This document shows positions 1 through 64,000 of a DNA stretch of 64,000 bases, one piece after another. A model generated the notes under the pieces. The model ran no database searches and was not told where the DNA came from. It worked only from the letters and a program-made list of their open reading frames with translations. Source of the stretch: Pseudomonas shahriarae (GTDB lineage: Bacteria; Pseudomonadota; Gammaproteobacteria; Pseudomonadales; Pseudomonadaceae). The stretch spans positions 1,922,001 to 1,986,000 of the forward strand of contig NZ_CP077085.1 in the NCBI RefSeq assembly GCF_014268455.2. Direction: 5' to 3'. Both the position numbers and the translations under genes were made by a program. Position 1 is the stretch's first letter. The number at the start of each line of letters is the position of its first letter.

Positions 1-21
1 GCCGGGTTGTTTTCGTTCTAG
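1..21 (+). CDS. hicA: HicA-type toxin, C-terminal tail only (partial)
   Basis: The first seven codons read AGLFSF and stop, ending 24 bases before the HicB-like start. HicA toxins are small mRNA-interferase proteins that commonly end in a lysine/alanine-glycine-leucine tail and sit directly upstream of hicB. The identification rests mainly on position; the rest of the gene lies outside the window. Confidence 0.45.
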   Translation, partial: AGLFSF

Positions 22-45
22 GTCGGTTTTTTCAGGAGAATATTC

Positions 46-450
46 ATGCAATACCCAATCTGTATCGAATGGGGCGATGACTTTACCGCCACCGGTATCC
101 AGATCCCTGATATTCCAGGCGCGGTGACGGCCGGGGACAGTTTTGAAGAGGCTTACAACGCCGCCGTCGAAGTGGCTCACATCCTGTTGCAGGAGCTGGC
201 TGGCGAAGGCCGCGCGATTCCGATGCCGACCTCGGTGGCGACGCACCACGGCAATGAGGAGTACGCCGGGATGGGCTGGGGGATGCTCGAGCTCGATATC
301 TCGCCTTACCTGGGCAAGACCGAGAAGGTCAATGTCACGTTGCCGGGGTATGTGATCCAGCGTATTGACCGTTATGTGCGCGAGCACAAGGTCAAAAGTC
401 GCTCGTCATTCCTGGCGGATGCGGCGCTGGAGAAGTTGGTGCGTTCTTGA
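46..450 (+). CDS. hicB: HicB-family antitoxin
   Basis: A 134-residue antitoxin expected to bind and neutralise HicA and to repress its own operon. Residues 1-80 form the HicB-like partial RNase H fold (MQYPICIEWGDDF... with the IPDIPGAVTAGDS signature). Residues about 92-134 look like a ribbon-helix-helix DNA-binding domain (KVNVTLPGYVIQRIDRYV). An AGGAGA ribosome-binding site lies 7-10 bases before the ATG. The order toxin then antitoxin fits hicAB. Length is normal for the version with a C-terminal Arc/MetJ-type domain. Confidence 0.85.
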   Translation: MQYPICIEWGDDFTATGIQIPDIPGAVTAGDSFEEAYNAAVEVAHILLQELAGEGRAIPMPTSVATHHGNEEYAGMGWGMLELDISPYLGKTEKVNVTLPGYVIQRIDRYVREHKVKSRSSFLADAALEKLVRS

Positions 451-808
451 AATCGGTGAGTTCGGTGGTGGGGCGTCGAAGCTAAAATGTAGAGCGGATA
501 TTTCGTGGGACGGCGAGGATTTGGATTAAGAAACGTGTGTCTTTTTTGCGTTTTCCAAGGGCCATCAGCAAGTTGAATGGGCTTTTTCAAGACGGCATAA
601 CCCTTGGGGATTGTAAGGATCCATGTGTTTTGTCAGTAAACCGAACAAGCGGCCAAAGCGTTTCAATAAGACTCAAAGCCCCGGTGGCGGGGTGATTTCC
701 TGCATGAAAGATTAGGCACGGATGACGGGGACCGAGACGGCTTTCTGCGATGAAAGGCGGCGCAGTTGGACCCTGATATCCCAGTTATTAATCGAATCGG
801 AGATCGCC
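451..808. other. Intergenic region with no gene recognised
   Basis: About 360 bases between hicB and the metalloprotease. A short GC-rich hairpin (GCCCCGGTGGCGGGGT, about 677-692) lies near the right end without a U-tract. An in-frame ATG at 722 could lengthen the protease by 29 residues, but that stretch shows no domain or signal peptide. I see no RNA gene or clear promoter. Confidence 0.4.
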
Positions 809-2323
809 ATGAGTCAAATCAACAACACTGCTGCTCATCCTGGCTGCTGTCCTGAAGGTATGCATGGGCCGTCCAGGGAACCCATGTCTGCCCGTGGGAA
901 ACGCTCCCTCAGTACTGATCAGGTTGCCGGGCATCTTACGCGCAGCGGTACGCGTTTTAACGATCGGGACGGGGACGGCAAGACGCAGGTTTCCTACAAG
1001 CTCCAGGGGTTCACCGAGCAGCAGAAAACCTGTGCTCGCCGGGCCATGGAGGCTTGGCAAGACGTGGCCAACATCAGTTTTCATGAGAACGCCCGCAAGA
1101 CGGATGGATCTATAGAGGTGTCCGGCTCCCATCGCATGGAAAGTGGCGTGGCATGGGGGCCGACACGGCACAATCCCGCGGCGAAAGCCACGATCGGTAC
1201 ACGGCGTGCCTCACATGCGCCCAAGGAGGGGAGTTACTTCCACACCACGATGGTTCACGAGATAGGCCATTGCCTGGGGCTGGCGCATCCCGGTGACTAC
1301 AACGGTGGCGGATCGTACGAGCGGGATGCGAAGTTTGCGCAGGACACCCGGGCCGGTACGGTCATGAGTTATTGGGCGGAGCACAAGAACGCGGGTCATG
1401 ACTTCAAGGGGCGGATGCCCTCGGTGCCCATGATGTATGACATCGCGGCGGTTCAGCGTCTTTATGGTGCCAACCACACTACCCGCAACACAGACACGAC
1501 CTATGGGTTCAACTCCAATACCGGGCGTGACGTACTGAGCATCAAGAGCGCTGCGGACTCAGCGGTTTTTTGTGTCTGGGACGGCGGCGGTAACGACACC
1601 CTGGATTTCTCCGGCTATTCCCAGGACCAAAACATCAACCTCAATGCGCAATCATTCTCGGACGTCGGGGGAATGAAAGGTAATGTTTCCATCGCCAAGG
1701 GCGTGACCCTGGAAAATGCCGTCGGCGGTGCAGGCAATGATGTGCTGACCGGCAATGATGCAGACAATCGCCTCAAGGGGGGCAGGGGGGCAGACAAGCT
1801 GCGCGGAGGCGGCGGGGCGGACATCTTCGTCTACGACAAGGCCAGTGAATCCACGCCGCAGAACCCCGACCTGATCGAGGATTTCACCAGCGGCACCGAC
1901 AAAGTCGATGTTTCTGGCGCCTTGAGAGAAGCCGGTATCAAACACCTCAACTTCTCCAGTCAATTCAATGGGCAGCCAGGCAATGCCGTGCTGGGTTATG
2001 ACGCGCGTACGGGGCGTGGCAGTCTGGCGATTGATATGAACGGTAGCGGCAAACCTGACTTGCTATTGACCACTGCCGGTAAAATCCAAGCCACCGATAT
2101 CGTGACGGGAGGACCGACGCCAACCCCCGGGCCCGCCCCCTTACCCACCCCGGCGCCAACCCCTGTGCCGCCCCCGACTCCGACCCCACCGCCTATGCCG
2201 GCACCCGCTCCCGCTGAATCCCTACTCGCGATCTTGACGAGTGTGCTCCAGAGTACCCTCATGCTGTTGCAGGGGCTCATTCGGTTATTTGAGAAGGGCC
2301 AGGCAGGGCAAGGGCATCGGTAG
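809..2323 (+). CDS. Serralysin-like (M10) zinc metalloprotease with RTX repeats and proline-rich C-terminal extension
   Basis: The 504-residue protein carries the metzincin site HEIGHCLGLAHP (zinc ligands near H150, H154, H160; catalytic E151) and a Met-turn GTVMSYW near residue 185. Four RTX nonapeptide-like repeats follow (GGAGNDVLT, GNDADNRLK, GGRGADKLR, GGGGADIFV; about 306-341), then the peptidase M10 C-terminal domain. Classical serralysins end soon after this in a type I secretion signal. Here a Pro/Thr-rich linker (about 435-469) and a hydrophobic, possibly helical tail follow. Several cysteines are also unusual for the family. No aprDEF-like exporter or inhibitor gene is adjacent. 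I chose ATG 809 because GGAG lies 7 bases upstream; ATG 722 is possible. Confidence 0.8.
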   Translation: MSQINNTAAHPGCCPEGMHGPSREPMSARGKRSLSTDQVAGHLTRSGTRFNDRDGDGKTQVSYKLQGFTEQQKTCARRAMEAWQDVANISFHENARKTDGSIEVSGSHRMESGVAWGPTRHNPAAKATIGTRRASHAPKEGSYFHTTMVHEIGHCLGLAHPGDYNGGGSYERDAKFAQDTRAGTVMSYWAEHKNAGHDFKGRMPSVPMMYDIAAVQRLYGANHTTRNTDTTYGFNSNTGRDVLSIKSAADSAVFCVWDGGGNDTLDFSGYSQDQNINLNAQSFSDVGGMKGNVSIAKGVTLENAVGGAGNDVLTGNDADNRLKGGRGADKLRGGGGADIFVYDKASESTPQNPDLIEDFTSGTDKVDVSGALREAGIKHLNFSSQFNGQPGNAVLGYDARTGRGSLAIDMNGSGKPDLLLTTAGKIQATDIVTGGPTPTPGPAPLPTPAPTPVPPPTPTPPPMPAPAPAESLLAILTSVLQSTLMLLQGLIRLFEKGQAGQGHR

Positions 2324-2346
2324 GTGAGGGTTGGCACCTGATGGGT

Positions 2347-3543
2347 TCAGGCTCTTACGGTCGACGCGCCCCTGGACACACTCAAGAAGCGCAGCAAGGC
2401 CACCAACGGGAACGCGCTACCCACCAGGATCACCCCAAGCCAGCCGCCGTGTTCATACACACTGCTGGCAATCGCCGAGCCAAAGGCGCCACCGATGAAG
2501 ATGCTGGTCATGTACAGCGCGTTCAAGCGGCTGCGGCTGTGGGCGTCGAGGGCATAGATGGTGCGCTGGCCGAGGACCATATTCATCTGCACGCAGAAGT
2601 CCAGGACCACGCCCGTGACCATCAAGCCGATGACGCTGTAGGCCGGATGTACCAGCGCCGGTAGAAAACTCAGGGCCGCCAGCAACATGGCCAGCAACGA
2701 AGCACGGTGGGTGTGGCCGGCGTCCGCCAGGCGCCCACTGATCGGTGCTGCGATGGCGCCGAGGGCACCGACCAGGGCAAACAGGGCGATCTGGCTCTGG
2801 CTCAAGCCGTGGTTGCGTGAGAGTTCCAGGGGCACGGCGGTCCAGAACAGGCTGAAGGCAGCGAACAGGCAACCCTGGTAGAACGCCCGTTGGCGCAGCA
2901 ACGGTTGCTCGCGCAGCAGAGTGGCCAACGAGCGCAACAACTGGCCATAGCTGGCGCTGTGGTCCGGCTGGCGTTTGGGCACGGTCAACAACAGCACCAC
3001 GCTGATAATGGCCATCATTGCGGCTGCGGCCATGAACATCGCCCGCCAGCCGAAGTGGTCCGCCACCAGGCTGGACACCGGCCGTGCCAGCAGGATGCCC
3101 AGCAACAGGCCACCCATGATGCTGCCCACCACCCGGCCACGGGACTCGGCAGGTGCCAAGTGCGCGGCCAGGGGAATCAGGATCTGCACTGATACCGAGC
3201 TGAAGCCAATCAGCAACGACACCAACAGGAACAGGTTCGGCTCTTTGGTAAAGGCCGCACCCAACAGGCTGGCGATGGCGACCACGGTGGTGATGATCAT
3301 CAGCCGACGGTTTTCCAGCAGGTCGCCCAACGGCACCAGAAAGAACAGGCCCAGGGCATAACCAATCTGGGTCAGGGACACGATCAGGCTGGCCATGGCG
3401 GGTGTCAGGCCGATGTCCGGGGCAATCAACTCAATGATCGGTTGTGCGTAGTAGATGTTGGCGACGATGGCGCCGCAGCAGAACGCAAACAGCAGCACCA
3501 TGCCACGGGTCATGGTGGCGGTCGCGGGTGAGGTAGCGGTCAT
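2347..3543 (-). CDS. Major facilitator superfamily transporter (drug/metabolite exporter type)
   Basis: A 398-residue inner-membrane protein with about 12 hydrophobic segments in two six-helix halves, typical MFS size. A conserved-looking loop after helix 2 (PLGDLLENRRLM) corresponds to MFS motif A (GxLaDrxGrr-like), and NIYYAQPIIELIAPDIG is typical of the YnfM/arabinose-efflux-like subgroup. Substrate cannot be told from sequence. It is transcribed alone, converging on the metalloprotease. ATG 3543 is used; a second Met at residue 12 immediately precedes the first membrane helix and could be the true start. Confidence 0.85.
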   Translation of the reverse strand: MTATSPATATMTRGMVLLFAFCCGAIVANIYYAQPIIELIAPDIGLTPAMASLIVSLTQIGYALGLFFLVPLGDLLENRRLMIITTVVAIASLLGAAFTKEPNLFLLVSLLIGFSSVSVQILIPLAAHLAPAESRGRVVGSIMGGLLLGILLARPVSSLVADHFGWRAMFMAAAAMMAIISVVLLLTVPKRQPDHSASYGQLLRSLATLLREQPLLRQRAFYQGCLFAAFSLFWTAVPLELSRNHGLSQSQIALFALVGALGAIAAPISGRLADAGHTHRASLLAMLLAALSFLPALVHPAYSVIGLMVTGVVLDFCVQMNMVLGQRTIYALDAHSRSRLNALYMTSIFIGGAFGSAIASSVYEHGGWLGVILVGSAFPLVALLRFLSVSRGASTVRA

Positions 3544-3662
3544 GGTGTTCTCGTTAAAACGGGGAAGGATGGCGTGAAGGGTAAAGGGTAGGCGAGGGAG
3601 GGGGTAAAGTGTTACTGATGATTTCAGTCATGCCTGGCATTAATGCCTTGCGCAGAACCCAG

Positions 3663-3753
3663 TGTGGGAGCGGGCTTGCCCGCGATGGCGGCGTGTCAGG
3701 TTGGAAATACCTGGCTGATACACCGCTATCGCGGGCAAGCCCGCTCCCACATT
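3663..3753. repeat. REP pair (inverted) forming a long hairpin
   Basis: TGTGGGAGCGGGCTTGCCCG and its complement about 60 bases later form a REP doublet just beyond the sbp stop codon. The T-run after the right copy is on the + strand, so it would not serve as a U-tract for leftward transcripts. Confidence 0.85.
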
Positions 3754-3773
3754 TTTTGAACGCGTTTTGTCAG

Positions 3774-4778
3774 TTATTGACCGCTGTAGATCTGGTCGAA
3801 GACCCCGCCATCATTGAAGTGGGTTTTCTGCACGGTGCGCCAGTCGCCAAAGGTCTTCTCTACCGAGAGGAAGTCAACTTTCGGGAAACGGTCGGTGTAT
3901 TTGGCCAGCACCGCTGGGTCACGTGGACGCAGGTAGTTGTTGGCGGCAATTTCCTGGCCTTCGGCCGACCACAGGTATTTCAGGTAGTCATCGGCCACCG
4001 CACGGGTGCCTTTCTTCTCGACCACTTTGTCGACCACCGACACCGGCGGCTCGGCTTCAGCGGAAACGCTTGGGTAAACCACTTCGAACTGATCGCGGCC
4101 GAACTCACGGGCAATCATTTCCGCTTCGTTTTCAAAGGTCACCAGCACGTCGCCGATCTGGTTGGTCATGAACGTGGTGGTCGCGGCACGGCCACCGGTA
4201 TCGAGCACCGGCGCCTGCTTGAACAGCTTGCCGACAAAGTCCTTGGCCTTGTTTTCATCGCCGCCGTTCTTCAGCACATAGCCCCAGGCCGACAGGTAGG
4301 TGTAGCGCCCGTTACCGGAAGTCTTGGGGTTGGGCACGATCACCTGTACGCCATCCTTGAGCAGGTCCGGCCAGTCTTTCAGGGCCTTGGGGTTGCCCTT
4401 GCGTACGATAAATACGGTGGCGGAAGTGAATGGCGCGCTGTTGTTCGGCAGGCGGGTGACCCAGTTGTCGGGCACCAGTTTGCCGTTGTCCGCCAGGGCG
4501 TTGATGTCGGTGGCCATGTTCATGGTGATCACGTCAGCCGGCAGGCCGTCGATGACCGAGCGCGCCTGTTTGCTGGAACCGCCGAAGGACATCTGCAAGG
4601 TCAGCTTGTCGTTCGGGTGTTCGGCTTGCCAGTGCTTCTGGAACGCCGCGTTGTAGTCCTTGTAGAAGTCACGCATCACGTCATACGAGACGTTGAGCAG
4701 GGTGGTCGAGGCGGCCTGGGCGCCGATGGACAGTGCAAGGCCGGCGGCCAGGAGCGAAGCGCTAACGAGTTTTTTCAC
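3774..4778 (-). CDS. sbp: Periplasmic sulfate-binding protein of an ABC importer
   Basis: This 334-residue protein has a signal peptide (MKKLVSASLLAAGLALSIGAQA, cleaved near residue 22) and the sulfate/thiosulfate-binding signature: LLNVSYDVMRDFYKDYN at the N-terminus and NPKTSGNGRYTYLSAWGY in the middle. It would deliver sulfate to a CysTWA permease. No permease or ATPase genes are adjacent, so it is an orphan component here. REP hairpins lie downstream. Family assignment is firm; sulfate versus thiosulfate preference is not resolved. Confidence 0.93.
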   Translation of the reverse strand: MKKLVSASLLAAGLALSIGAQAASTTLLNVSYDVMRDFYKDYNAAFQKHWQAEHPNDKLTLQMSFGGSSKQARSVIDGLPADVITMNMATDINALADNGKLVPDNWVTRLPNNSAPFTSATVFIVRKGNPKALKDWPDLLKDGVQVIVPNPKTSGNGRYTYLSAWGYVLKNGGDENKAKDFVGKLFKQAPVLDTGGRAATTTFMTNQIGDVLVTFENEAEMIAREFGRDQFEVVYPSVSAEAEPPVSVVDKVVEKKGTRAVADDYLKYLWSAEGQEIAANNYLRPRDPAVLAKYTDRFPKVDFLSVEKTFGDWRTVQKTHFNDGGVFDQIYSGQ

Positions 4779-4871
4779 TGCTCATTCCTTGTTGTTCGCG
4801 AAGGTGGTGGCTTATAGCCCACGACTATAGCCGCGGTGGCATAGACGCTTAAAGATTAAAAAGTACTTTGC

Positions 4872-5696
4872 TTATTCCACTTTTTTATAGAGCCCGTTGC
4901 CGCAGCGCGAACAGAAGGCCGCGTTGGGTTCGTGGCTGCTTTTCTTGCACACCGGGCAGTCGTGTTGCAATTGCTCGCCGCGCATGGCGTTGGCCAGTTC
5001 GGCGGTAAAGATCCCGGTGGGCACGGCGATGATCGAGTAGCCGGTGATCATCACCAGCGACGAGATCACCTGGCCCAGCGGGGTCTTGGGCACGATGTCG
5101 CCAAAGCCCACGGTGGTCAGGGTCACGATGGCCCAGTAGATGCCCTTGGGTATGCTGGTAAAGCCATGCTTCGGGCCCTCGATCACGTACATCAGGGTGC
5201 CGAACACCGTCACCAGGGTGCAGACGCTGACCAGGAACACCACGATCTTTTGCTTGCTGCCGCGCAGCGCCGACATCAGGTAGTTGGCTTGCTTGAGGTA
5301 CGGGCTGAGCTTGAGCACCCGGAAGATCCGCAACATGCGGATGATGCGGATAATCAGCAGGTACTGGGCGTCGCTGTAGTACAGGGCGAGGATGCCGGGG
5401 ACGATGGCCAGCAAGTCCACCAGCCCGTAGAAACTGAAGGCATAGCGCAATGGCTTGGGCGAACAATACAGGCGCAGGCCGTACTCGATGGCGAAGATCA
5501 GCGTGAAGCCCCACTCGATATAGGCCAGCACATCGGCGTAGTTCTGGTGCACGACGTCGATGCTGTCGAGCATCACGATCACCAGGCTGGCGAGGATGAT
5601 CAGCAACAGGATGCCGTCGAAGCGCCGCCCGGCCGCCGTGTCGCTCTGGAAAACCATGACGTAGAGCCGCTGGCGCCAGTCGTTGTTACTGTCCAT
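4872..5696 (-). CDS. Voltage-gated-type potassium channel subunit with C-terminal zinc ribbon
   Basis: A 274-residue ion transporter with an S1-S4 voltage-sensor-like half, an S4-like arginine series (RIIRMLRIFRVLKL), a pore loop with the selectivity filter TTVGFGD, and a final S6 helix. This is the six-helix K+ channel plan (PF00520). The last 30 residues carry CPVCKK...CSRCG, a four-cysteine zinc-ribbon-like motif likely facing the cytoplasm. The same tail is seen in related proteobacterial channels, from memory. It would form tetramers in the inner membrane. The gene stands alone between sbp and the urea transporter gene. Confidence 0.88.
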   Translation of the reverse strand: MDSNNDWRQRLYVMVFQSDTAAGRRFDGILLLIILASLVIVMLDSIDVVHQNYADVLAYIEWGFTLIFAIEYGLRLYCSPKPLRYAFSFYGLVDLLAIVPGILALYYSDAQYLLIIRIIRMLRIFRVLKLSPYLKQANYLMSALRGSKQKIVVFLVSVCTLVTVFGTLMYVIEGPKHGFTSIPKGIYWAIVTLTTVGFGDIVPKTPLGQVISSLVMITGYSIIAVPTGIFTAELANAMRGEQLQHDCPVCKKSSHEPNAAFCSRCGNGLYKKVE

Positions 5697-5727
5697 GAAG
5701 TCCGCCTGAATCGAAGATCTGCGAAGC

Positions 5728-6603
5728 CTAGGGGGATTCGAACGGGCTGTCCATGTTGGACCGGTGCCGCAGACGCAGGGTGGCGCGCACCAGCCAGCAG
5801 GCGAGGATAAACGGCGCAGTCAGCGGTGCCAGGTGCAGGCCGGCGAAGCCTGGGGCAAGCAGGCATGCCAGGAGGATGCCGAGCAGGGGCAGCCAGGGTT
5901 GGCGTCGGTACTGGCTGAGGGCCAGGGCGGCAAGCGCCGGGTTATAGCTGTGCAGGCCGAGCAGGGCGCCAGCGCGGTCGTCGAGCAGCAGGCCGAGTGC
6001 CATGCCGCTGCAGGCGCCCACCACGGCCCACAGCGCTGCGCGAGGGCTGGCCAGCAGCAGGCCAAGGGCGATCAGCACGCCGGCCAGTGGTTGATCCAGC
6101 AGCACGATCTGCCCCAGGCCGATCAGCGGAGCGCTTAGCCAGTCCAGGGTGTCCGGCGTAGTGATAGGCAGCGCGGCAGGTGCGACCGTGCCGAGCAACA
6201 GCCAGCCTAACCCGACGAAGGGCACGGTATAGGCAGGCAAGTCATCGCCATGGCCCGTGCGCTTGACCCATTGCCGGGTCAGGATCGCACTCAGGCCGCC
6301 GCAGGCCAGGATCAGCGGCGGCAGCAAGGCCGACCAGGCGAAATGCTGGCTGATCAGTAATCCCAGCAACACGCCGTTGTAGCTATAGAGCCCGGCCTGG
6401 CGCTCGGCCTTGGGATAGTCGCGGCGCTGGGCCGTGAGCAGGCCGGCGACCCCGCCCAGCAGCGCACCGCCGAGCAGGGCCGGGGCGCAGGTGAGGATCG
6501 CCAGCAGGCAGAGCAGGCCACACAGCGGGTGGCGTTGCAGGAATATCTGGCTGAAGCCGTTGAGCAGGGCTTCGGCCCAGTCGGGGCAGGTTGGGTTGGG
6601 CAT
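5728..6603 (-). CDS. Urea transporter (UT/Yut family)
   Basis: A 291-residue hydrophobic protein with about ten membrane helices and an internal duplication: LYSYNGVLLGLLISQHF in the first half and LGLHSYNPALAALALSQY in the second, the paired urea-transporter signature. It would act as a urea channel in the inner membrane. Length is typical of bacterial UT proteins. It lies downstream of the glyoxylate operon. Ureide breakdown yields both glyoxylate and urea, so co-location may be functional, but that is inference. Confidence 0.85.
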   Translation of the reverse strand: MPNPTCPDWAEALLNGFSQIFLQRHPLCGLLCLLAILTCAPALLGGALLGGVAGLLTAQRRDYPKAERQAGLYSYNGVLLGLLISQHFAWSALLPPLILACGGLSAILTRQWVKRTGHGDDLPAYTVPFVGLGWLLLGTVAPAALPITTPDTLDWLSAPLIGLGQIVLLDQPLAGVLIALGLLLASPRAALWAVVGACSGMALGLLLDDRAGALLGLHSYNPALAALALSQYRRQPWLPLLGILLACLLAPGFAGLHLAPLTAPFILACWLVRATLRLRHRSNMDSPFESP

Positions 6604-6634
6604 GGTGAGGGAGTCAGGGAGACCGAGTTGCCCT

Positions 6635-6708
6635 TATCGCAGGCAAGCCCGCTCCCCTATTTTGATTGGCGAACCCAATCAAATGTGGAAGCTGGCTTGC
6701 TCGTGATG
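6635..6708. repeat. Degenerate REP pair
   Basis: ATCGCAGGCAAGCCCGCTCCC is followed by a diverged inverted copy (GTGGAAGCTGGCTTGCTCGTGAT) between pyk and the urea transporter gene. It may end or trim the operon transcript; no clear intrinsic terminator is seen. Confidence 0.7.
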
Positions 6709-6723
6709 AGGCCCGAACAGACG

Positions 6724-8139
6724 CTAGATCAACGTCTCAATGCGCAGCGAGTTGGTCGACCCCGGTTGCCCAAACGGCACCCCCGCCGTGATCAACAAGG
6801 TATCCCCACGCTGTGCCATGCCTTGGGCCTGGGCGATTTCCAGCGCGGTGGAACACACCTCGTCCACCTGCCTCAAGCGGTCATTGACCACCGAATGCAC
6901 ACCCCAGGCCACGCTCAAGCGGCGCGCAGTGGACAGGTTGGGCGTGAGGTTGAGGATCGGCACCGCCGGGCGCTCCCGTGCTGCACGCAGGCTGGAGCTG
7001 CCCGACTCGCTGTAGTTCACCAGCACCGCCACCGGCAGGATGCTGCTGATCCGACGGATCGCGCAGCTGATGGCATCCGACACCGTGGCATCGGCCTTGG
7101 GTCGGCTTACATCCAGTTGGGTCTGGTAGTCCGGGCCGTTCTCCACCTGGCGGATGATCTTGCTCATCATCTGCACCGCTTCCAACGGGTATTCACCGGA
7201 CGCGGTTTCGGCCGACAGCATCACCGCATCGGCGCCTTCGGCCACGGCATTGGCCACGTCGGTGACTTCAGCGCGGGTGGGGGCCGGCGAGAAGCGCATG
7301 GACTCGAGCATCTGTGTGGCCACCACCACCGGTTTGCCCAGCTGGCGGCAGGTGCTGATGATGTCTTTCTGGATTTGCGGCACGCTTTCGGCCGGCACTT
7401 CCACGCCCAGGTCCCCTCTGGCGACCATGATCGCATCGCTCAGCTCGGCGATTTCCTGCAGGTAGCGCACCGCCGAGGGTTTTTCGATCTTCGCCATCAA
7501 GAACGCCTTGTCACCGATCAGCTCGCGGGCTTCGCGGATATCTTCGGGGCGTTGCACAAACGACAGCGCCACCCAGTCCACGCCCAGCTCCAGGCCGAAG
7601 CTCAGGTCGCGGCGGTCCTTGGCGGTCAGTGGGCTGAGTTCCAATAAGGCTTGTGGGACGTTCACCCCCTTACGGTCGGACAGTTCGCCGCCATTCAACA
7701 CTGTGGTGTCGATCGCGTCGGCATGCTTGGTAATCACCCGCAGGCGCAGCTTGCCGTCATCCAGCAAAAGGTCCATGCCCGGCTCCAGGGCCTTGATGAT
7801 TTCCGGGTGGGGCAGGTTGACCCGGCGCTGATCGCCCGGTGTCGGGTCAAGGTCCAGGCGCAAGGCCTGGCCACGCACCAGTTGCACCTTGCCTTCGGCG
7901 AAACGCCCGACCCGCAGCTTGGGCCCTTGCAGGTCCATCAGGATCCCCAGGGGGTAATTGAGCTGGCGTTCAACCTGGCGGATCCATTGGTAGCGCTGGG
8001 CATGGTCGGCGTGCTCGCCATGGCTGAAGTTCAGGCGAAAGATGTTCACCCCGGCTTCCACCAGCTCGCGGATGTCATCAATACCGTCGGTGGCCGGCCC
8101 CAGGGTGGCGAGGATTTTGACCTTCTTGTCAGGCGTCAT
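6724..8139 (-). CDS. pyk: Pyruvate kinase
   Basis: The enzyme converts phosphoenolpyruvate and ADP to pyruvate and ATP. The 471-residue form starts MTPDKKVKILATLGPAT, the normal pyruvate kinase N-terminus, so I prefer ATG 8139 over the upstream Met at 8154. Visible motifs are NFSHGEHADH, LMAKIEKPSA (catalytic lysine), MVARGDLGVEVP and the MLSAETASGEYP block. It overlaps ttuD by 11 bases and is the last gene of the gcl operon, where it completes the route from glyoxylate to pyruvate. It corresponds by context to the gene called pykF in P. putida. Confidence 0.95.
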   Translation of the reverse strand: MTPDKKVKILATLGPATDGIDDIRELVEAGVNIFRLNFSHGEHADHAQRYQWIRQVERQLNYPLGILMDLQGPKLRVGRFAEGKVQLVRGQALRLDLDPTPGDQRRVNLPHPEIIKALEPGMDLLLDDGKLRLRVITKHADAIDTTVLNGGELSDRKGVNVPQALLELSPLTAKDRRDLSFGLELGVDWVALSFVQRPEDIREARELIGDKAFLMAKIEKPSAVRYLQEIAELSDAIMVARGDLGVEVPAESVPQIQKDIISTCRQLGKPVVVATQMLESMRFSPAPTRAEVTDVANAVAEGADAVMLSAETASGEYPLEAVQMMSKIIRQVENGPDYQTQLDVSRPKADATVSDAISCAIRRISSILPVAVLVNYSESGSSSLRAARERPAVPILNLTPNLSTARRLSVAWGVHSVVNDRLRQVDEVCSTALEIAQAQGMAQRGDTLLITAGVPFGQPGSTNSLRIETLI

Positions 8140-9409
8140 GGGCAGCAGTCTCAAGTATCAAAATGGCGCGGAAGTCGTTGACGTTGGTACGGGTCGGCTC
8201 GGTGACGATCAACGCGTCGAGTGCCGCGAAATAGCCGTAGCCATTGTTGTTGTCCAGCTCATCGCTGGCCGACAGGCCCAGGGCCTCGGCGCGGGCGTAG
8301 CTGGTGGGGGTCATGATTGCCCCGGCGTTGTCTTCGGAGCCGTCGATGCCGTCGGTGTCACCGGCCAGGGCGTAGACGCCGGGCAGGCCCTTGAGGCTGT
8401 CGGTCAGGCTCAGCAGGAATTCGGCGTTGCGTCCGCCACGGCCATTGCCGCGCACGGTCACGGTGGTCTCGCCGCCGGACAGGATCACGCAGGGCGCCGC
8501 CAGTGGCTGGCCGTGCTGCACGATTTGCCGGGCAATGCCGGCGTGGACCTTGGCCACGTCCCGCGCTTCGCCTTCCAGATCACCGAGGATCAGTGGGCTG
8601 AAACCGGCCTGGCGCACTTTCACCGCCACCGCTTCGAGGGATTGCTGCGGCCGTGCGATCAATTGGAAATGGCTGCGCGCCAGGCACGGGTCGCCGGGTT
8701 TGACCGTCTCTGATTCCGGGTTCTGCAACCAGCTGCGCACCGAGGCCGGCACTTCGATCTGGTAACGTTTGAGAATCGCCAGCGCCTGTTGCGAGGTGCT
8801 CGGGTCGCCTACGGTCGGGCCGGAGGCAATCACCGTGGCCTGGTCGCCCGGCACATCGGAAATCGCGTAGGTGTAGACCGTGGCCGGCCAGGCGGCCTTG
8901 GCCAGGCGCCCACCCTTGATCGCCGAGAGGTGCTTGCGCACGCAATTCATCTCGCCGATGGTCGCGCCGGATTTGAGCAGGGCTTTGTTGATGGCTTGTT
9001 TGTCGGCCAGGGTGATACCCGCTGCCGGCAACGCCAACAGGGCCGAACCGCCGCCAGACAGCAGGAAGATCACCCGGTCGTCTTCGCCCAGGTTGCTGAT
9101 CAGCGCCAGCACACGCTTGGCCACGGCCTGGCCGGCAGCATCCGGCACGGGGTGCGCTGCTTCGACCACTTCGATTTTCTGGCAGGGTGCGCCGTGGCCG
9201 TAGCGTGTGACCACCAGGCCCGAAACCTCGCCCTGCCAGCTGTTTTCCACGACCAGGGCCATGGCGGCTGCGGCTTTGCCCGCGCCGATCACGATCACCC
9301 GGCCGCTGCGGTCGGCGGGCAGATAAGGTTCGAGGACTTGCCGGGGGTGGGCAGCGTCGATGGCTGTGGCAAACAGCTCGCGAAGCAGGTGTTGCGGATC
9401 GACCGACAT
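8129..9409 (-). CDS. ttuD: Glycerate 2-kinase (TtuD/GckA, MOFRL family; often annotated hydroxypyruvate reductase)
   Basis: This 426-residue protein has the DUF4147 N-terminal domain (VIVIGAGKAAAAMALVVE, then LSGGGSALLALPAAGI) and the MOFRL domain with GRGGRNAEFLLSL and ALAGDTDGIDGSEDNAGA near the C-terminus. The family phosphorylates D-glycerate to 2-phosphoglycerate; the older hydroxypyruvate-reductase label is probably wrong for it. It follows glxR, which makes glycerate, and overlaps pyk, which uses the downstream product after enolase. This order supports the kinase role. Confidence 0.92.
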   Translation of the reverse strand: MSVDPQHLLRELFATAIDAAHPRQVLEPYLPADRSGRVIVIGAGKAAAAMALVVENSWQGEVSGLVVTRYGHGAPCQKIEVVEAAHPVPDAAGQAVAKRVLALISNLGEDDRVIFLLSGGGSALLALPAAGITLADKQAINKALLKSGATIGEMNCVRKHLSAIKGGRLAKAAWPATVYTYAISDVPGDQATVIASGPTVGDPSTSQQALAILKRYQIEVPASVRSWLQNPESETVKPGDPCLARSHFQLIARPQQSLEAVAVKVRQAGFSPLILGDLEGEARDVAKVHAGIARQIVQHGQPLAAPCVILSGGETTVTVRGNGRGGRNAEFLLSLTDSLKGLPGVYALAGDTDGIDGSEDNAGAIMTPTSYARAEALGLSASDELDNNNGYGYFAALDALIVTEPTRTNVNDFRAILILETAAHDA

Positions 9410-9463
9410 AAGCGGGCTCCCGGATTCTTGTTATTGGGTTTGAAGCGTGGAATGAGGGCCAAA

Positions 9464-9490
9464 TGTGGGAGCAGGCAAACCAGCTCCCAC
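9464..9490. repeat. Short REP-like hairpin between glxR and ttuD
   Basis: TGGGAGC, a ten-base loop, then GCTCCCA, inside the operon. It might act as an mRNA stabiliser or partial processing site between glxR and ttuD. Confidence 0.6.
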
Positions 9491-9516
9491 CAGGGATTGC
9501 ATTCCGAGAGGGGAGG

Positions 9517-10407
9517 TTACTTATCGCGAATCGAGAAATTCGCCATATGCTCCAACCCCTTGATCAGCGCCGAATGGTCCCAGTTGCCGCCGCCAATCGC
9601 GGTGCAGGTACTGAACACTTGCTGGGTACCGGCGGTGTTGGGCAGGTTGATCCCCAGCTCCTTGGCGCCGGCCAGGGCCAGGTTCAAATCCTTCTGGTGC
9701 AGGTTGATACGGAAACCCGGATCGAAGGTGCCCTTGATCATCCGCTCGCCATGCACTTCGAGGATCTTCGACGAGGCGAAGCCACCCATCAGCGCTTCGC
9801 GCACCTTGGCCGGATCTGCACCGTTCTTTGCGGCGAACAGCAGTGCTTCGGCCACCGCCTGGATGTTCAGCGCCACGATGATCTGGTTTGCCACCTTGGC
9901 GGTCTGGCCATCGCCATTGCCGCCCACCAGGGTGATGTTCTTGCCCATGCTCTGGAACAGCGCCAGGGCGCGTTCGAACGTTTGCGGCTCGCCGCCGACC
10001 ATGATGCTCAGGGTCGCGGCCTTGGCGCCGACTTCACCGCCCGACACTGGGGCGTCGAGGTACTGCGCGCCGGTGGCGTTGATCTTCGCGGCAAAGGCCT
10101 TGGTGGCGGTGGGTGAGATCGAACTCATGTCGATCACCACTTTGTTCGGCGACAGGCCTGCGGCAACACCGTCGGCGCGGAACAGCACGTCATCGACCTG
10201 GGGGGTATCGGGCACCATGACGATGATGAATTCCGCTTCCTGGGCCACTTGCTGCGGGTTGGCCAGGGCCACGGCACCGGCGGCGATCAACTCGGCGGGC
10301 GCCTTGCCGTGGTGCTCGGAGAGGAACAGTTGGTGACCTGCTTTCTGCAGGTTCGCGGCCATGGGTTGGCCCATGATGCCGGTGCCGATAAAGCCGATTT
10401 TAGCCAT
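9517..10407 (-). CDS. glxR: Tartronate semialdehyde reductase (2-hydroxy-3-oxopropionate reductase)
   Basis: The 296-residue beta-hydroxyacid dehydrogenase reduces tartronate semialdehyde to D-glycerate with NAD(P)H. The dinucleotide-binding motif GFIGTGIMGQPMAANL opens the protein, the substrate motif DAPVSGGEVGA lies near residue 118, and the catalytic lysine sits in AKVANQIIVALNIQA. A strong ribosome-binding site, AGAGGA, precedes the ATG. It lies 57 bases after hyi and is the third step in the operon. Confidence 0.95.
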   Translation of the reverse strand: MAKIGFIGTGIMGQPMAANLQKAGHQLFLSEHHGKAPAELIAAGAVALANPQQVAQEAEFIIVMVPDTPQVDDVLFRADGVAAGLSPNKVVIDMSSISPTATKAFAAKINATGAQYLDAPVSGGEVGAKAATLSIMVGGEPQTFERALALFQSMGKNITLVGGNGDGQTAKVANQIIVALNIQAVAEALLFAAKNGADPAKVREALMGGFASSKILEVHGERMIKGTFDPGFRINLHQKDLNLALAGAKELGINLPNTAGTQQVFSTCTAIGGGNWDHSALIKGLEHMANFSIRDK

Positions 10408-10464
10408 GATGAAATCCTCTTTTTATTAGTTGTGCAGGTCTGGCACTGCCCCCTGTGGGGTTGC

Positions 10465-11247
10465 TCAGATGGCGTTATGGCTCTTGAGCCAACCCAGGCC
10501 AGCCTCGGTAGTGGTCAACGGCTTGTACTCACAGCCGACCCACCCCTGATAGCCAATGCGATCCAGATGTTCGAACAGGAACCGGTAGTTGATCTCCCCG
10601 GTGCCCGGCTCGTTGCGTCCCGGGTTGTCCGCCAGCTGGATATGGTTGATCTGATCCAGGTGCGTGGCCATGGTGCGCGCCAGGTCGCCTTCCATGATTT
10701 GCATGTGATAGATGTCGTACTGCAGGAACAGGTTGGCACTGCCCACCTGTTCGCGAATCGCCAGGGCCTGCGCGGTGTTGTTCAGGTAGAAGCCTGGAAT
10801 GTCGCGGGTGTTGATCGCTTCCATCACCAGCTTGATCCCCACCGCCTGCAGCTTGTCGGCTGCGTACTTGAGGTTGGCGACGAAGGTTTTTTCCAGCGTG
10901 GCGTCATCCACACCGGCGGGGCGAATCCCCGCCAGACAGTTGATCTGGGTATTGCCCAGCACCTGGGCGTAGGCGATGGCCAGGTTGACCCCGGCGCGGA
11001 ACTCTTCGACCCGGTCCGGGTGGCAAGCCAGGCCGCGCTCGCCGTTGGCCCAGTCACCGGCCGGCAGGTTGAACAGCACTTGGGTCAAGCCGTGGGCGTC
11101 GAGTTGTGCCTTGATTTCGGCGGAGCTGAACTCGTAGGGGAACAGGTATTCCACCCCACTGAAGCCGGCATCGGCGGCGGCTTTGAAGCGGGCGAGAAAG
11201 TCCTGTTCGGTAAACAGCATGGACAGGTTGGCGGCAAAACGCGGCAT
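10465..11247 (-). CDS. hyi: Hydroxypyruvate isomerase
   Basis: This 260-residue TIM-barrel enzyme interconverts hydroxypyruvate and tartronate semialdehyde. It opens with MPRFAANLSMLFTEQDFLARF and has FLQYDIYHMQIMEGDLA and GEINYRFLFEHLDRIGYQGWVGCEY, characteristic of Hyi in the xylose-isomerase-like superfamily. It starts 10 bases after the gcl stop codon, so the two are probably translated from the same message. Its presence allows hydroxypyruvate to enter the glycerate route as well as glyoxylate. Confidence 0.95.
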   Translation of the reverse strand: MPRFAANLSMLFTEQDFLARFKAAADAGFSGVEYLFPYEFSSAEIKAQLDAHGLTQVLFNLPAGDWANGERGLACHPDRVEEFRAGVNLAIAYAQVLGNTQINCLAGIRPAGVDDATLEKTFVANLKYAADKLQAVGIKLVMEAINTRDIPGFYLNNTAQALAIREQVGSANLFLQYDIYHMQIMEGDLARTMATHLDQINHIQLADNPGRNEPGTGEINYRFLFEHLDRIGYQGWVGCEYKPLTTTEAGLGWLKSHNAI

Positions 11248-11257
11248 GGGGTTCTCC

Positions 11258-13033
<1,776 letters not shown>

Positions 13034-13060
13034 GGTTTTGGTGCCTCTTGCGTTTTGTAA

Positions 13061-13070
13061 TTGTATACAA
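13061..13070. promoter_or_regulatory. Candidate GntR-type operator, gcl-proximal
   Basis: A perfect palindrome TTGTATACAA lies 27 bases upstream of gcl. An identical copy lies at 13200. This matches the short T-rich half-site style of FadR-subfamily GntR repressors. P. putida controls gcl through the GntR-family regulator GclR, so this is a good candidate for its site; the regulator gene itself is not in the window. Confidence 0.6.
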
Positions 13071-13199
13071 GTGGTGTTGCTTCAAAGTGTATTCACGGCG
13101 AGCGGCGCAGGTCAATCCATTTTATTCTCACGCCTGTGCATTCGTCGGAAGGCTTTTTAGCGGGATTATTTCGACGTATGGTGCGTATGTTTCGAAATA

Positions 13200-13209
13200 T
13201 TGTATACAA
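13200..13209. promoter_or_regulatory. Candidate GntR-type operator, glcG-proximal
   Basis: This is the second perfect TTGTATACAA, 139 bases from the first and about 92 bases upstream of the glcG-like start, set in AT-rich DNA unlike its surroundings. The pair suggests coordinate control of the two divergent units. Confidence 0.58.
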
Positions 13210-13301
13210 AAAATAAATCTATTGTGTTCTATTTGTTGTATCCGGCTTCTGATCATTCAGAGCCCAAAGGCTTTCTCAATAACAAGATAAGGACGGCACC
13301 C

Positions 13302-13742
13302 ATGAGCGCTCTAACCTTGAAAGTCGCAGTCAACCTGGTCAGCCAGGCCATCACCGCTGGCCGCACCATTGCCGCTGCACCGCTGACCATCGCGGTGCTC
13401 GACAGCGGCGGGCACCTGATCACCCTGCAACGCGAAGACGGCGCCAGCCTGCTGCGCCCGCAAATCGCTATCGGCAAGGCCTGGGGCGCGATTGCCCTGG
13501 GCAAGGGCTCGCGCCTGCTGGCCCTGGATGCCCAGCAACGCCCGGCATTTATCGCCGCGCTGAACAGCCTGGGGCAGGGCGGCGTGGTGCCGGCGCCGGG
13601 CGGCGTGTTGATCCGGGACCCGGCGGGGGTGGTGCTGGGGGCGATCGGGATCAGTGGGGATACGTCGGATATTGATGAGCAGTGCGCGATCAGCGCGATT
13701 GAAGGGGTGGGGTTGTTGGCGGATGCGGGGGTGAGTGCTTGA
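13302..13742 (+). CDS. GlcG/HbpS-family heme-binding-domain protein
   Basis: A 146-residue single-domain protein of the GlcG/HbpS fold (PF03928), with TIAVLDSGGHLITLQREDGAS and the glycine-rich GGVLIRDPAGVVLGAIGISG followed by DIDEQCA. Members occur beside glycolate, glyoxylate and C2-compound genes, but their biochemical role is poorly defined. AAGGA precedes ATG 13302 at about 9 bases, and upstream in-frame codons lie in the operator region, so the shorter start is chosen. It is divergent from gcl and probably co-regulated. Confidence 0.85.
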   Translation: MSALTLKVAVNLVSQAITAGRTIAAAPLTIAVLDSGGHLITLQREDGASLLRPQIAIGKAWGAIALGKGSRLLALDAQQRPAFIAALNSLGQGGVVPAPGGVLIRDPAGVVLGAIGISGDTSDIDEQCAISAIEGVGLLADAGVSA

Positions 13743-13764
13743 TTTCTCGGGGCTTGTAAGAACC

Positions 13765-13835
13765 TCATCGCGAGCAAGCCCGCGTTTTGACCTGTGAACA
13801 CGGTCAAAATGTGGGAGCGGGCTTGCTCGCGATAG
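13765..13835. repeat. REP pair downstream of the RAYT gene
   Basis: TCGCGAGCAAGCCCGC and its inverse GCGGGCTTGCTCGCGA flank a 30-base spacer, lying just past the RAYT stop codon. Confidence 0.88.
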
Positions 13836-13854
13836 GGGCGACTCGGTCTTAAAC

Positions 13855-14313
13855 CTAAACCCAAATTGCATCCCACAACGGATAGTCGCCAATCCTCTCC
13901 ACCAATCCCGCCCTCAATGGGTTGGCCACCACATACCTAGCCATCTTCACCAGATCATCCTCCTTGCGCAGCGCGCGATCATGAAAACTGGTTTGCCAAA
14001 GCCTTCCCTTGCGGCCAGTGGCACCATTGACTGAACGGGTGCTTTTGGATTTTACCTGGCACATCAAGTCCCCCAGGGAGCCCTTTTGCAGGTCGATCAG
14101 CCAGTGAAAGTGGTCGGGCATCACCACCCAGGCCAGAGAGTTCGCCAGCCCTTGATAGTGGGCAAGCCTGAACTGCCAGACCACCAGGCGGCCCAGGTGG
14201 AAATCGCTGAAGATCGGCACGCGCTCGTGGGTGTTGGTGGTGATTAGGTAGATGCGGTTGGTTTCGCTGAACCGGCCAATGCGTAGGCGGTGTGAGGTGG
14301 CTCGATCAGGCAT
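13855..14313 (-). CDS. rayT: REP-associated tyrosine transposase (RAYT)
   Basis: A 152-residue Y1/HUH-type transposase (transposase_17, TnpA_REP). The metal-binding HUH motif is in VVMPDHFHWLIDL, and the likely nucleophile tyrosine is in KMARYVVANPLRAGLVERI. These enzymes cleave and mobilise REP single strands. Cognate REPs lie on both sides (13765-13835 and 14409-14436), the usual arrangement. The frame is intact, so it may be active. Such genes are usually single-copy and treated as domesticated. Confidence 0.92.
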   Translation of the reverse strand: MPDRATSHRLRIGRFSETNRIYLITTNTHERVPIFSDFHLGRLVVWQFRLAHYQGLANSLAWVVMPDHFHWLIDLQKGSLGDLMCQVKSKSTRSVNGATGRKGRLWQTSFHDRALRKEDDLVKMARYVVANPLRAGLVERIGDYPLWDAIWV

Positions 14314-14408
14314 TCCGTTGCCTCTCTTCAGATGGGGTCTTGAGAGGCTAGATCGAGGAGTTTGAGGCTGATGGGCAGGCTTTTGGCAGGATGTGTCTGG
14401 GAGGGCAC

Positions 14409-14436
14409 TTTCGCGAGCAAGCCCGCTCCCACATGG
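14409..14436. repeat. Single REP upstream of the RAYT gene
   Basis: TTTCGCGAGCAAGCCCGCTC matches the REP on the other side of the transposase, giving REP-RAYT-REP order. Confidence 0.85.
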
Positions 14437-14499
14437 GATCTTCGTTGTTCATACATTTTGTGTCTGGCACAGTTCTAATCTTGGCCACACCACGGTCCC

Positions 14500-15105
14500 T
14501 CAGTCCGGCTCACACCCCTTCAACACCAACCGAATAATCGTCTGCGCCGCCGCTTCATAATCGGCCTCATCCAGCTTGGCCTTGCCGGTCACCGCTGAGA
14601 TCTGCCAGTCGAAGTCGGCATAGGTCTGGGTCGCTGCCCAGATGCTGAACATCAGGTGGTTGGGGTCGATGGCGGCGATCAGGCCGCGATCGACCCAGCT
14701 CTGGATGCAGTCGATGTTGTGCTTGGCCTGGGCGTTGAGCTGCTGCACCTGCTCGGGGCTCAGGTGTGGCGCGCCGTGCATGATTTCGCTGGCGAACACT
14801 TTCGAGGCAAAGGGCAGATCGCGGGAGATGCTGATCTTCGAGCGAATATAGCTGCTCAGCACTTGCTTGGGGTCACCGTCCGGGTTGAAGGGGGTGGAGG
14901 CGGCCAGGATCGGCTCGATGATGCTTTCGAGCACCTCGCGGTAGAGGTTGTCCTTGGACTTGAAGTAGTAATAGACGTTGGGTTTGGGTAGCCCGGCCTT
15001 GGCGGCGATGTCGCTGGTTTTGGTCGCGGCGAAGCCCTTGTCGGCAAACTCCTCGCTGGCTGCCCGCAGGATCAGTTCTTTGTTGCGCTCGCGAATGGTG
15101 CTCAT
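14500..15105 (-). CDS. TetR-family regulator with RutR-like C-terminal domain
   Basis: This 201-residue regulator has a TetR helix-turn-helix at residues about 15-55 (KTSDIAAKAGLPKPNVYYYFKSKDNLYREVL) split here by context into recognisable TetR elements. The C-terminal half (FASEIMHGAPHL, then NPHLMFSIWAATQTYADF-type residues) resembles the RutR/YcdC domain. RutR-like proteins respond to pyrimidines or purine metabolites. I chose MSTIRERN at 15105 because the helix-turn-helix follows directly; Met at 15144 would add 13 residues. No neighbour is an obvious target. Confidence 0.85.
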   Translation of the reverse strand: MSTIRERNKELILRAASEEFADKGFAATKTSDIAAKAGLPKPNVYYYFKSKDNLYREVLESIIEPILAASTPFNPDGDPKQVLSSYIRSKISISRDLPFASKVFASEIMHGAPHLSPEQVQQLNAQAKHNIDCIQSWVDRGLIAAIDPNHLMFSIWAATQTYADFDWQISAVTGKAKLDEADYEAAAQTIIRLVLKGCEPD

Positions 15106-15239
15106 AGACCAGATGATTCCTTGCCAGGACAGGCGGTTGCGCATGGTAGCACCGGCGATCCGCGGGCCTCAAGAATCTGCCCGCGACGCTTTGTACCACG
15201 CTATGCTGCGAAATATCCCACATTAAGGACGTCCGATTC

Positions 15240-16154
15240 ATGGCAGGAAGCAGCTTGTTGGTATTGATTGATGACATCGCCGCCGTCCTCGACGACGTGG
15301 CCCTGATGACAAAAATGGCCGCCAAGAAAACCGCCGGGGTGCTGGGGGATGACTTGGCGCTCAATGCCCAGCAAGTTTCCGGCGTGCGCGCCGAGCGGGA
15401 AATCCCGGTGGTGTGGGCGGTTGCCAAGGGTTCGTTTATCAACAAGCTGATCCTGGTGCCCACCGCGCTGTTGATCAGCGCCTTCGCGCCCTGGGCGGTC
15501 ACCCCACTGTTGATGCTCGGCGGCGCCTATCTGTGTTTCGAGGGCTTTGAAAAGCTCGCCCATAAACTCCTCCACAGCAAGGCCGAAGATCAGGCCGAAC
15601 ATGCCCAGTTGGTCGCAGCCGTGGCCGATCCGGCAACGGACCTGGTGGCCTTCGAAAAGGACAAGATCAAGGGCGCCATCCGCACCGACTTTATCCTCTC
15701 GGCCGAAATCATCGCGATCACCCTGGGCACCGTGGCGGATGCGCCGTTGATGCAGCAAGTGATCGTGCTGTCGGGCATCGCCCTGGTCATGACCATCGGC
15801 GTGTACGGCCTGGTGGCCGGTATCGTCAAGCTCGATGACCTGGGCCTGTGGATGTCGCAAAAGCCCGGCCAGTTGGTACGTGATATCGGCAACGGACTTC
15901 TGCGAACCGCACCGTACATGATGAAAGGCCTGTCTGTGATCGGCACGGCGGCAATGTTCATGGTCGGTGGCGGCATCCTCACCCACGGCGTGCCCGCGGT
16001 GCATCACTGGATTGAAAGCGTGAGCCAGAGTATCGGTGGCATCTCCTGGCTGGTGCCGACCCTGCTCAATGCCGTCGCGGGGATCATCGCCGGGGCGGTG
16101 GTGCTGGCGCTGGTGTCTGTAGCGAGCAAGGCGTGGCGCGCCTTGAGGGGCTAG
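15240..16154 (+). CDS. DUF808 family inner-membrane protein
   Basis: A 304-residue protein matching the DUF808/YedI family: [20 protein letters not shown] at the start and [21 protein letters not shown] soon after, then several hydrophobic stretches (about residues 75-105, 155-200, 225-300). The function of the family is unknown. It is transcribed alone and converges on the next gene, with 3 bases between the two stop codons. Confidence 0.85.
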
Positions 16155-16157
16155 GCG

Positions 16158-16628
16158 TTACCGCAGCGCGCTGTAGCCTTTTTCGCTGAACGCCTTGAAC
16201 AGCTGCGCTTCCGAGCCTGCGGAAACACTGCCGAACTGGCCAAAACCCTGTACGTGCTGATCGTTTTGCTGGGTTGGGCCCTGACGCTCCAAGTCTTCAC
16301 GGCCATCAATATAGGTTGCCACTTTAGCCAGGTTATAGGCGGCATTGGCACGTGATTCGGGGTCGCGGTTGGCTGCGCTCCAATCGCCGGTTTGCTGTTT
16401 GAGCTGATTGATGAAGTTGCTTGCAAAAGGACCATCTTGTTTGAGGATGTCCTTGAGGATCGGGGTGTCCTTGAAGATTTGCCCTGCACTGCGATTGTCG
16501 CCGCGCGGTCGGCCATAGGCGCCTCTGGGGGCGTCCAGATGAGGTTTTGTTGAGGCTTGGGATTCAGCCGTCGGGGGCGCGGCGAGGGTGGGTGCCGTGA
16601 GGGTGGGTTGGGAAACCGATATCGTCAT
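16158..16628 (-). CDS. Small hydrophilic protein of unknown function
   Basis: I do not recognise this 156-residue protein. Residues 1-50 are rich in Thr, Ser, Pro and Ala and probably unstructured; residues about 55-110 look helical (IFKDTPILKDILKQDG, FASNFINQLKQQ). It has no cysteine, no membrane segment and no signal peptide. That profile resembles secreted substrates or regulators such as type III substrates, but no secretion genes are nearby. ATG 16628 is chosen for the GTGGAA site upstream; an in-frame Met at 16700 would add an unconvincing 24 residues. Confidence 0.6.
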   Translation of the reverse strand: MTISVSQPTLTAPTLAAPPTAESQASTKPHLDAPRGAYGRPRGDNRSAGQIFKDTPILKDILKQDGPFASNFINQLKQQTGDWSAANRDPESRANAAYNLAKVATYIDGREDLERQGPTQQNDQHVQGFGQFGSVSAGSEAQLFKAFSEKGYSALR

Positions 16629-16766
16629 GTTTAAGTTCCACTGGAAAGTTCGAGGTGGGCAGAGTGCGGTCAGCCTGTTTTGGGTCGGGCTTATCAGCAT
16701 GGGGGCCTGGACTTTAAGTGGCAGGGGCGTACGAACTGGTTCCGAGGGGGGGGCTGCTGACAGCCG

Positions 16767-16803
16767 AAAAAAAAGGCCATCGAACGTTTCGATGGCCTTT
16801 TTG
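16767..16803 (-). terminator. Intrinsic terminator of the mlaA unit
   Basis: AAGGCCATCGAA, a three-base loop, then TTCGATGGCCTT, with A/T runs on both sides. It lies 15 bases past the mlaA stop codon on the leftward strand. Confidence 0.9.
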
Positions 16804-16817
16804 CACGCTGGGTAACG

Positions 16818-17606
16818 TTATTCGGCAATCTGCAACTTGCGCGACTCGGTATACACATACCGCACTTTTTCATACTCGAACGGCGAGTTCATCTGGCCGT
16901 AGCGAAAGCTGGTCTGGTAGCGCTTGTCTACTGCGCGCAGGGCCCAGATTTCCGGGTGGTTGGAGCTGACCTCGGACACGTTGAGGTAGTTGATCTGCGA
17001 TTCGGCGGTGTAGTCGACGAGCAGGCCACCGGTGTCGCGCAGGTTCGATGGGCCGAGGATCGGCAGGATCAGGTAGGCGCCGCCCGGTACGCCGTAGAAG
17101 CCCAGGGTCTGGCCGAAGTCTTCGCTCTGGCGCGGCAGGCCCATGGCGGTAGCCGGGTCCCACAGCCCGGCGATGCCGATAGTGGTGTTGACCAACAGGC
17201 GGCCGGTGGTTTCCAGGGAGCGGTGGCCCTTGAGTTGCAGCAGGCTGTTCATCAGGTTGGGCACATCGCCCAGGTTGTTGAAAAAGTTGCTCACCCCGGT
17301 GCGCAGGAAGCTGGGGGTGACGTAGCGATAGCCGTCGACCACGGGCAGGAATACCCATTGGTCGAAGCGGTAGTTGAAGTGGTACACCCGACGGTTCCAC
17401 GACTCCAGCGGGTCATAGACGTTGAGGGCGTTGAGGGTCGAGCGCTCGAACTCGCGCTGATCCAGGCCAGGGTTGAACTTGAGCTTGCTCAAGGGCTCCT
17501 TGAAGCCATCCTGGTCGATCACGGTCGGTGCATGAGCCTTGCTGTTGTCCGCGTTGGCAACGCCTGCACAGAGTAAGGCGGCAAGAAGCAGGAGATGTTT
17601 AGCCAC
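16818..17606 (-). CDS. mlaA: MlaA/VacJ-family outer-membrane lipid-asymmetry protein
   Basis: The 262-residue protein is MlaA: YDPLESWNRRVYHFNYRFD, FLRTGVSNFFNNLGDVPNLMNSLLQ and SEDFGQTLGFYGVPGGAYLILP. In the Mla pathway MlaA sits in the outer membrane with a porin and removes misplaced phospholipids toward periplasmic MlaC. The N-terminal signal peptide ends ...LCAGVANA-D, a signal peptidase I-like site. The only cysteine there is preceded by two leucines and does not make a lipobox, so lipidation is doubtful. The gene overlaps the upstream hydrolase by 8 bases. Confidence 0.93.
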   Translation of the reverse strand: MAKHLLLLAALLCAGVANADNSKAHAPTVIDQDGFKEPLSKLKFNPGLDQREFERSTLNALNVYDPLESWNRRVYHFNYRFDQWVFLPVVDGYRYVTPSFLRTGVSNFFNNLGDVPNLMNSLLQLKGHRSLETTGRLLVNTTIGIAGLWDPATAMGLPRQSEDFGQTLGFYGVPGGAYLILPILGPSNLRDTGGLLVDYTAESQINYLNVSEVSSNHPEIWALRAVDKRYQTSFRYGQMNSPFEYEKVRYVYTESRKLQIAE

Positions 17607-18897
17607 GGAAAAACTCCAGCATGGCGTCGGCGTTGACGCGGTAATTGAGGTTGCCGCAGTGGCCGCCCAGCGGGTAGACGGTCAAGCGATCGCCGAAGGT
17701 CTTGCGCAAGAAGCCCAGGTCGCCAGGGCCGAGGATCACGTCGTCGGCGTTGTGCATCACGGCGATTTTCGGGCTGTCACGCAGGTAATCCTCGAGGGCG
17801 TACAGGCTCACCTGGTCGATCAGTTGCAGCAGGCTGCCGCCGTCGGAGCGGGCGCGCCACATCGGGATCACTTGTTCGGTCAGGTAGCAGTCGAAATCAC
17901 ACTGCAGCGCACGCTTGAGGAACGGCGTGAGGCTGGTGCTTTCGGTGATTGGGTATTTGGGCGGGATGATCAGGCCGCGACGGTTGATCAGGTCCGAGGT
18001 AAAGGCGATATCGGCCGCCGAGAAGCGGAACGAGGTGCCGATCAGCATCGCCATCTGCTCGTTGGTCAGGTGCTCCTTGGAGTTCTGGAAGTCGTAGAGC
18101 AGGGCATCGTTCATGTCGATATAGCCCTTTTGCTGGAAGTAGCGGGTCAGCTTGTTCAACACCAGCTCATAGAAGGTGGTGCTGTTGTTGATGCCCTTGA
18201 CCTCGGTCTGCACCAGCTTGTCGAGGTTGGTGATGGAGGTATAGAGGTTGACCGGCGGGTTCAGCAGCAGCACTTTCTTGAAGTTGAAGCTGCGTCGTGT
18301 CTCGTCCAGTTTGGCGACGAACGCCGCGTCCAGCGCCCCCAGGCTGTAGCCGGTGAGGTAGAAGTCGGTGACCGGCAGCGTGGCGTTTTGTGCGCGCACG
18401 GCCTGCATCACGCGGTACATGTCTTCGGCGTCTTCCTGGGTGATGCCGGGTGTGGCAAAGCGCGAGGCGGCGCTGATGAAGTCGAAGCTGGTGGGCGACG
18501 ACAGTTGGACGACATGGTAGCCGGCCTTGTAGTACAGCTTTTTCAGGTATTCGTTGAGAGAGCTGTCAAAACGCGCGCCGGTGCCGGCGATCAGGAAGAT
18601 CAGTGGCGCGGCGCGATCCTGTTTGGCAATGCGGTAGGTGAGCTTCTTCACCGCCCAGAAGTTGTCGGGCAGGCTGAATTCACGCTCCGGGCGCATGTTC
18701 AGGTTGTAGTCGGATTGGTTGATGTCATCAATGGATGGCAAATCCGGCCGCAAGTCCGGTGGCGTTGTGGCGATGGTCGCTTCGAACGGGTTGGTCAAAG
18801 GATAGCCATAGCTGGCCGGGTCGACGTCGACCGCCAGTGCTGACGCACTCAAAAAAAGGCCACCCAACAGGGCAGCGCAGCGCAAGGAACGGAGCAT
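17599..18897 (-). CDS. Exported alpha/beta-hydrolase-like protein, co-operonic with mlaA
   Basis: This 432-residue protein has a signal peptide (MLRSLRCAALLGGLFLSASALA) and an alpha/beta-hydrolase core: LIFLIAGTGARFDSS (oxyanion region), the nucleophile elbow FYLTGYSLGALDAAF, and a C-terminal PLGGHCGNLNY that may supply the histidine. Substrate is unknown. It lies directly upstream of mlaA with an 8-base overlap, an arrangement I recall from P. aeruginosa next to vacJ. A role in envelope lipid turnover is therefore plausible but unproven. Confidence 0.75.
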   Translation of the reverse strand: MLRSLRCAALLGGLFLSASALAVDVDPASYGYPLTNPFEATIATTPPDLRPDLPSIDDINQSDYNLNMRPEREFSLPDNFWAVKKLTYRIAKQDRAAPLIFLIAGTGARFDSSLNEYLKKLYYKAGYHVVQLSSPTSFDFISAASRFATPGITQEDAEDMYRVMQAVRAQNATLPVTDFYLTGYSLGALDAAFVAKLDETRRSFNFKKVLLLNPPVNLYTSITNLDKLVQTEVKGINNSTTFYELVLNKLTRYFQQKGYIDMNDALLYDFQNSKEHLTNEQMAMLIGTSFRFSAADIAFTSDLINRRGLIIPPKYPITESTSLTPFLKRALQCDFDCYLTEQVIPMWRARSDGGSLLQLIDQVSLYALEDYLRDSPKIAVMHNADDVILGPGDLGFLRKTFGDRLTVYPLGGHCGNLNYRVNADAMLEFFRG

Positions 18898-19132
18898 GAC
18901 TAAATCCCTAAGAGGAAACGTGCTTAATGAAGTTCGCAGGCTATGACCACCGCGTTATCGCCGAAGTGCCAGCCATCGGCACTTAATATCGGAAAAAACA
19001 TAGGAATCGAGGTAATAGTATGCAGACGATACACTTTGGCACGCTTTGATGAATAGTTATCTGTGCGCAACCCTTGCCAATGGCCCTGGGGAGATTAAGC
19101 TGGGCGCCGTTTTCGTCTATCGGAGTGCCCTT

Positions 19133-19501
19133 ATGTCCCGTCGTTTGCCGCTGATCCTGCTGCTGTTGGCCTTGCCGTTATGGCTGGCTGCCAGTTATGG
19201 CGCCCGTTATGGGTTTATGGAGGACGGGCAGTGGGTGGGCATCTGCGTTGACGATGCCAGCCGCTGGGAGTGCCAGTTACGGGCGAACCTGGGTTTGATG
19301 ATCCACTTCAAGGTCATGGGCTGGGCGGCGCTGGTCACCTCGGTGCTGGCGTTTGTACTGCCAGGCCGTGCCGGTTGGGGTTTGGCGGTGTTGGGGCTGG
19401 CGTTCGGGATTCCGGCATTGGCGTTGTACAACACCAATTTTGCGGTGTTTGCCTTGGTGATTGCCGGGTTGCGGTTGGTCAGGGCGCCTCGGGCTGCCTG
19501 A
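19133..19501 (+). CDS. Small membrane protein of unknown function
   Basis: A 122-residue protein with an N-terminal hydrophobic segment (LPLILLLLALPLWLAASYGARYGF), a short polar loop with two cysteines (GICVDDASRWECQLRAN), then two or three more membrane helices. No family is recognised with certainty. A CGGAG site lies 8 bases upstream of ATG 19133, favouring this start over 19046. The palindromic repeat element begins 14 bases past the stop codon. Confidence 0.7.
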   Translation: MSRRLPLILLLLALPLWLAASYGARYGFMEDGQWVGICVDDASRWECQLRANLGLMIHFKVMGWAALVTSVLAFVLPGRAGWGLAVLGLAFGIPALALYNTNFAVFALVIAGLRLVRAPRAA

Positions 19502-19656
19502 TAGGGCCAATCGCAGCATAGGTATCTACACATCTCTTTAAGTGATTCTTAGGTTTGTGTACATATCCGTTGCTGCGGTTACGGCGGCTATTGGTTCCGC
19601 CCTTACGTGAACTGCCCCCCGAATGTTGGACACCTGACCCCTCGGGAGGGTGTTCC

Positions 19657-20199
19657 ATGACGAAATACAACCTAGCGCTCAAGCAATCACTGATTGAAGA
19701 GTGTCTGTCTGCCAGTAGCGTTCATGAGGTGGCCCTCAGGCATGGCTTGAGTCCATCGCTACTGCGGCGCTGGATCAAGGGTTTTGAAAAGCACGGTTCC
19801 TCTGGCTTGATTGCTAAGTACAGCCATTACGATGCCCAGTTTAAATTGAAGGTTTTGCAGTGCATCGAACAAGACGGACTGTCGGCCCAACAGGCCTGTA
19901 TACAGTTTGATATCCGTGGCCCAAGCAGTATCAGGCAGTGGCAAAAGCTGTACGATGAGGGCGGCGTAGAAGCGCTACAACCGCATCGTCTTCAAGAGTC
20001 CAGCATGCCCCGCAAACCTTCCAGACAACCCAAAGCAAGTCCTGCTCTTCCTGCGGACGCAGAGCTGACCCCTGAACAAATGCTCGCAGAACTGGCCTAT
20101 CTGCGCGCGGAGAATGCCTATTTAAAAAAGCTCGATGCCTTAATCCAAGCGGATCCCCGTACTGCGCAGCCAAAAAAACGCAGGCCGTCCAAGGATTGA
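19657..20199 (+). CDS. IS3-family transposase OrfA
   Basis: This 180-residue protein has two helix-turn-helix units (SVHEVALRHGLSPSLLRRWI and SAQQACIQFDIRGPSSIRQW) and a C-terminal leucine-zipper segment (ELAYLRAENAYLKKLDALI), the IS150-group layout. It would bind the inverted repeats. Near its end lies a run of seven A (20172-20178). A -1 shift there would continue into orfB and give the fused transposase typical of IS3 elements. Confidence 0.92.
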   Translation: MTKYNLALKQSLIEECLSASSVHEVALRHGLSPSLLRRWIKGFEKHGSSGLIAKYSHYDAQFKLKVLQCIEQDGLSAQQACIQFDIRGPSSIRQWQKLYDEGGVEALQPHRLQESSMPRKPSRQPKASPALPADAELTPEQMLAELAYLRAENAYLKKLDALIQADPRTAQPKKRRPSKD

Positions 20200-21020
20200 G
20201 GCATGAGCATCCACTTGCTCTGTTGCTACGTGCAGCGGGACTTGCACGCAGCACCTTCTATTACCAAAGCAAAACACTGCTAACCGACAAGCATGCCGAC
20301 CTTAAAGATCGCATCCGCAGCGTCTTTCACGGGAATAAGGGGCGTTACGGCTACCGCCGTATCACTGCGACCCTTGGAAACAGTGGTGAGTTGATCAATC
20401 ACAAAAAGGTGCATCGGCTGATGCAGATAATGGGCCTCAAGTCGCTGGTCAAAGTGAAGAAATATCGCTCTTACCGAGGTGCTGAAGGGCTTGTTGCGCC
20501 TGATCTACTAAAGCGCGAATTTAAGGCAGAAGCCCCTAACCAGAAATGGGTAACCGACGTGACGGAGTTCAAGGTGAAGGGGCAAAAGCTGTTTCTCTCG
20601 CCTCTCATGGATTTGTACAACGGCGAGATCCTGGCCTACCAGATCAACCGACGTCCCGAATTCAGGATGGTCTCGATGATGCTGGAAAAAGCCTTCGGGC
20701 GACTGAGTCGAGATGAAAAACCAATACTGCACTCTGACCAGGGTTGGCAGTACAGGCAGCCTACCTACCGACATATGCTGGCCGAAAAGAGCATCGAGCA
20801 GAGCATGTCGCGCAAGGGTAATTGCTTGGACAATGCCGCCATGGAAAGCTTTTTCGGCACACTCAAGAGCGAGTTTTTCTATCTGGAATCATTTGAGAGT
20901 GTGGAGCAGCTGGCATCAGGCATAGAGGATTACATTGCCTACTACAACCAAGACCGCATAAGCCTCAGACTGAATGGCTTGAGTCCGGTACAATTTCGTA
21001 TCCAGACGCTGAATCAATAG
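20196..21020 (+). CDS. IS3-family transposase OrfB (catalytic, DDE)
   Basis: A 274-residue integrase-fold frame. The DDE residues are visible as WVTDVTEF, LHSDQGWQYR and NCLDNAAMESFFGTLKSEF, preceded by the HTH_21-like GNKGRYGYRRITATL. The only upstream start is TTG 20196, overlapping the orfA stop codon, which suggests production mainly as an OrfAB fusion by -1 frameshifting on A7. The frame is complete. Confidence 0.93.
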   Translation: MRHEHPLALLLRAAGLARSTFYYQSKTLLTDKHADLKDRIRSVFHGNKGRYGYRRITATLGNSGELINHKKVHRLMQIMGLKSLVKVKKYRSYRGAEGLVAPDLLKREFKAEAPNQKWVTDVTEFKVKGQKLFLSPLMDLYNGEILAYQINRRPEFRMVSMMLEKAFGRLSRDEKPILHSDQGWQYRQPTYRHMLAEKSIEQSMSRKGNCLDNAAMESFFGTLKSEFFYLESFESVEQLASGIEDYIAYYNQDRISLRLNGLSPVQFRIQTLNQ

Positions 21021-21075
21021 CGTCCCTGTCCAACATTCGGGGGGCAGTTCAACGGCGGGTCACTTTCGAAGAGCG

Positions 21076-22333
21076 TGTACGGACCGGACACATGGTTGAC
21101 GGGTGTGCGGGGACATGGTGGACACTTTTGGCGAGCCAACTTCGCCGGAAAGCCATCATGCCCTGGGACACGAGAGATACCATGAGCCTGAAAGAAGAGT
21201 TCATTGCCTTAGCACGGCAACCCGGCAGCAATAAACGAGAGCTGTGTCGACGGTTCGGCATCAGTCCGCAAACGGCCTATAAGTGGTTGAAACGCTATGA
21301 AATGCAGGGGCAGTCTGGACTGCAAGAGAAGTCCCGAAAACCTGCGACTAGCCCAAAGCTAACCGCGCCAGCTCTGGAAGCGGAAGTCATAGCGCTTAGG
21401 CGAGCACATCCCGCTTGGGGCGGACGTACAATCAGCAGCCTTTTGAAAAAGCAGATTGCTCCTAGCACTGTCACCAATGTTCTGCACCGATGCGGGCTGA
21501 TTCAGCCTGTTCAGAAGGAACAAGAAGCAAAGCTGAGATTTGAACACGATGCACCTAACGATCTTTGGCAGATGGATTTCAAAGGGCACTTCCCGACGCA
21601 AGAAGGCCGATGCCATCCGCTGACGTTGCTGGACGATCACTCACGATTCAATTTGGCGATTCAAGCTTGTGATAACGAGCGTGGAATCACAGTGAAGGAA
21701 AAGATGATCGAGGTATTCCAGCGCTTTGGTTTACCGGCTCGCATCAACGTTGACAATGGGCCGCCATGGGGCTCGCCACGCAACCCTGGGGAAATCACAG
21801 AATTAAGTATCTGGTTGATTCGCTTGGGGATCAGGATCAGCTTCAGTCGTCCTTATCACCCTCAAACCAATGGAAAGATTGAGCGCTTCCATCGTTCACT
21901 CAAAGCCGAGGTGCTTGATGGGCGTCAATTCTCCACGATCAAGGATGCTCAAACAGCGTTTGATCAATGGCGTGAGGTCTATAACTTAAAACGCCCTCAC
22001 CAAGCACTGGACTACAAGGTGCCTATGGACCGGTATCGAGCAAGCCCCTGGGCTTATCCGCAGCAGCTATCGGAGTTTGAATATGGGCCGGATGATGTGC
22101 TGGCCAAGGTTTATCACAGCCGATTTCGCTTTCAGAAACGTTACTTCAGCATTGCCAAGGGGCTGGTTGGGCAGCACATCGCAGTTCGGCCTAACCCTGA
22201 AAGTGACGGGCTCTTTGACGTCTACTTCTGCCACCATTTCCTACGAACGATCGACGTGAGCAAACCGGACTATGGTTCATAATGTGTCAACTATGTCCCC
22301 GCACATGTGTCCACTATGTGTCCGGTCCGTACA
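21076..22333 (+). mobile_element. IS481-family insertion sequence, 1258 bp, apparently complete
   Basis: The ends are TGTACGGACCGGACACAT and its complement, with further matches (GTGCGGGGACAT) inside. The 8-bp target duplication GAAGAGCG flanks it (21068-21075 and 22334-22341). It entered the left arm of the palindromic element 16 bp from the IS3-family copy, with the IS3 right target duplication between them. Confidence 0.93.
21158..22282 (+). CDS. IS481-family transposase
   Basis: A 374-residue transposase starting MPWDTRDTMSLKEEF, with helix-turn-helix NKRELCRRFGISPQTAYKWL and an rve integrase core. Likely DDE residues lie in WQMDFKGHF, RINVDNGPPWG and NGKIERFHRSLKAEVL. The C-terminal region continues to FLRTIDVSKPDYGS. 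I chose ATG 21158; MSLKEEF at 21182 is an alternative. The frame is intact from end to end. Confidence 0.93.
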   Translation: MPWDTRDTMSLKEEFIALARQPGSNKRELCRRFGISPQTAYKWLKRYEMQGQSGLQEKSRKPATSPKLTAPALEAEVIALRRAHPAWGGRTISSLLKKQIAPSTVTNVLHRCGLIQPVQKEQEAKLRFEHDAPNDLWQMDFKGHFPTQEGRCHPLTLLDDHSRFNLAIQACDNERGITVKEKMIEVFQRFGLPARINVDNGPPWGSPRNPGEITELSIWLIRLGIRISFSRPYHPQTNGKIERFHRSLKAEVLDGRQFSTIKDAQTAFDQWREVYNLKRPHQALDYKVPMDRYRASPWAYPQQLSEFEYGPDDVLAKVYHSRFRFQKRYFSIAKGLVGQHIAVRPNPESDGLFDVYFCHHFLRTIDVSKPDYGS

Positions 22334-22400
22334 GAAGAGCGCGAAAGTAACCAAAGCGCTTTTGCCCCACCACTCGGCACCTCGCCTAGGCTCGGTGTGC

Positions 22401-22509
22401 CCGTCATCCGACATTGATTTTGGGGGCCGCCGCGATGGGCCATCCATGGCCCAGCGCGGCTAACCCGGCGTCCTGCCGGGTTACCCCCCAAATCAATATC
22501 GGATGACGG
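22401..22509. repeat. Cloverleaf-like fold in the left arm of the palindromic element
   Basis: CCGTCATCCGA pairs with TCGGATGACGG and ATTGATTT with AAATCAAT, closing two inner hairpins: GGGCCAT-CC-ATGGCCC and AACCCGGC-GTCCT-GCCGGGTT. The right-arm counterpart keeps the pairing with different bases. Confidence 0.75.
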
Positions 22510-22804
22510 CCAGCGTGGTTTAACGGGGCGCCTCAGATCAAAAGCAAAGCGAGGCGGCCTGACAGCCGACCTGATCGTCGAAGCGTGCGCGGACTCCTGT
22601 GGGAGCTGGCTTGTCGGATCGCCGCATCGCTGCGATGGCGCCGGCACTGCTAGCCTTTATGTTGTCTGACACACCGCTATCGCAGCCTCGCAGGGCGAGA
22701 CAGCTCCCACAGGGGAATGCAGCTTCGCGCTCTGGCATTGCTGTTGCTCTGCTTTTGATCTGGCTTTTGATCTTGATCTTAGGCGCCCCGTTAAACCACG
22801 ATGG

Positions 22805-22914
22805 CCGCAGGCAGGTATTGCGCAGTGGGCACCCCGGCATGGATGCCGGGGTAGCCGCGACACGGCCATGGATGGCCGATCGCGGCGGGCCCACGGAGCA
22901 ATGCCTGACTGCGG
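22805..22914. repeat. Cloverleaf-like fold in the right arm of the palindromic element
   Basis: Outer stem CCGCAGGCAGGTATTG with CAATGCCTGACTGCGG (4 mismatches over 26 paired positions when extended), enclosing ACCCCGGCAT-GG-ATGCCGGGGT and GCCGCG...CGGCCAT-GG-ATGGCCG...CGCGGC. It is an inverted, diverged copy of the left fold. Confidence 0.75.
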
Positions 22915-23085
22915 GCATGCCGAGCCTAGGCGAGGCACCGAGTGGTGGGGCAAGAGCGTTTTGCTTACTTTGGCGCTTCTCCAAAGTGAGCCGCCGTCAG
23001 GGCGGAACCCTAAGTGGCCGTGACCGCAGCAACGGATATGTACACAAACCCAATAAGCTAAAGAGTTGTGTAGATACCTATGCTC

Positions 23086-23150
23086 ATCGCAGGCAAACCC
23101 GCTCCCACATTTGAATGTATTCACAGATCAAAATGTGGGAGCGGTGCGAT
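23086..23150. repeat. REP pair next to the right end of the palindromic element
   Basis: ATCGCAGGCAAACCCGCTCCCACAT-type REP and an inverse GTGGGAGCGG copy. The palindromic element seems to have inserted into this REP, since AATCGC also precedes its left end. Confidence 0.75.
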
Positions 23151-23157
23151 AGCGATC

Positions 23158-24711
23158 TTATGGATTGCGCACCCGCAGGCAACGCCACAAGGCTGCAACC
23201 ATCAACACGCTGACCAGCGCCCAACCCAGGGCCTGCTGGTTCATCAAGCCTTCGCGGTACAGCTGCGGTGCAATGCCGGCGCCGATGATGAAGGTCAGCA
23301 GGGCTATTTCCCGGCGTGGCCCCCTGACCGGGCGCAGCAGGTAGACCAGCGCCGGCAGCAGCAGGGCGGCAGTGGGGAAGCTGCGGTAGCGTGGGTCGAA
23401 CACCAGTGCCAGCATCATTACCGTCGTGGCGAACCCTGCGAATGCAATCAACCAGCCAGCGCGCTGCTCCAGCCAGGCGTAGGCCCGTGCGCGCCAACCC
23501 TGGCGAGCGCTCAAGGCCAGGGCCCCATGGGCCAGCACCAACAGGTTCAGGGCCAGCAACAGCCCAGCCCAGATCCATTCATCAGTGAAGCGCGCGGTCA
23601 CTCGGGTCAGTTCGGCCCAACTGCCAATCGAGCCCGCCGCCACCGCGCCCAGCAACGGCAGCAACAACGCGGCGCGGGTACTGCGCACACGCCCGCCGAG
23701 CACCAGGGTGCCCAATAGGATCAGCCCGCCAACGCCCAGCCACAGCGGCCAGTACGGCACATTGGTGACCGGGCCGGCCAGGATGCCCTTGTCCTGGCGT
23801 TCGGCATCAAACAGCCCCCAGTAACCGCCGACCGCCCCTTCGCTGGCGCGTTTCCACGGCTGGTCAAAGGCTTCGATCAGGTTGTAATGCCAGCCATTGG
23901 CTTCGGCCATGGCGACAAAACCGCGAATGAACTTGGCTTCGTTGACCCGGCTCGGCACTGCGGTTTCCCGCTGGCGGCCTTCGCTGGGCCAGCCGGTTTC
24001 GCCAATCATCACGTCCTTGGGGGCGAAGCGGTTGCCGAAGGTCTGGCGAATATCGCCGACATGGCGCAGGGCCTGGTCGATCCCCGCCGGGTCATCTTCC
24101 CAATACGGCAACAAGTGAATGGTCAGGAAATCCACCGCCGGGGCAATTTCCGGGTGTTGCAGCCAGAACTCCCAGACATCGGCATAGGTGACCGGCTGCT
24201 GGATCTGGCTTTTGACCTTTTCGATCAGCTTCACCAACTGCGTGGCGGTGATTTCCTTGCGCAACAGGGCTTCGTTGCCGACGATCACCGACGTGACCAC
24301 GTCAGGGTTGGCGTTGGCCGAGGCGATCAGCAGGTCGACCTCCTTGGCGTTGTCCATCGGGTTGCTGTTGATCCAGGCACCGATCATCAACTTCAGGCCG
24401 TGTTTGCGCGCCAGGTCCGGCAGGGCTTCGAGGCCGGTCATGGAGTAGGTGCGGATGCACTCAAAGCGCGTGGCCAGCAATGCCAGGTCGGCGTCCATGC
24501 GCTCGGGGCGCAGTTTGAACGGCTGGTCGAACGGTGACTGGTCCTTGTCGAAGGGCGTGTAGGACGCGCATTGCAACTTGTGGCTGGCGCTGGCGACGTC
24601 CGGCAGCACTAGTGGCTGGCCGAGGCCATACCAGTAGCCGCCCAGCGCGAACAGGCCGAGCAGCAAGGCAAATACATAAGGCATGAAGGGGAAGCGGGCA
24701 GTCGCGGTCAT
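23158..24711 (-). CDS. Membrane-anchored glycoside hydrolase family 17 protein (beta-glucan synthesis/remodelling type)
   Basis: A 517-residue protein with an N-terminal membrane segment (PYVFALLLGLFALGGYWYG), a GH17 catalytic domain at about 40-320 and seven or eight membrane helices after it. The likely acid/base glutamate is in VIVGNEALLR and the nucleophile in DVMIGETGWPSEGRQRE. Pseudomonas homologues are often labelled beta-(1,6)-glucan synthase, which fits a transglycosidase role better than free hydrolysis. ATG 24711 directly precedes the membrane helix; codons further upstream run through unlikely sequence. Confidence 0.85.
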   Translation of the reverse strand: MTATARFPFMPYVFALLLGLFALGGYWYGLGQPLVLPDVASASHKLQCASYTPFDKDQSPFDQPFKLRPERMDADLALLATRFECIRTYSMTGLEALPDLARKHGLKLMIGAWINSNPMDNAKEVDLLIASANANPDVVTSVIVGNEALLRKEITATQLVKLIEKVKSQIQQPVTYADVWEFWLQHPEIAPAVDFLTIHLLPYWEDDPAGIDQALRHVGDIRQTFGNRFAPKDVMIGETGWPSEGRQRETAVPSRVNEAKFIRGFVAMAEANGWHYNLIEAFDQPWKRASEGAVGGYWGLFDAERQDKGILAGPVTNVPYWPLWLGVGGLILLGTLVLGGRVRSTRAALLLPLLGAVAAGSIGSWAELTRVTARFTDEWIWAGLLLALNLLVLAHGALALSARQGWRARAYAWLEQRAGWLIAFAGFATTVMMLALVFDPRYRSFPTAALLLPALVYLLRPVRGPRREIALLTFIIGAGIAPQLYREGLMNQQALGWALVSVLMVAALWRCLRVRNP

Positions 24712-24984
24712 GGTCAGGCCGTGTGGGAACAAAGCCGCGCATCTTACCTGTATTTGCCGGTTTTCAGGGGGACCGCATAATTTTGACATGCAAAGTTCGG
24801 GCGGGATTTTGACGCTGCGTCCTAGGAATTTTCCTGCTGGCGTTGTGATGTCGTTTCTTGCTCCGCTGAGGTCGTAGTCAGAGCAGGTCCACAGGTTCAG
24901 CAGGTTGATGATCGAACGGCACCACATGACAACAGGTTGACGTCGCTCGGCATCCGTCGGGCGCAGCACTTTCGGGGAAGCACT

Positions 24985-25836
24985 ATGAAGATGCGACGAC
25001 TCTTGGGCGCAGCTGCCACCTTGGTAGTTGCGATGAGTTCCACACTGGCCAGCGCCGACAGCAAGACCCTGAGCCTCGGTTATGTGGACGGCTGGTCGGA
25101 CAGTGTCGCCACCACCCACGTGGCGGCTGAAGTGATCAAGCAAAAACTGGGCTATGACGTGAAACTGCAGGCGGTTGCCACCGGGATCATGTGGCAGGGC
25201 GTGGCCACCGGCAAACTTGACGCCATGCTTTCGGCCTGGCTGCCGGTCACCCACGGCGAGTATTGGACCAAGAACAAGGACAAAGTGGTCGACTACGGCC
25301 CCAACTTCAAGGATGCGAAGATCGGTTTGATCGTGCCGGAGTACGTCAAGGCCAAGTCCATCGAGGACTTGAAGACCGACACCACCTTCAAGAACAAGAT
25401 CGTTGGCATTGATGCCGGTTCAGGCGTGATGCTCAAGACTGACGAAGCCATCAAGCAATATGGCCTGGACTATAAGCTGCAGGCCAGTTCCGGGGCGGCA
25501 ATGATCGCTGAGTTGACCCGTGCCGAAGACAAGCAGGATTCCATTGCGGTGACCGGCTGGGTGCCACACTGGATGTTCGCCAAGTGGAAGCTGCGTTTCC
25601 TTGACGATCCAAAAGGCATCTATGGCGCCGCCGAGACGGTCAATAGCATCGGCAGCAAGGGCCTGGAAAAGAAAGCCCCGGAAGTCGCGGCATTCCTGAA
25701 GAAATTCCAGTGGGCCTCCAAGGATGAAATCGGCGAAGTAATGCTCGCTATCCAGGAAGGTGCCAAGCCAGATGCGGCGGCCAAGGATTGGGTGGCCAAG
25801 CACCCTGAGCGTGTGGCTGAGTGGACCGCTCCTTGA
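24985..25836 (+). CDS. Glycine betaine/choline-type ABC transporter substrate-binding protein
   Basis: The 283-residue periplasmic protein has a signal peptide (MKMRRLLGAAATLVVAMSSTLASA) and the OpuAC domain: LGYVDGWSDSVATTHVAAEV, AWLPVTHGEYW and VTGWVPHWMFAKWKLRFLDD, whose tryptophans likely cage a quaternary ammonium. GGGGAAG lies upstream of ATG 24985. No permease or ATPase genes are adjacent, so it probably serves a transporter encoded elsewhere, as do the CaiX/CbcX-like orphan binding proteins known in Pseudomonas. Confidence 0.9.
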   Translation: MKMRRLLGAAATLVVAMSSTLASADSKTLSLGYVDGWSDSVATTHVAAEVIKQKLGYDVKLQAVATGIMWQGVATGKLDAMLSAWLPVTHGEYWTKNKDKVVDYGPNFKDAKIGLIVPEYVKAKSIEDLKTDTTFKNKIVGIDAGSGVMLKTDEAIKQYGLDYKLQASSGAAMIAELTRAEDKQDSIAVTGWVPHWMFAKWKLRFLDDPKGIYGAAETVNSIGSKGLEKKAPEVAAFLKKFQWASKDEIGEVMLAIQEGAKPDAAAKDWVAKHPERVAEWTAP

Positions 25837-25866
25837 CCCCCTGAAAAGTATTGGTGATGGGCCTTG

Positions 25867-25956
25867 TGTGAGAGCTGGCCTGCCCGCGATGGCGGTGGAT
25901 CAGTTGATGGATACCTGACTGATTCACCGCCATCGCGGGCAAGCCAGCTCTCCCAT
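25867..25956. repeat. REP pair upstream of yjcH
   Basis: GAGAGCTGGCCTGCCCGCGA and its near complement TCGCGGGCAAGCCAGCTCTC form a long hairpin between the betaine-binding gene and yjcH. Confidence 0.85.
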
Positions 25957-26100
25957 AAGCTCCCTCCCGCAATTGTTTCTGTCACCTCCCAAACCCTCGT
26001 TACACTGGTTCTAAGACTAAGGTCGTCTGGAACCTCTCCCGCAGCCGCATACAGTGGATATGTCCCAATAATAAAAAGCTGTGCTGCGAGGATAAAAACA

Positions 26101-26412
26101 ATGAACGACAGCATTTACCTCTCGATTCAAAACAGCCCGCGCTTCAAGGAGCTGGTCAGAAAAAGGGAAAGGTTCGCCTGGATTCTCTCGGCGATCATGC
26201 TCGGGCTGTATTCCGGATTCATCCTGTTGATTGCTTATGGGCCACAAGTCTTGGGGGCCAAGATCAGCCCTGAGTCGTCCATCACCTGGGGGATCCCGAT
26301 GGGGGTTGGGCTGATTGTCTCGGCCTTTGTGCTCACAGGCATCTACGTGCGACGCGCCAATGGCGAATTCGACGACCTGAACAATGCGATTCTCAAGGAG
26401 GCTGCGCAATGA
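26101..26412 (+). CDS. yjcH: DUF485 membrane protein YjcH
   Basis: This 103-residue protein has two membrane helices ([22 protein letters not shown] and [21 protein letters not shown]) and the DUF485 pattern [16 protein letters not shown]. It is almost always encoded just before actP and overlaps it by 4 bases here, so translation is coupled. The role of YjcH in acetate uptake is not defined. Acs is not nearby. Confidence 0.92.
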
Positions 26413-28067
26413 TCCGTCGTCTATTGGCTGTATTCGGCGCTTCGCTTTTTGCTCCTGCCGTTTGGGCGGCGGACGCATTGACCGGTGAAGTGCACAAGCA
26501 ACCGTTGAACGTTGCGGCGATCCTGATGTTTGTCGCCTTTGTCGGCGCAACATTGTGCATCACCTACTGGGCGTCCAAGCGTAACAATTCGGCGGCTGAC
26601 TACTATGCCGCTGGCGGCAAGATCACCGGTTTCCAGAACGGTCTGGCGATTGCCGGCGACTACATGTCGGCGGCGTCCTTCCTGGGGATTTCCGCACTGG
26701 TGTTCACCTCTGGCTACGATGGCCTGATCTACTCGATCGGCTTCCTGGTGGGCTGGCCGATCATTCTGTTCCTGATCGCCGAGCGCCTGCGTAACCTGGG
26801 CAAGTACACGTTTGCCGACGTAGCGTCCTATCGCCTCGGGCAAACCCAGATCCGCAGCCTGTCGGCTTGTGGTTCGCTGGTGGTGGTGGCGTTCTACCTG
26901 ATTGCGCAGATGGTCGGCGCCGGCAAGCTGATCCAGCTGCTGTTCGGCCTTGATTACCATGTTGCGGTGATCCTGGTGGGTATCCTGATGTGCCTCTATG
27001 TGTTGTTCGGCGGCATGCTGGCGACCACCTGGGTACAGATCATCAAGGCAGTGCTGCTGCTGTCCGGTGCTTCGTTCATGGCACTGATGGTGATGAAGCA
27101 CGTCAACTTCGACTTCAACCTGCTGTTCTCCGAGGCGATCAAGGTTCACCCTAAAGGTGAGGCGATCATGAGCCCTGGCGGCCTGGTAAAAGACCCGATC
27201 TCGGCGTTCTCCCTGGGCCTGGCCCTGATGTTCGGTACAGCTGGCCTGCCACACATCCTGATGCGCTTCTTCACCGTGAGTGACGCTAAAGAAGCCCGCA
27301 AGAGCGTGCTGTATGCCACTGGCTTTATCGGCTACTTCTACATCCTGACCTTTATCATCGGCTTCGGCGCGATTCTGCTGGTCAGCACCAACCCGGCGTT
27401 CAAGGATGCAGCAGGCGCTCTGTTGGGTGGTAACAACATGGCGGCGGTGCACCTGGCCAACGCGGTGGGCGGCAGTATCTTCCTGGGCTTCATCTCGGCC
27501 GTGGCGTTTGCCACCATCCTCGCGGTGGTTGCCGGTTTGACCCTGGCCGGTGCTTCGGCGGTGTCCCATGACCTGTATGCCAGCGTGATCAAGAAAGGCA
27601 AGGCCAACGAGAAGGATGAGATTCGCGTGTCGAAGATCACCACCATCGCCCTGGCAGTGCTGGCGATTGGTCTGGGTATCCTGTTTGAAAGCCAGAACAT
27701 CGCGTTCATGGTCGGCCTGGCGTTCTCCATTGCCGCCAGCTGTAACTTCCCGGTGCTGCTGCTTTCCATGTACTGGAAAAACCTCACCACCCGTGGCGCG
27801 ATGATTGGTGGCTGGCTGGGTCTGGTCAGTGCGGTTGGCCTGATGGTCCTGGGCCCGACCATCTGGGTCTCGATCCTGCACCATGAAAAAGCGATCTTCC
27901 CGTACGAGTACCCGGCGCTGTTCTCGATGATCATCGCGTTCGTGGGTATCTGGTTCTTCTCCATCACCGACAAGTCGGCGGCGGCAGTGAAAGAACGGGC
28001 GCTGTACTTCCCGCAGTTTGTGCGTTCGCAGACTGGCCTGGGGGCGAGCGGGGCGGTCAACCACTAA
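26409..28067 (+). CDS. actP: Cation/acetate symporter
   Basis: The 552-residue sodium:solute symporter family protein has 13-14 membrane helices and a cleavable-looking N-terminus ([22 protein letters not shown]). [20 protein letters not shown] and [20 protein letters not shown] are typical of ActP, which imports acetate and glycolate-like short acids. It forms an operon with yjcH. A strong terminator follows. A decayed copy of its last 160 bases lies 150 bases downstream. Confidence 0.95.
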
Positions 28068-28086
28068 GGTTGTAGCTCAATAAGAA

Positions 28087-28118
28087 ATGCCCCGGTCGAA
28101 AGGCCGGGGCATTTTTTT
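28087..28118 (+). terminator. Intrinsic terminator of yjcH-actP
   Basis: ATGCCCCGG-TCGAAAGG-CCGGGGCAT followed by seven T. Confidence 0.93.
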
Positions 28119-28149
28119 GGCTGGATGATTTGTAGTGTTTGGGCTGGCC

Positions 28150-28222
28150 TCATCGCGGGCAGGCCCGGCTCCCACAGTTGAACGATGTGCGCCCGGGCGA
28201 TGCGGTCAGCTGTGGGAGTACC
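28150..28222. repeat. Diverged REP pair
   Basis: GGCCTCATCGCGGGCAGGCCC followed by a shortened inverse ending CTGTGGGAG, which runs straight into the actP-derived duplicate. Confidence 0.6.
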
Positions 28223-28404
28223 CGGCGCTGTTCTGGATGATCACTGGCTCTTCTCCATCACCGATAAGTCGGTGGCGGCGGTGAAAGCGCTTCCCGCAGT
28301 TTGTGCGTTCGCAGACTGGCCTGGGGCGCGCGGGGCGGTCAACCGCTTAGGTTGTAGCTCAGTAAGAAATGCCCTGGTCGAAAGGCCGGTTTTTTTTGCC
28401 TGGG
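28216..28404 (+). pseudogene. Decayed duplicate of the actP 3' end and terminator
   Basis: From GAGTACCCGGCGCTGTTCT onward this stretch repeats actP from 27906: TTCTCCATCACCGA, GTTTGTGCGTTCGCAGACTGG, the stop region and GGTTGTAGCTCA, down to a damaged terminator GGTCGAAAGGCCGG with eight T. It has lost about 27 bases in two or more internal deletions and has several substitutions. It begins inside a REP, suggesting REP-mediated duplication. It encodes no product. Confidence 0.88.
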
Positions 28405-28429
28405 GTTCTGTGTTGCCTGCGCTATTGCC

Positions 28430-28499
28430 TTCGCGAGCAAGCCCACAGTTGACCGCGTTCATCCTTTGAAATGCGGTCAACTGTGGGCTTGCTCGCGAA
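28430..28499. repeat. REP-derived perfect 27-bp inverted repeat
   Basis: TTCGCGAGCAAGCCCACAGT extended to 27 bases (28430-28456) is exactly complementary to 28473-28499, with a 16-base loop. Stem perfection suggests recent origin or gene conversion. Confidence 0.9.
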
Positions 28500-28519
28500 A
28501 GCGGTATGTCAGGCAGCAC

Positions 28520-28551
28520 AAACAAAACGGCCTCCACTAAGGGAGGCCGTT
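28520..28551 (-). terminator. Intrinsic terminator of gltA
   Basis: AACGGCCTCC, six-base loop, GGAGGCCGTT, with a leftward U-tract (TTTTGTT), 27 bases past the gltA stop codon. Confidence 0.92.
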
Positions 28552-28577
28552 CTCAATGCAGCTAAGCAGTTGAATGC

Positions 28578-29867
28578 TTACTTGCGGTCTTCCAGCTTGG
28601 TAATGTCACGCGACTCGTAGCCGGTGTACAGCTGGCGCGGGCGGCCAATCTTGTACGGGCTGGAGAGCATTTCTTTCCAGTGGGAGATCCAGCCCACGGT
28701 CCGCGCCAGGGCGAAGATCACGGTGAACATACTGGTTGGAATGCCGATCGCCTTGAGGATGATCCCCGAGTAGAAGTCGACGTTCGGGTACAGCGAGCGT
28801 TCGATGAAGTACGGGTCGGTCAGCGCGATCTCTTCCAGGCGCATGGCCAGTTCGAGTTGCGGATCGTTGTTGATGCCCAGTTCCTTCAACACTTCGTCGC
28901 AGGTCTGCTTCATGACGGTGGCGCGCGGGTCGCGGTTCTTGTAGACCCGGTGACCGAAGCCCATCAGCTTGAACGGATCGTTCTTGTCCTTGGCCTTGGC
29001 GATGAACTTGTCGATGTTGGACACATCGCCGATTTCATCGAGCATGGTCAATACGGCTTCGTTTGCACCGCCGTGGGCAGGGCCCCACAGTGCAGCGATG
29101 CCCGCGGCGATACAGGCGAACGGATTGGCACCCGAGGAGCCCGCCAGGCGCACGGTGGACGTCGAGGCGTTCTGTTCGTGGTCGGCATGGAGGATGAAGA
29201 TCCGGTCCATGGCCTTGGCCAGTACCGGGCTGATCGGTTTGATCTCGCACGGGGTGTTGAACATCATGTGCAGGAAGTTTTCCGCGTACGTCAGGTCGTT
29301 GCGCGGGTACATCATGGGCTGGCCCATGGAGTACTTGTAAACCATTGCGGCCAGGGTGGGCATCTTGGCAACCAGGCGGATCGCGGAGATTTCGCGATGC
29401 TGCGGGTTATTGATGTCCAGGGAGTCGTGATAGAAGGCCGACAGGGCGCCGACTACACCGCACATGACGGCCATTGGGTGCGCGTCGCGACGGAAGCCGT
29501 TGAAGAAGGTCTTCAACTGCTCGTGAACCATGGTGTGGTTCTTCACGGTGCTGACAAACTGGGCCTTTTGCTCGGCTGTTGGCAATTCGCCATTTAGCAG
29601 CAGGTAGCAGGTTTCCAGGTAGTCCGATTTCTCGGCCAGTTGTTCGATCGGGTAGCCGCGATGTAGCAGAATGCCATTGTCGCCGTCGATATAGGTAATC
29701 TTCGACTCGCAAGAAGCGGTCGACATGAAGCCTGGGTCGAAAGTGAAACGGCCCGTGGCCGTCAGGCCCCGTACGTCGATAACATCGGGACCAACGGTGC
29801 CGGTTAAAATGGGCAGCTCGACGGGGGCTGCGCCCTCGATGATCAACTGCGCTTTTTTGTCAGCCAT
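28578..29867 (-). CDS. gltA: Citrate synthase (type II, hexameric)
   Basis: The 429-residue enzyme condenses oxaloacetate and acetyl-CoA. Motifs include [49 protein letters not shown] and the catalytic [14 protein letters not shown]. It matches the NADH-regulated Gram-negative form in length. AGGAGG sits 5 bases before the ATG. It diverges from sdhCDAB, and a TTGACA/TATAGT promoter lies about 60 bases upstream. Confidence 0.98.
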
Positions 29868-29925
29868 GTGGCCTCCTATTTATGCTTCAAATCATCAGAC
29901 AGACCCCCCACGCAGGGCCCGCACC

Positions 29926-29953
29926 ACTATATTGATATAAATCCAGATGTCAA
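29926..29953 (-). promoter_or_regulatory. gltA sigma70-type promoter
   Basis: On the leftward strand TTGACA (29953-29948), 16 bases, TATAGT (29931-29926). Expected start of transcription is about 29919, giving a 50-base leader. Confidence 0.8.
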
Positions 29954-30067
29954 TTTGCCTAAAGTCTTGCTCCAGAAGGCTTTAACCGTACTTTTTCCTC
30001 GAAATTGCCTGCCGTTTACGCCTTTTATCCCGTCAGCGCAATCAGCTATTAGGGTGAGGAGTGCGCG

Positions 30068-30096
30068 TTGTCATTAGTAGCCTAACTGTCTATACT
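30068..30096 (+). promoter_or_regulatory. sdhCDAB sigma70-type promoter
   Basis: TTGTCA, 17 bases, TATACT. Transcription should begin near 30103, leaving a leader of about 130 bases before sdhC. It points away from the gltA promoter 115 bases to the left. Confidence 0.8.
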
Positions 30097-30134
30097 CGGC
30101 CACCGACCGCCAAGGGCTTTTGGGCTTGCTTTCA

Positions 30135-30185
30135 TTGGGGGTCGCACTCCCTGGGTGGTGCTTACCTGACCAGTGCACTCCCCAA
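30135..30185 (+). other. Possible hairpin in the sdhC leader
   Basis: TTGGGG pairs with CCCCAA and GCACT with AGTGC around a 3x3 internal loop, within the predicted 5' untranslated region. The final 20 bases before the start contain an A7 run (GTGAAAAAAAGCC), the kind of sequence bound by Hfq; no strong Shine-Dalgarno is visible. Confidence 0.45.
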
Positions 30186-30231
30186 CAACTTTGCCCTGAT
30201 TGTTAGGGGCTCTTCAGTGTGAAAAAAAGCC

Positions 30232-30606
30232 GTGAATAGCCAACGACCTGTAAACCTAGACCTAAGGACCATCAAACTCCCCATCACCGGCGTTACGTCG
30301 TTCCTGCACCGTGTTTCCGGCATCATCCTGTTCCTGGGCTTGGGCATCATGCTTTATGCATTGAGCAAATCCCTGGGTTCCGAGGAAGGATACGCCGAGG
30401 TGAAGGCATGCTTGACCAGCCCGCTGGCCAAGTTCGTAGCATGGGGCCTCCTGTCCGCTCTGCTGTATCACCTGGTAGCCGGTGTGCGCCACTTGATCAT
30501 GGATATGGGCATCGGTGAGACGCTGGAAGGCGGCCGCCTGGGCTCGAAAATCATCATCGCCATTTCCGTGGTGCTGATCGTTCTGGCAGGAGTTTGGATA
30601 TGGTAA
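30232..30606 (+). CDS. sdhC: Succinate dehydrogenase cytochrome b556 subunit
   Basis: A 124-residue membrane anchor with three helices; SFLHRVSGIILFLGLGIMLYAL carries the heme- and quinone-site signature, and LLYHLVAGVRHLIMD contains the heme-ligand histidine. With SdhD it anchors SdhAB and passes electrons to ubiquinone. The start is GTG 30232 (VNSQRPVNLDLRTIKLP), as in other pseudomonads. The ribosome-binding site is weak, which may make the gene responsive to small RNA control. Confidence 0.96.
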   Translation: MNSQRPVNLDLRTIKLPITGVTSFLHRVSGIILFLGLGIMLYALSKSLGSEEGYAEVKACLTSPLAKFVAWGLLSALLYHLVAGVRHLIMDMGIGETLEGGRLGSKIIIAISVVLIVLAGVWIW

Positions 30607-30968
30607 CCAGCGTTACGAACCTATCGCGTTCAGGCCTCTATGACTGGATGGCGCAGCGTGTGTCTGCGGTCGTTCTCGCGGCTTATTTCATTTTCCTGAT
30701 CGGGTACCTCGTTGCAAACCCTGGCATTGGCTACGCCCAATGGCACGGTCTGTTCTCCCACAACGGGATGCGTATCTTCAGTCTGCTCGCCCTTGTGGCC
30801 CTGGGTGCTCACGCCTGGGTCGGCATGTGGACCATCGCGACCGACTACCTGACGCCGATGGCGCTGGGCAAGTCCGCGACTGCAGTACGTTTCCTTTTCC
30901 AGGCAGTATGCGGCGTCGCGATGTTCGCTTACTTCGTCTGGGGTGTGCAGATTCTCTGGGGTATCTGA
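30600..30968 (+). CDS. sdhD: Succinate dehydrogenase membrane anchor subunit
   Basis: The 122-residue protein has three membrane helices, with AQRVSAVVLAAYFIFLIGYL and LGAHAWVGMWTIATDYLTP. It completes the quinone and heme b site with SdhC. ATG 30600 overlaps the sdhC stop codon by 7 bases, and GGCAGGAG lies about 8 bases upstream within sdhC, so translation is coupled. Confidence 0.95.
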   Translation: MVTSVTNLSRSGLYDWMAQRVSAVVLAAYFIFLIGYLVANPGIGYAQWHGLFSHNGMRIFSLLALVALGAHAWVGMWTIATDYLTPMALGKSATAVRFLFQAVCGVAMFAYFVWGVQILWGI

Positions 30969-30971
30969 TTC

Positions 30972-32744
30972 ATGGCTAACATTCCAACGATTTCTTTTGA
31001 CGCCATCATTATTGGTGGCGGCGGCGCCGGCATGCGCGCTGCACTGCAGCTGGCCCAGGGTGGTCACAAGACTGCCGTGATCACCAAGGTGTTCCCGACC
31101 CGTTCCCACACCGTATCGGCCCAGGGTGGCATCACCTGCGCCATCGCTTCTGCGGATCCGAACGATGACTGGCGCTGGCACATGTACGATACCGTCAAGG
31201 GTTCCGACTATATCGGCGACCAGGACGCTATCGAGTACATGTGTCAGGAAGGCCCTGCTGCGGTGTTCGAGCTGGACCACATGGGTCTGCCGTTCTCCCG
31301 TACCGAACAGGGTCGTATCTACCAGCGTCCATTCGGCGGCCAGTCGAAGGATTACGGTAAAGGCGGCCAGGCTGCCCGTACCTGCGCGGCATCCGACCGT
31401 ACCGGTCACGCGCTGCTGCACACTCTTTATCAGGGCAACCTGAAAGCCGGCACCACGTTCCTGAACGAGTACTACGCGGTTGACCTGGTGAAGAACCAGG
31501 ACGGCGCATTCGTCGGCGTGATCGCTATCTGCATCGAAACCGGTGAAACCACCTACATCCGCGCCAAGGCTACCGTGCTGGCGACGGGCGGTGCAGGTCG
31601 TATCTACGCTTCGACCACCAACGCCCTGATCAACACCGGTGACGGCGTTGGCATGGCCCTGCGTGCAGGCGTGCCGGTACAAGACATCGAAATGTGGCAG
31701 TTCCACCCAACCGGCATCGCCGGCGCCGGTGTACTGGTTACAGAAGGTTGCCGTGGTGAAGGCGGTTACCTGATCAACAAGCACGGCGAGCGTTTCATGG
31801 AGCGTTATGCTCCGAACGCCAAGGACCTTGCCGGTCGTGACGTGGTTGCCCGTTCGATGGTTAAAGAAATCATCGCCGGCAACGGTTGCGGCCCGAACGG
31901 CGACCACGTGATGCTGAAGCTCGATCACCTGGGCGAAGAGGTGCTGCACAGCCGCCTGCCAGGTATCTGCGAACTGTCCAAGACCTTCGCACACGTCGAC
32001 CCGGTGGTTGCTCCAGTACCAGTAGTTCCAACTTGCCACTATATGATGGGCGGCGTGCCGACCAACATTCATGGCCAGGCGATCACCCAGAACGCCGAAG
32101 GCGTGGACGAGATCATTCATGGTCTGTTCGCGGTAGGCGAAGTGGCTTGCGTATCGGTTCACGGTGCCAACCGTCTGGGCGGCAACTCGCTGCTCGACCT
32201 GGTGGTATTCGGCCGCGCTGCCGGCCTGCACCTGGAAAAAGCCCTGACCGACGGCATCGAATACGATGACGCGACCGACGCCAACATCGAGGCTGCCCTG
32301 GCACGCCTGAATGCTCTGAACGAGCGTACTGATGGCGAAGACGTAGCAACCCTGCGTCGCGAGCTGCAAAGCTGCATGCAGAACTACTTCGGTGTATTCC
32401 GTACTGGCGAATACATGCAGAAGGGTATTACCCAGCTGGCAGACCTGCGCAAGCGGATTGCCAACGTCAAGATCAACGATAAGAGCCAGGCGTTCAACAC
32501 CGCTCGTATCGAGGCCCTTGAACTGCAAAACCTGCTGGAAGTGGCTGAAGCGACTGCGATTGCCGCCGAGGTTCGTAAAGAATCCCGTGGTGCTCACGCT
32601 CGTGAAGACTTTGAAGATCGCGATGACGAAAACTGGTTGTGCCACACCCTGTACTTCCCGGGTGACAAGCGCGTAACCAAGCGTGCCGTGAACTTCTCGC
32701 CGAAGACGGTTCCGACGTTTGAACCGAAGATTCGGACTTACTAA
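30972..32744 (+). CDS. sdhA: Succinate dehydrogenase flavoprotein subunit
   Basis: This 590-residue FAD protein oxidises succinate to fumarate. [20 protein letters not shown] is the FAD-binding motif, [12 protein letters not shown] holds the histidine for covalent flavin attachment, and [14 protein letters not shown] and [19 protein letters not shown] are substrate- and FAD-site blocks. It starts 3 bases after sdhD ends. Length and motifs are complete. Confidence 0.98.
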
Positions 32745-32755
32745 GGGTGGCTGCC

Positions 32756-33460
32756 ATGTTGAAAGTCAGTGTTTATCGCTACAACCCTGATCAGGACGCT
32801 GCGCCGTTCATGCAGGAATTTGAGGTCGATACCGGTGGTAAAGACCTGATGGTGCTGGATGTGCTGGCCCTGATCAAAGAGCAGGACGAGGGTTTCTCCT
32901 ATCGTCGCTCTTGCCGTGAAGGTGTCTGCGGCTCCGACGGCATGAACATCAACGGCAAAAACGGCCTGGCTTGCGTCACGCCGCTGTCGGCCGTGGTCAA
33001 GAAGAACAAGCTTGTTGTACGTCCACTGCCAGGTTTGCCGGTTATCCGTGACCTGGTCGTCGATATGAGCATCTTCTACAAGCAATACGAAAAGGTTAAG
33101 CCATTCCTGCAGAACGACACGCCGGCTCCGGCCATCGAGCGTCTGCAGTCCCCGGAAGAGCGCGAAAAGCTCGACGGTCTGTACGAGTGCATCCTGTGCG
33201 CTTGCTGCTCGACCTCTTGCCCGTCCTTCTGGTGGAACCCGGACAAGTTCCTGGGTCCAGCTGCACTGCTGCAAGCCTATCGCTTCCTGGCAGACAGCCG
33301 TGACACCAAGACGGCCGAGCGTCTGGCTTCACTGGATGACCCGTTCAGCGTATTCCGCTGCCGCGGGATCATGAACTGCGTCAACGTATGTCCCAAAGGC
33401 CTGAACCCGACTAAGGCCATTGGTCACATCCGTAACATGCTGCTGCAAAGCGGCGTGTAA
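32756..33460 (+). CDS. sdhB: Succinate dehydrogenase iron-sulfur subunit
   Basis: The 234-residue protein carries the three centres in order: [2Fe-2S] (RRSCREGVCGSDGM...LAC), [4Fe-4S] (CILCACCSTSCPSFWW) and [3Fe-4S] (CRGIMNCVNVCPKGLNP). It links SdhA flavin to the membrane quinone. ATG 32756 is preferred over an in-frame GTG 9 bases earlier because AAGGG overlapping the sdhA stop codon is well placed for it. Confidence 0.97.
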   Translation: MLKVSVYRYNPDQDAAPFMQEFEVDTGGKDLMVLDVLALIKEQDEGFSYRRSCREGVCGSDGMNINGKNGLACVTPLSAVVKKNKLVVRPLPGLPVIRDLVVDMSIFYKQYEKVKPFLQNDTPAPAIERLQSPEEREKLDGLYECILCACCSTSCPSFWWNPDKFLGPAALLQAYRFLADSRDTKTAERLASLDDPFSVFRCRGIMNCVNVCPKGLNPTKAIGHIRNMLLQSGV

Positions 33461-33499
33461 GACGTTGTAGTAAAAGCAGGACCGTTGTGCCCGTAAATG

Positions 33500-33534
33500 C
33501 TACGGCGCAGGCTTCAACCGGCGCCGTAGTTTTA
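33500..33534 (+). terminator. Intercistronic terminator-like hairpin between sdhB and sucA
   Basis: CTACGGCGC, a 12-base loop, GCGCCGTAG and then TTTTAA. The short U-tract suggests partial termination between the sdh and suc segments. Confidence 0.7.
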
Positions 33535-33720
33535 ACTTGAGCAGCGACTTACAAAGCCGCGGCTCTTATTTTGAAGAAATGAGACAAGCAGGGGCATTCG
33601 GGTTGGTACCCGAACTATCAGCGTGATCCTAAGTGGCTTGTTTTGGTCGCTGCACTTGGCCTTTTGCAAGCAAACTCGGTGTTTTCGCCGGTGGTGTCCC
33701 CAAATCGAGGGTGACCAAGC

Positions 33721-36552
33721 ATGCAAGAAAGCGTGATGCAGCGCATGTGGAACAGCGGCTATCTTTCAGGTGGTAACGCTGCCTATGTGGAAGAGCTTTA
33801 TGAGCTCTACCTGCACGACCCTAACGCTGTGCCAGAAGAATGGCGCACCAAATTTCAGACGTTGTCTTCAGACGGCAACGCTGCCACCGATGTATCGCAT
33901 GCAACAATTCGCGATCAATTTGTGCTGCTGGCAAAGAACCAGCGCCGCGCCCAGCCGGTTTCCGCCGGAAGCGTGAGCAGTGAGCACGAGAAGAAGCAAG
34001 TTGAAGTACTGCGACTGATCCAGGCCTACCGTATGCGTGGCCACCAGGCAGCCCAGCTTGATCCGCTGGGGCTGTGGCAGCGTCCTGCACCTGCGGACCT
34101 GTCGATCAATCACTACGGCTTGACCAATGCCGATCTTGATACGACCTTCCGTGCCGGCGACCTGTTCATCGGCAAAGAGGAAGCGAGCCTACGCGAAATT
34201 CACGAAGCGTTGCAGCAGACATATTGCCGCACCATCGGCGCTGAATTTACGCACATCACCGATTCCGAGCAGCGCCACTGGTTCCAGCATCGCCTGGAAG
34301 GCGTGCGTGGCCGTCCGGTGCTGTCCGCCGATGTGCGCAGCCACCTGCTTGAGCGCGTCACCGCTGCCGAAGGCCTTGAAAAGTACCTGGGCACCAAATA
34401 CCCAGGCACCAAGCGTTTCGGCCTGGAAGGCGGCGAGAGCCTGATTCCGATGCTTGACGAGATGATCCAGCGTTCCGGTTCCTACGGCACCAAGGAAATC
34501 GTGATCGGCATGGCTCACCGTGGTCGCCTGAACGTGTTGGTCAACACCTTCGGCAAGAACCCGCGCGAGCTGTTCGACGAGTTCGAAGGCAAGAAGAAGG
34601 TCGAGCTGGGTTCTGGTGACGTTAAATACCACCAGGGCTTCTCGTCCAACGTGATGACCACCGGCGGTGAAGTTCACCTGGCCATGGCGTTCAACCCGTC
34701 CCACCTGGAAATCGTTTCTCCAGTGGTCGAGGGTTCGGTGCGTGCTCGTCAGGATCGTCGCAACGACTCCACCGGTGAGAAGGTTCTGCCGATTTCCATC
34801 CACGGTGACGCGGCTTTCGCCGGTCAAGGCGTGGTCCTGGAAACGTTCCAGATGTCGCAGACTCGCGGCTTCAAGACCGGCGGCACGGTTCACATCGTTA
34901 TCAACAACCAGGTTGGTTTCACCATCAGCAATCCGCTGGACGCACGCTCTACCGAGTACGCGACCGACGTTGCCAAGATGATCCAGGCGCCGATCCTCCA
35001 TGTGAATGGGGATGATCCGGAAGCCGTATTGTTCGTGACCCAACTGGCCATTGACTACCGCATGCAGTTCAAGCGTGACGTGGTCATCGACCTGGTTTGC
35101 TACCGCCGTCGCGGTCACAACGAAGCGGATGAGCCTAGCGGCACCCAACCGTTGATGTACCAGCAGATCACCAAGCAGCGCACCACCCGTGAGCTGTACG
35201 CCGAAAGCCTGACCAAGGCCGGTGTATTGGATGACGCGCGTGTTCAGGCGAAGATCGATGAATACCGCAACGCCCTGGACAATGGTCTGCATGTAGTAAA
35301 AAGCCTGGTCAAAGAGCCGAACAAAGAGCTGTTCGTTGACTGGCGTCCGTATCTGGGCCACGCCTGGACTGCACGTCATGACACCTCGTTCGATCTGAAA
35401 ACCCTGCAGGAACTGTCCGCCAAGCTGCTGGAAATTCCAGAAGGCTTCGTCGTACAGCGCCAGGTTGCGAAGATCTACGAAGACCGTCAGAAGATGCAAG
35501 CCGGCGGCCTGCCGATCAACTGGGGTTACGCTGAAACCATGGCGTACGCGACCCTGGCGTTCGAAGGTCACCCGATCCGCATGACTGGCCAGGACATCGG
35601 CCGCGGTACGTTCTCGCACCGTCACGCGGTATTGCACAACCAGAAAGACGCGGGCACCTACATCCCGTTGCGGAACCTGTATGAAGGCCAGCCACGTTTC
35701 GATCTGTACGATTCGTTCCTGTCCGAGGAAGCGGTTCTGGCGTTCGAATACGGTTACTCGACCACCATGCCAAACGCGCTGGTGATCTGGGAAGCCCAGT
35801 TCGGCGACTTCGCCAACGGTGCCCAGGTGGTGATCGACCAGTTCATCACCAGCGGCGAGCACAAGTGGGGCCGTCTGTGCGGTCTGACCATGTTGCTGCC
35901 ACACGGTTATGAAGGTCAGGGTCCGGAGCACTCCTCGGCCCGTCTGGAGCGTTACCTGCAATTGTGCGCTGAGCACAACATCCAGGTGTGCGTGCCGACT
36001 ACCCCGGCCCAGATCTACCACTTGCTGCGTCGCCAGGTGATCCGCCCGCTGCGTAAGCCGTTGGTAGTGCTGACTCCGAAATCGCTGTTGCGTCACAAAT
36101 TGGCCATCTCGACCCTGGAAGATCTCGCCGACGGTTCGTTCCAGACCGTTATTTCGGAAATCGACACCCTGGACGCAGCCAAGGTCACTCGCCTGATCCT
36201 GTGCAGCGGCAAGGTTTACTACGACTTGCTGGAAAAACGTCGTGCCGAAGGCCGCGAAGACATCGCCATCGTGCGTATCGAGCAGCTTTACCCGTTCCCG
36301 GAAGACGACCTGATGGAGGCCATCGCGCCTTACACCAACCTCACCCACGTGGTGTGGTGTCAGGAAGAACCGATGAACCAGGGCGCGTGGTACAGCAGCC
36401 AGCATCATCTGCGTCGCAGCATCGGTAACCACAACAAGGCCCTGAGCCTGGAGTATGCCGGCCGTGATGCTTCTGCTGCACCTGCGTGTGGTTATGCGTC
36501 GATGCACGCCGAGCAGCAGGAAAAACTGCTGCAAGATGCTTTCACTGTTTAA
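33721..36552 (+). CDS. sucA: 2-oxoglutarate dehydrogenase E1 component
   Basis: The 943-residue thiamine-diphosphate enzyme decarboxylates 2-oxoglutarate and transfers succinyl to the E2 lipoyl group. It opens MQESVMQRMWNSGYLSGGNA, has IGMAHRGRLNVLVN and the ThDP motif GDAAFAGQGVV...NNQVGFTIS, then YGYSTTMPNALVIWEAQFGD in the C-terminal half. A second Met five codons in is possible. A 260-base gap with a weak terminator separates it from sdhB. Confidence 0.98.
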   Translation: MQESVMQRMWNSGYLSGGNAAYVEELYELYLHDPNAVPEEWRTKFQTLSSDGNAATDVSHATIRDQFVLLAKNQRRAQPVSAGSVSSEHEKKQVEVLRLIQAYRMRGHQAAQLDPLGLWQRPAPADLSINHYGLTNADLDTTFRAGDLFIGKEEASLREIHEALQQTYCRTIGAEFTHITDSEQRHWFQHRLEGVRGRPVLSADVRSHLLERVTAAEGLEKYLGTKYPGTKRFGLEGGESLIPMLDEMIQRSGSYGTKEIVIGMAHRGRLNVLVNTFGKNPRELFDEFEGKKKVELGSGDVKYHQGFSSNVMTTGGEVHLAMAFNPSHLEIVSPVVEGSVRARQDRRNDSTGEKVLPISIHGDAAFAGQGVVLETFQMSQTRGFKTGGTVHIVINNQVGFTISNPLDARSTEYATDVAKMIQAPILHVNGDDPEAVLFVTQLAIDYRMQFKRDVVIDLVCYRRRGHNEADEPSGTQPLMYQQITKQRTTRELYAESLTKAGVLDDARVQAKIDEYRNALDNGLHVVKSLVKEPNKELFVDWRPYLGHAWTARHDTSFDLKTLQELSAKLLEIPEGFVVQRQVAKIYEDRQKMQAGGLPINWGYAETMAYATLAFEGHPIRMTGQDIGRGTFSHRHAVLHNQKDAGTYIPLRNLYEGQPRFDLYDSFLSEEAVLAFEYGYSTTMPNALVIWEAQFGDFANGAQVVIDQFITSGEHKWGRLCGLTMLLPHGYEGQGPEHSSARLERYLQLCAEHNIQVCVPTTPAQIYHLLRRQVIRPLRKPLVVLTPKSLLRHKLAISTLEDLADGSFQTVISEIDTLDAAKVTRLILCSGKVYYDLLEKRRAEGREDIAIVRIEQLYPFPEDDLMEAIAPYTNLTHVVWCQEEPMNQGAWYSSQHHLRRSIGNHNKALSLEYAGRDASAAPACGYASMHAEQQEKLLQDAFTV

Positions 36553-36596
36553 CGCCTTCGCGCTGACTGAAACCGAATTTTAAGGACCCACAGATA

Positions 36597-37820
36597 ATGG
36601 CTATCGAAATCAAAGCCCCGTCATTCCCGGAATCGGTTGCCGATGGCACCGTTGCCACCTGGCACAAGAAACCAGGCGAAGCCGTCAAGCGTGACGACCT
36701 GATCGTCGACATCGAGACCGACAAGGTTGTTCTGGAAGTGTTGGCCGAAGCCGACGGCGTCCTGGGCGCCATCGTTGCCGAAGAAGGCGCTACCGTCCTG
36801 TCCAACCAGGTACTGGGTTCGATCGAAGAGGGCAGTGCTGCTGCCGCTGCTCCAGCCGCCGCTGCTGCTCCGGCTGCCGCACCTGCTGCTGCCGCTCCGG
36901 CTGCGGGTAGTGAAGATCCAATCGCTGCACCGGCTGCGCGTCAGCTGGCTGAAGAAAACGGCATCAACCTGGCTTCCATCAAAGGCACCGGCAAAGACGG
37001 CCGTGTGACCAAGGAAGATGTGGTTGCTGCTGTCGAAGCCAAGAAAAACGCTCCGGCTGCCGCACCTGCCAAGGCTGCTGCTCCAGCTGCCGCTGCGCCT
37101 GTATTCGCTGCTGGCGACCGCACCGAGAAGCGCGTACCGATGACTCGCGTACGTGCCACCGTGGCCAAGCGCCTGGTTGAAGCACAGTCGAACATGGCCA
37201 TGCTGACCACGTTCAACGAAGTCGACATGACTGAAGTCATGGCCCTGCGTTCGAAGTACAAGGACCTGTTCGAGAAGTCCCACAATGGCGTGCGCCTGGG
37301 CTTCATGTCGTTCTTCGTGAAAGCGGCCACCGAAGCCCTGAAACGCTTCCCGGCAGTCAACGCTTCCATCGACGGCGGCGACATCGTCTACCACGGCTAT
37401 GCTGACATCGGCGTTGCCGTGTCCAGCGACCGTGGCCTGGTGGTACCGGTCCTGCGTAACGCCGAGCTGATGAGCCTGGCTGAAATCGAAGGCGGCATCG
37501 CCGGCTTCGGCAAGAAAGCCCGTGACGGCAAGCTGACCATCGACGAGATGACCGGCGGTACCTTCACCATCACCAACGGTGGTACCTTCGGTTCGATGAT
37601 GTCGACCCCGATCGTCAACCCGCCACAAGCTGCGATCCTGGGCATGCACAACATCATCCAGCGTCCGATGGCCATCAACGGCCAGGTCGTGATCCGTCCG
37701 ATGATGTACCTGGCACTGTCCTACGATCACCGCCTGATCGACGGTAAAGAAGCCGTGACGTTCCTGGTGACCATCAAGAATCTGCTGGAAGACCCGGCTC
37801 GCTTGCTCCTGGATATCTGA
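36597..37820 (+). CDS. sucB: 2-oxoglutarate dehydrogenase E2, dihydrolipoyl succinyltransferase
   Basis: A 407-residue E2 with one N-terminal lipoyl domain ([17 protein letters not shown], lysine 43 lipoylated), an Ala/Pro-rich linker (about 80-105), a peripheral subunit-binding domain ([20 protein letters not shown]) and a second linker. The catalytic domain ends with [14 protein letters not shown], which holds the active-site histidine. It starts 44 bases after sucA with AAGGACC before the ATG. Confidence 0.98.
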
Positions 37821-37825
37821 TAGAA

Positions 37826-37900
37826 GCAGCTTCGGGTTGCGAGCTGCAAGCTGCCGGAATGAGCAGCTTGGCTCGCAACTTGAGGCTTGAAGCTTGTCGC
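37826..37900. repeat. Inverted repeat between sucB and lpdG
   Basis: CAGCTTCGGGTTGCGAGCTG and a diverged complement around GCAGCTTGGCTCGCAACTTG form an imperfect hairpin unlike the REPs. It may tune relative expression of lpdG. Confidence 0.65.
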
Positions 37901-37903
37901 TAA

Positions 37904-39358
<1,455 letters not shown>

Positions 39359-39560
39359 GCGAGATAATAAGAAACCACGGCGGTTGCCCGTCGTGAGCCT
39401 TGCGCGCAAGACTCACCGCGGAATATCCGCTGGACGCAGTCTTGCGCAGCTTTGCCGGCCTTAGGGCGGTGGAGCTGGGCAAGCAGCAGTCACAGGTGGC
39501 GCGGCACTCATAATGAGCGCAGCGCCGAATGCGCAGTACCTAACGAAGACGGTAAAAAGC

Positions 39561-40727
39561 ATGAATCTTCACGAGTATCAGGGTAAGCAGCTGTTCGCTG
39601 AGTACGGCCTGCCAGTTTCCAAGGGCTACGCAGTAGACACCCCGGAAGCAGCAGCAGAAGCTTGCGACAAAATCGGCGGTACTGAATGGGTTGTCAAAGC
39701 CCAGGTCCACGCTGGTGGTCGCGGTAAAGCGGGCGGCGTTAAGCTGGTTCGCAGCAAAGAAGACGCCAAGGCCTTCGCACAGCAGTGGCTGGGCAAGCGT
39801 CTGGTGACTTACCAGACTGACGCCAATGGCCAGCCAGTCACCAAGATCCTGGTTGAATCGTGCACTGATATCGCTAAAGAGCTGTACCTGGGCGCTGTCG
39901 TTGACCGTTCGAGCCGTCGCATCGTGTTCATGGCCTCCACCGAAGGTGGCGTGGACATTGAGAAGATCGCTCACGAAACCCCAGAAAAAATTCTGAAAGC
40001 CACTATCGATCCACTGGTTGGCGCTCAGCCATTCCAGGGTCGCGAGCTGGCTTTCCAGCTGGGTCTGGAAGGCAAGCAAGTTGCCCAGTTCGCCAAGATC
40101 TTCGTAGGTCTGGCCAAACTGTTCCAGGATCACGATCTGGCCCTGCTGGAAGTGAACCCGCTGGTGATCAAGGCTGACGGCGATCTGCATTGCCTCGACG
40201 CCAAGATCAACATCGACGCCAACGCCATGTACCGTCAGCCTAAGCTGAAGACTTTCCACGATCCGTCGCAAGACGATCCGCGCGAAGCGCACGCTGCCAA
40301 GTTCGAACTGAACTACGTAGCCCTGGAAGGTAACATCGGTTGCATGGTCAACGGTGCTGGCCTGGCCATGGGTACCATGGACATCGTCAACCTGCATGGC
40401 GGCAAACCAGCCAACTTCCTCGACGTAGGCGGCGGTGCTACCAAAGAACGCGTTACCGAAGCATTCAAGATCATCCTGTCCGACTCCAACGTCGCTGCAG
40501 TACTGGTCAACATCTTCGGCGGCATCGTTCGTTGCGACATGATTGCCGAAGGCATCATCGGTGCAGTGAAAGAAGTCGGCGTGAAAATCCCGGTTGTTGT
40601 ACGCCTTGAAGGTAACAACGCTGAACTGGGCGCTAAAGTACTGGCAGAAAGCGGTTTGAACATCATCGCTGCAACCAGCCTGACCGACGCTGCTCAACAA
40701 GTTGTCAAAGCTGCGGAGGGCAAATAA
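39561..40727 (+). CDS. sucC: Succinyl-CoA synthetase beta subunit
   Basis: This 388-residue ATP-grasp protein, with SucD, converts succinyl-CoA to succinate with ATP/GTP formation. It begins [20 protein letters not shown] and has [18 protein letters not shown] and [20 protein letters not shown] 39561 is the conserved start; codons upstream to 39513 do not fit the family. About 200 bases separate it from lpdG, room for a separate promoter, though I could not place one. Confidence 0.97.
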
Positions 40728-41608
40728 TGAGCGTCCTGATCAATAAAGACACCAAAGTTATCTGCCAGGGTATTACCGGTTCGCAAGGTAGCTTCCACAC
40801 CCAGCAAGCCCTCGAATACGGCACCAAGATGGTTGGTGGCGTAACTCCGGGCAAAGGCGGCACCGAGCACTTGGGCCTGCCAGTGTTCAACACCGTGAAA
40901 GAAGCTGTAGCTCAAACTGGCGCCACCGCCAGCGTGATCTACGTTCCAGCTCCTTTCTGCAAAGACTCCATCCTGGAAGCGGCATTCGGCGGCATCAAGC
41001 TGATCGTTTGCATCACCGAAGGCATTCCTACCCTGGACATGCTGGACGCTAAAGTTAAGTGCGACGAGCTGGGTGTTACCCTGATCGGCCCTAACTGCCC
41101 AGGCGTGATCACTCCAGGCGAATGCAAGATCGGCATCATGCCAGGTCACATTCACTTGCCAGGCAAAGTCGGTATCGTTTCCCGTTCCGGCACCCTGACC
41201 TACGAAGCTGTGAAGCAGACCACTGACGCCGGTTTCGGTCAGTCGACTTGCGTCGGCATCGGCGGTGACCCGATCCCAGGCTCGAACTTCATCGACATCC
41301 TGAAACTGTTCCAGGAAGACCCGAAGACCGAAGCGATCGTGATGATCGGTGAGATCGGCGGTTCGGCTGAAGAAGAAGCGGCTGCCTACATCAAGGCACA
41401 CGTGACCAAGCCAGTTGTTTCCTACATCGCTGGTGTGACTGCCCCTGCGGGCAAGCGCATGGGCCATGCTGGCGCAATCATCTCTGGCGGCAAGGGTACT
41501 GCAGACGAGAAGTTTGCTGCCCTGGAAGACGCAGGCGTGAAAACCGTGCGTTCGCTGGCAGACATCGGCAAGGCTTTGTCCGAGCTGACTGGCTGGGCGA
41601 TCAAGTAA
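40727..41608 (+). CDS. sucD: Succinyl-CoA synthetase alpha subunit
   Basis: The 293-residue subunit binds CoA and carries the phosphohistidine ([17 protein letters not shown]). The CoA site is in [20 protein letters not shown], and [20 protein letters not shown] is typical. Its ATG overlaps the sucC stop codon by one base (TAATG), fixing 1:1 expression. It ends the TCA operon. Confidence 0.97.
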
Positions 41609-41636
41609 GCCTCGCGCTTAACTGACGCTTCACCAC

Positions 41637-41666
41637 ACAAAGGCCACCTTCGGGTGGCCTTTGTGC
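41637..41666 (+). terminator. Intrinsic terminator of the suc operon
   Basis: ACAAAGGCCACC-TTCG-GGTGGCCTTTGT, 28 bases past sucD. Confidence 0.88.
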
Positions 41667-41677
41667 ATTCTGCCATC

Positions 41678-41769
41678 CACTGTGGGAGCTGGCGTGCCTG
41701 CGATTGCATCACCTTGGCTTGCCTGTATCACCGCGCCGCTTGCATCGCAGGCAAGCCAGCTCCCACAGT
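41678..41769. repeat. REP pair downstream of sucD
   Basis: ACTGTGGGAGCTGGCGTGCC and its near complement GGCAAGCCAGCTCCCACAGT around a 50-base spacer. Confidence 0.85.
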
Positions 41770-42010
41770 GGACAGCATTGCCAAATTAAGTATGAAAACG
41801 CGACATCAAAGTGTCGCTTATCGGACAGCTCGCCCCGCAACAGTGCGTTTGTCAGACAAATTCGGTACTCTTGCCGCCTCTTTATGCGCCTGCATCCCAA
41901 AAGGAAGCCGCGTGCTAGACCGGTCGGTCCCCATAAGGGCCGGCAGTATTTCCCTCATCCATAGGGAATCCCCCTCTAAATTCCGATTCAGTAGTGTGGT
42001 ATTTCCTCAA
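41770..42010. other. brnQ leader/upstream region
   Basis: About 240 bases with no gene. GCGACA-TCAAAG-TGTCGC (about 41800) and CCGGTCGG...CCGG-type short hairpins are present. The Shine-Dalgarno before brnQ is weak. No defined promoter was assigned. Confidence 0.4.
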
Positions 42011-43324
42011 ATGAAAGTGTTGAAAGGCCAGGATATCCTGGCGTTGGGCTTTATGACTTTTGCCCTGTTCGTGGGCGCCGGCAACATCATCTTCCCGCCT
42101 ATCGTTGGTTTGCAGTCCGGGCCGCATGTCTGGATGGCGGCGCTGGGTTTCCTGATCACCGCAGTCGGTCTGCCGGTGGTTACGGTCATCGCCCTGGCCA
42201 AGGTCGGCGGTGGCATGGACGCGTTGAGCAGCCCTATCGGCAAGGTCGCCGGTGGCATCCTGGCTGCCGCGTGCTACCTGGCAGTCGGGCCATTGTTCGC
42301 CACCCCGCGTACCGCGACGGTGTCGTTTGAAGTCGGCCTGGCGCCATTGACCGGCGAAAGCCCGCTGGCACTGTTCCTCTACAGCTCGGTGTACTTCCTG
42401 CTGGTGTTCTTCATCTCCCTGTACCCAGGGCGCCTGTTGGATACCGTCGGCCGTTTTCTCGCGCCGCTGAAAATCATTGCGCTGGCGGTCCTGGGTATCG
42501 CGGCCTTTGCTCTGCCTGCGGGTGATATCGGCGTTGCTACGCCTGAGTACGTCGCCGCACCGTTCTCCCAGGGCTTTATCAATGGTTACCTGACCATGGA
42601 TACCCTGGGCGCGCTGGTGTTTGGCATCGTGATCGTCAACGCTATCCGCTCCCGTGGTGTCGAGTCGCCGCAGTTGATCACCCGCTACGCGATCATTGCC
42701 GGGCTGATTGCCGGCCTGGGCCTGGCGCTGGTGTACATCAGCCTGTTCCGCCTCGGTTCGGGCAGCCACGAAGTGGCCGCCGGTGCAGCCAACGGCGCAG
42801 CCGTGTTGCACGCCTATGTTCAACACACCTTTGGCTCCCTGGGCAGCGGTTTCCTCGCGGTACTGATCTCCCTGGCGTGCCTGGTCACCGCCGTGGGCCT
42901 GACCTGTGCCTGCGCCGAGTACTTCAGCCGGGTATTGCCACTGTCCTACAAGACTCTGGTGGTGATCCTTGCTGCGTTTTCGCTGCTGGTGTCTAACCTG
43001 GGCCTGACCAAGCTGATCGCGTTCTCGATCCCGGTACTGACCGCCATCTACCCGCCGTGCATCGTGCTGGTGGCGCTGAGCTTCTGCAAAGACTTCTGGC
43101 ATGAGCATGGCCGCATCCTGGGTCCGGTGATGTTGGTGTCGTTTATCTTTGGCACCATCGACGCCCTTAAGGGTGCGGGGCTGGCGGGTTGGATGCCTGC
43201 GCAAATGGCTAACCTGCCATTGAGCGAGCAAGGCCTGGCCTGGCTGGTGCCTTGTGTGATTACCCTGGTGGCTGCATTCGGGGTTGACCGTATGCTCGGC
43301 AAGCGCAGCGAAGCCATCGCCTAA
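42011..43324 (+). CDS. brnQ: Branched-chain amino acid carrier protein
   Basis: The 437-residue LIVCS-family symporter imports leucine, isoleucine and valine with a cation. It begins [20 protein letters not shown], and [18 protein letters not shown] plus [18 protein letters not shown] are the family signatures; about 12 membrane helices are present. The in-frame sequence upstream of 42011 is not protein-like. The position after sucD is the same as I recall in P. aeruginosa. Confidence 0.95.
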
Positions 43325-43349
43325 AGCGCTCGTCACACGCTGACATCGA

Positions 43350-43384
43350 AATGCCCCGTATCAAACGATCCGGGGCATTTTTTA
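43350..43384 (+). terminator. Intrinsic terminator of brnQ
   Basis: AAATGCCCCG, loop, CGGGGCATTTTTT. Confidence 0.92.
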
Positions 43385-43458
43385 TGGGCGGTGGGCAGTG
43401 TCTTTTTTTGTGGGCTAACGTCGAAAGGGTGATGAATTTTCCAGATCAGGAGCACGGT

Positions 43459-43488
43459 CAGTGTGGGGGCCGGCCTGCTCCCATACTG
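43459..43488. repeat. Single degenerate REP
   Basis: CAGTGTGGGGGCCGGCCTGC resembles the conserved half of local REPs; no partner is seen. Confidence 0.55.
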
Positions 43489-43524
43489 ACCGAGTTAGCC
43501 AGCCCTATTGTTTAGAGGACCCGC

Positions 43525-44265
43525 ATGTCATTTGTCGAAGCCAACCTGATTCACTTGTTTGCTGCACTGTGGTTCGTCATCTGCTGGGGCGGCTACACCC
43601 GCTACGCCAGCTGGAAAGCCCGGGACACGGCCTGCCTGGCCAGTGTGCTGCACCTGTATCGCGAAGACTGGATGCGCCGCATGCTCCTGCGCGACAACCG
43701 CATCGCCGATGCCAGCGTGATCGGCAACCTGGAACGCAATGCCTCGTTCTTCGCCTCCAGCACCCTGATCATCCTCGCCGGTATCCTTACCGTGCTGGGG
43801 GCTTCGGAGCGGGCGGTCTCGCTGCTGGCGGACATTCCCATGGTGCAGCAGGCGTCCCAGGGTATGTCGGAGATCAAGCTGCTGTGCCTGGCCCTGGTGT
43901 TTGTCTATGCGTTCTTTACTTTTAGTTGGTGCATGCGCCAGTACAACTTCGCGGCGATCCTGATTGGCTCGGCGCCGATGGTCGGTGAACGCCACGTCTC
44001 CGAGCAGGAGCGCAAGGCGTTCGCCTCACGGGCTGCGCGGGTGATTTCGATGGCAGCCAACCAGTTCAACTTCGGCCTGCGTTCCTATTACTTCGGCATG
44101 ACCATGCTTGCCTGGTTTGTCAGCCCCTGGCTGTTCATGCTGATGAGCAGCGGGGTGGTGCTGGTGTTGTATCGCCGGGAATTTCATTCCGACGTTCTGG
44201 AGGTCATGGTCTATACCCCTACAGAGGCACCGATGCCTGAAGCGACCAAGGAGGCAACATCGTGA
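43525..44265 (+). CDS. DUF599 family membrane protein
   Basis: A 246-residue protein with four main membrane helices (LIHLFAALWFVICWGGYTRY; STLIILAGILTVLGAS; LLCLALVFVYAFFTFSW; WLFMLMSSGVVLVLYRR) and the DUF599 pattern ARVISMAANQFNFGLRSYYFGM. Function is unknown. It overlaps the MAPEG gene by 4 bases, so the two may act together. Confidence 0.85.
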   Translation: MSFVEANLIHLFAALWFVICWGGYTRYASWKARDTACLASVLHLYREDWMRRMLLRDNRIADASVIGNLERNASFFASSTLIILAGILTVLGASERAVSLLADIPMVQQASQGMSEIKLLCLALVFVYAFFTFSWCMRQYNFAAILIGSAPMVGERHVSEQERKAFASRAARVISMAANQFNFGLRSYYFGMTMLAWFVSPWLFMLMSSGVVLVLYRREFHSDVLEVMVYTPTEAPMPEATKEATS

Positions 44266-44663
44266 GTATTCCGTTCTGGTGTGTATTTATCAGTGCACTG
44301 CTGATTTTCGTGGCGCGTATGCCCGTGGGTAAGGCCATGAAAGAGCAGGGCGGGTATGACAACCACCTTCCCCGCAGCCAGCAAGCGCAATTGACCGGCT
44401 TCGGCGCACGGGCAGTGGCCGCTCATCAAAACAGTTTTGAAGCGTTTATCTTGTTTGCAGTGGGTGTATTGATGGCCCATACCACTCAGACCCAGGGCTA
44501 CCTGATTGATTGGCTGGCGATCATCTTTGTGATTGCGCGGGTAGTCTATCTTGCGTGCTACTGGGCCGACTTGGCATGGCAGCGCAGCCTGGTGTGGGTG
44601 GTGGGGTTACTGTGTTCACTGTTGTTGATGCTTAGTCCGACATTTCGCACTTTGCTGATTTGA
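44262..44663 (+). CDS. MAPEG family protein
   Basis: The 133-residue four-helix membrane protein has FGARAVAAHQNSFEAFILFA and YLACYWADLAWQRSLVWVVG, the MAPEG (eicosanoid/glutathione metabolism-like) signature. Bacterial members may be glutathione-dependent enzymes, but the substrate is unknown. It starts at GTG 44262 inside the DUF599 stop region. Confidence 0.88.
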   Translation: MSIPFWCVFISALLIFVARMPVGKAMKEQGGYDNHLPRSQQAQLTGFGARAVAAHQNSFEAFILFAVGVLMAHTTQTQGYLIDWLAIIFVIARVVYLACYWADLAWQRSLVWVVGLLCSLLLMLSPTFRTLLI

Positions 44664-44682
44664 TAAAAGCTCCGCACAAAGT

Positions 44683-44711
44683 AAAGCCCGCTATTAAGCG
44701 GGCTTTCTTTT
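44683..44711. terminator. Bidirectional terminator between MAPEG and the lipoprotein gene
   Basis: AAAGCCCGCT-ATTA-AGCGGGCTTT with T-rich flanks on both strands, between convergent genes. Confidence 0.88.
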
Positions 44712-44736
44712 GCAACGTGGTATTTAAACCGCGGTA

Positions 44737-44988
44737 TCAGGAACCGGTTGCAGGTGTAGCTGGAGCAGCTTCTTTAGCGGCGGCGGCGTCAGATTCAGCT
44801 TGGGCTTTGGCGGCTTCGGCGTTTTCTTTTGCAGCGTCGTTCACTTTATCCTGAGCTTCGCTCATTTTTTCTTGAGCTTGTTCAGCATGCTGGTTGGCAT
44901 CCTGAGCTTTGTCCTCGGATTTTTTATCGCAGGCAGCGAGGCCAAGGGCGGCAGCCAACATCAAGGAAACAGCGAAAGTCTTGCGCAT
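44737..44988 (-). CDS. Small alanine-rich lipoprotein
   Basis: This 83-residue protein has a lipoprotein signal (MRKTFAVSLMLAAALGLAAC, lipobox LAAC, mature Cys 20). Its Lys/Glu/Ala/Gln-rich mature part (DKKSEDKAQDANQ... EKMSEAQDKVNDAAK) should form an amphipathic helix or coiled coil. Asp at position +2 can retain lipoproteins in the inner membrane. Such proteins are common in pseudomonads without assigned function. ATG 44988 is chosen for the signal sequence. Confidence 0.82.
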   Translation of the reverse strand: MRKTFAVSLMLAAALGLAACDKKSEDKAQDANQHAEQAQEKMSEAQDKVNDAAKENAEAAKAQAESDAAAAKEAAPATPATGS

Positions 44989-45146
44989 GGGGTGTTTCTC
45001 CTTATTGAAGATATCTACTGGCCTTTCGAGCATGGGGTGCACGCATTAGTTCCTTTAATCCCACAGATATATAGGCTGTTTCGCTCAGGAACTTTCTTCC
45101 GGGGTATTTGTTTCGCCGGATCACTACTAATAAGAGTCTTTATCCA

Positions 45147-45623
45147 ATGACCGATAGCCCCCTTTTAGAGCGTGCCGCACGTTTTGTTTCGGCCCTGCGT
45201 CACTGTCAGGTCCTGGGCATCCAAGTACATGATGCGAGCCCCCAGGGCATGACTTTGCTCTTGCCCTATAGCGCGCAGATTGTAGGTGACCCGCAAACCG
45301 GGATTATCCATGGCGGCGCCCTGACCTCCCTGATGGACACGGCCTGTGGCATGGCCACTCTGTGTGTGCTCCCGGAGTTTGAGGTCTGCCCGACCCTGGA
45401 TTTGCGCATTGATTACATGCACCCGGCCGAGCCGCACAAGGCGGTGTTCGGTTTTGCCCAATGCTATCGGGTGACCACCGATGTGATTTTCACCCGTGGC
45501 TTCGCTTATCAGGATGACCCCCAGCAGCCGATTGCCCATGTGGTGGGCACGTTCATGCGCATGGGCAAACGCCTGAAGGGCACCAAAGGACTGGGCAGCA
45601 GCATCAAGGGAGAACAGGCATGA
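45147..45623 (+). CDS. PaaI-type hot-dog thioesterase
   Basis: A 158-residue acyl-CoA thioesterase-like protein. GDPQTGIIHGGALTSLMDTACGMA is the PaaI active-site helix, with Asp as the likely catalytic residue. The substrate is unknown. It overlaps a second hot-dog gene by 4 bases, suggesting a heteromeric or paired enzyme. Confidence 0.88.
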   Translation: MTDSPLLERAARFVSALRHCQVLGIQVHDASPQGMTLLLPYSAQIVGDPQTGIIHGGALTSLMDTACGMATLCVLPEFEVCPTLDLRIDYMHPAEPHKAVFGFAQCYRVTTDVIFTRGFAYQDDPQQPIAHVVGTFMRMGKRLKGTKGLGSSIKGEQA

Positions 45624-46084
45624 CCCATCAATTCAAGACCCGCATGCAACAGGCCCATCACCGGGGCGACTATAAGGCGCTGCTCGAACTGATCCCCTAC
45701 GCCAGGCTGATCGGTGTTGAATGCACGCGCCTGGGGGATGAGTTGCTGTTTCGCATGCCGGCCAACAAGGACAATATTGGTAACCCGATATTGCCGGCCA
45801 TCCATGGCGGTGTGATCGCAGGCTTTATGGAGCTGTCGGCGGCCTTTCATTTATGGGTGGCCACGGGCACCCCAGGGGTTGAAAAAGGCTTGCCCAAGAT
45901 CGTCGATTTTTCCCTGGATTACCTGCGGGCCGGGCAGTTTCGCGACACCTTTGCCACCTGCCAGGTTTGGCGCCAGGGACGGCGGGTGGCCAATGTGGCA
46001 ATCACTGCCTGGCAAAGCACCCCGGCCGAACCTATCGCGACCGCTCGCGCGCATTTCAAGATTCAGGAGCAGGCCCGCCCTTGA
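45620..46084 (+). CDS. Second PaaI-type hot-dog thioesterase
   Basis: The 154-residue paralogue of the preceding protein has NPILPAIHGGVIAGFMELSAAFHL at the same position, with Glu replacing the usual Asp at the helix, and KIVDFSLDYLRAGQFRDTFA. The differing catalytic residue suggests divided roles within the pair. Its ATG overlaps the upstream stop codon. Confidence 0.87.
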   Translation: MTHQFKTRMQQAHHRGDYKALLELIPYARLIGVECTRLGDELLFRMPANKDNIGNPILPAIHGGVIAGFMELSAAFHLWVATGTPGVEKGLPKIVDFSLDYLRAGQFRDTFATCQVWRQGRRVANVAITAWQSTPAEPIATARAHFKIQEQARP

Positions 46085-46173
46085 AATCCTGGTCTTAGCC
46101 CCCAACTTTGATGACAACCCGCCGCTAACCCTTTCGGGTGCGGCCACTGCCATCCAATTGGAGTTTGATGACC

Positions 46174-48078
46174 ATGAGTGTGGAAACTCAAAAGGAAACC
46201 CTGGGCTTCCAGACCGAGGTGAAGCAGCTGCTGCACCTCATGATCCATTCGCTGTATTCCAACAAGGAAATCTTCCTTCGCGAATTGATCTCGAACGCCT
46301 CTGACGCTGTCGACAAATTACGTTTCGAAGCCCTGTCCAAGCCTGAGTTGCTGGAAGGTGGCGCGGAACTGAAAATCCGTGTGAGCTTCGACAAGGACGC
46401 CAAGACCGTCACCCTCGAAGACAACGGCATCGGCATGAGCCGTGAAGATGCGATTACCCATTTGGGCACTATCGCCAAATCCGGCACCGCCGATTTCATG
46501 AAGAACCTGTCGGGCGACCAGAAGAAAGATTCGCACCTGATCGGCCAGTTCGGCGTGGGCTTCTACTCGGCCTTTATCGTCGCCGACAAAGTTGAAGTGT
46601 TCAGCCGCCGCGCCGGCCTCGACGCCAGCGAAGGCGTGCACTGGGCCTCCAAGGGCGAGGGCGAATTCGAAATCGCCACCGTCGACAAGGCCGACCGCGG
46701 TACCCGCATCGTGCTGCACCTCAAGTCCGGTGAAGACGAATTCGCCGATGGCTGGCGCCTGCGCAATATCATCAAGAAGTACTCCGACCATATCGCGCTG
46801 CCGATCGAACTGCCGAAAGAACAAGCGGCGGCCGAAGGCGAGGAGGCTCCAGCCCAGGAATGGGAAGTGGTCAACCGCGCCAGCGCCCTGTGGACCCGTC
46901 CGCGTACCGAGGTCAAGGACGAGGAATACCAGGAGTTCTACAAGCACATCGCCCACGACTACGAGAACCCACTGAGCTGGAGCCACAACAAGGTCGAAGG
47001 CAAGCTGGAATACAGCTCGCTGCTCTACGTCCCGGCCCGTGCTCCGTTCGACCTGTACCAGCGTGAAGCGCCCAAAGGCCTGAAGCTCTACGTGCAGCGC
47101 GTGTTCGTGATGGATCAGGCGGAATCCTTCCTGCCGCTGTACCTGCGCTTTATCAAGGGCGTGGTCGACTCCAACGACCTGTCGCTGAACGTGTCGCGGG
47201 AAATCCTGCAGAAAGACCCGATCATCGATTCCATGAAGTCGGCGCTGACCAAGCGTGTACTCGACATGCTGGAAAAACTGGCGAAGAACGAGCCTGAGCA
47301 GTACAAGGGCTTCTGGAAAAACTTCGGCCAGGTCATGAAAGAAGGCCCGGCTGAAGATTTCGCCAACAAGGAAAAAATCGCCGGCCTGCTGCGTTTTGCC
47401 TCGACTCAAGGCGAAGACGGCGAGCAGGTGGTGTCTCTGGCCGAGTACCTGGCTCGCGCCAAGGAAGGTCAGGACAAGATTTATTACCTGACCGGCGAAA
47501 CCTACGCCCAGGTCAAGAACAGCCCGCACCTGGAAGTCTTCCGCAAGAAAGGCATCGAAGTGCTGCTGCTCACCGACCGTATCGACGAGTGGCTGATGAG
47601 CTACCTCAGCGACTTCGACGGCAAGAGCTTTGTCGACGTGGCCCGTGGTGACCTGGACCTGGGTAACCTGGATTCGGAAGAGGACAAAAAAGCCGCTGAA
47701 GAAGTGGCCAAGTCCAAAGAAGGCCTGGTTGAACGCATCAAGACCGCCCTGGGCGATGCTGTCAGCGAAGTGCGGGTTTCCCACCGTCTGACCGACTCCC
47801 CGGCGATCCTGGCCATTGGCGAGCAGGACCTGGGCATGCAAATGCGCCAGATCCTGGAAGCCAGCGGGCAGAAGGTGCCGGATTCCAAGCCGATCTTCGA
47901 ATTCAACCCGGCTCACCCGCTGATCGAGAAACTCGACGGCGAGCAGAGTGAAGAGCGCTTTGGCGACCTGTCGCACATCCTCTTCGACCAGGCGGCCCTG
48001 GCCGCAGGGGACAGCTTGAAAGACCCGGCCGCCTACGTGCGCCGACTGAACAAGCTGTTGGTTGAACTGTCGGTTTAA
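46174..48078 (+). CDS. htpG: Hsp90-family chaperone HtpG
   Basis: The 634-residue ATP-dependent chaperone starts [20 protein letters not shown]. The GHKL ATPase motifs are [25 protein letters not shown] and [14 protein letters not shown]. The middle domain has [10 protein letters not shown] and the C-terminal dimerisation region is present. GGAG lies 10 bases before ATG 46174. A terminator follows. No obvious sigma32 promoter was identified with confidence. Confidence 0.97.
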
Positions 48079-48090
48079 CAACGCTGCAAG

Positions 48091-48116
48091 AAAACCCCGC
48101 TTCGGCGGGGTTTTTC
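48091..48116 (+). terminator. Intrinsic terminator of htpG
   Basis: CCCCGC-TTCG-GCGGGG followed by five T. Confidence 0.93.
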
Positions 48117-48145
48117 GTTTTCATGGATATCAACCGGAGAAAATG

Positions 48146-48874
48146 ATGAGCCAAGTCACCGTGCGTTCCGTGGTCTATCAGATTGATGGCCAGTCTTATG
48201 AAAGCCGCCTGGCCTTCGATGCCAGCCACCAGGGCCCGCTGCCGGGCCTGTTGATGGCGCCGAACTGGATGGGGGTCAGCGCAGGCGCCGAAGAGATCGC
48301 CAAGGCCGTGGCCGGCAAGGGCTATGTGGTGTTGATCGCCGATCTATACGGGCAACAGGTGCGCCCGTCGAACGGTGATGAAGCCGGCGCGGCAATGATG
48401 CCGTTGAAGAATGACCGTGGGCTGCTCAACAAGCGCATGCAGGCGGCCCTTGAACAACTGCAAGGCCAGGCCGAAGCGGCTGTCGATACCTCGAAGCTGG
48501 CGACCTTTGGCTTCTGCTTTGGCGGTTGCTGCTCTCTGGAGCTGGCGCGTACCGGCGCGCCGCTGAAGGCGGCGGTGTCGTTCCATGGCACCCTCGACAC
48601 GCCCAACCCGGCAGACGCGAAGAACATCAAGGGTTCGGTGCTGGTGCTGCATGGCGCTTCTGACCCGTTGGTGCCCAAAGAGCAGTTGCCTGCCTTTGAA
48701 GACGAGATGAACGCGGCCGGGGTGGATTGGCAATTGCTGAGCTACGGTGGCGCGGTGCATTCGTTCACTGACCCGCAGGCGAATGTGCCGGGCAAGATGA
48801 TGTACGACGCCAAGACCGCTGGGCGAGCGTTCCAGGCGATGCATAATTTGTTGGATGAAGTGTTCAAGGGCTGA
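48146..48874 (+). CDS. Dienelactone hydrolase family protein
   Basis: This 242-residue alpha/beta hydrolase has the cysteine-type nucleophile elbow GFCFGGCCSLELA, an aspartate in LVLHGASDPLVP and a histidine in YGGAVHSFTDP. These make the Cys-Asp-His triad of the family. It lies directly after htpG as in P. aeruginosa. The natural substrate is unknown, and catechol-pathway genes are absent nearby. ATG 48146 has better spacing from GGAG than ATG 48143. Confidence 0.88.
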   Translation: MSQVTVRSVVYQIDGQSYESRLAFDASHQGPLPGLLMAPNWMGVSAGAEEIAKAVAGKGYVVLIADLYGQQVRPSNGDEAGAAMMPLKNDRGLLNKRMQAALEQLQGQAEAAVDTSKLATFGFCFGGCCSLELARTGAPLKAAVSFHGTLDTPNPADAKNIKGSVLVLHGASDPLVPKEQLPAFEDEMNAAGVDWQLLSYGGAVHSFTDPQANVPGKMMYDAKTAGRAFQAMHNLLDEVFKG

Positions 48875-48892
48875 ATATTTAGCGCCTGAGTT

Positions 48893-48964
48893 GGCCCCAT
48901 CGCGGGCAAGCCCGCACATGTTGGAGGGCATTCCAAGTGTGAGGGCGGGCTTGCCCGCGATAGC
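48893..48964. repeat. REP pair between dienelactone hydrolase and pirin genes
   Basis: ATCGCGGGCAAGCCCGC and GCGGGCTTGCCCGCGAT about 30 bases apart, between convergent genes. Confidence 0.88.
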
Positions 48965-49830
48965 TATCTCAGAGGCAGCTCAATTCTCCCTGCCTCGCCC
49001 GGCACTGTCGGCCAATCCCCGGCCGCCCAGCGTTGGCGAGCCTGTTCGATCAATGCCGGGTCACTGGCGACAAAATTCCAGTTGATCCGCCGTGGCCCAT
49101 CCAGAGGTGCACCGCCGAAGACCACCAGATGGCAGTCGGTCTCGGCAAACAGCGCCATGCTCTGGCCCGCCGGCAGCACCACCAGGCTATGGGGTTCCAC
49201 GGGTTCGCCCTCGAGCTGCGCATCACCTTCCAGCACATACACCGCCCGCTCCACATGCTCATCCGGAATCAGCAGGGTGGTGGCGGTTTGCATATGGACC
49301 TCGGCATACAGCGTCGGTGACAGCACTGGCACCGGTGATTCCAGGCAAAAGCCACTGCCGGCGATCATGCGGATCACCACCCCGAGGTTGTCACTGACCG
49401 GCAAACTGGCGGCAGGGTGATGGCTGTAATGCCCCGGCCCTTGCTCGTGTGCCTTGGGCGAGGCCAGCCACACTTGCAGGCCATGCAGATCGAACCCCTT
49501 GGCCTTGAGCGCGTCGGGTGTGCGTTCGACGTGGGCAATGGCGCTGCCGGCGGTCATCCAGCTGACGTCACCGGCCTGTACCACTTGATTGGAGCCAAGG
49601 CTGTCCTTGTGCAGGAGTTCGCCTTCAAACAGGTAGGTGAGGGTGGACAAGCCAATATGCGGATGCTGGCGGATATTCATGCCGCTGCCAGGGGCATAGC
49701 GGGTCTGGAGCATATGGTCGAAAAACACGAAGGGCCCGACGCTACGGCATTCCCGCGAGGGCAGCGGGCGCAGGATGGGCTGGCCTTCGACATCTTCGGC
49801 GCGCGGGCGGATCACAGTCACGGTGGTCAT
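48964..49830 (-). CDS. Pirin-family bicupin protein
   Basis: The 288-residue protein has the pirin N-terminal cupin with the metal-site histidines in MNIRQHPHIGLSTLTYLFEGE and the downstream glutamate near SAIAHVERTP, followed by a C-terminal cupin. Some bacterial pirins oxidise flavonoids such as quercetin, others bind metabolic enzymes, so the role here is open. ATG 49830 begins MTTVTVIRPRAEDV, a good pirin N-terminus. Confidence 0.9.
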   Translation of the reverse strand: MTTVTVIRPRAEDVEGQPILRPLPSRECRSVGPFVFFDHMLQTRYAPGSGMNIRQHPHIGLSTLTYLFEGELLHKDSLGSNQVVQAGDVSWMTAGSAIAHVERTPDALKAKGFDLHGLQVWLASPKAHEQGPGHYSHHPAASLPVSDNLGVVIRMIAGSGFCLESPVPVLSPTLYAEVHMQTATTLLIPDEHVERAVYVLEGDAQLEGEPVEPHSLVVLPAGQSMALFAETDCHLVVFGGAPLDGPRRINWNFVASDPALIEQARQRWAAGDWPTVPGEAGRIELPLR

Positions 49831-49894
49831 GGAGCATCCCTGTCTGAGCGGGTTTGTAGGGCTTGAGCATAACCCGCCAGGCAGGGAATCGGTG

Positions 49895-50311
49895 TTACTG
49901 GCTGAACGCACCTTCGGCGAGTTTGGTCTCGATGCTGATCTCGGCGGTGGTCATCAGTTTATGCACCGGGCATTTGTCGGCCACGCGATGCAGCTCAGTG
50001 CGTTGCTCATCGGTGAGCACACCCTTGAGGGTCAGCTTGACGTTGAGCTTGTACTTGCCCTTTTGCTCCTCGGTGCTGTCGTGGGTGACTTCCGCGGTCA
50101 CGCCGGTCAGGGGGATGTCCTTTTTCTGCGCATACAGTTTGACGGTCAGGGCCTTGCATGAGGCCAGCGCGGCGTCGAAGTAATCGTGGGGCGAGGGCGC
50201 CGAGTCGTCGCCACCCAGGCTCTTGGGCAGGTCGGTAAACAGCTCATGGTTATTGATGTTGACGCTATGGCGAAAGTTCTCGGTGTTCAGCGTATTAACG
50301 ATAACAGGCAT
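49895..50311 (-). CDS. OsmC/Ohr-family protein
   Basis: This 138-residue protein has PSPHDYFDAALASCKALTVKLYA, with one family cysteine, and the second at DKCPVHKLM. The two cysteines are the peroxidatic and resolving pair of OsmC/Ohr thiol peroxidases. Organic or inorganic peroxide preference is not clear. It starts MPVIVNTLNTENFRHS. Monocistronic, divergent from the amidohydrolase gene. Confidence 0.87.
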   Translation of the reverse strand: MPVIVNTLNTENFRHSVNINNHELFTDLPKSLGGDDSAPSPHDYFDAALASCKALTVKLYAQKKDIPLTGVTAEVTHDSTEEQKGKYKLNVKLTLKGVLTDEQRTELHRVADKCPVHKLMTTAEISIETKLAEGAFSQ

Positions 50312-50450
50312 GGTAAACCTCACAGGGTGGCAGGATGAAGATCATGCAGTTATAGAGCATGCTGGCACCTGAGTGTTCCGTGTTTTTATCGGCTGAACCC
50401 CGGCAGGCCGCCGCTGGTCTACCTGACTAATCCCTTATTGAGGTTGTATC

Positions 50451-51455
50451 GTGCCCTGGACCCGCCTGAGTCTTGCCCTGTTGCTCGCCGCCAGCAGCCT
50501 TACCGTACACGCCCGCGACTATGCCTACAGCGACGCGCACCTGCATTACGTCGACTTCTTCCAGGAGACGGCCGGTATGGACAAGCTGCTCAAGGCCATG
50601 GCCGATAATCGCATCGAGCATGTGATGATTTCCGGCGTCCCGGTTGCGAAGAAGTGGCACGAAGACGAACCCAAGCGCCCACGCTATTACGCCGGAGATG
50701 ACGCGGGTGCCTACTGGTATAGCGCCACCGATGTAATCGTCGCGGCAGCCGTCAGCGAGCTGGCCCCCGAACAGCGCCAGCATTTCCACCCGTTCCTCAG
50801 CGGCTTCAACCCCAACGACAAGAACTCCGAGGCCCATATCCAGCGCATGCTCGACCTGTATCCGGGCCTGTGGCAGGGCATTGGCGAAGTCTTCACCCGC
50901 CATGATGACCTGACTGCGCTGACCTCCGGTGACACACCTCGGGCCAATAACGAGGCCATGACGCGGATCTATCACCTGGCCGCCGAAAATGACCTGCCGG
51001 TGCTGGTGCACTCCAACATCACCTCCAAGCGGGAGCGCAACCCCTTGTACCTGGCGGAGATCGAAGAGCCACTGCGTAATCATCCGCATACCCGGTTTAT
51101 CTGGGCCCATGCCGGCACCAGCATGGAGATCCACCGGCACCAGACGCAGTTGGACTTCCTGTTGCCGACCTTGAGCCGCATGCTGGAGGCCTATCCCAAC
51201 CTGTACATCGACCTGTCCTGGAGTGTGCTCACCCCGTATTTACTGGACGAGGCGGGAAAGCCCCGTCCGCAATGGCTGGCGCTGGTAGAGCGCTTCCCGG
51301 AGCGCTTTATGCTGGGGTCTGATGTAGTAGGGCGGTTCAACAAGTTGGGTAAGGAGATGCGCAGCTTTAATCCCTTCCTCGATGCCTTGCCTGAAGACGT
51401 TGCGCGAAAAGTCGCACGGGACAATTTCCTGGCGATTTTGCCCAAGGCGCGTTGA
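50451..51455 (+). CDS. Exported amidohydrolase-family metal-dependent hydrolase
   Basis: A 334-residue TIM-barrel amidohydrolase (amidohydro_2-like) with a signal peptide (MPWTRLSLALLLAASSLTVHA). Metal-site residues are visible as YSDAHLHYVDF, LVHSNITS, IWAHAGTSMEIH and MLGSDVVGRF. The periplasmic location is unusual for the family, most of which are cytosolic. Substrate is unknown. The start is GTG 50451 with TGAGG upstream. Confidence 0.78.
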   Translation: MPWTRLSLALLLAASSLTVHARDYAYSDAHLHYVDFFQETAGMDKLLKAMADNRIEHVMISGVPVAKKWHEDEPKRPRYYAGDDAGAYWYSATDVIVAAAVSELAPEQRQHFHPFLSGFNPNDKNSEAHIQRMLDLYPGLWQGIGEVFTRHDDLTALTSGDTPRANNEAMTRIYHLAAENDLPVLVHSNITSKRERNPLYLAEIEEPLRNHPHTRFIWAHAGTSMEIHRHQTQLDFLLPTLSRMLEAYPNLYIDLSWSVLTPYLLDEAGKPRPQWLALVERFPERFMLGSDVVGRFNKLGKEMRSFNPFLDALPEDVARKVARDNFLAILPKAR

Positions 51456-51522
51456 TCGGGTTTGTCATCGTCCCGTCATACCGGTGTCATAAGCTCCCGC
51501 CATCTCACTCAAGGAGCCCACT

Positions 51523-51987
51523 ATGCACCTCACCCGTTTAAGCGCCCTGGCGGCATTGATGATGATCAGCGGCCTGGCCAGTGCCGAAGTCCGTATCGAA
51601 GGCCCGGTGGAATTCGGCGTATTCGAAGGCCCGAAAGCCGAGCTGCAATCGGGCGAGCGCGTGTTGCGCCGTAGCAACGAGCAGATCCAGGCCACCACCG
51701 TAGTGCCGGCCAAGCTGGGGACCAAGTTTGGCCTGCGTTACCAGTTGCTCGGCAAGGTGGCCGAAGACACGCCGCTGACTTTGCTCTACTTCACTCCAGG
51801 CATCCGCACGGCCGATGGCCAGCGGCATGACAAGTTCGAAGTGACCCAGAAACTGGTGCCCGGTGCGCCTCAGGACGTGATGGCCTACGAGTTCACCGAA
51901 AGCCACGAAGTGGTGCCGGGCGAGTGGCGGTTCATGGTGTTCCAGGGTGATCGCCTGCTGACCCAGAAGAGCTTTACCGTGCGCTGA
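51523..51987 (+). CDS. DUF3859 exported protein
   Basis: The 154-residue protein has a signal peptide (MHLTRLSALAALMMISGLASA) and a beta-rich DUF3859-like domain: VRIEGPVEFGVFEGPKAEL at the start and VVPGEWRFMVFQGDRLLTQ at the end. The function is unknown. AAGGAG precedes the ATG by 7 bases. It probably stands alone between the amidohydrolase and the chemoreceptor. Confidence 0.8.
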   Translation: MHLTRLSALAALMMISGLASAEVRIEGPVEFGVFEGPKAELQSGERVLRRSNEQIQATTVVPAKLGTKFGLRYQLLGKVAEDTPLTLLYFTPGIRTADGQRHDKFEVTQKLVPGAPQDVMAYEFTESHEVVPGEWRFMVFQGDRLLTQKSFTVR

Positions 51988-52126
51988 ATCGCTACACTAA
52001 TAGACTCAGTAGATAAAGGCGTTTTGATATCGCGTTTTCGTCTTACGCAAAAAGCCGAAGACGCCGATACCTTTCAAGAGCAACTCGCTGCAGGTGGATG
52101 CAGCGCTCTTGAAAGGAATCAGCGCA

Positions 52127-53752
52127 ATGAGTATCAGAAGTCTCAATATCGCTCCGCGTGCAGGCCTGGGTTTTGGATTGGTGGCGTTGATGGTATTTGT
52201 GCTGGGCGGGTTCGCCTTGCTGCAAATGGCCAATATGCGCGAGCAGTCCGACCAGGTGGAAACCAACTGGCTGCCCAGTGTGATGGCGGCCGGTGAAATG
52301 AGTCAGGATCTGCTGCGCATACGCGCTTTGACCCTGCGCCTGCTGGTCAATCGCGACCCTCAGGCGGTGGCGCAGAATGAGCAAAAAATCCTCGAAATCA
52401 AAAAGCAGTTGCACACCGCGCAGTTGCTGTATGAAGCGTTGATTGTGCTGCCCGAAGACCAGGTACTGTTCGACCGCTTCAAGGTTGAGCAGCAACAGTA
52501 CCTGCAACGCCAGGAGCAGGTCATGGCGTTGTCCCGGCAGAACCAGTTGGAAGATGCGATCGAGGTGGTCAATGGCGAGATGAATCATCTGGCCGATACC
52601 ATGGCCGGTACCCTGGGCGAATTGGTCACTCTCAACAAGGTCAGCGCCAATCAGGCGGCGGCACTGGCCCAGCAAGTGTTCAGTCAATCCCGGATAGGGG
52701 TGATCGGCATGATTGCCCTGACTGCGCTGATTACCATCGGCCTGGCCGTGTTGTTGACCCGCAGCATCGTGTCGCCACTGGCGCAGTCGCTGAGGGTCGC
52801 CCAAGGGGTGGCCAGCGGCGACTTGACCGGCGAGATCACCGTCAGCGGCAAGGACGAGCCAGCGCGCCTGCAGCAGGCGCTCAAGGGCATGCAGGAAAAT
52901 CTGCGCGAGACCATCCAGCGTATTTCCCAGTCCTCCAGCCAACTGGCTTCCGCTTCCGAGGAGCTCAGTTCGGTCACCGAAGACGCCACCCGTGGCCTGC
53001 ACCAGCAAAGCCAGGAAATCGAACAGGCCGCCACGGCGGTCAACCAGATGACGGCGGCGGTGGAGGAGGTGGCCAGTAACGCGGTAGCTACCTCACAGGC
53101 CTCGCGCGAATCCGATCGCATTGCCCAGCACGGGCGCGAACAGGTACACCAGACGGTGCTGTCGATCGAGTCACTGGCCGACGATGTGACCGCCAATGCC
53201 ACCCAGGTCGAGGATTTGGCGCAGAAGGTGTACGGCATCAGCAAGGTATTGGATGTGATCCGCTCCATTGCCGAGCAGACCAATCTGCTGGCGTTGAATG
53301 CGGCGATCGAGGCGGCGCGGGCCGGCGAGGCCGGGCGTGGTTTTGCGGTGGTCGCCGATGAAGTGCGGGCCTTGGCCCATCGCACCCAGCAATCGACCCA
53401 GGAAATCGAACAGATGATCGGCGGGATTCAGCAGGGCACCGATCAGGCGGTCAGTTCCATGCAACAAAGTAATGGCCGGGCGCGTGCGACCCTGGAGATT
53501 GCCAAGTCAGCGGGCACGGCGTTGGAGGAGATTGCCTCGGCGTTTACCCTGATCAACGAGCGCAACCTGGTGATTGCCAGCGCCTCGGAGCAGCAGGCAG
53601 CGGTGGCGCGGGAGGTGGATCGCAACCTGATGAATATCCGCGACCTGTCGATGCAGACGTCGGCAGGGGCGAATCAAACCAGTTCGGCGAGCCAGGAGTT
53701 ATCGCGCTTGGCGGTGGATCTGAACACCATGGTGGCGAGGTTTTCGGTGTAG
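52127..53752 (+). CDS. Methyl-accepting chemotaxis protein
   Basis: A 541-residue chemoreceptor. Membrane helix 1 is [20 protein letters not shown], and a periplasmic four-helix-bundle-like sensor spans about 35-190. Helix 2 is [21 protein letters not shown], then come HAMP and the signalling domain with the hairpin tip [21 protein letters not shown]. There is no C-terminal NWETF-type tether. The ligand is unknown. It precedes fabB as in P. aeruginosa. Confidence 0.95.
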
Positions 53753-53762
53753 GGCTGAAGAC

Positions 53763-53836
53763 CGCCATCGCAGGCAAGCCCACACTCGACCGAGTTGGAA
53801 TGCGATCAATGTGGGAGCTGGCCTGCCTGCGATGAA
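53763..53836. repeat. REP pair
   Basis: CCATCGCAGGCAAGCCCACA and an inverse AGCTGGCCTGCCTGCGATG between the convergent MCP and fabB genes. Confidence 0.85.
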
Positions 53837-53864
53837 GCCGACGCGGTCTAAAGTTAACCCCACC

Positions 53865-53899
53865 CCATAAAAAACGCCCCGAACCAGTCGGGGCGTTTT
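53865..53899 (-). terminator. Intrinsic terminator of fabAB
   Basis: AAAACGCCCCGA, short loop, TCGGGGCGTTTT, with a run of six U on the leftward strand. Confidence 0.93.
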
Positions 53900-53921
53900 C
53901 ATAAGCACAACCTGCGGGGTA

Positions 53922-55142
53922 TTACTTACCCTGCCAGCGCTTGAGCACCAGGGTGGCATTGGTGCCACCGAAGCCGAAGCTGTTGCTCATGACCGTGTTG
54001 ATGGTGGCATCTTCACGGGTCTTGGTCAGGATCGGCATATCGGCAACGGCTGGGTCCAGCTCGTCGATGTTGGCGGAGCCGGCCATGAAGTTGCCTTCCA
54101 TCATCAGCAGGCAGTAGATCGCTTCGTGAACGCCTGCGGCGCCCAGGGAGTGACCCGACAGGCTCTTGGTGGAGCTGATGGCCGGAGCCTTGTCGCCGAA
54201 TACCGCACGCACGCCTTCCATTTCCTTGGCATCGCCCACCGGAGTGGAGGTGCCATGGGTGTTCAGGTAGTCGATTGGGGTATCAACGGTGGCCATGGCC
54301 ATCTGCATGCAGCGGATGGCACCTTCGCCGCTTGGCGCGACCATGTCGTAGCCGTCGGAAGTCGCGCCGTAGCCGACGATTTCCGCGTAGATTTTCGCGC
54401 CACGGGCCAGAGCGTGTTCCAGCTCCTCGACCACCACCATGCCGCCACCGCCGGCGATGACGAAACCGTCACGCTTGGCGTCGTAGGCACGGGAGGCTTT
54501 TTCCGGGGTTTCGTTGTACTGGGTGGACAATGCGCCCATGGCGTCGAACAGGAACGATTGGCTCCAGTGCTCTTCTTCACCGCCACCAGCGAACACGATG
54601 TCCTGCTTGCCCAACTGGATCTGCTCGACCGCAGTGCCAATGCAGTGAGCACTGGTGGCGCAGGCGGAGGAGATCGAGTAGTTCACGCCCTTGATCTGGA
54701 AGGGCGTGGCCAGGCACGCGGAAACGGTGCTGCCCATGGTCCGCGTGACGCGGTACGGGCCAACGCGCTTGACGCCTTTCTCGCGCAGGATGTCCAGCGC
54801 TTCCATCTGGTTCAAGGTCGACGCGCCGCCGGAGCCGGCGATCAGGCCGGTGCGGACGTTGGACACCTGGTCGTCGCTCAGGCCGGAGTCGGCAATCGCG
54901 TCTTTCATGGCCAGGTAGGCATAAGCTGCGGCATGGCCAACGAAGCGATAGATCTTGCGATCAATCAGTTCTTCGAGGGGAAGGTCGATGGAGCCGGAAA
55001 CCTGGCTACGCAGACCCATTTCGGCATATTCCGGGTTGAAGCGGATGCCAGGGCGACTTGCACGCAGGTTAGCGGAGACGGTCTCTTTGTCATTGCCCAG
55101 GCACGAAACGATGCCCAGACCAGTGATAACGACGCGGCGCAT
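53922..55142 (-). CDS. fabB: Beta-ketoacyl-ACP synthase I
   Basis: The 406-residue condensing enzyme elongates acyl-ACP and is needed for unsaturated fatty acid synthesis. [12 protein letters not shown] contains the nucleophile cysteine (about residue 161), and [13 protein letters not shown] and [11 protein letters not shown] give the two catalytic histidines. It lies 11 bases after fabA and forms the fabAB operon. Confidence 0.97.
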
Positions 55143-55153
55143 GCGGATAACCC

Positions 55154-55669
55154 TTAAAAGTTGTCAGTGGAAGTGAACACGCCGACGCGAAGGCCTTCGG
55201 CGGTATAGATCTCGCGACCGTCGACGCTCACCGAACCATCGGCGATGGCCAGGTTCAGCTTGCCCTTGAGGACGCGCTTGATTTGAATGTTATAGGTGAC
55301 TTTCTTGGCGGTCGGCAGGACCTGGCCAAAGAACTTCACTTCGCCCGAACCCAGGGCACGACCGCGACCTGGCAGGCCTTGCCAGCCGAGGAAAAAGCCG
55401 ACCAGCTGCCACATGGCATCAAGGCCCAGGCAGCCCGGCATCACCGGATCGCCTTCGAAATGGCAGGCGAAGAACCACAGGTCCGGGGTGATATCCAGCT
55501 CGGCGACCAATTCACCTTTGCCGTACTTGCCACCCTCTTCGCTGATAAGGGTGATGCGATCCACCATCAGCATGTTGGGGGCGGGCAGTTGCGCGTTACC
55601 TGGGCCGAACAGCTCACCGCGACTGCAGCGCAGCAGGTCTTCCCGGGTAAAGGCGTTTTGTTTGGTCAT
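55154..55669 (-). CDS. fabA: 3-hydroxydecanoyl-ACP dehydratase/isomerase
   Basis: This 171-residue enzyme makes trans-2-decenoyl-ACP and isomerises it to cis-3, the branch point to unsaturated lipids. The active-site histidine is in [18 protein letters not shown] and the aspartate in [12 protein letters not shown]. It is first in the operon. A TetR-like palindrome lies about 133 bases upstream. Confidence 0.98.
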
Positions 55670-55801
55670 GCGAGCTCCTCAATAATCCCATGCGGCAGGG
55701 CCGGGTAAATCTTCCCGACCGACTGAAGCGTGCTTGCCTCACGTCGGCAGCCTACAGGTAGACTATTGCGTTGTAGTGAAAGTCACAGCATCAAGGACAT
55801 G

Positions 55802-55819
55802 AATGTACACTTGTGCACT
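55802..55819. promoter_or_regulatory. Candidate DesT/FabR-type operator upstream of fabA
   Basis: AGTGCACAAGTGTACATT on the fabA strand is an imperfect palindrome resembling the FabR-type consensus (AGCGTACACGTGTTCGCT, from memory; 13 of 18 match). DesT controls fabAB in P. aeruginosa. The site is 133-150 bases before the start codon. Confidence 0.45.
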
Positions 55820-55917
55820 GAAATTTTAAACCGGACTCATTTATAGGCCCGCTCGGGTGCCTAAGACTGCCGCACTTTCGTCTTTCACGCCAGTCGCAGT
55901 TGGCTGATGCTGCCCAT

Positions 55918-57819
55918 CTAATGCACCCAGCGCTGTAGGATTTGCTGCAAATCCGTGCGTTTGAACGGCTTGGCCAGGTAATCGTTCATTCCGGCGGCCA
56001 GGCAGGCTTCGCGATCGCCCTGTAGCGCATTGGCCGTCAGGGCAATGATCGGCAGGTCGGCGCAGCCGGGCAATTGGCGGATCTGGCGGGTGGCGTCATA
56101 GCCGTCGATCACCGGCAGCCGGCAATCCATCAGGATCGCGGTGAAGATCAGGCTCTCGGCACTGCGGATCGCTTCGGCGCCGTCGGTGGCGACGCTCACC
56201 TCAAACCCCAGGCTACGCAGCATGGCTTGGACCACGGTGCGGTTGACCGGGTTGTCCTCCACCAGCAACACATGGCGGCCTTCACCGGCGCCGGCTTTGT
56301 GCTGCGCGTCCGGAGCAATCTGCGGCAGGCTCTGCTGGCAGATCGCCAGGGGGATTTCCAGGGTAAACACCGATCCCAGGCCTTCGTCGCTCTGGGCGCG
56401 CAAGGTGCCACCCATGCGCTCGGCCAGGGTCCGGGCAATCGGCAGGCCCAGGCCGGTGCCGCCGTAACGCCTGGAGATAGAGCTGTCCGCCTGTTGAAAG
56501 GCGTCGAACATCAGTTCCAGTCGCTCGGCCGAAATACCAATCCCGGTGTCGCGCACGGTGCAGGTGAACCACAGCAGTTCGTGGTCCAGGGTCTGCCAGT
56601 TCGGCTCGACGCTGACCGTGCCTTGCTCGGTGAATTTCAGCGCATTACCGATCAGGTTCACCAGGATCTGCCGGATCCGCGTCGGGTCGCCCTGCACGCG
56701 CAGCGCTTCCATGCCCGGCGGGATCGACAACTCCAGGACCAGCCCGCGCTGTATGGCGCTGTGCTGGAAGGCCTGGGCGCAGCTGTTGATCAGGTCCACC
56801 AGGTTGAACGGAATATGCTCAAGCTCCAGGGCCGAGCGTTCGATACGCGAGAAATCGAGGATATCGTTGATGACTTTGAGCAGGTGCTCGGTGGACTCCG
56901 AGGCCAGCGCGGCGTACTCGGTCTGCTCGTCGGTCATGGCGGTGGTTTCGAGCAGTTGCAGCATGCCCAGTACGCCATTCATCGGCGTGCGCAGTTCATG
57001 GCTCATCATCGCCAGGAAGTCGGATTTGGCGCTGTTGGCGCGCTCGGCTTCCTCCCGCGTCTGGATCAACTGGGCCATGGCCTGCTGCTGTTCGCGACTG
57101 GCATGGTGCAGGCCTTCGGCAAGGTTGTTGATATGCCGTGACAGGTCGCCCAGCTCGGAGTCGTCGACAATCGGTAGCGGGGTCTTGTAATCACCCTGCT
57201 GGATCGCCTTGACCGCATGGCCCATGGCGCTGATCGGTTGCGACAGGCTGGCGGCCAGGCGTCGCGCCAGGAGGAAGGTGAACAGTAGGGCGAATAGCGC
57301 GAGGATCCCAGCCTTGAAAAGGATTTCCTGTTGGCGCTGGCTGAAGGCGTCATTGGACATGCCGACAATCACCCGCCCCAGATAGTCGGCCTGTGGCGCC
57401 TTGGGCTGCGCGGTGCTGTCCTGGAAAAAATCGTTGCCCAACTGGATATGCTGCAGGCGAATCGGCGCCTGGAAAACTTTCACCGACAGCGAACGGTCGT
57501 GCTTTTCCGACGGCTGCTCGACATACACCAGGATGTTTTCCGCGCTGTCCTGGATTTCCAGGAAACGCACATGGGGCGTGGCCAGCGTCGCCCGCAGCAG
57601 GCTGTCGAGCACGTCATTGTTGCCGGAGATCACCCCGTACTCGGTGGCCGGGGCCAACTGGTTGGCGATCAGTTGGCCGGTGTGGTCCAGTTCCTGGCGC
57701 AAGTCCTGGATCCGTACGAAGGTAAAGAAGCTGATCAGTAGCAGCGTCAGTAACAGGGCCGGGCCCAGGGTGATGATCTGGGTGCGGGTGTTGATATCCC
57801 AGCGGCGAACCAAGGTCAT
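55918..57819 (-). CDS. Hybrid sensor histidine kinase (PA1611-like by context)
   Basis: A 633-residue inner-membrane kinase. Membrane helices lie at about 17-36 and 168-187, with a periplasmic sensor between them. HAMP follows, then HisKA with SHELRTP (phospho-His 274), a HATPase domain with DTGIGI and GGTGLGLP, and a receiver domain with phospho-Asp 565 in LMDCRLPV. There is no HPt domain, so a separate one such as HptB is required. The position beside fabA matches P. aeruginosa PA1611, which feeds HptB and binds RetS. The start overlaps the upstream binding-protein gene by 4 bases. Confidence 0.92.
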   Translation of the reverse strand: MTLVRRWDINTRTQIITLGPALLLTLLLISFFTFVRIQDLRQELDHTGQLIANQLAPATEYGVISGNNDVLDSLLRATLATPHVRFLEIQDSAENILVYVEQPSEKHDRSLSVKVFQAPIRLQHIQLGNDFFQDSTAQPKAPQADYLGRVIVGMSNDAFSQRQQEILFKAGILALFALLFTFLLARRLAASLSQPISAMGHAVKAIQQGDYKTPLPIVDDSELGDLSRHINNLAEGLHHASREQQQAMAQLIQTREEAERANSAKSDFLAMMSHELRTPMNGVLGMLQLLETTAMTDEQTEYAALASESTEHLLKVINDILDFSRIERSALELEHIPFNLVDLINSCAQAFQHSAIQRGLVLELSIPPGMEALRVQGDPTRIRQILVNLIGNALKFTEQGTVSVEPNWQTLDHELLWFTCTVRDTGIGISAERLELMFDAFQQADSSISRRYGGTGLGLPIARTLAERMGGTLRAQSDEGLGSVFTLEIPLAICQQSLPQIAPDAQHKAGAGEGRHVLLVEDNPVNRTVVQAMLRSLGFEVSVATDGAEAIRSAESLIFTAILMDCRLPVIDGYDATRQIRQLPGCADLPIIALTANALQGDREACLAAGMNDYLAKPFKRTDLQQILQRWVH

Positions 57820-58748
57820 GGGTGTTTTTCCCCTTCGGCCAATCGGGTTGCGACGGTGGTCTCGTCCACCACTTCGATCCCCAGCGAGCGCGCCACTTGC
57901 GGGTTGCCCACGACTTTAAAGTGTTCCGGGTACAGCGAGCGCGGCCAGCCGGCCGGCGCGTGATCAAGCAGGCGGTCAAGCACATTCAGCCAGTCGGCCT
58001 GATCGCTGTAGGTACTGGCCAGACTGCCCGCCCGCACGAAGCCGGCATTGGGGCCGATCAGTGGCAGTTGCCTGGCGTAGCTGCTCAACAGCAGGTTTTT
58101 CACGGTTTTCGGGTTGTACAGTTGGGGATCATCCAGCCCCAGCAACACATCGCTGTTTTTAAACAGGCTGAGCAGCGGGCGGCTGTCATTAATGTTGTCC
58201 CAGTGCTGGGCGACGATTTCCAGGTCCAGGGCTGCGGCATGCTGGCGCAGTTCCGGCAGCAGGAATTCGCTGTCGCTACCGTACAGCACGCCAATGCGCC
58301 GGGCCTGGGGCAGGATATTGGCGATCAGGCGCAGCTGCCGGTCCAGAGGCGGATCGCTCCACAGCAGGCTGATCTTGCCGGGCACATGGCTGCCCAGGCG
58401 CTCGCGGGCTTGCAGGCGACTGATGCGCAGCACCAGGGTGGCCGGGCCCTGGGGGTCCTGCAGGCGCCAGTCGAGGCTCGGCAGGTCCAGCAGGATCAGG
58501 CGGGTGCTGGTCGGTAATTGGCCGGGGGCGGGCATGTCTTGCAGGGCCTTGAAGGTGACGCTATCGGCGGGGCGCTGTTCGCGCAGGGCCTGAGTGAATG
58601 CCTGCACGCCGGGTCCATCCTCGGCGGCGGTCAGCAGGATTTCGGCGCTCCACGCGGGCACGGCCAATGCCAGGCTGACGAGCAGCAGGCAGCGGCGCCA
58701 GAACTTGGCGCGGAAGAGGGCGGTCATCCTTGACTGGGCAGGGTTCAT
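57816..58748 (-). CDS. Periplasmic ABC-type substrate-binding-like protein, sensor partner candidate
   Basis: The 310-residue protein has a late signal peptide (FWRRCLLLVSLALAVPAWSA) and a PF04392-like binding-protein fold (RRIGVLYGSDSEFLLPELRQHA; VLLGLDDPQLYNPKTVKNLLL). No transporter genes are adjacent. It sits between a TonB receptor (1-base gap) and a hybrid kinase (4-base overlap), so it more likely presents a ligand to the kinase. ATG 58748 is used; Met 8 is an alternative. Confidence 0.78.
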   Translation of the reverse strand: MNPAQSRMTALFRAKFWRRCLLLVSLALAVPAWSAEILLTAAEDGPGVQAFTQALREQRPADSVTFKALQDMPAPGQLPTSTRLILLDLPSLDWRLQDPQGPATLVLRISRLQARERLGSHVPGKISLLWSDPPLDRQLRLIANILPQARRIGVLYGSDSEFLLPELRQHAAALDLEIVAQHWDNINDSRPLLSLFKNSDVLLGLDDPQLYNPKTVKNLLLSSYARQLPLIGPNAGFVRAGSLASTYSDQADWLNVLDRLLDHAPAGWPRSLYPEHFKVVGNPQVARSLGIEVVDETTVATRLAEGEKHP

Positions 58749-58749
58749 G

Positions 58750-60870
58750 TCAGAACTCTAGCTCCGCGCTGAAGTAGAGGACATGGCGCTGGTCGTAGTT
58801 ATTGTCGACATGGGTAGTGGGCTGGCGGTCAAGGCGTTGTTGCAGCATGCCGGCCAGCTCCAGGTTGGCCTTGCCCAGGGCGATGCGTTTGGCGACCCGC
58901 ATATCGACCCGTTCAAAGCGATATTGGTTGAGTGCGTCGTTGCCATAATAGAACAGCGCGCTGGACCAGCCTTGCCCCCACTCGCGCATCCAGCCGGCCG
59001 AGCCGCTGTTGCGCGCAGTCTGTTGCCGGTCCAGCGCGTTGCTGGCGTGGGCATCCACGTAAGCATAGGTCAGGCGCAGGCGGTCGGCGGCGCTCAGGTG
59101 CCAGTCCAGCTGGGTTTCGGTGCCGGTAAACCGCGAGCTGTTACTGTTACTGGCGATGTACTGGTTATTGCGCAGGGGCTCGCTGATCATGCCGGTGATT
59201 TCGTCATAGAACAGTTTGACGTCAAGGTTCAGCCCGATATCCGCAAAAAAGCCGTTATAGCCCAGTTCCCGGGAGCGCATCAGTTCCCTGTCGAGGTCGC
59301 CCGGGCCCCGGGTCTTGACGAAATACTGGCCGGCGTTCTGCCCGTAGGTGGGGGAGCTGAGGTTCGTGACCTTATAGCTCCAATTGACGTTGTTCTCGAA
59401 CATGTCCGGCGAACGGATGGCTTCGGAGTACACCGCCCGCAGCCCGTGCCGCGGGTTGATCAGATAGTTGATCGCGACCCTGGGCGTCAGCGAGCTATCG
59501 CTCAGTTGGGTGTTTTCATACATCGCCCCGCCCTGCAACAGCCAGTGTTCGCTGGCGCGCCATTCGAGGTGGCCGAACAGGCGCCAGGTGGTGTCGTCCA
59601 GCCGGCCATTGAAGTAGGTGTCGGAGTCGGCGCGGTCGTAGCGGTAATTCATGCCGCTGACCAGGCGCAGGCTGTCGGACAGGCTCAGGGTGTCCTGCAC
59701 TTCCAGGTCGTAGCGGGTTTCCTTGGTGCTTTGGTCGATATTGCCGCAGACACTTTCCTTGCCGCCTTCATTCCATTGTTTCAGGACTTCTTCGGCCAAT
59801 GCCTGCTCGGCAGGGGAGCCGGGTGGTGGGCTGCCGTTTTCAAAATCCTTTATGTGCCGCGCCAACTTTTCAGCGTAGTTGGGGTTCATTTGCCACAGTT
59901 GCGTCAACTGCGGGCTGAACGAGACCTTGGCATCACAGGCCTTCCAGATCTGCCGGCGATCCCATTGCTGCGCCGAACCCTGGATATACAGGCTGTGGTC
60001 GGGATTGAAATCGAAGTTCCAGCGCAGGGAGGCGGCGTAGTCCTTGGCGCTGACGTCGGAATCGGTACCGCCATCGGTAATCCCGGCAAATACCGGCTTG
60101 TAGGTGTATGGCCGCTGGTTGGTCCCTTCCTTGGCGTTGATCTGCCAGTCGATGCTTTGCTGCTGGTCGAGGGTCTGGCTGACCTTCAGGCTGAAGCGGC
60201 TCAGGCGCCGGCTGTCGCGGTAGTCGGCACCCACGCGGTCGCTGTCAAAGCCGTCATCCTGCTGCCCGGACAGCGACAGCCGCAGGTTGCCGGTGTCCCA
60301 GCCCAGGCCCTGGCTGGCATACCAATCGTTGATCCCGCGCTCGCCCCGGATCATTTTCATCCGGGTGCCCTGGCTGTTGGCCGGCGAGCGGGTGAGGATA
60401 TTGACCACCGCCATCAGCGCATTGGCGCCGTAGCTGACGGTATTGGGCCCACGGAACACCTCGATCCGCTCGATATCCTCCATGGCCACCGGAATATCGC
60501 TCCAGTCCACCGTGGCCAGGCCGGCGCGGTACACCGAGCGGCCGTCGATCAGCACCTGCATGCGCCGCGCTTCGCTGGCGTTGGTGCCGTGATAGTTGAC
60601 GGCAGCCTGGTTGCCCGAGGTGTAGCCCACCATCATCCCCGGCACCAGGCGCAGCAACTCGGCGATATCCCGCGCGCCGCTGGCCTTGATCAGTTCGCTG
60701 TCGATCACCGTCATGCTGCCAGGTACGGCGGCGGCCGACTGCTTGAGTCGGGTCGCCGTCAGGACCTGGGGCAGTGGCTGGTTGTCGAGGAACAGATCGT
60801 CGGCCAGCAACGGCGTGCTGACCAACAGCGCCAGAAACAGAGATGAACGAGGAGGAGGGCCCAAATACAC
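58750..60870 (-). CDS. TonB-dependent outer-membrane receptor
   Basis: A 706-residue receptor with signal peptide (SSLFLALLVSTPLLA) and plug domain (LPQVLTATRLKQSAAAVPGSM; MQVLIDGRSVY; IERIEVFRGPNTVSYGANAL). The 22-strand-type barrel ends YFSAELEF with the terminal phenylalanine. I chose GTG 60870, with AAGG 7 bases upstream, because it directly precedes the signal peptide. The ligand is unknown. It is the first gene of an operon with the binding protein and kinase. Confidence 0.9.
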   Translation of the reverse strand: MYLGPPPRSSLFLALLVSTPLLADDLFLDNQPLPQVLTATRLKQSAAAVPGSMTVIDSELIKASGARDIAELLRLVPGMMVGYTSGNQAAVNYHGTNASEARRMQVLIDGRSVYRAGLATVDWSDIPVAMEDIERIEVFRGPNTVSYGANALMAVVNILTRSPANSQGTRMKMIRGERGINDWYASQGLGWDTGNLRLSLSGQQDDGFDSDRVGADYRDSRRLSRFSLKVSQTLDQQQSIDWQINAKEGTNQRPYTYKPVFAGITDGGTDSDVSAKDYAASLRWNFDFNPDHSLYIQGSAQQWDRRQIWKACDAKVSFSPQLTQLWQMNPNYAEKLARHIKDFENGSPPPGSPAEQALAEEVLKQWNEGGKESVCGNIDQSTKETRYDLEVQDTLSLSDSLRLVSGMNYRYDRADSDTYFNGRLDDTTWRLFGHLEWRASEHWLLQGGAMYENTQLSDSSLTPRVAINYLINPRHGLRAVYSEAIRSPDMFENNVNWSYKVTNLSSPTYGQNAGQYFVKTRGPGDLDRELMRSRELGYNGFFADIGLNLDVKLFYDEITGMISEPLRNNQYIASNSNSSRFTGTETQLDWHLSAADRLRLTYAYVDAHASNALDRQQTARNSGSAGWMREWGQGWSSALFYYGNDALNQYRFERVDMRVAKRIALGKANLELAGMLQQRLDRQPTTHVDNNYDQRHVLYFSAELEF

Positions 60871-61065
60871 GGCACGGCCTTGATAATTGCGGATAGCCGC
60901 CCATGTTAACTGAGGCGGGCGCTTTTGCCAGTCGGCACCATCGCAATTACTGTGGTCTATTCGGCCATTTTCCGACAAATGCGGAAAACACAGAAGGGCT
61001 GGTCGCCGTCTGGCCGGCCCGTATAATGCCGCCATCGCCACTGCTTATGGATTAACGGATTGCAT

Positions 61066-62091
61066 ATGACTGAACAGCGCCCAATTGCGGTCCTGGGAGG
61101 CGGAAGTTTTGGTACCGCCGTGGCTAATCTGCTGGCCGAAAACGGCCATCAGGTGCGCCAGTGGATGCGCGATCCCGAACAGGCCGAGGCCATCCGGGTC
61201 AACCGCGAAAACCCCCGTTATCTCAAGGGCATCAAGATTCACGCTGCGGTCACGCCGGTCACGGACCTGCAGGCCACCCTGGATGACTGCGACCTGTGCT
61301 TCGTTGCGCTGCCCTCCAGTGCCCTGCGCTCGGTGCTGGCGCCCCATGCCGAGCGGCTGGCGGGCAAGATGCTGGTCAGCTTGACCAAAGGTATCGAGGC
61401 CCAGACCTTCAAGCTGATGAGCGAAATCCTCGAAGAAATCGCGCCCCAGGCGCGCATTGGTGTGCTCTCCGGGCCGAACCTGGCGCGGGAAGTGGCCGAA
61501 CATGCCTTGACCGCGACGGTGGTCGCCAGTGAAGACGAAGCCCTGTGCGAACAGGTGCAGGCCGTGCTGCATGGCCGTACCTTCCGTGTCTATGCCAGTG
61601 CTGACCGCTTTGGCGTAGAACTGGGCGGCGCGCTGAAAAACGTCTACGCCATCATCGCCGGCATGGCGGTGGCCCTGGGCATGGGGGAAAACACCAAGAG
61701 CATGCTGATTACCCGCGCCCTGGCGGAAATGACCCGCTTTGCGGTCAACCAGGGCGCCAACCCCATGACCTTCCTTGGCCTGGCCGGGGTGGGCGACTTG
61801 ATCGTCACCTGTTCGTCACCGAAAAGCCGCAACTATCAGGTCGGTTTCGCCCTGGGCCAGGGCCTGAGCCTGGAAGATGCCGTCACCCGCCTGGGTGAAG
61901 TGGCCGAAGGGGTCAATACTCTCAAAGTACTGAAGGCCAAGGCCCAGGAAACCGGGGTCTATATGCCGTTGGTCGCCGGCCTGCACGCGATCCTGTTCGA
62001 AGGGCGCACCTTGAACCAGGTCATCGAGTTGCTGATGCGTGCCGAGCCCAAGACTGATGTCGACTTTATTTCCACCAGTGGTTTCAACTGA
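61066..62091 (+). CDS. gpsA: Glycerol-3-phosphate dehydrogenase [NAD(P)+]
   Basis: The 341-residue enzyme makes sn-glycerol 3-phosphate for phospholipid synthesis. [20 protein letters not shown] binds NAD(P), [20 protein letters not shown] is the family block, and the catalytic lysine is in [17 protein letters not shown]. It diverges from the TonB receptor operon. ATG 61066 is the natural start. Confidence 0.97.
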
Positions 62092-62101
62092 GGAACCCGC
62101 G

Positions 62102-62449
62102 ATGAACGATCCGAAAGCAGCACCCAAGTATGAATCCATTGCCCTGCGCATCCTGTGGATGCTGGTGTTTGCCCTGGTCTGGCAAGTGGCGCAGTTCATC
62201 CTCGGGGCGTTGGTGGTGGTGCAATTGATCTACCGCCTGATCTACGGCGCACCGAACCTGGGCCTGATGAACTTTGGCGACAGCCTCAGCCAGTTCCTCG
62301 CGCAGATTGGCCGTTTTGGCAGCTTCCACAGTGAGCAGAAACCCTGGCCCTTTGCCGATTGGCCAACCCAGCGCGCCCCGGAAGGCGAAGCCGCCCACAG
62401 CGTGCCGCCAGCCCCGCACCCGGTGCGCGATGAGGAGCCCAAGCTATGA
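62102..62449 (+). CDS. DUF4389 membrane protein
   Basis: This 115-residue protein has two hydrophobic segments (ILWMLVFALVWQVAQFILGALVVVQLIY region, residues about 16-45) and a DUF4389-like FGDSLSQFLAQIGRFGSFHSE. The tail is polar and Pro/Glu-rich. The function is unknown. It lies 10 bases after gpsA and overlaps sixA by 4, so the three form an operon. Confidence 0.82.
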   Translation: MNDPKAAPKYESIALRILWMLVFALVWQVAQFILGALVVVQLIYRLIYGAPNLGLMNFGDSLSQFLAQIGRFGSFHSEQKPWPFADWPTQRAPEGEAAHSVPPAPHPVRDEEPKL

Positions 62450-62895
62450 AGCTGTGGGTGTTGCGCCACGGTGAAGCCGAGTCCCATGCACCCAGCGATG
62501 CCCAGCGCAACCTGACCGAGCGTGGCCGCGAAGAAGTGCTGCACAGCGCCGCGCACCTGATCGGCCAGCCCATCAGCGCGATCATCGCCAGCCCTTATGT
62601 GCGGGCGCAACAGACTGCCCAGTTGGTGCGCGAGGCGTTGGGGTTTGTGCCAGAAATCCGCACGGTGTCGTGGCTGACGCCGGACGGCAACCCCCTGCAA
62701 GTCCTGGAAAAACTCGACACCGATGACAATGTGCTGCTGGTCAGCCATCAGCCTTTGGTGGGCAACCTGATCAGCTTTTTGCAGCACGGGCACCAGCGCC
62801 AGCCGCAACCGATGCACACCGCCAGCCTGGCGGAGCTGGAAGGGGACTTCCCGCTGGCGGGGCTGATGAGCCTCAACAACGTGAAAAACCCCTGA
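62446..62895 (+). CDS. sixA: Phosphohistidine phosphatase SixA
   Basis: A 149-residue histidine-phosphatase-superfamily protein. LRHGEAESHAPSD is the RHG catalytic motif, IIASPYVRAQQTA holds the second arginine, and LLVSHQPLVGNLI the second histidine. SixA removes phosphate from His residues of HPt domains and of the nitrogen PTS. Its role here may touch the nearby hybrid kinase relay, but that is speculation. Confidence 0.93.
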   Translation: MKLWVLRHGEAESHAPSDAQRNLTERGREEVLHSAAHLIGQPISAIIASPYVRAQQTAQLVREALGFVPEIRTVSWLTPDGNPLQVLEKLDTDDNVLLVSHQPLVGNLISFLQHGHQRQPQPMHTASLAELEGDFPLAGLMSLNNVKNP

Positions 62896-62919
62896 TTTTT
62901 AAGGCACAACACAATCAAC

Positions 62920-63009
62920 TGTGGGAGCGGGCTTGCTCGCGAATGCGGTGCATCAGTCAATGAATGTATTGGCTGACACTCCGCATTCGCGAGTAAGCCC
63001 ACCCCCACA
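62920..63009. repeat. REP pair with long stem downstream of sixA
   Basis: TGTGGGAGCGGGCTTGCTCG, then an inverse ending CCCACCCCCACA, giving an imperfect stem of about 29 bp. Confidence 0.85.
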
Positions 63010-63060
63010 CAAGCCCTTTCCCACAGTTTGATTGCATTCTGCCTGCAAGCGACTTGCAGT

Positions 63061-63128
63061 GCTCCTGTGTGCATGGAATAGTCCACCAAGCAAGTGCTTG
63101 GTTGGCTACCATCGGAACACACAGGAGC
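63061..63128 (+). promoter_or_regulatory. Nested inverted repeats over the ribosome-binding site of the acyl-CoA synthetase gene
   Basis: Outer arms GCTCCTGTGTG (63061-63071) and CACACAGGAGC (63118-63128) are perfect complements and include the Shine-Dalgarno AGGAG. Inside is an 18-base palindrome ACCAAGCA-AG-TGCTTGGT (63085-63102), like a TetR operator. The structure could act at the DNA or the mRNA level. Confidence 0.7.
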
Positions 63129-63135
63129 GCGTCCC

Positions 63136-64000
63136 ATGTCTGTCGCTTTTCGTTTGCCGCTGCAGGTCTTCTTTGAACGTGAGGCGCGCCATCCGCGCCA
63201 GCGCTTCCTGGTCCAGCCCACGGGTGGCGGCGAGGTGCAGACCCTCACCTGGGGCGAGGTCGGCCACCAGGCCCGTTGCGCCGCCCATTGGCTGCGGGCA
63301 CGGGAGTTGCCCCAGGGCTCGCACATTGCCCTGATCTCGAAAAACTGCGCGCACTGGATTATCGCCGACCTGGCGATCTGGATGGCCGGGCATGTCTCGG
63401 TGCCGCTGTACCCCAACCTCACCGCCGACTCCGTGGCCCACGTGCTGGAGCACTCCGAGGCGGCGTTGGTGTTTATCGGCAAGCTCGACGACTGGCCGGC
63501 CATGGCCCCAGGCATCAAGGCCGGGCTTGCGACCATCAGCCTGCCGCTGTGCCCCGAGGGCCCGTTCGACTTCACTTGGGCCGACCTGCAGGCCTGCTCA
63601 CCGATCCAGGATGACCCGGCGCCGGCTGCCACGGACCTGGCCACCATCATCTACACCTCCGGCACTACCGGCCTGCCCAAAGGCGTGATGCACACCTTCG
63701 GCGCCCTGGCGTTTGCGGCAACCCGAGGCACCGAGCTGTTCGGCCTGGGGGAGGGCGACCGGCTGCTGTCCTACCTGCCGCTGTGCCATGTGGCCGAGCG
63801 CATGTTTGTCGAGATGGCTGCGATCTACACCGGGCAAACGGTGTTTTTTGCCGAAAGCCTCGACACCTTCCTCACCGACCTGCAACGCGCCCGGCCCACG
63901 GCCTTGTTCGGCGTGCCGCGCATCTGGACCAAGTTCCAGATGGGGGTGTACGGCAAAATCCCGGAAAAACGCCTGGAGCTGCTATTGCGTCTGCCATTTA
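63136..64000 (+). CDS. AMP-binding long-chain acyl-CoA synthetase-like protein (partial, runs off window)
   Basis: The first 288 residues of an adenylate-forming enzyme: MSVAFRLPLQVFFEREARHP, then the P-loop-like IIYTSGTTGLPKGVMHTFGA near residue 175 and YLPLCHVAERMFVEMAAIY. That last motif is typical of long-chain acyl-CoA synthetases with the HxxER pattern. It would activate a fatty acid with ATP and CoA. AGGAG precedes ATG 63136 at about 8 bases. The C-terminal part is outside the window. Confidence 0.9.
   Translation, partial: MSVAFRLPLQVFFEREARHPRQRFLVQPTGGGEVQTLTWGEVGHQARCAAHWLRARELPQGSHIALISKNCAHWIIADLAIWMAGHVSVPLYPNLTADSVAHVLEHSEAALVFIGKLDDWPAMAPGIKAGLATISLPLCPEGPFDFTWADLQACSPIQDDPAPAATDLATIIYTSGTTGLPKGVMHTFGALAFAATRGTELFGLGEGDRLLSYLPLCHVAERMFVEMAAIYTGQTVFFAESLDTFLTDLQRARPTALFGVPRIWTKFQMGVYGKIPEKRLELLLRLPF

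Follow-up and report, generated by a model that had tools for sequence, protein, structure and literature searches.

At positions 22401–22914 of the window (the whole 64,000-nt stretch of Pseudomonas shahriarae contig NZ_CP077085.1 that was analyzed, positions 1,922,001–1,986,000 of the forward strand), a palindromic element carries two folded arms whose stems differ in sequence and still pair. This raises the question of whether structure is selected here and, if so, whether it acts as DNA or as RNA. A sequence-only reading of the locus had proposed selection on a DNA cruciform or an RNA, serving as the substrate of a transposase acting in trans, as a structured RNA or as a binding platform.

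Arms and layout of the element

Each arm was described as an outer stem enclosing two hairpins (22401–22509 and 22805–22914), and folding on either strand agrees. Folded alone, the arms reached −79.5 to −86.3 kcal/mol with z scores of −8.15 to −10.92, and 0/200 shuffles were as good as the real arm in each of the four folds. The stem base changes quoted between the arms are correct as read. Two points required adjustment: the supposedly cloverleaf-like fold does have a stem with two hairpins, but the arm is Y-shaped and not a full cloverleaf; and the folds form on the strand described, where the loops read ATCCAT, but the selected strand is its complement. On the selected strand, both loops of arm 2 (+ strand) read ATGGAT, and those of arm 1 (− strand) read ATGGAT and AGGAC.

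A cmscan search against Rfam identified both arms as TwoAYGGAY (RF01731), with scores of 59.6 and 52.8 bits against a gathering score of 43 bits. The arms share with this family the closing stem and two GGA hairpins; arm 2 has both terminal AYGGAY loops, and arm 1 has one plus the shorter AGGAC. Unlike the family as described, they form the 5′ part of a longer RNA, occur in many copies as outward inverted pairs and may have AGGAX as one loop. The features of the arms and of the element around them are as follows.

22334–22400, − strand: 3′ part of the arm 1 RNA, from comparison with other copies
22386–22522, − strand: arm 1, TwoAYGGAY domain with closing stem and two hairpins (RF01731, 59.6 bits; fold)
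22442–22447 and 22470–22474, − strand: arm 1 loops ATGGAT and AGGAC, respectively
22596–22715, no strand assigned: REPIN-like stretch at the element center (inverted repeat I5; TGTGGGAGCTGGCTTG and its inverse)
22802–22914, + strand: arm 2, TwoAYGGAY domain (RF01731, 52.8 bits; fold; family covariation)
22827–22892, + strand: Rfam core match of arm 2, with ATGGAT loops at 22839–22844 and 22868–22873
23040–23117, + strand: the element's outer end (...GTGTAGATACCTATG) and, after it, a REP sequence (alignment of 18 copies; REP scans)

The arms are part of an inverted repeat that is not perfect (82% over 114 nt and 73% over 94 nt), within an element of approximately 640 bp or more, which has REP sequences in its center and at many of its ends. 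The whole element is two structured RNAs of ~250–270 nt set back to back, with their 5′ ends inward and reading outwards. In two sister copies (L036 and L040), the central REPIN-like stretch is only part of one REP. Of the features of a MITE, inverted ends were seen in the alignment of 18 copies; neither a clean target-site duplication nor a matching transposase was shown. With a stricter REP pattern, a REP core lay within 90 nt of 17/47 recognizable outer ends, and a REP or half-REP of 32/47, compared with 44/2040 and 316/2040 random control windows, respectively, which include coding DNA; an earlier, laxer pattern gave 24/47 ends versus 188/1020 control windows. The window also holds a RAYT-type gene (Y1_Tnp match at 13930–14136, − strand), flanked on both sides by GTGGGAGCGGGCTTGC-class REPs (13813–14440), the same class as those of the element.

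An insertion sequence at 21092–22333, encoding a 396-amino-acid protein that matches the integrase-core and IS481 leucine-zipper families, interrupts the HP4 hairpin of arm 1. The cut lies near 22333, and this copy lacks the remainder of HP4 together with HP5 and the tail. In another copy (130912; L005, around position 3379), the tip of HP4 is occupied by an insertion sequence that shares its terminal letters with this one; both junctions are visible, and the HP4 hairpin may be a favored target of the insertion sequence.

Covariation and the strand under constraint

Because two copies cannot by themselves show covariation, the test used 39 divergent arms, mostly under about 93% alike. In this sample, 96.5% of cells were paired, 18/32 pairs had changed on both sides, and 162 cells were changed on both sides, compared with a shuffled mean of 43.3 (0/500 shuffles as high) and 7–18 in slid controls. 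None of the 39-arm covariation measures was matched by any of the 500 shuffles or by any slid control, and RNAalifold returned the same structure from the arm alignment. By approximate Fitch event counts, 156 distinct arms placed on a tree (the arms of L062, L071, L072, L194 and L198 omitted) showed 72 double changes that replaced one Watson-Crick pair with a different one, and 95 copies of the larger RNA showed 197, against 1, 5, 1 and 16 in slid controls. Alignment of the copies with a test for covariation had been suggested as a check on the sequence-only reading; the covariation found in the 39 arms, the 156 arms and the 95 extended copies is far above the shuffled and slid controls, and its claim of selection on structure is borne out in Pseudomonas. 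The stems covary strongly across the genus, and selection for structure is strongly supported. Conservation may partly reflect recent copying, since copies multiply within genomes.

Since every G·U pair on one strand reads as an A·C mismatch on its complement, the ratio of the two reveals which strand is in use. On the GGA strand of the 156 arms, single changes from Watson-Crick pairs led to G·U in 44 cases and to A·C in 7; for the larger RNA, the same counts were 48 and 6 (p = 1.6e-9), and G·U:A·C in slid controls was 46:47, 51:48, 34:32 and 13:36. A structure predicted from the GGA strand could itself favor G·U pairs; therefore, the structure was predicted again from the complementary strand. 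There, 59/63 helix pairs recurred with a G·U:A·C ratio of 43:6, and all 78 complementary-strand-predicted pairs, unreliable ones included, gave 92 G·U and 23 A·C. The outward (GGA) strand was also more stable than its complement in 57/58 left arms, 55/58 right arms and both arms of 54/58 inverted pairs, an energy comparison that is also influenced by loops and composition. It is well supported that the constraint acts on the outward GGA strand as RNA.

The larger RNA and its GGA loops

By eye, the outer (3′) flank of the arms is more conserved than the inner (5′) flank. TwoAYGGAY makes up the 5′ part of a longer RNA in which three further hairpins covary. Extended copies (235) were reduced to 201 by excluding odd subfamilies and requiring GGATA near the 3′ end, and then thinned to 95 for alignment; conservation of the 3′ GGATA cannot be judged in the 95-copy alignment, where it was a selection criterion. 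The counts of double Watson-Crick changes below are from the tree of these 95 copies.

22785–22951, + strand: P0, a possible long-range helix of the arm 2 RNA (single-sequence fold and 95-sequence consensus)
22785–22789 with 22947–22951, + strand: P0 pairs GCCCC/GGGGC
22796–22799 with 22942–22945, + strand: P0 pairs CCAC/GTGG
22918–22937, + strand: HP3 of the arm 2 RNA, 33 double changes
22964–22990, + strand: HP4 of the arm 2 RNA, 41 double changes
22991–23005, + strand: HP5 of the arm 2 RNA, 44 double changes
23032–23036, + strand: ACGGA in the 3′ tail, the third ANGGA motif, from motif recurrence among copies

P0 is nearly invariant in Pseudomonas, with one double change on the same tree, and in the predicted fold it could close a domain running from TwoAYGGAY to HP3. 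A further 3′ hairpin predicted by RNAalifold, HP6, was poorly kept and was dropped before the event counts, from which pairs 47–159, 83–88, 111–116 and 181–188 were also excluded. An ANGGA motif (N being C, T or A) followed HP5 within 60 nt in 205/235 copies, which are not independent and include many close kin; of the remainder, 19 lacked the HP5 motif as written and 11 lacked ANGGA. When compared with other Rfam families at E values up to 5, the downstream hairpins produced no match near a family's own gathering score.

Conservation of the loops was assessed with a profile in which the loops were masked, searched through the gathered loci to avoid circularity. After removal of hits with incomplete coverage or a score under 38, 248/280 were kept, and 62 distinct arms were independent of the loop-dependent search; three had no two-hairpin fold, leaving 59. 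GGA was present in 59/59 first loops and 58/59 second loops (117/118), in a sample that retains a kinship bias because the profile seeds were GGA-bearing arms. The base preceding GGA was free, being T, A, G, C or missing (AGGAC). The exceptions to GGA were one GAA among the 118 loops and L070, which reads AGA in A1. In one further arm (L194:4599–4724), the part of the first hairpin with the GGA loop is tandemly repeated, adding an extra GGA.

The high-affinity site of RsmE, determined by NMR, is an ANGGAX hexaloop set directly on a stem, and binding is reported to be weaker when N is missing (PMC4005645). Both loop forms, ANGGAX and AGGAX, occur in the element family, and an invariant GGA with a variable preceding base is what the RsmE consensus would predict. 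In arm 2, the start-to-start distance between the GGA motifs of the two loops is 29 nt, a spacing that one dimer might bridge. Hairpin loops with A(N)GGA occur several times, as in Rsm/Csr sponge sRNAs, and RF01731 and RsmZ belong to the same Rfam clan, CL00106. The source genome has three CsrA-family genes and RsmZ. In the class sample, CsrA was present in 23/23 other genomes positive for TwoAYGGAY but also in 17/20 negative ones, so its presence does not discriminate. Rsm proteins are described as also binding, in vitro, single-stranded DNA probes with GGA loops (PMC9928087); therefore, Rsm binding alone would not prove a role as RNA.

TwoAYGGAY was listed by Weinberg et al. in 2010 as probably an RNA and not cis-regulatory, with gut, Gammaproteobacteria and Clostridiales given as its sources (PMC2864571); the listing gave no function. 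A 2014 paper proposed CsrA binding by TwoAYGGAY, presented there as unvalidated (PMC4333381), and the Rfam 15 paper mentions two added covarying pairs for the family (PMC11701678). Full-text literature searches turned up neither the twin arrangement nor the larger RNA in print. Judged by these searches, the test of the strand and the one with masked loops are new, and so are the hairpins downstream of TwoAYGGAY and the arrangement as outward twins across genera. Strand-specific covariation, the free base before GGA and the larger architecture link TwoAYGGAY to the RsmA/CsrA network in a testable way.

Distribution, setting and possible role

In the source genome, a single contig of 6.05 Mb, there are 54 RF01731 matches, which group into about 34 elements, some two-armed and some single. 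In the genus sample, where up to 21 candidates were scored in each genome, 63/119 genomes exceeded the RF01731 cut-off and 73/119 had a match at E 0.001; in the class sample, 24/369 genomes (22/272 genera) had a match at E 0.001 and 16/369 reached the cut-off. Carriers among the matches listed by a pattern scan included P. kilonensis (for instance DSM 13647), P. mandelii, P. brassicacearum, P. corrugata and P. viridiflava. Carriage on plasmids or phages was rejected because matches by blastn were nearly absent from both record sets (1/72,556 plasmid and 2/50,697 phage records), and the element is essentially chromosomal. The rare partial matches were in phages MT121968.1 (5261–5479) and MT835710.1 (26719–26781), records that may contain host DNA, and in plasmid NZ_CP015601.1 (58053–58485).

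Pseudomonas loci comprised 63 outward, 6 tandem, 3 inward and 66 solo arrangements, plus 40 at locus edges. The two hairpins recur with differing stems in other Gammaproteobacteria, where the larger RNA is partly seen: by eye, an AT-rich HP4-like hairpin lies downstream in 12/17 other-genus loci and is absent from L291, L292, L296, L297 and L302. The second loop was ACGAC and not GGA in 4/19 of the other-genus loci listed. In the distant relatives L286, L289–L291 and L306–L335, it is often ACGAC instead of AGGAC, and the first loop keeps ANGGA. For one distant genus, the hairpin in the place of HP4 was used as a search anchor, giving 36 matches in 3/5 genomes and 33 distinct upstream stretches. 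An upstream ANGGA hairpin loop was present in 29 of these and absent in 4; the next loop had GGA in 16/29 and lacked it in 13/29, which weakens the claim that both GGA sites are needed in every case. Pairs within 800 bp in this genus were outward in 13 cases and inward in 1 (by eye), and stretches beside the stems could pair like P0, with a different sequence in the same place, also by eye.

No called gene lay inside the element in any of the 33 copies with flanks (edge overlaps of up to 80 bp allowed; genes called by a codon-usage score of our own design). The neighboring genes were convergent in 16 copies, tandem in 14 and divergent in 3, compared with 13, 33 and 22, respectively, for the 68 remaining gaps of 60 bp or more at the same loci. 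At a single locus, a convergent gene pair has the element in this genome and a 20–223 bp spacer instead in eight relatives; by eye, six of these spacers contain a REP pair, one contains one REP and one has no REP.

In the likeliest explanation, to which we give about an even chance, the RNA of this REP-associated repeat binds an RsmA/RsmE (CsrA-family) dimer, either acting as a decoy or providing a landing site within the transcript that contains it. The 5′ domain would be a long stem with two hairpins presenting ANGGAX or AGGAX loops, the RsmE forms of high and lower affinity, and three more hairpins and a third ANGGA would come after it. No sigma-70-like promoter was found in 22280–23160, and a consensus scan of the same interval gave no intrinsic (Rho-independent) terminator. 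The upstream box of GacA has the pattern TGTAAG-N6-CTTACA; no such box was found near the element at up to three mismatches, and RsmZ of the same genome, the positive control, has one with a single mismatch. Because promoter, terminator and GacA box were not found, we assume that the RNA would be made by read-through from neighbors or from an unrecognized promoter. We infer from its loops that it could bind RsmA/RsmE and titrate them as a decoy, or recruit them to the host transcript. The element may also be mobile, its copies having plausibly spread along with REP/RAYT sequences. If the RNA is made, the 54 matches would represent about a hundred potential Rsm sites beyond the RsmX/Y/Z genes, a number that could vary as copies are gained or lost. 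A bolder form of the idea, and a doubtful one, is that TwoAYGGAY is a class-wide, dispersed family of twin-gene RNAs acting as a copy-number-dependent CsrA/RsmA sponge, a parasite-like repeat with its own regulator decoy; each new insertion would then shift the Gac/Rsm balance of the cell.

The sequence-only reading left DNA cruciform and RNA side by side, and the RNA half survives. A symmetric cruciform fails to explain a strand bias, as does a single DNA strand, which carries the two arms in opposite senses, and the strand-specific tolerance of G·U (48:6 and 43:6) and the more stable fold of the outward strand in both arms argue against either. Equal constraint on both strands, expected of a cruciform substrate, was not observed. 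A transposase substrate in trans fits badly with a constraint that is strand specific and outward in both arms, and the structured RNA and binding platform fit the evidence. The cruciform or transposase substrate was therefore rejected as the main reading. We consider it very unlikely that a cruciform or single-stranded DNA hairpin is recognized by a transposase such as RAYT, in spite of the near-palindrome with REP ends and the RAYT gene with same-class flanking REPs in the window; the compensated hairpins HP3–HP5 adjoining the arms also speak against it. A chance or relic origin, in which the folds are by-products of an old palindromic repeat, is barely credible: intergenic repeats are described as common in Pseudomonas (PMC2718517), but cross-species compensation is far above the shuffled and slid controls.

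The two other alternatives accept an RNA. Outward hairpins might protect, process or stop the transcripts of flanking, often convergent, genes, with GGA otherwise used or Rsm binding incidental. Very stable stems, the lack of genes inside and the excess of convergent neighbors over other gaps suit such a 3′-end element. We nevertheless hold it to be unlikely, since the interval lacks a terminator-like site, an incoming transcript from a neighbor would first read the nearer arm on the strand that is not under selection, and the retention of GGA next to a variable 5′ base would be unexplained; convergent sites may only mark places where insertion is harmless. The RNA might instead be part of an unrecognized mobile element, for example for its own dispersal as non-autonomous twin copies, with Rsm binding not its main role. 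The 54 matches in the source genome, the prevalence of outward pairs in Pseudomonas and in a distant genus, the REP-adjoining ends and the locus with spacers in eight relatives all lend this some weight. It is quite unlikely in our judgment, given that GGA loops fit a known host regulator and that no partner gene or clean target-site duplication was shown for the element, autonomous relatives not having been searched systematically.

Known systems resemble the element in part. RsmX, RsmY, RsmZ and the CsrB-type sponges have the A(N)GGAX hairpin loops; unlike them, the element has a long GC-rich closing stem and many dispersed copies, and a terminator and GacA box were not seen. REPINs with their RAYT genes share the REPs in the center and at many ends, but the element is several times larger and has conserved RNA hairpins in place of the simple REP doublet described for REPINs (PMC3116915). 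Ppu-1, described as a 617-bp structured intergenic repeat of P. putida with 39 members tabulated (PMC2267715), is similar in length, setting and structured nature by description only, and it may be the same element, which is a guess. Two other RNA families occur in the window, sucA-II (33500–33717) and sucC (39489–39559), both known cis-regulatory families.
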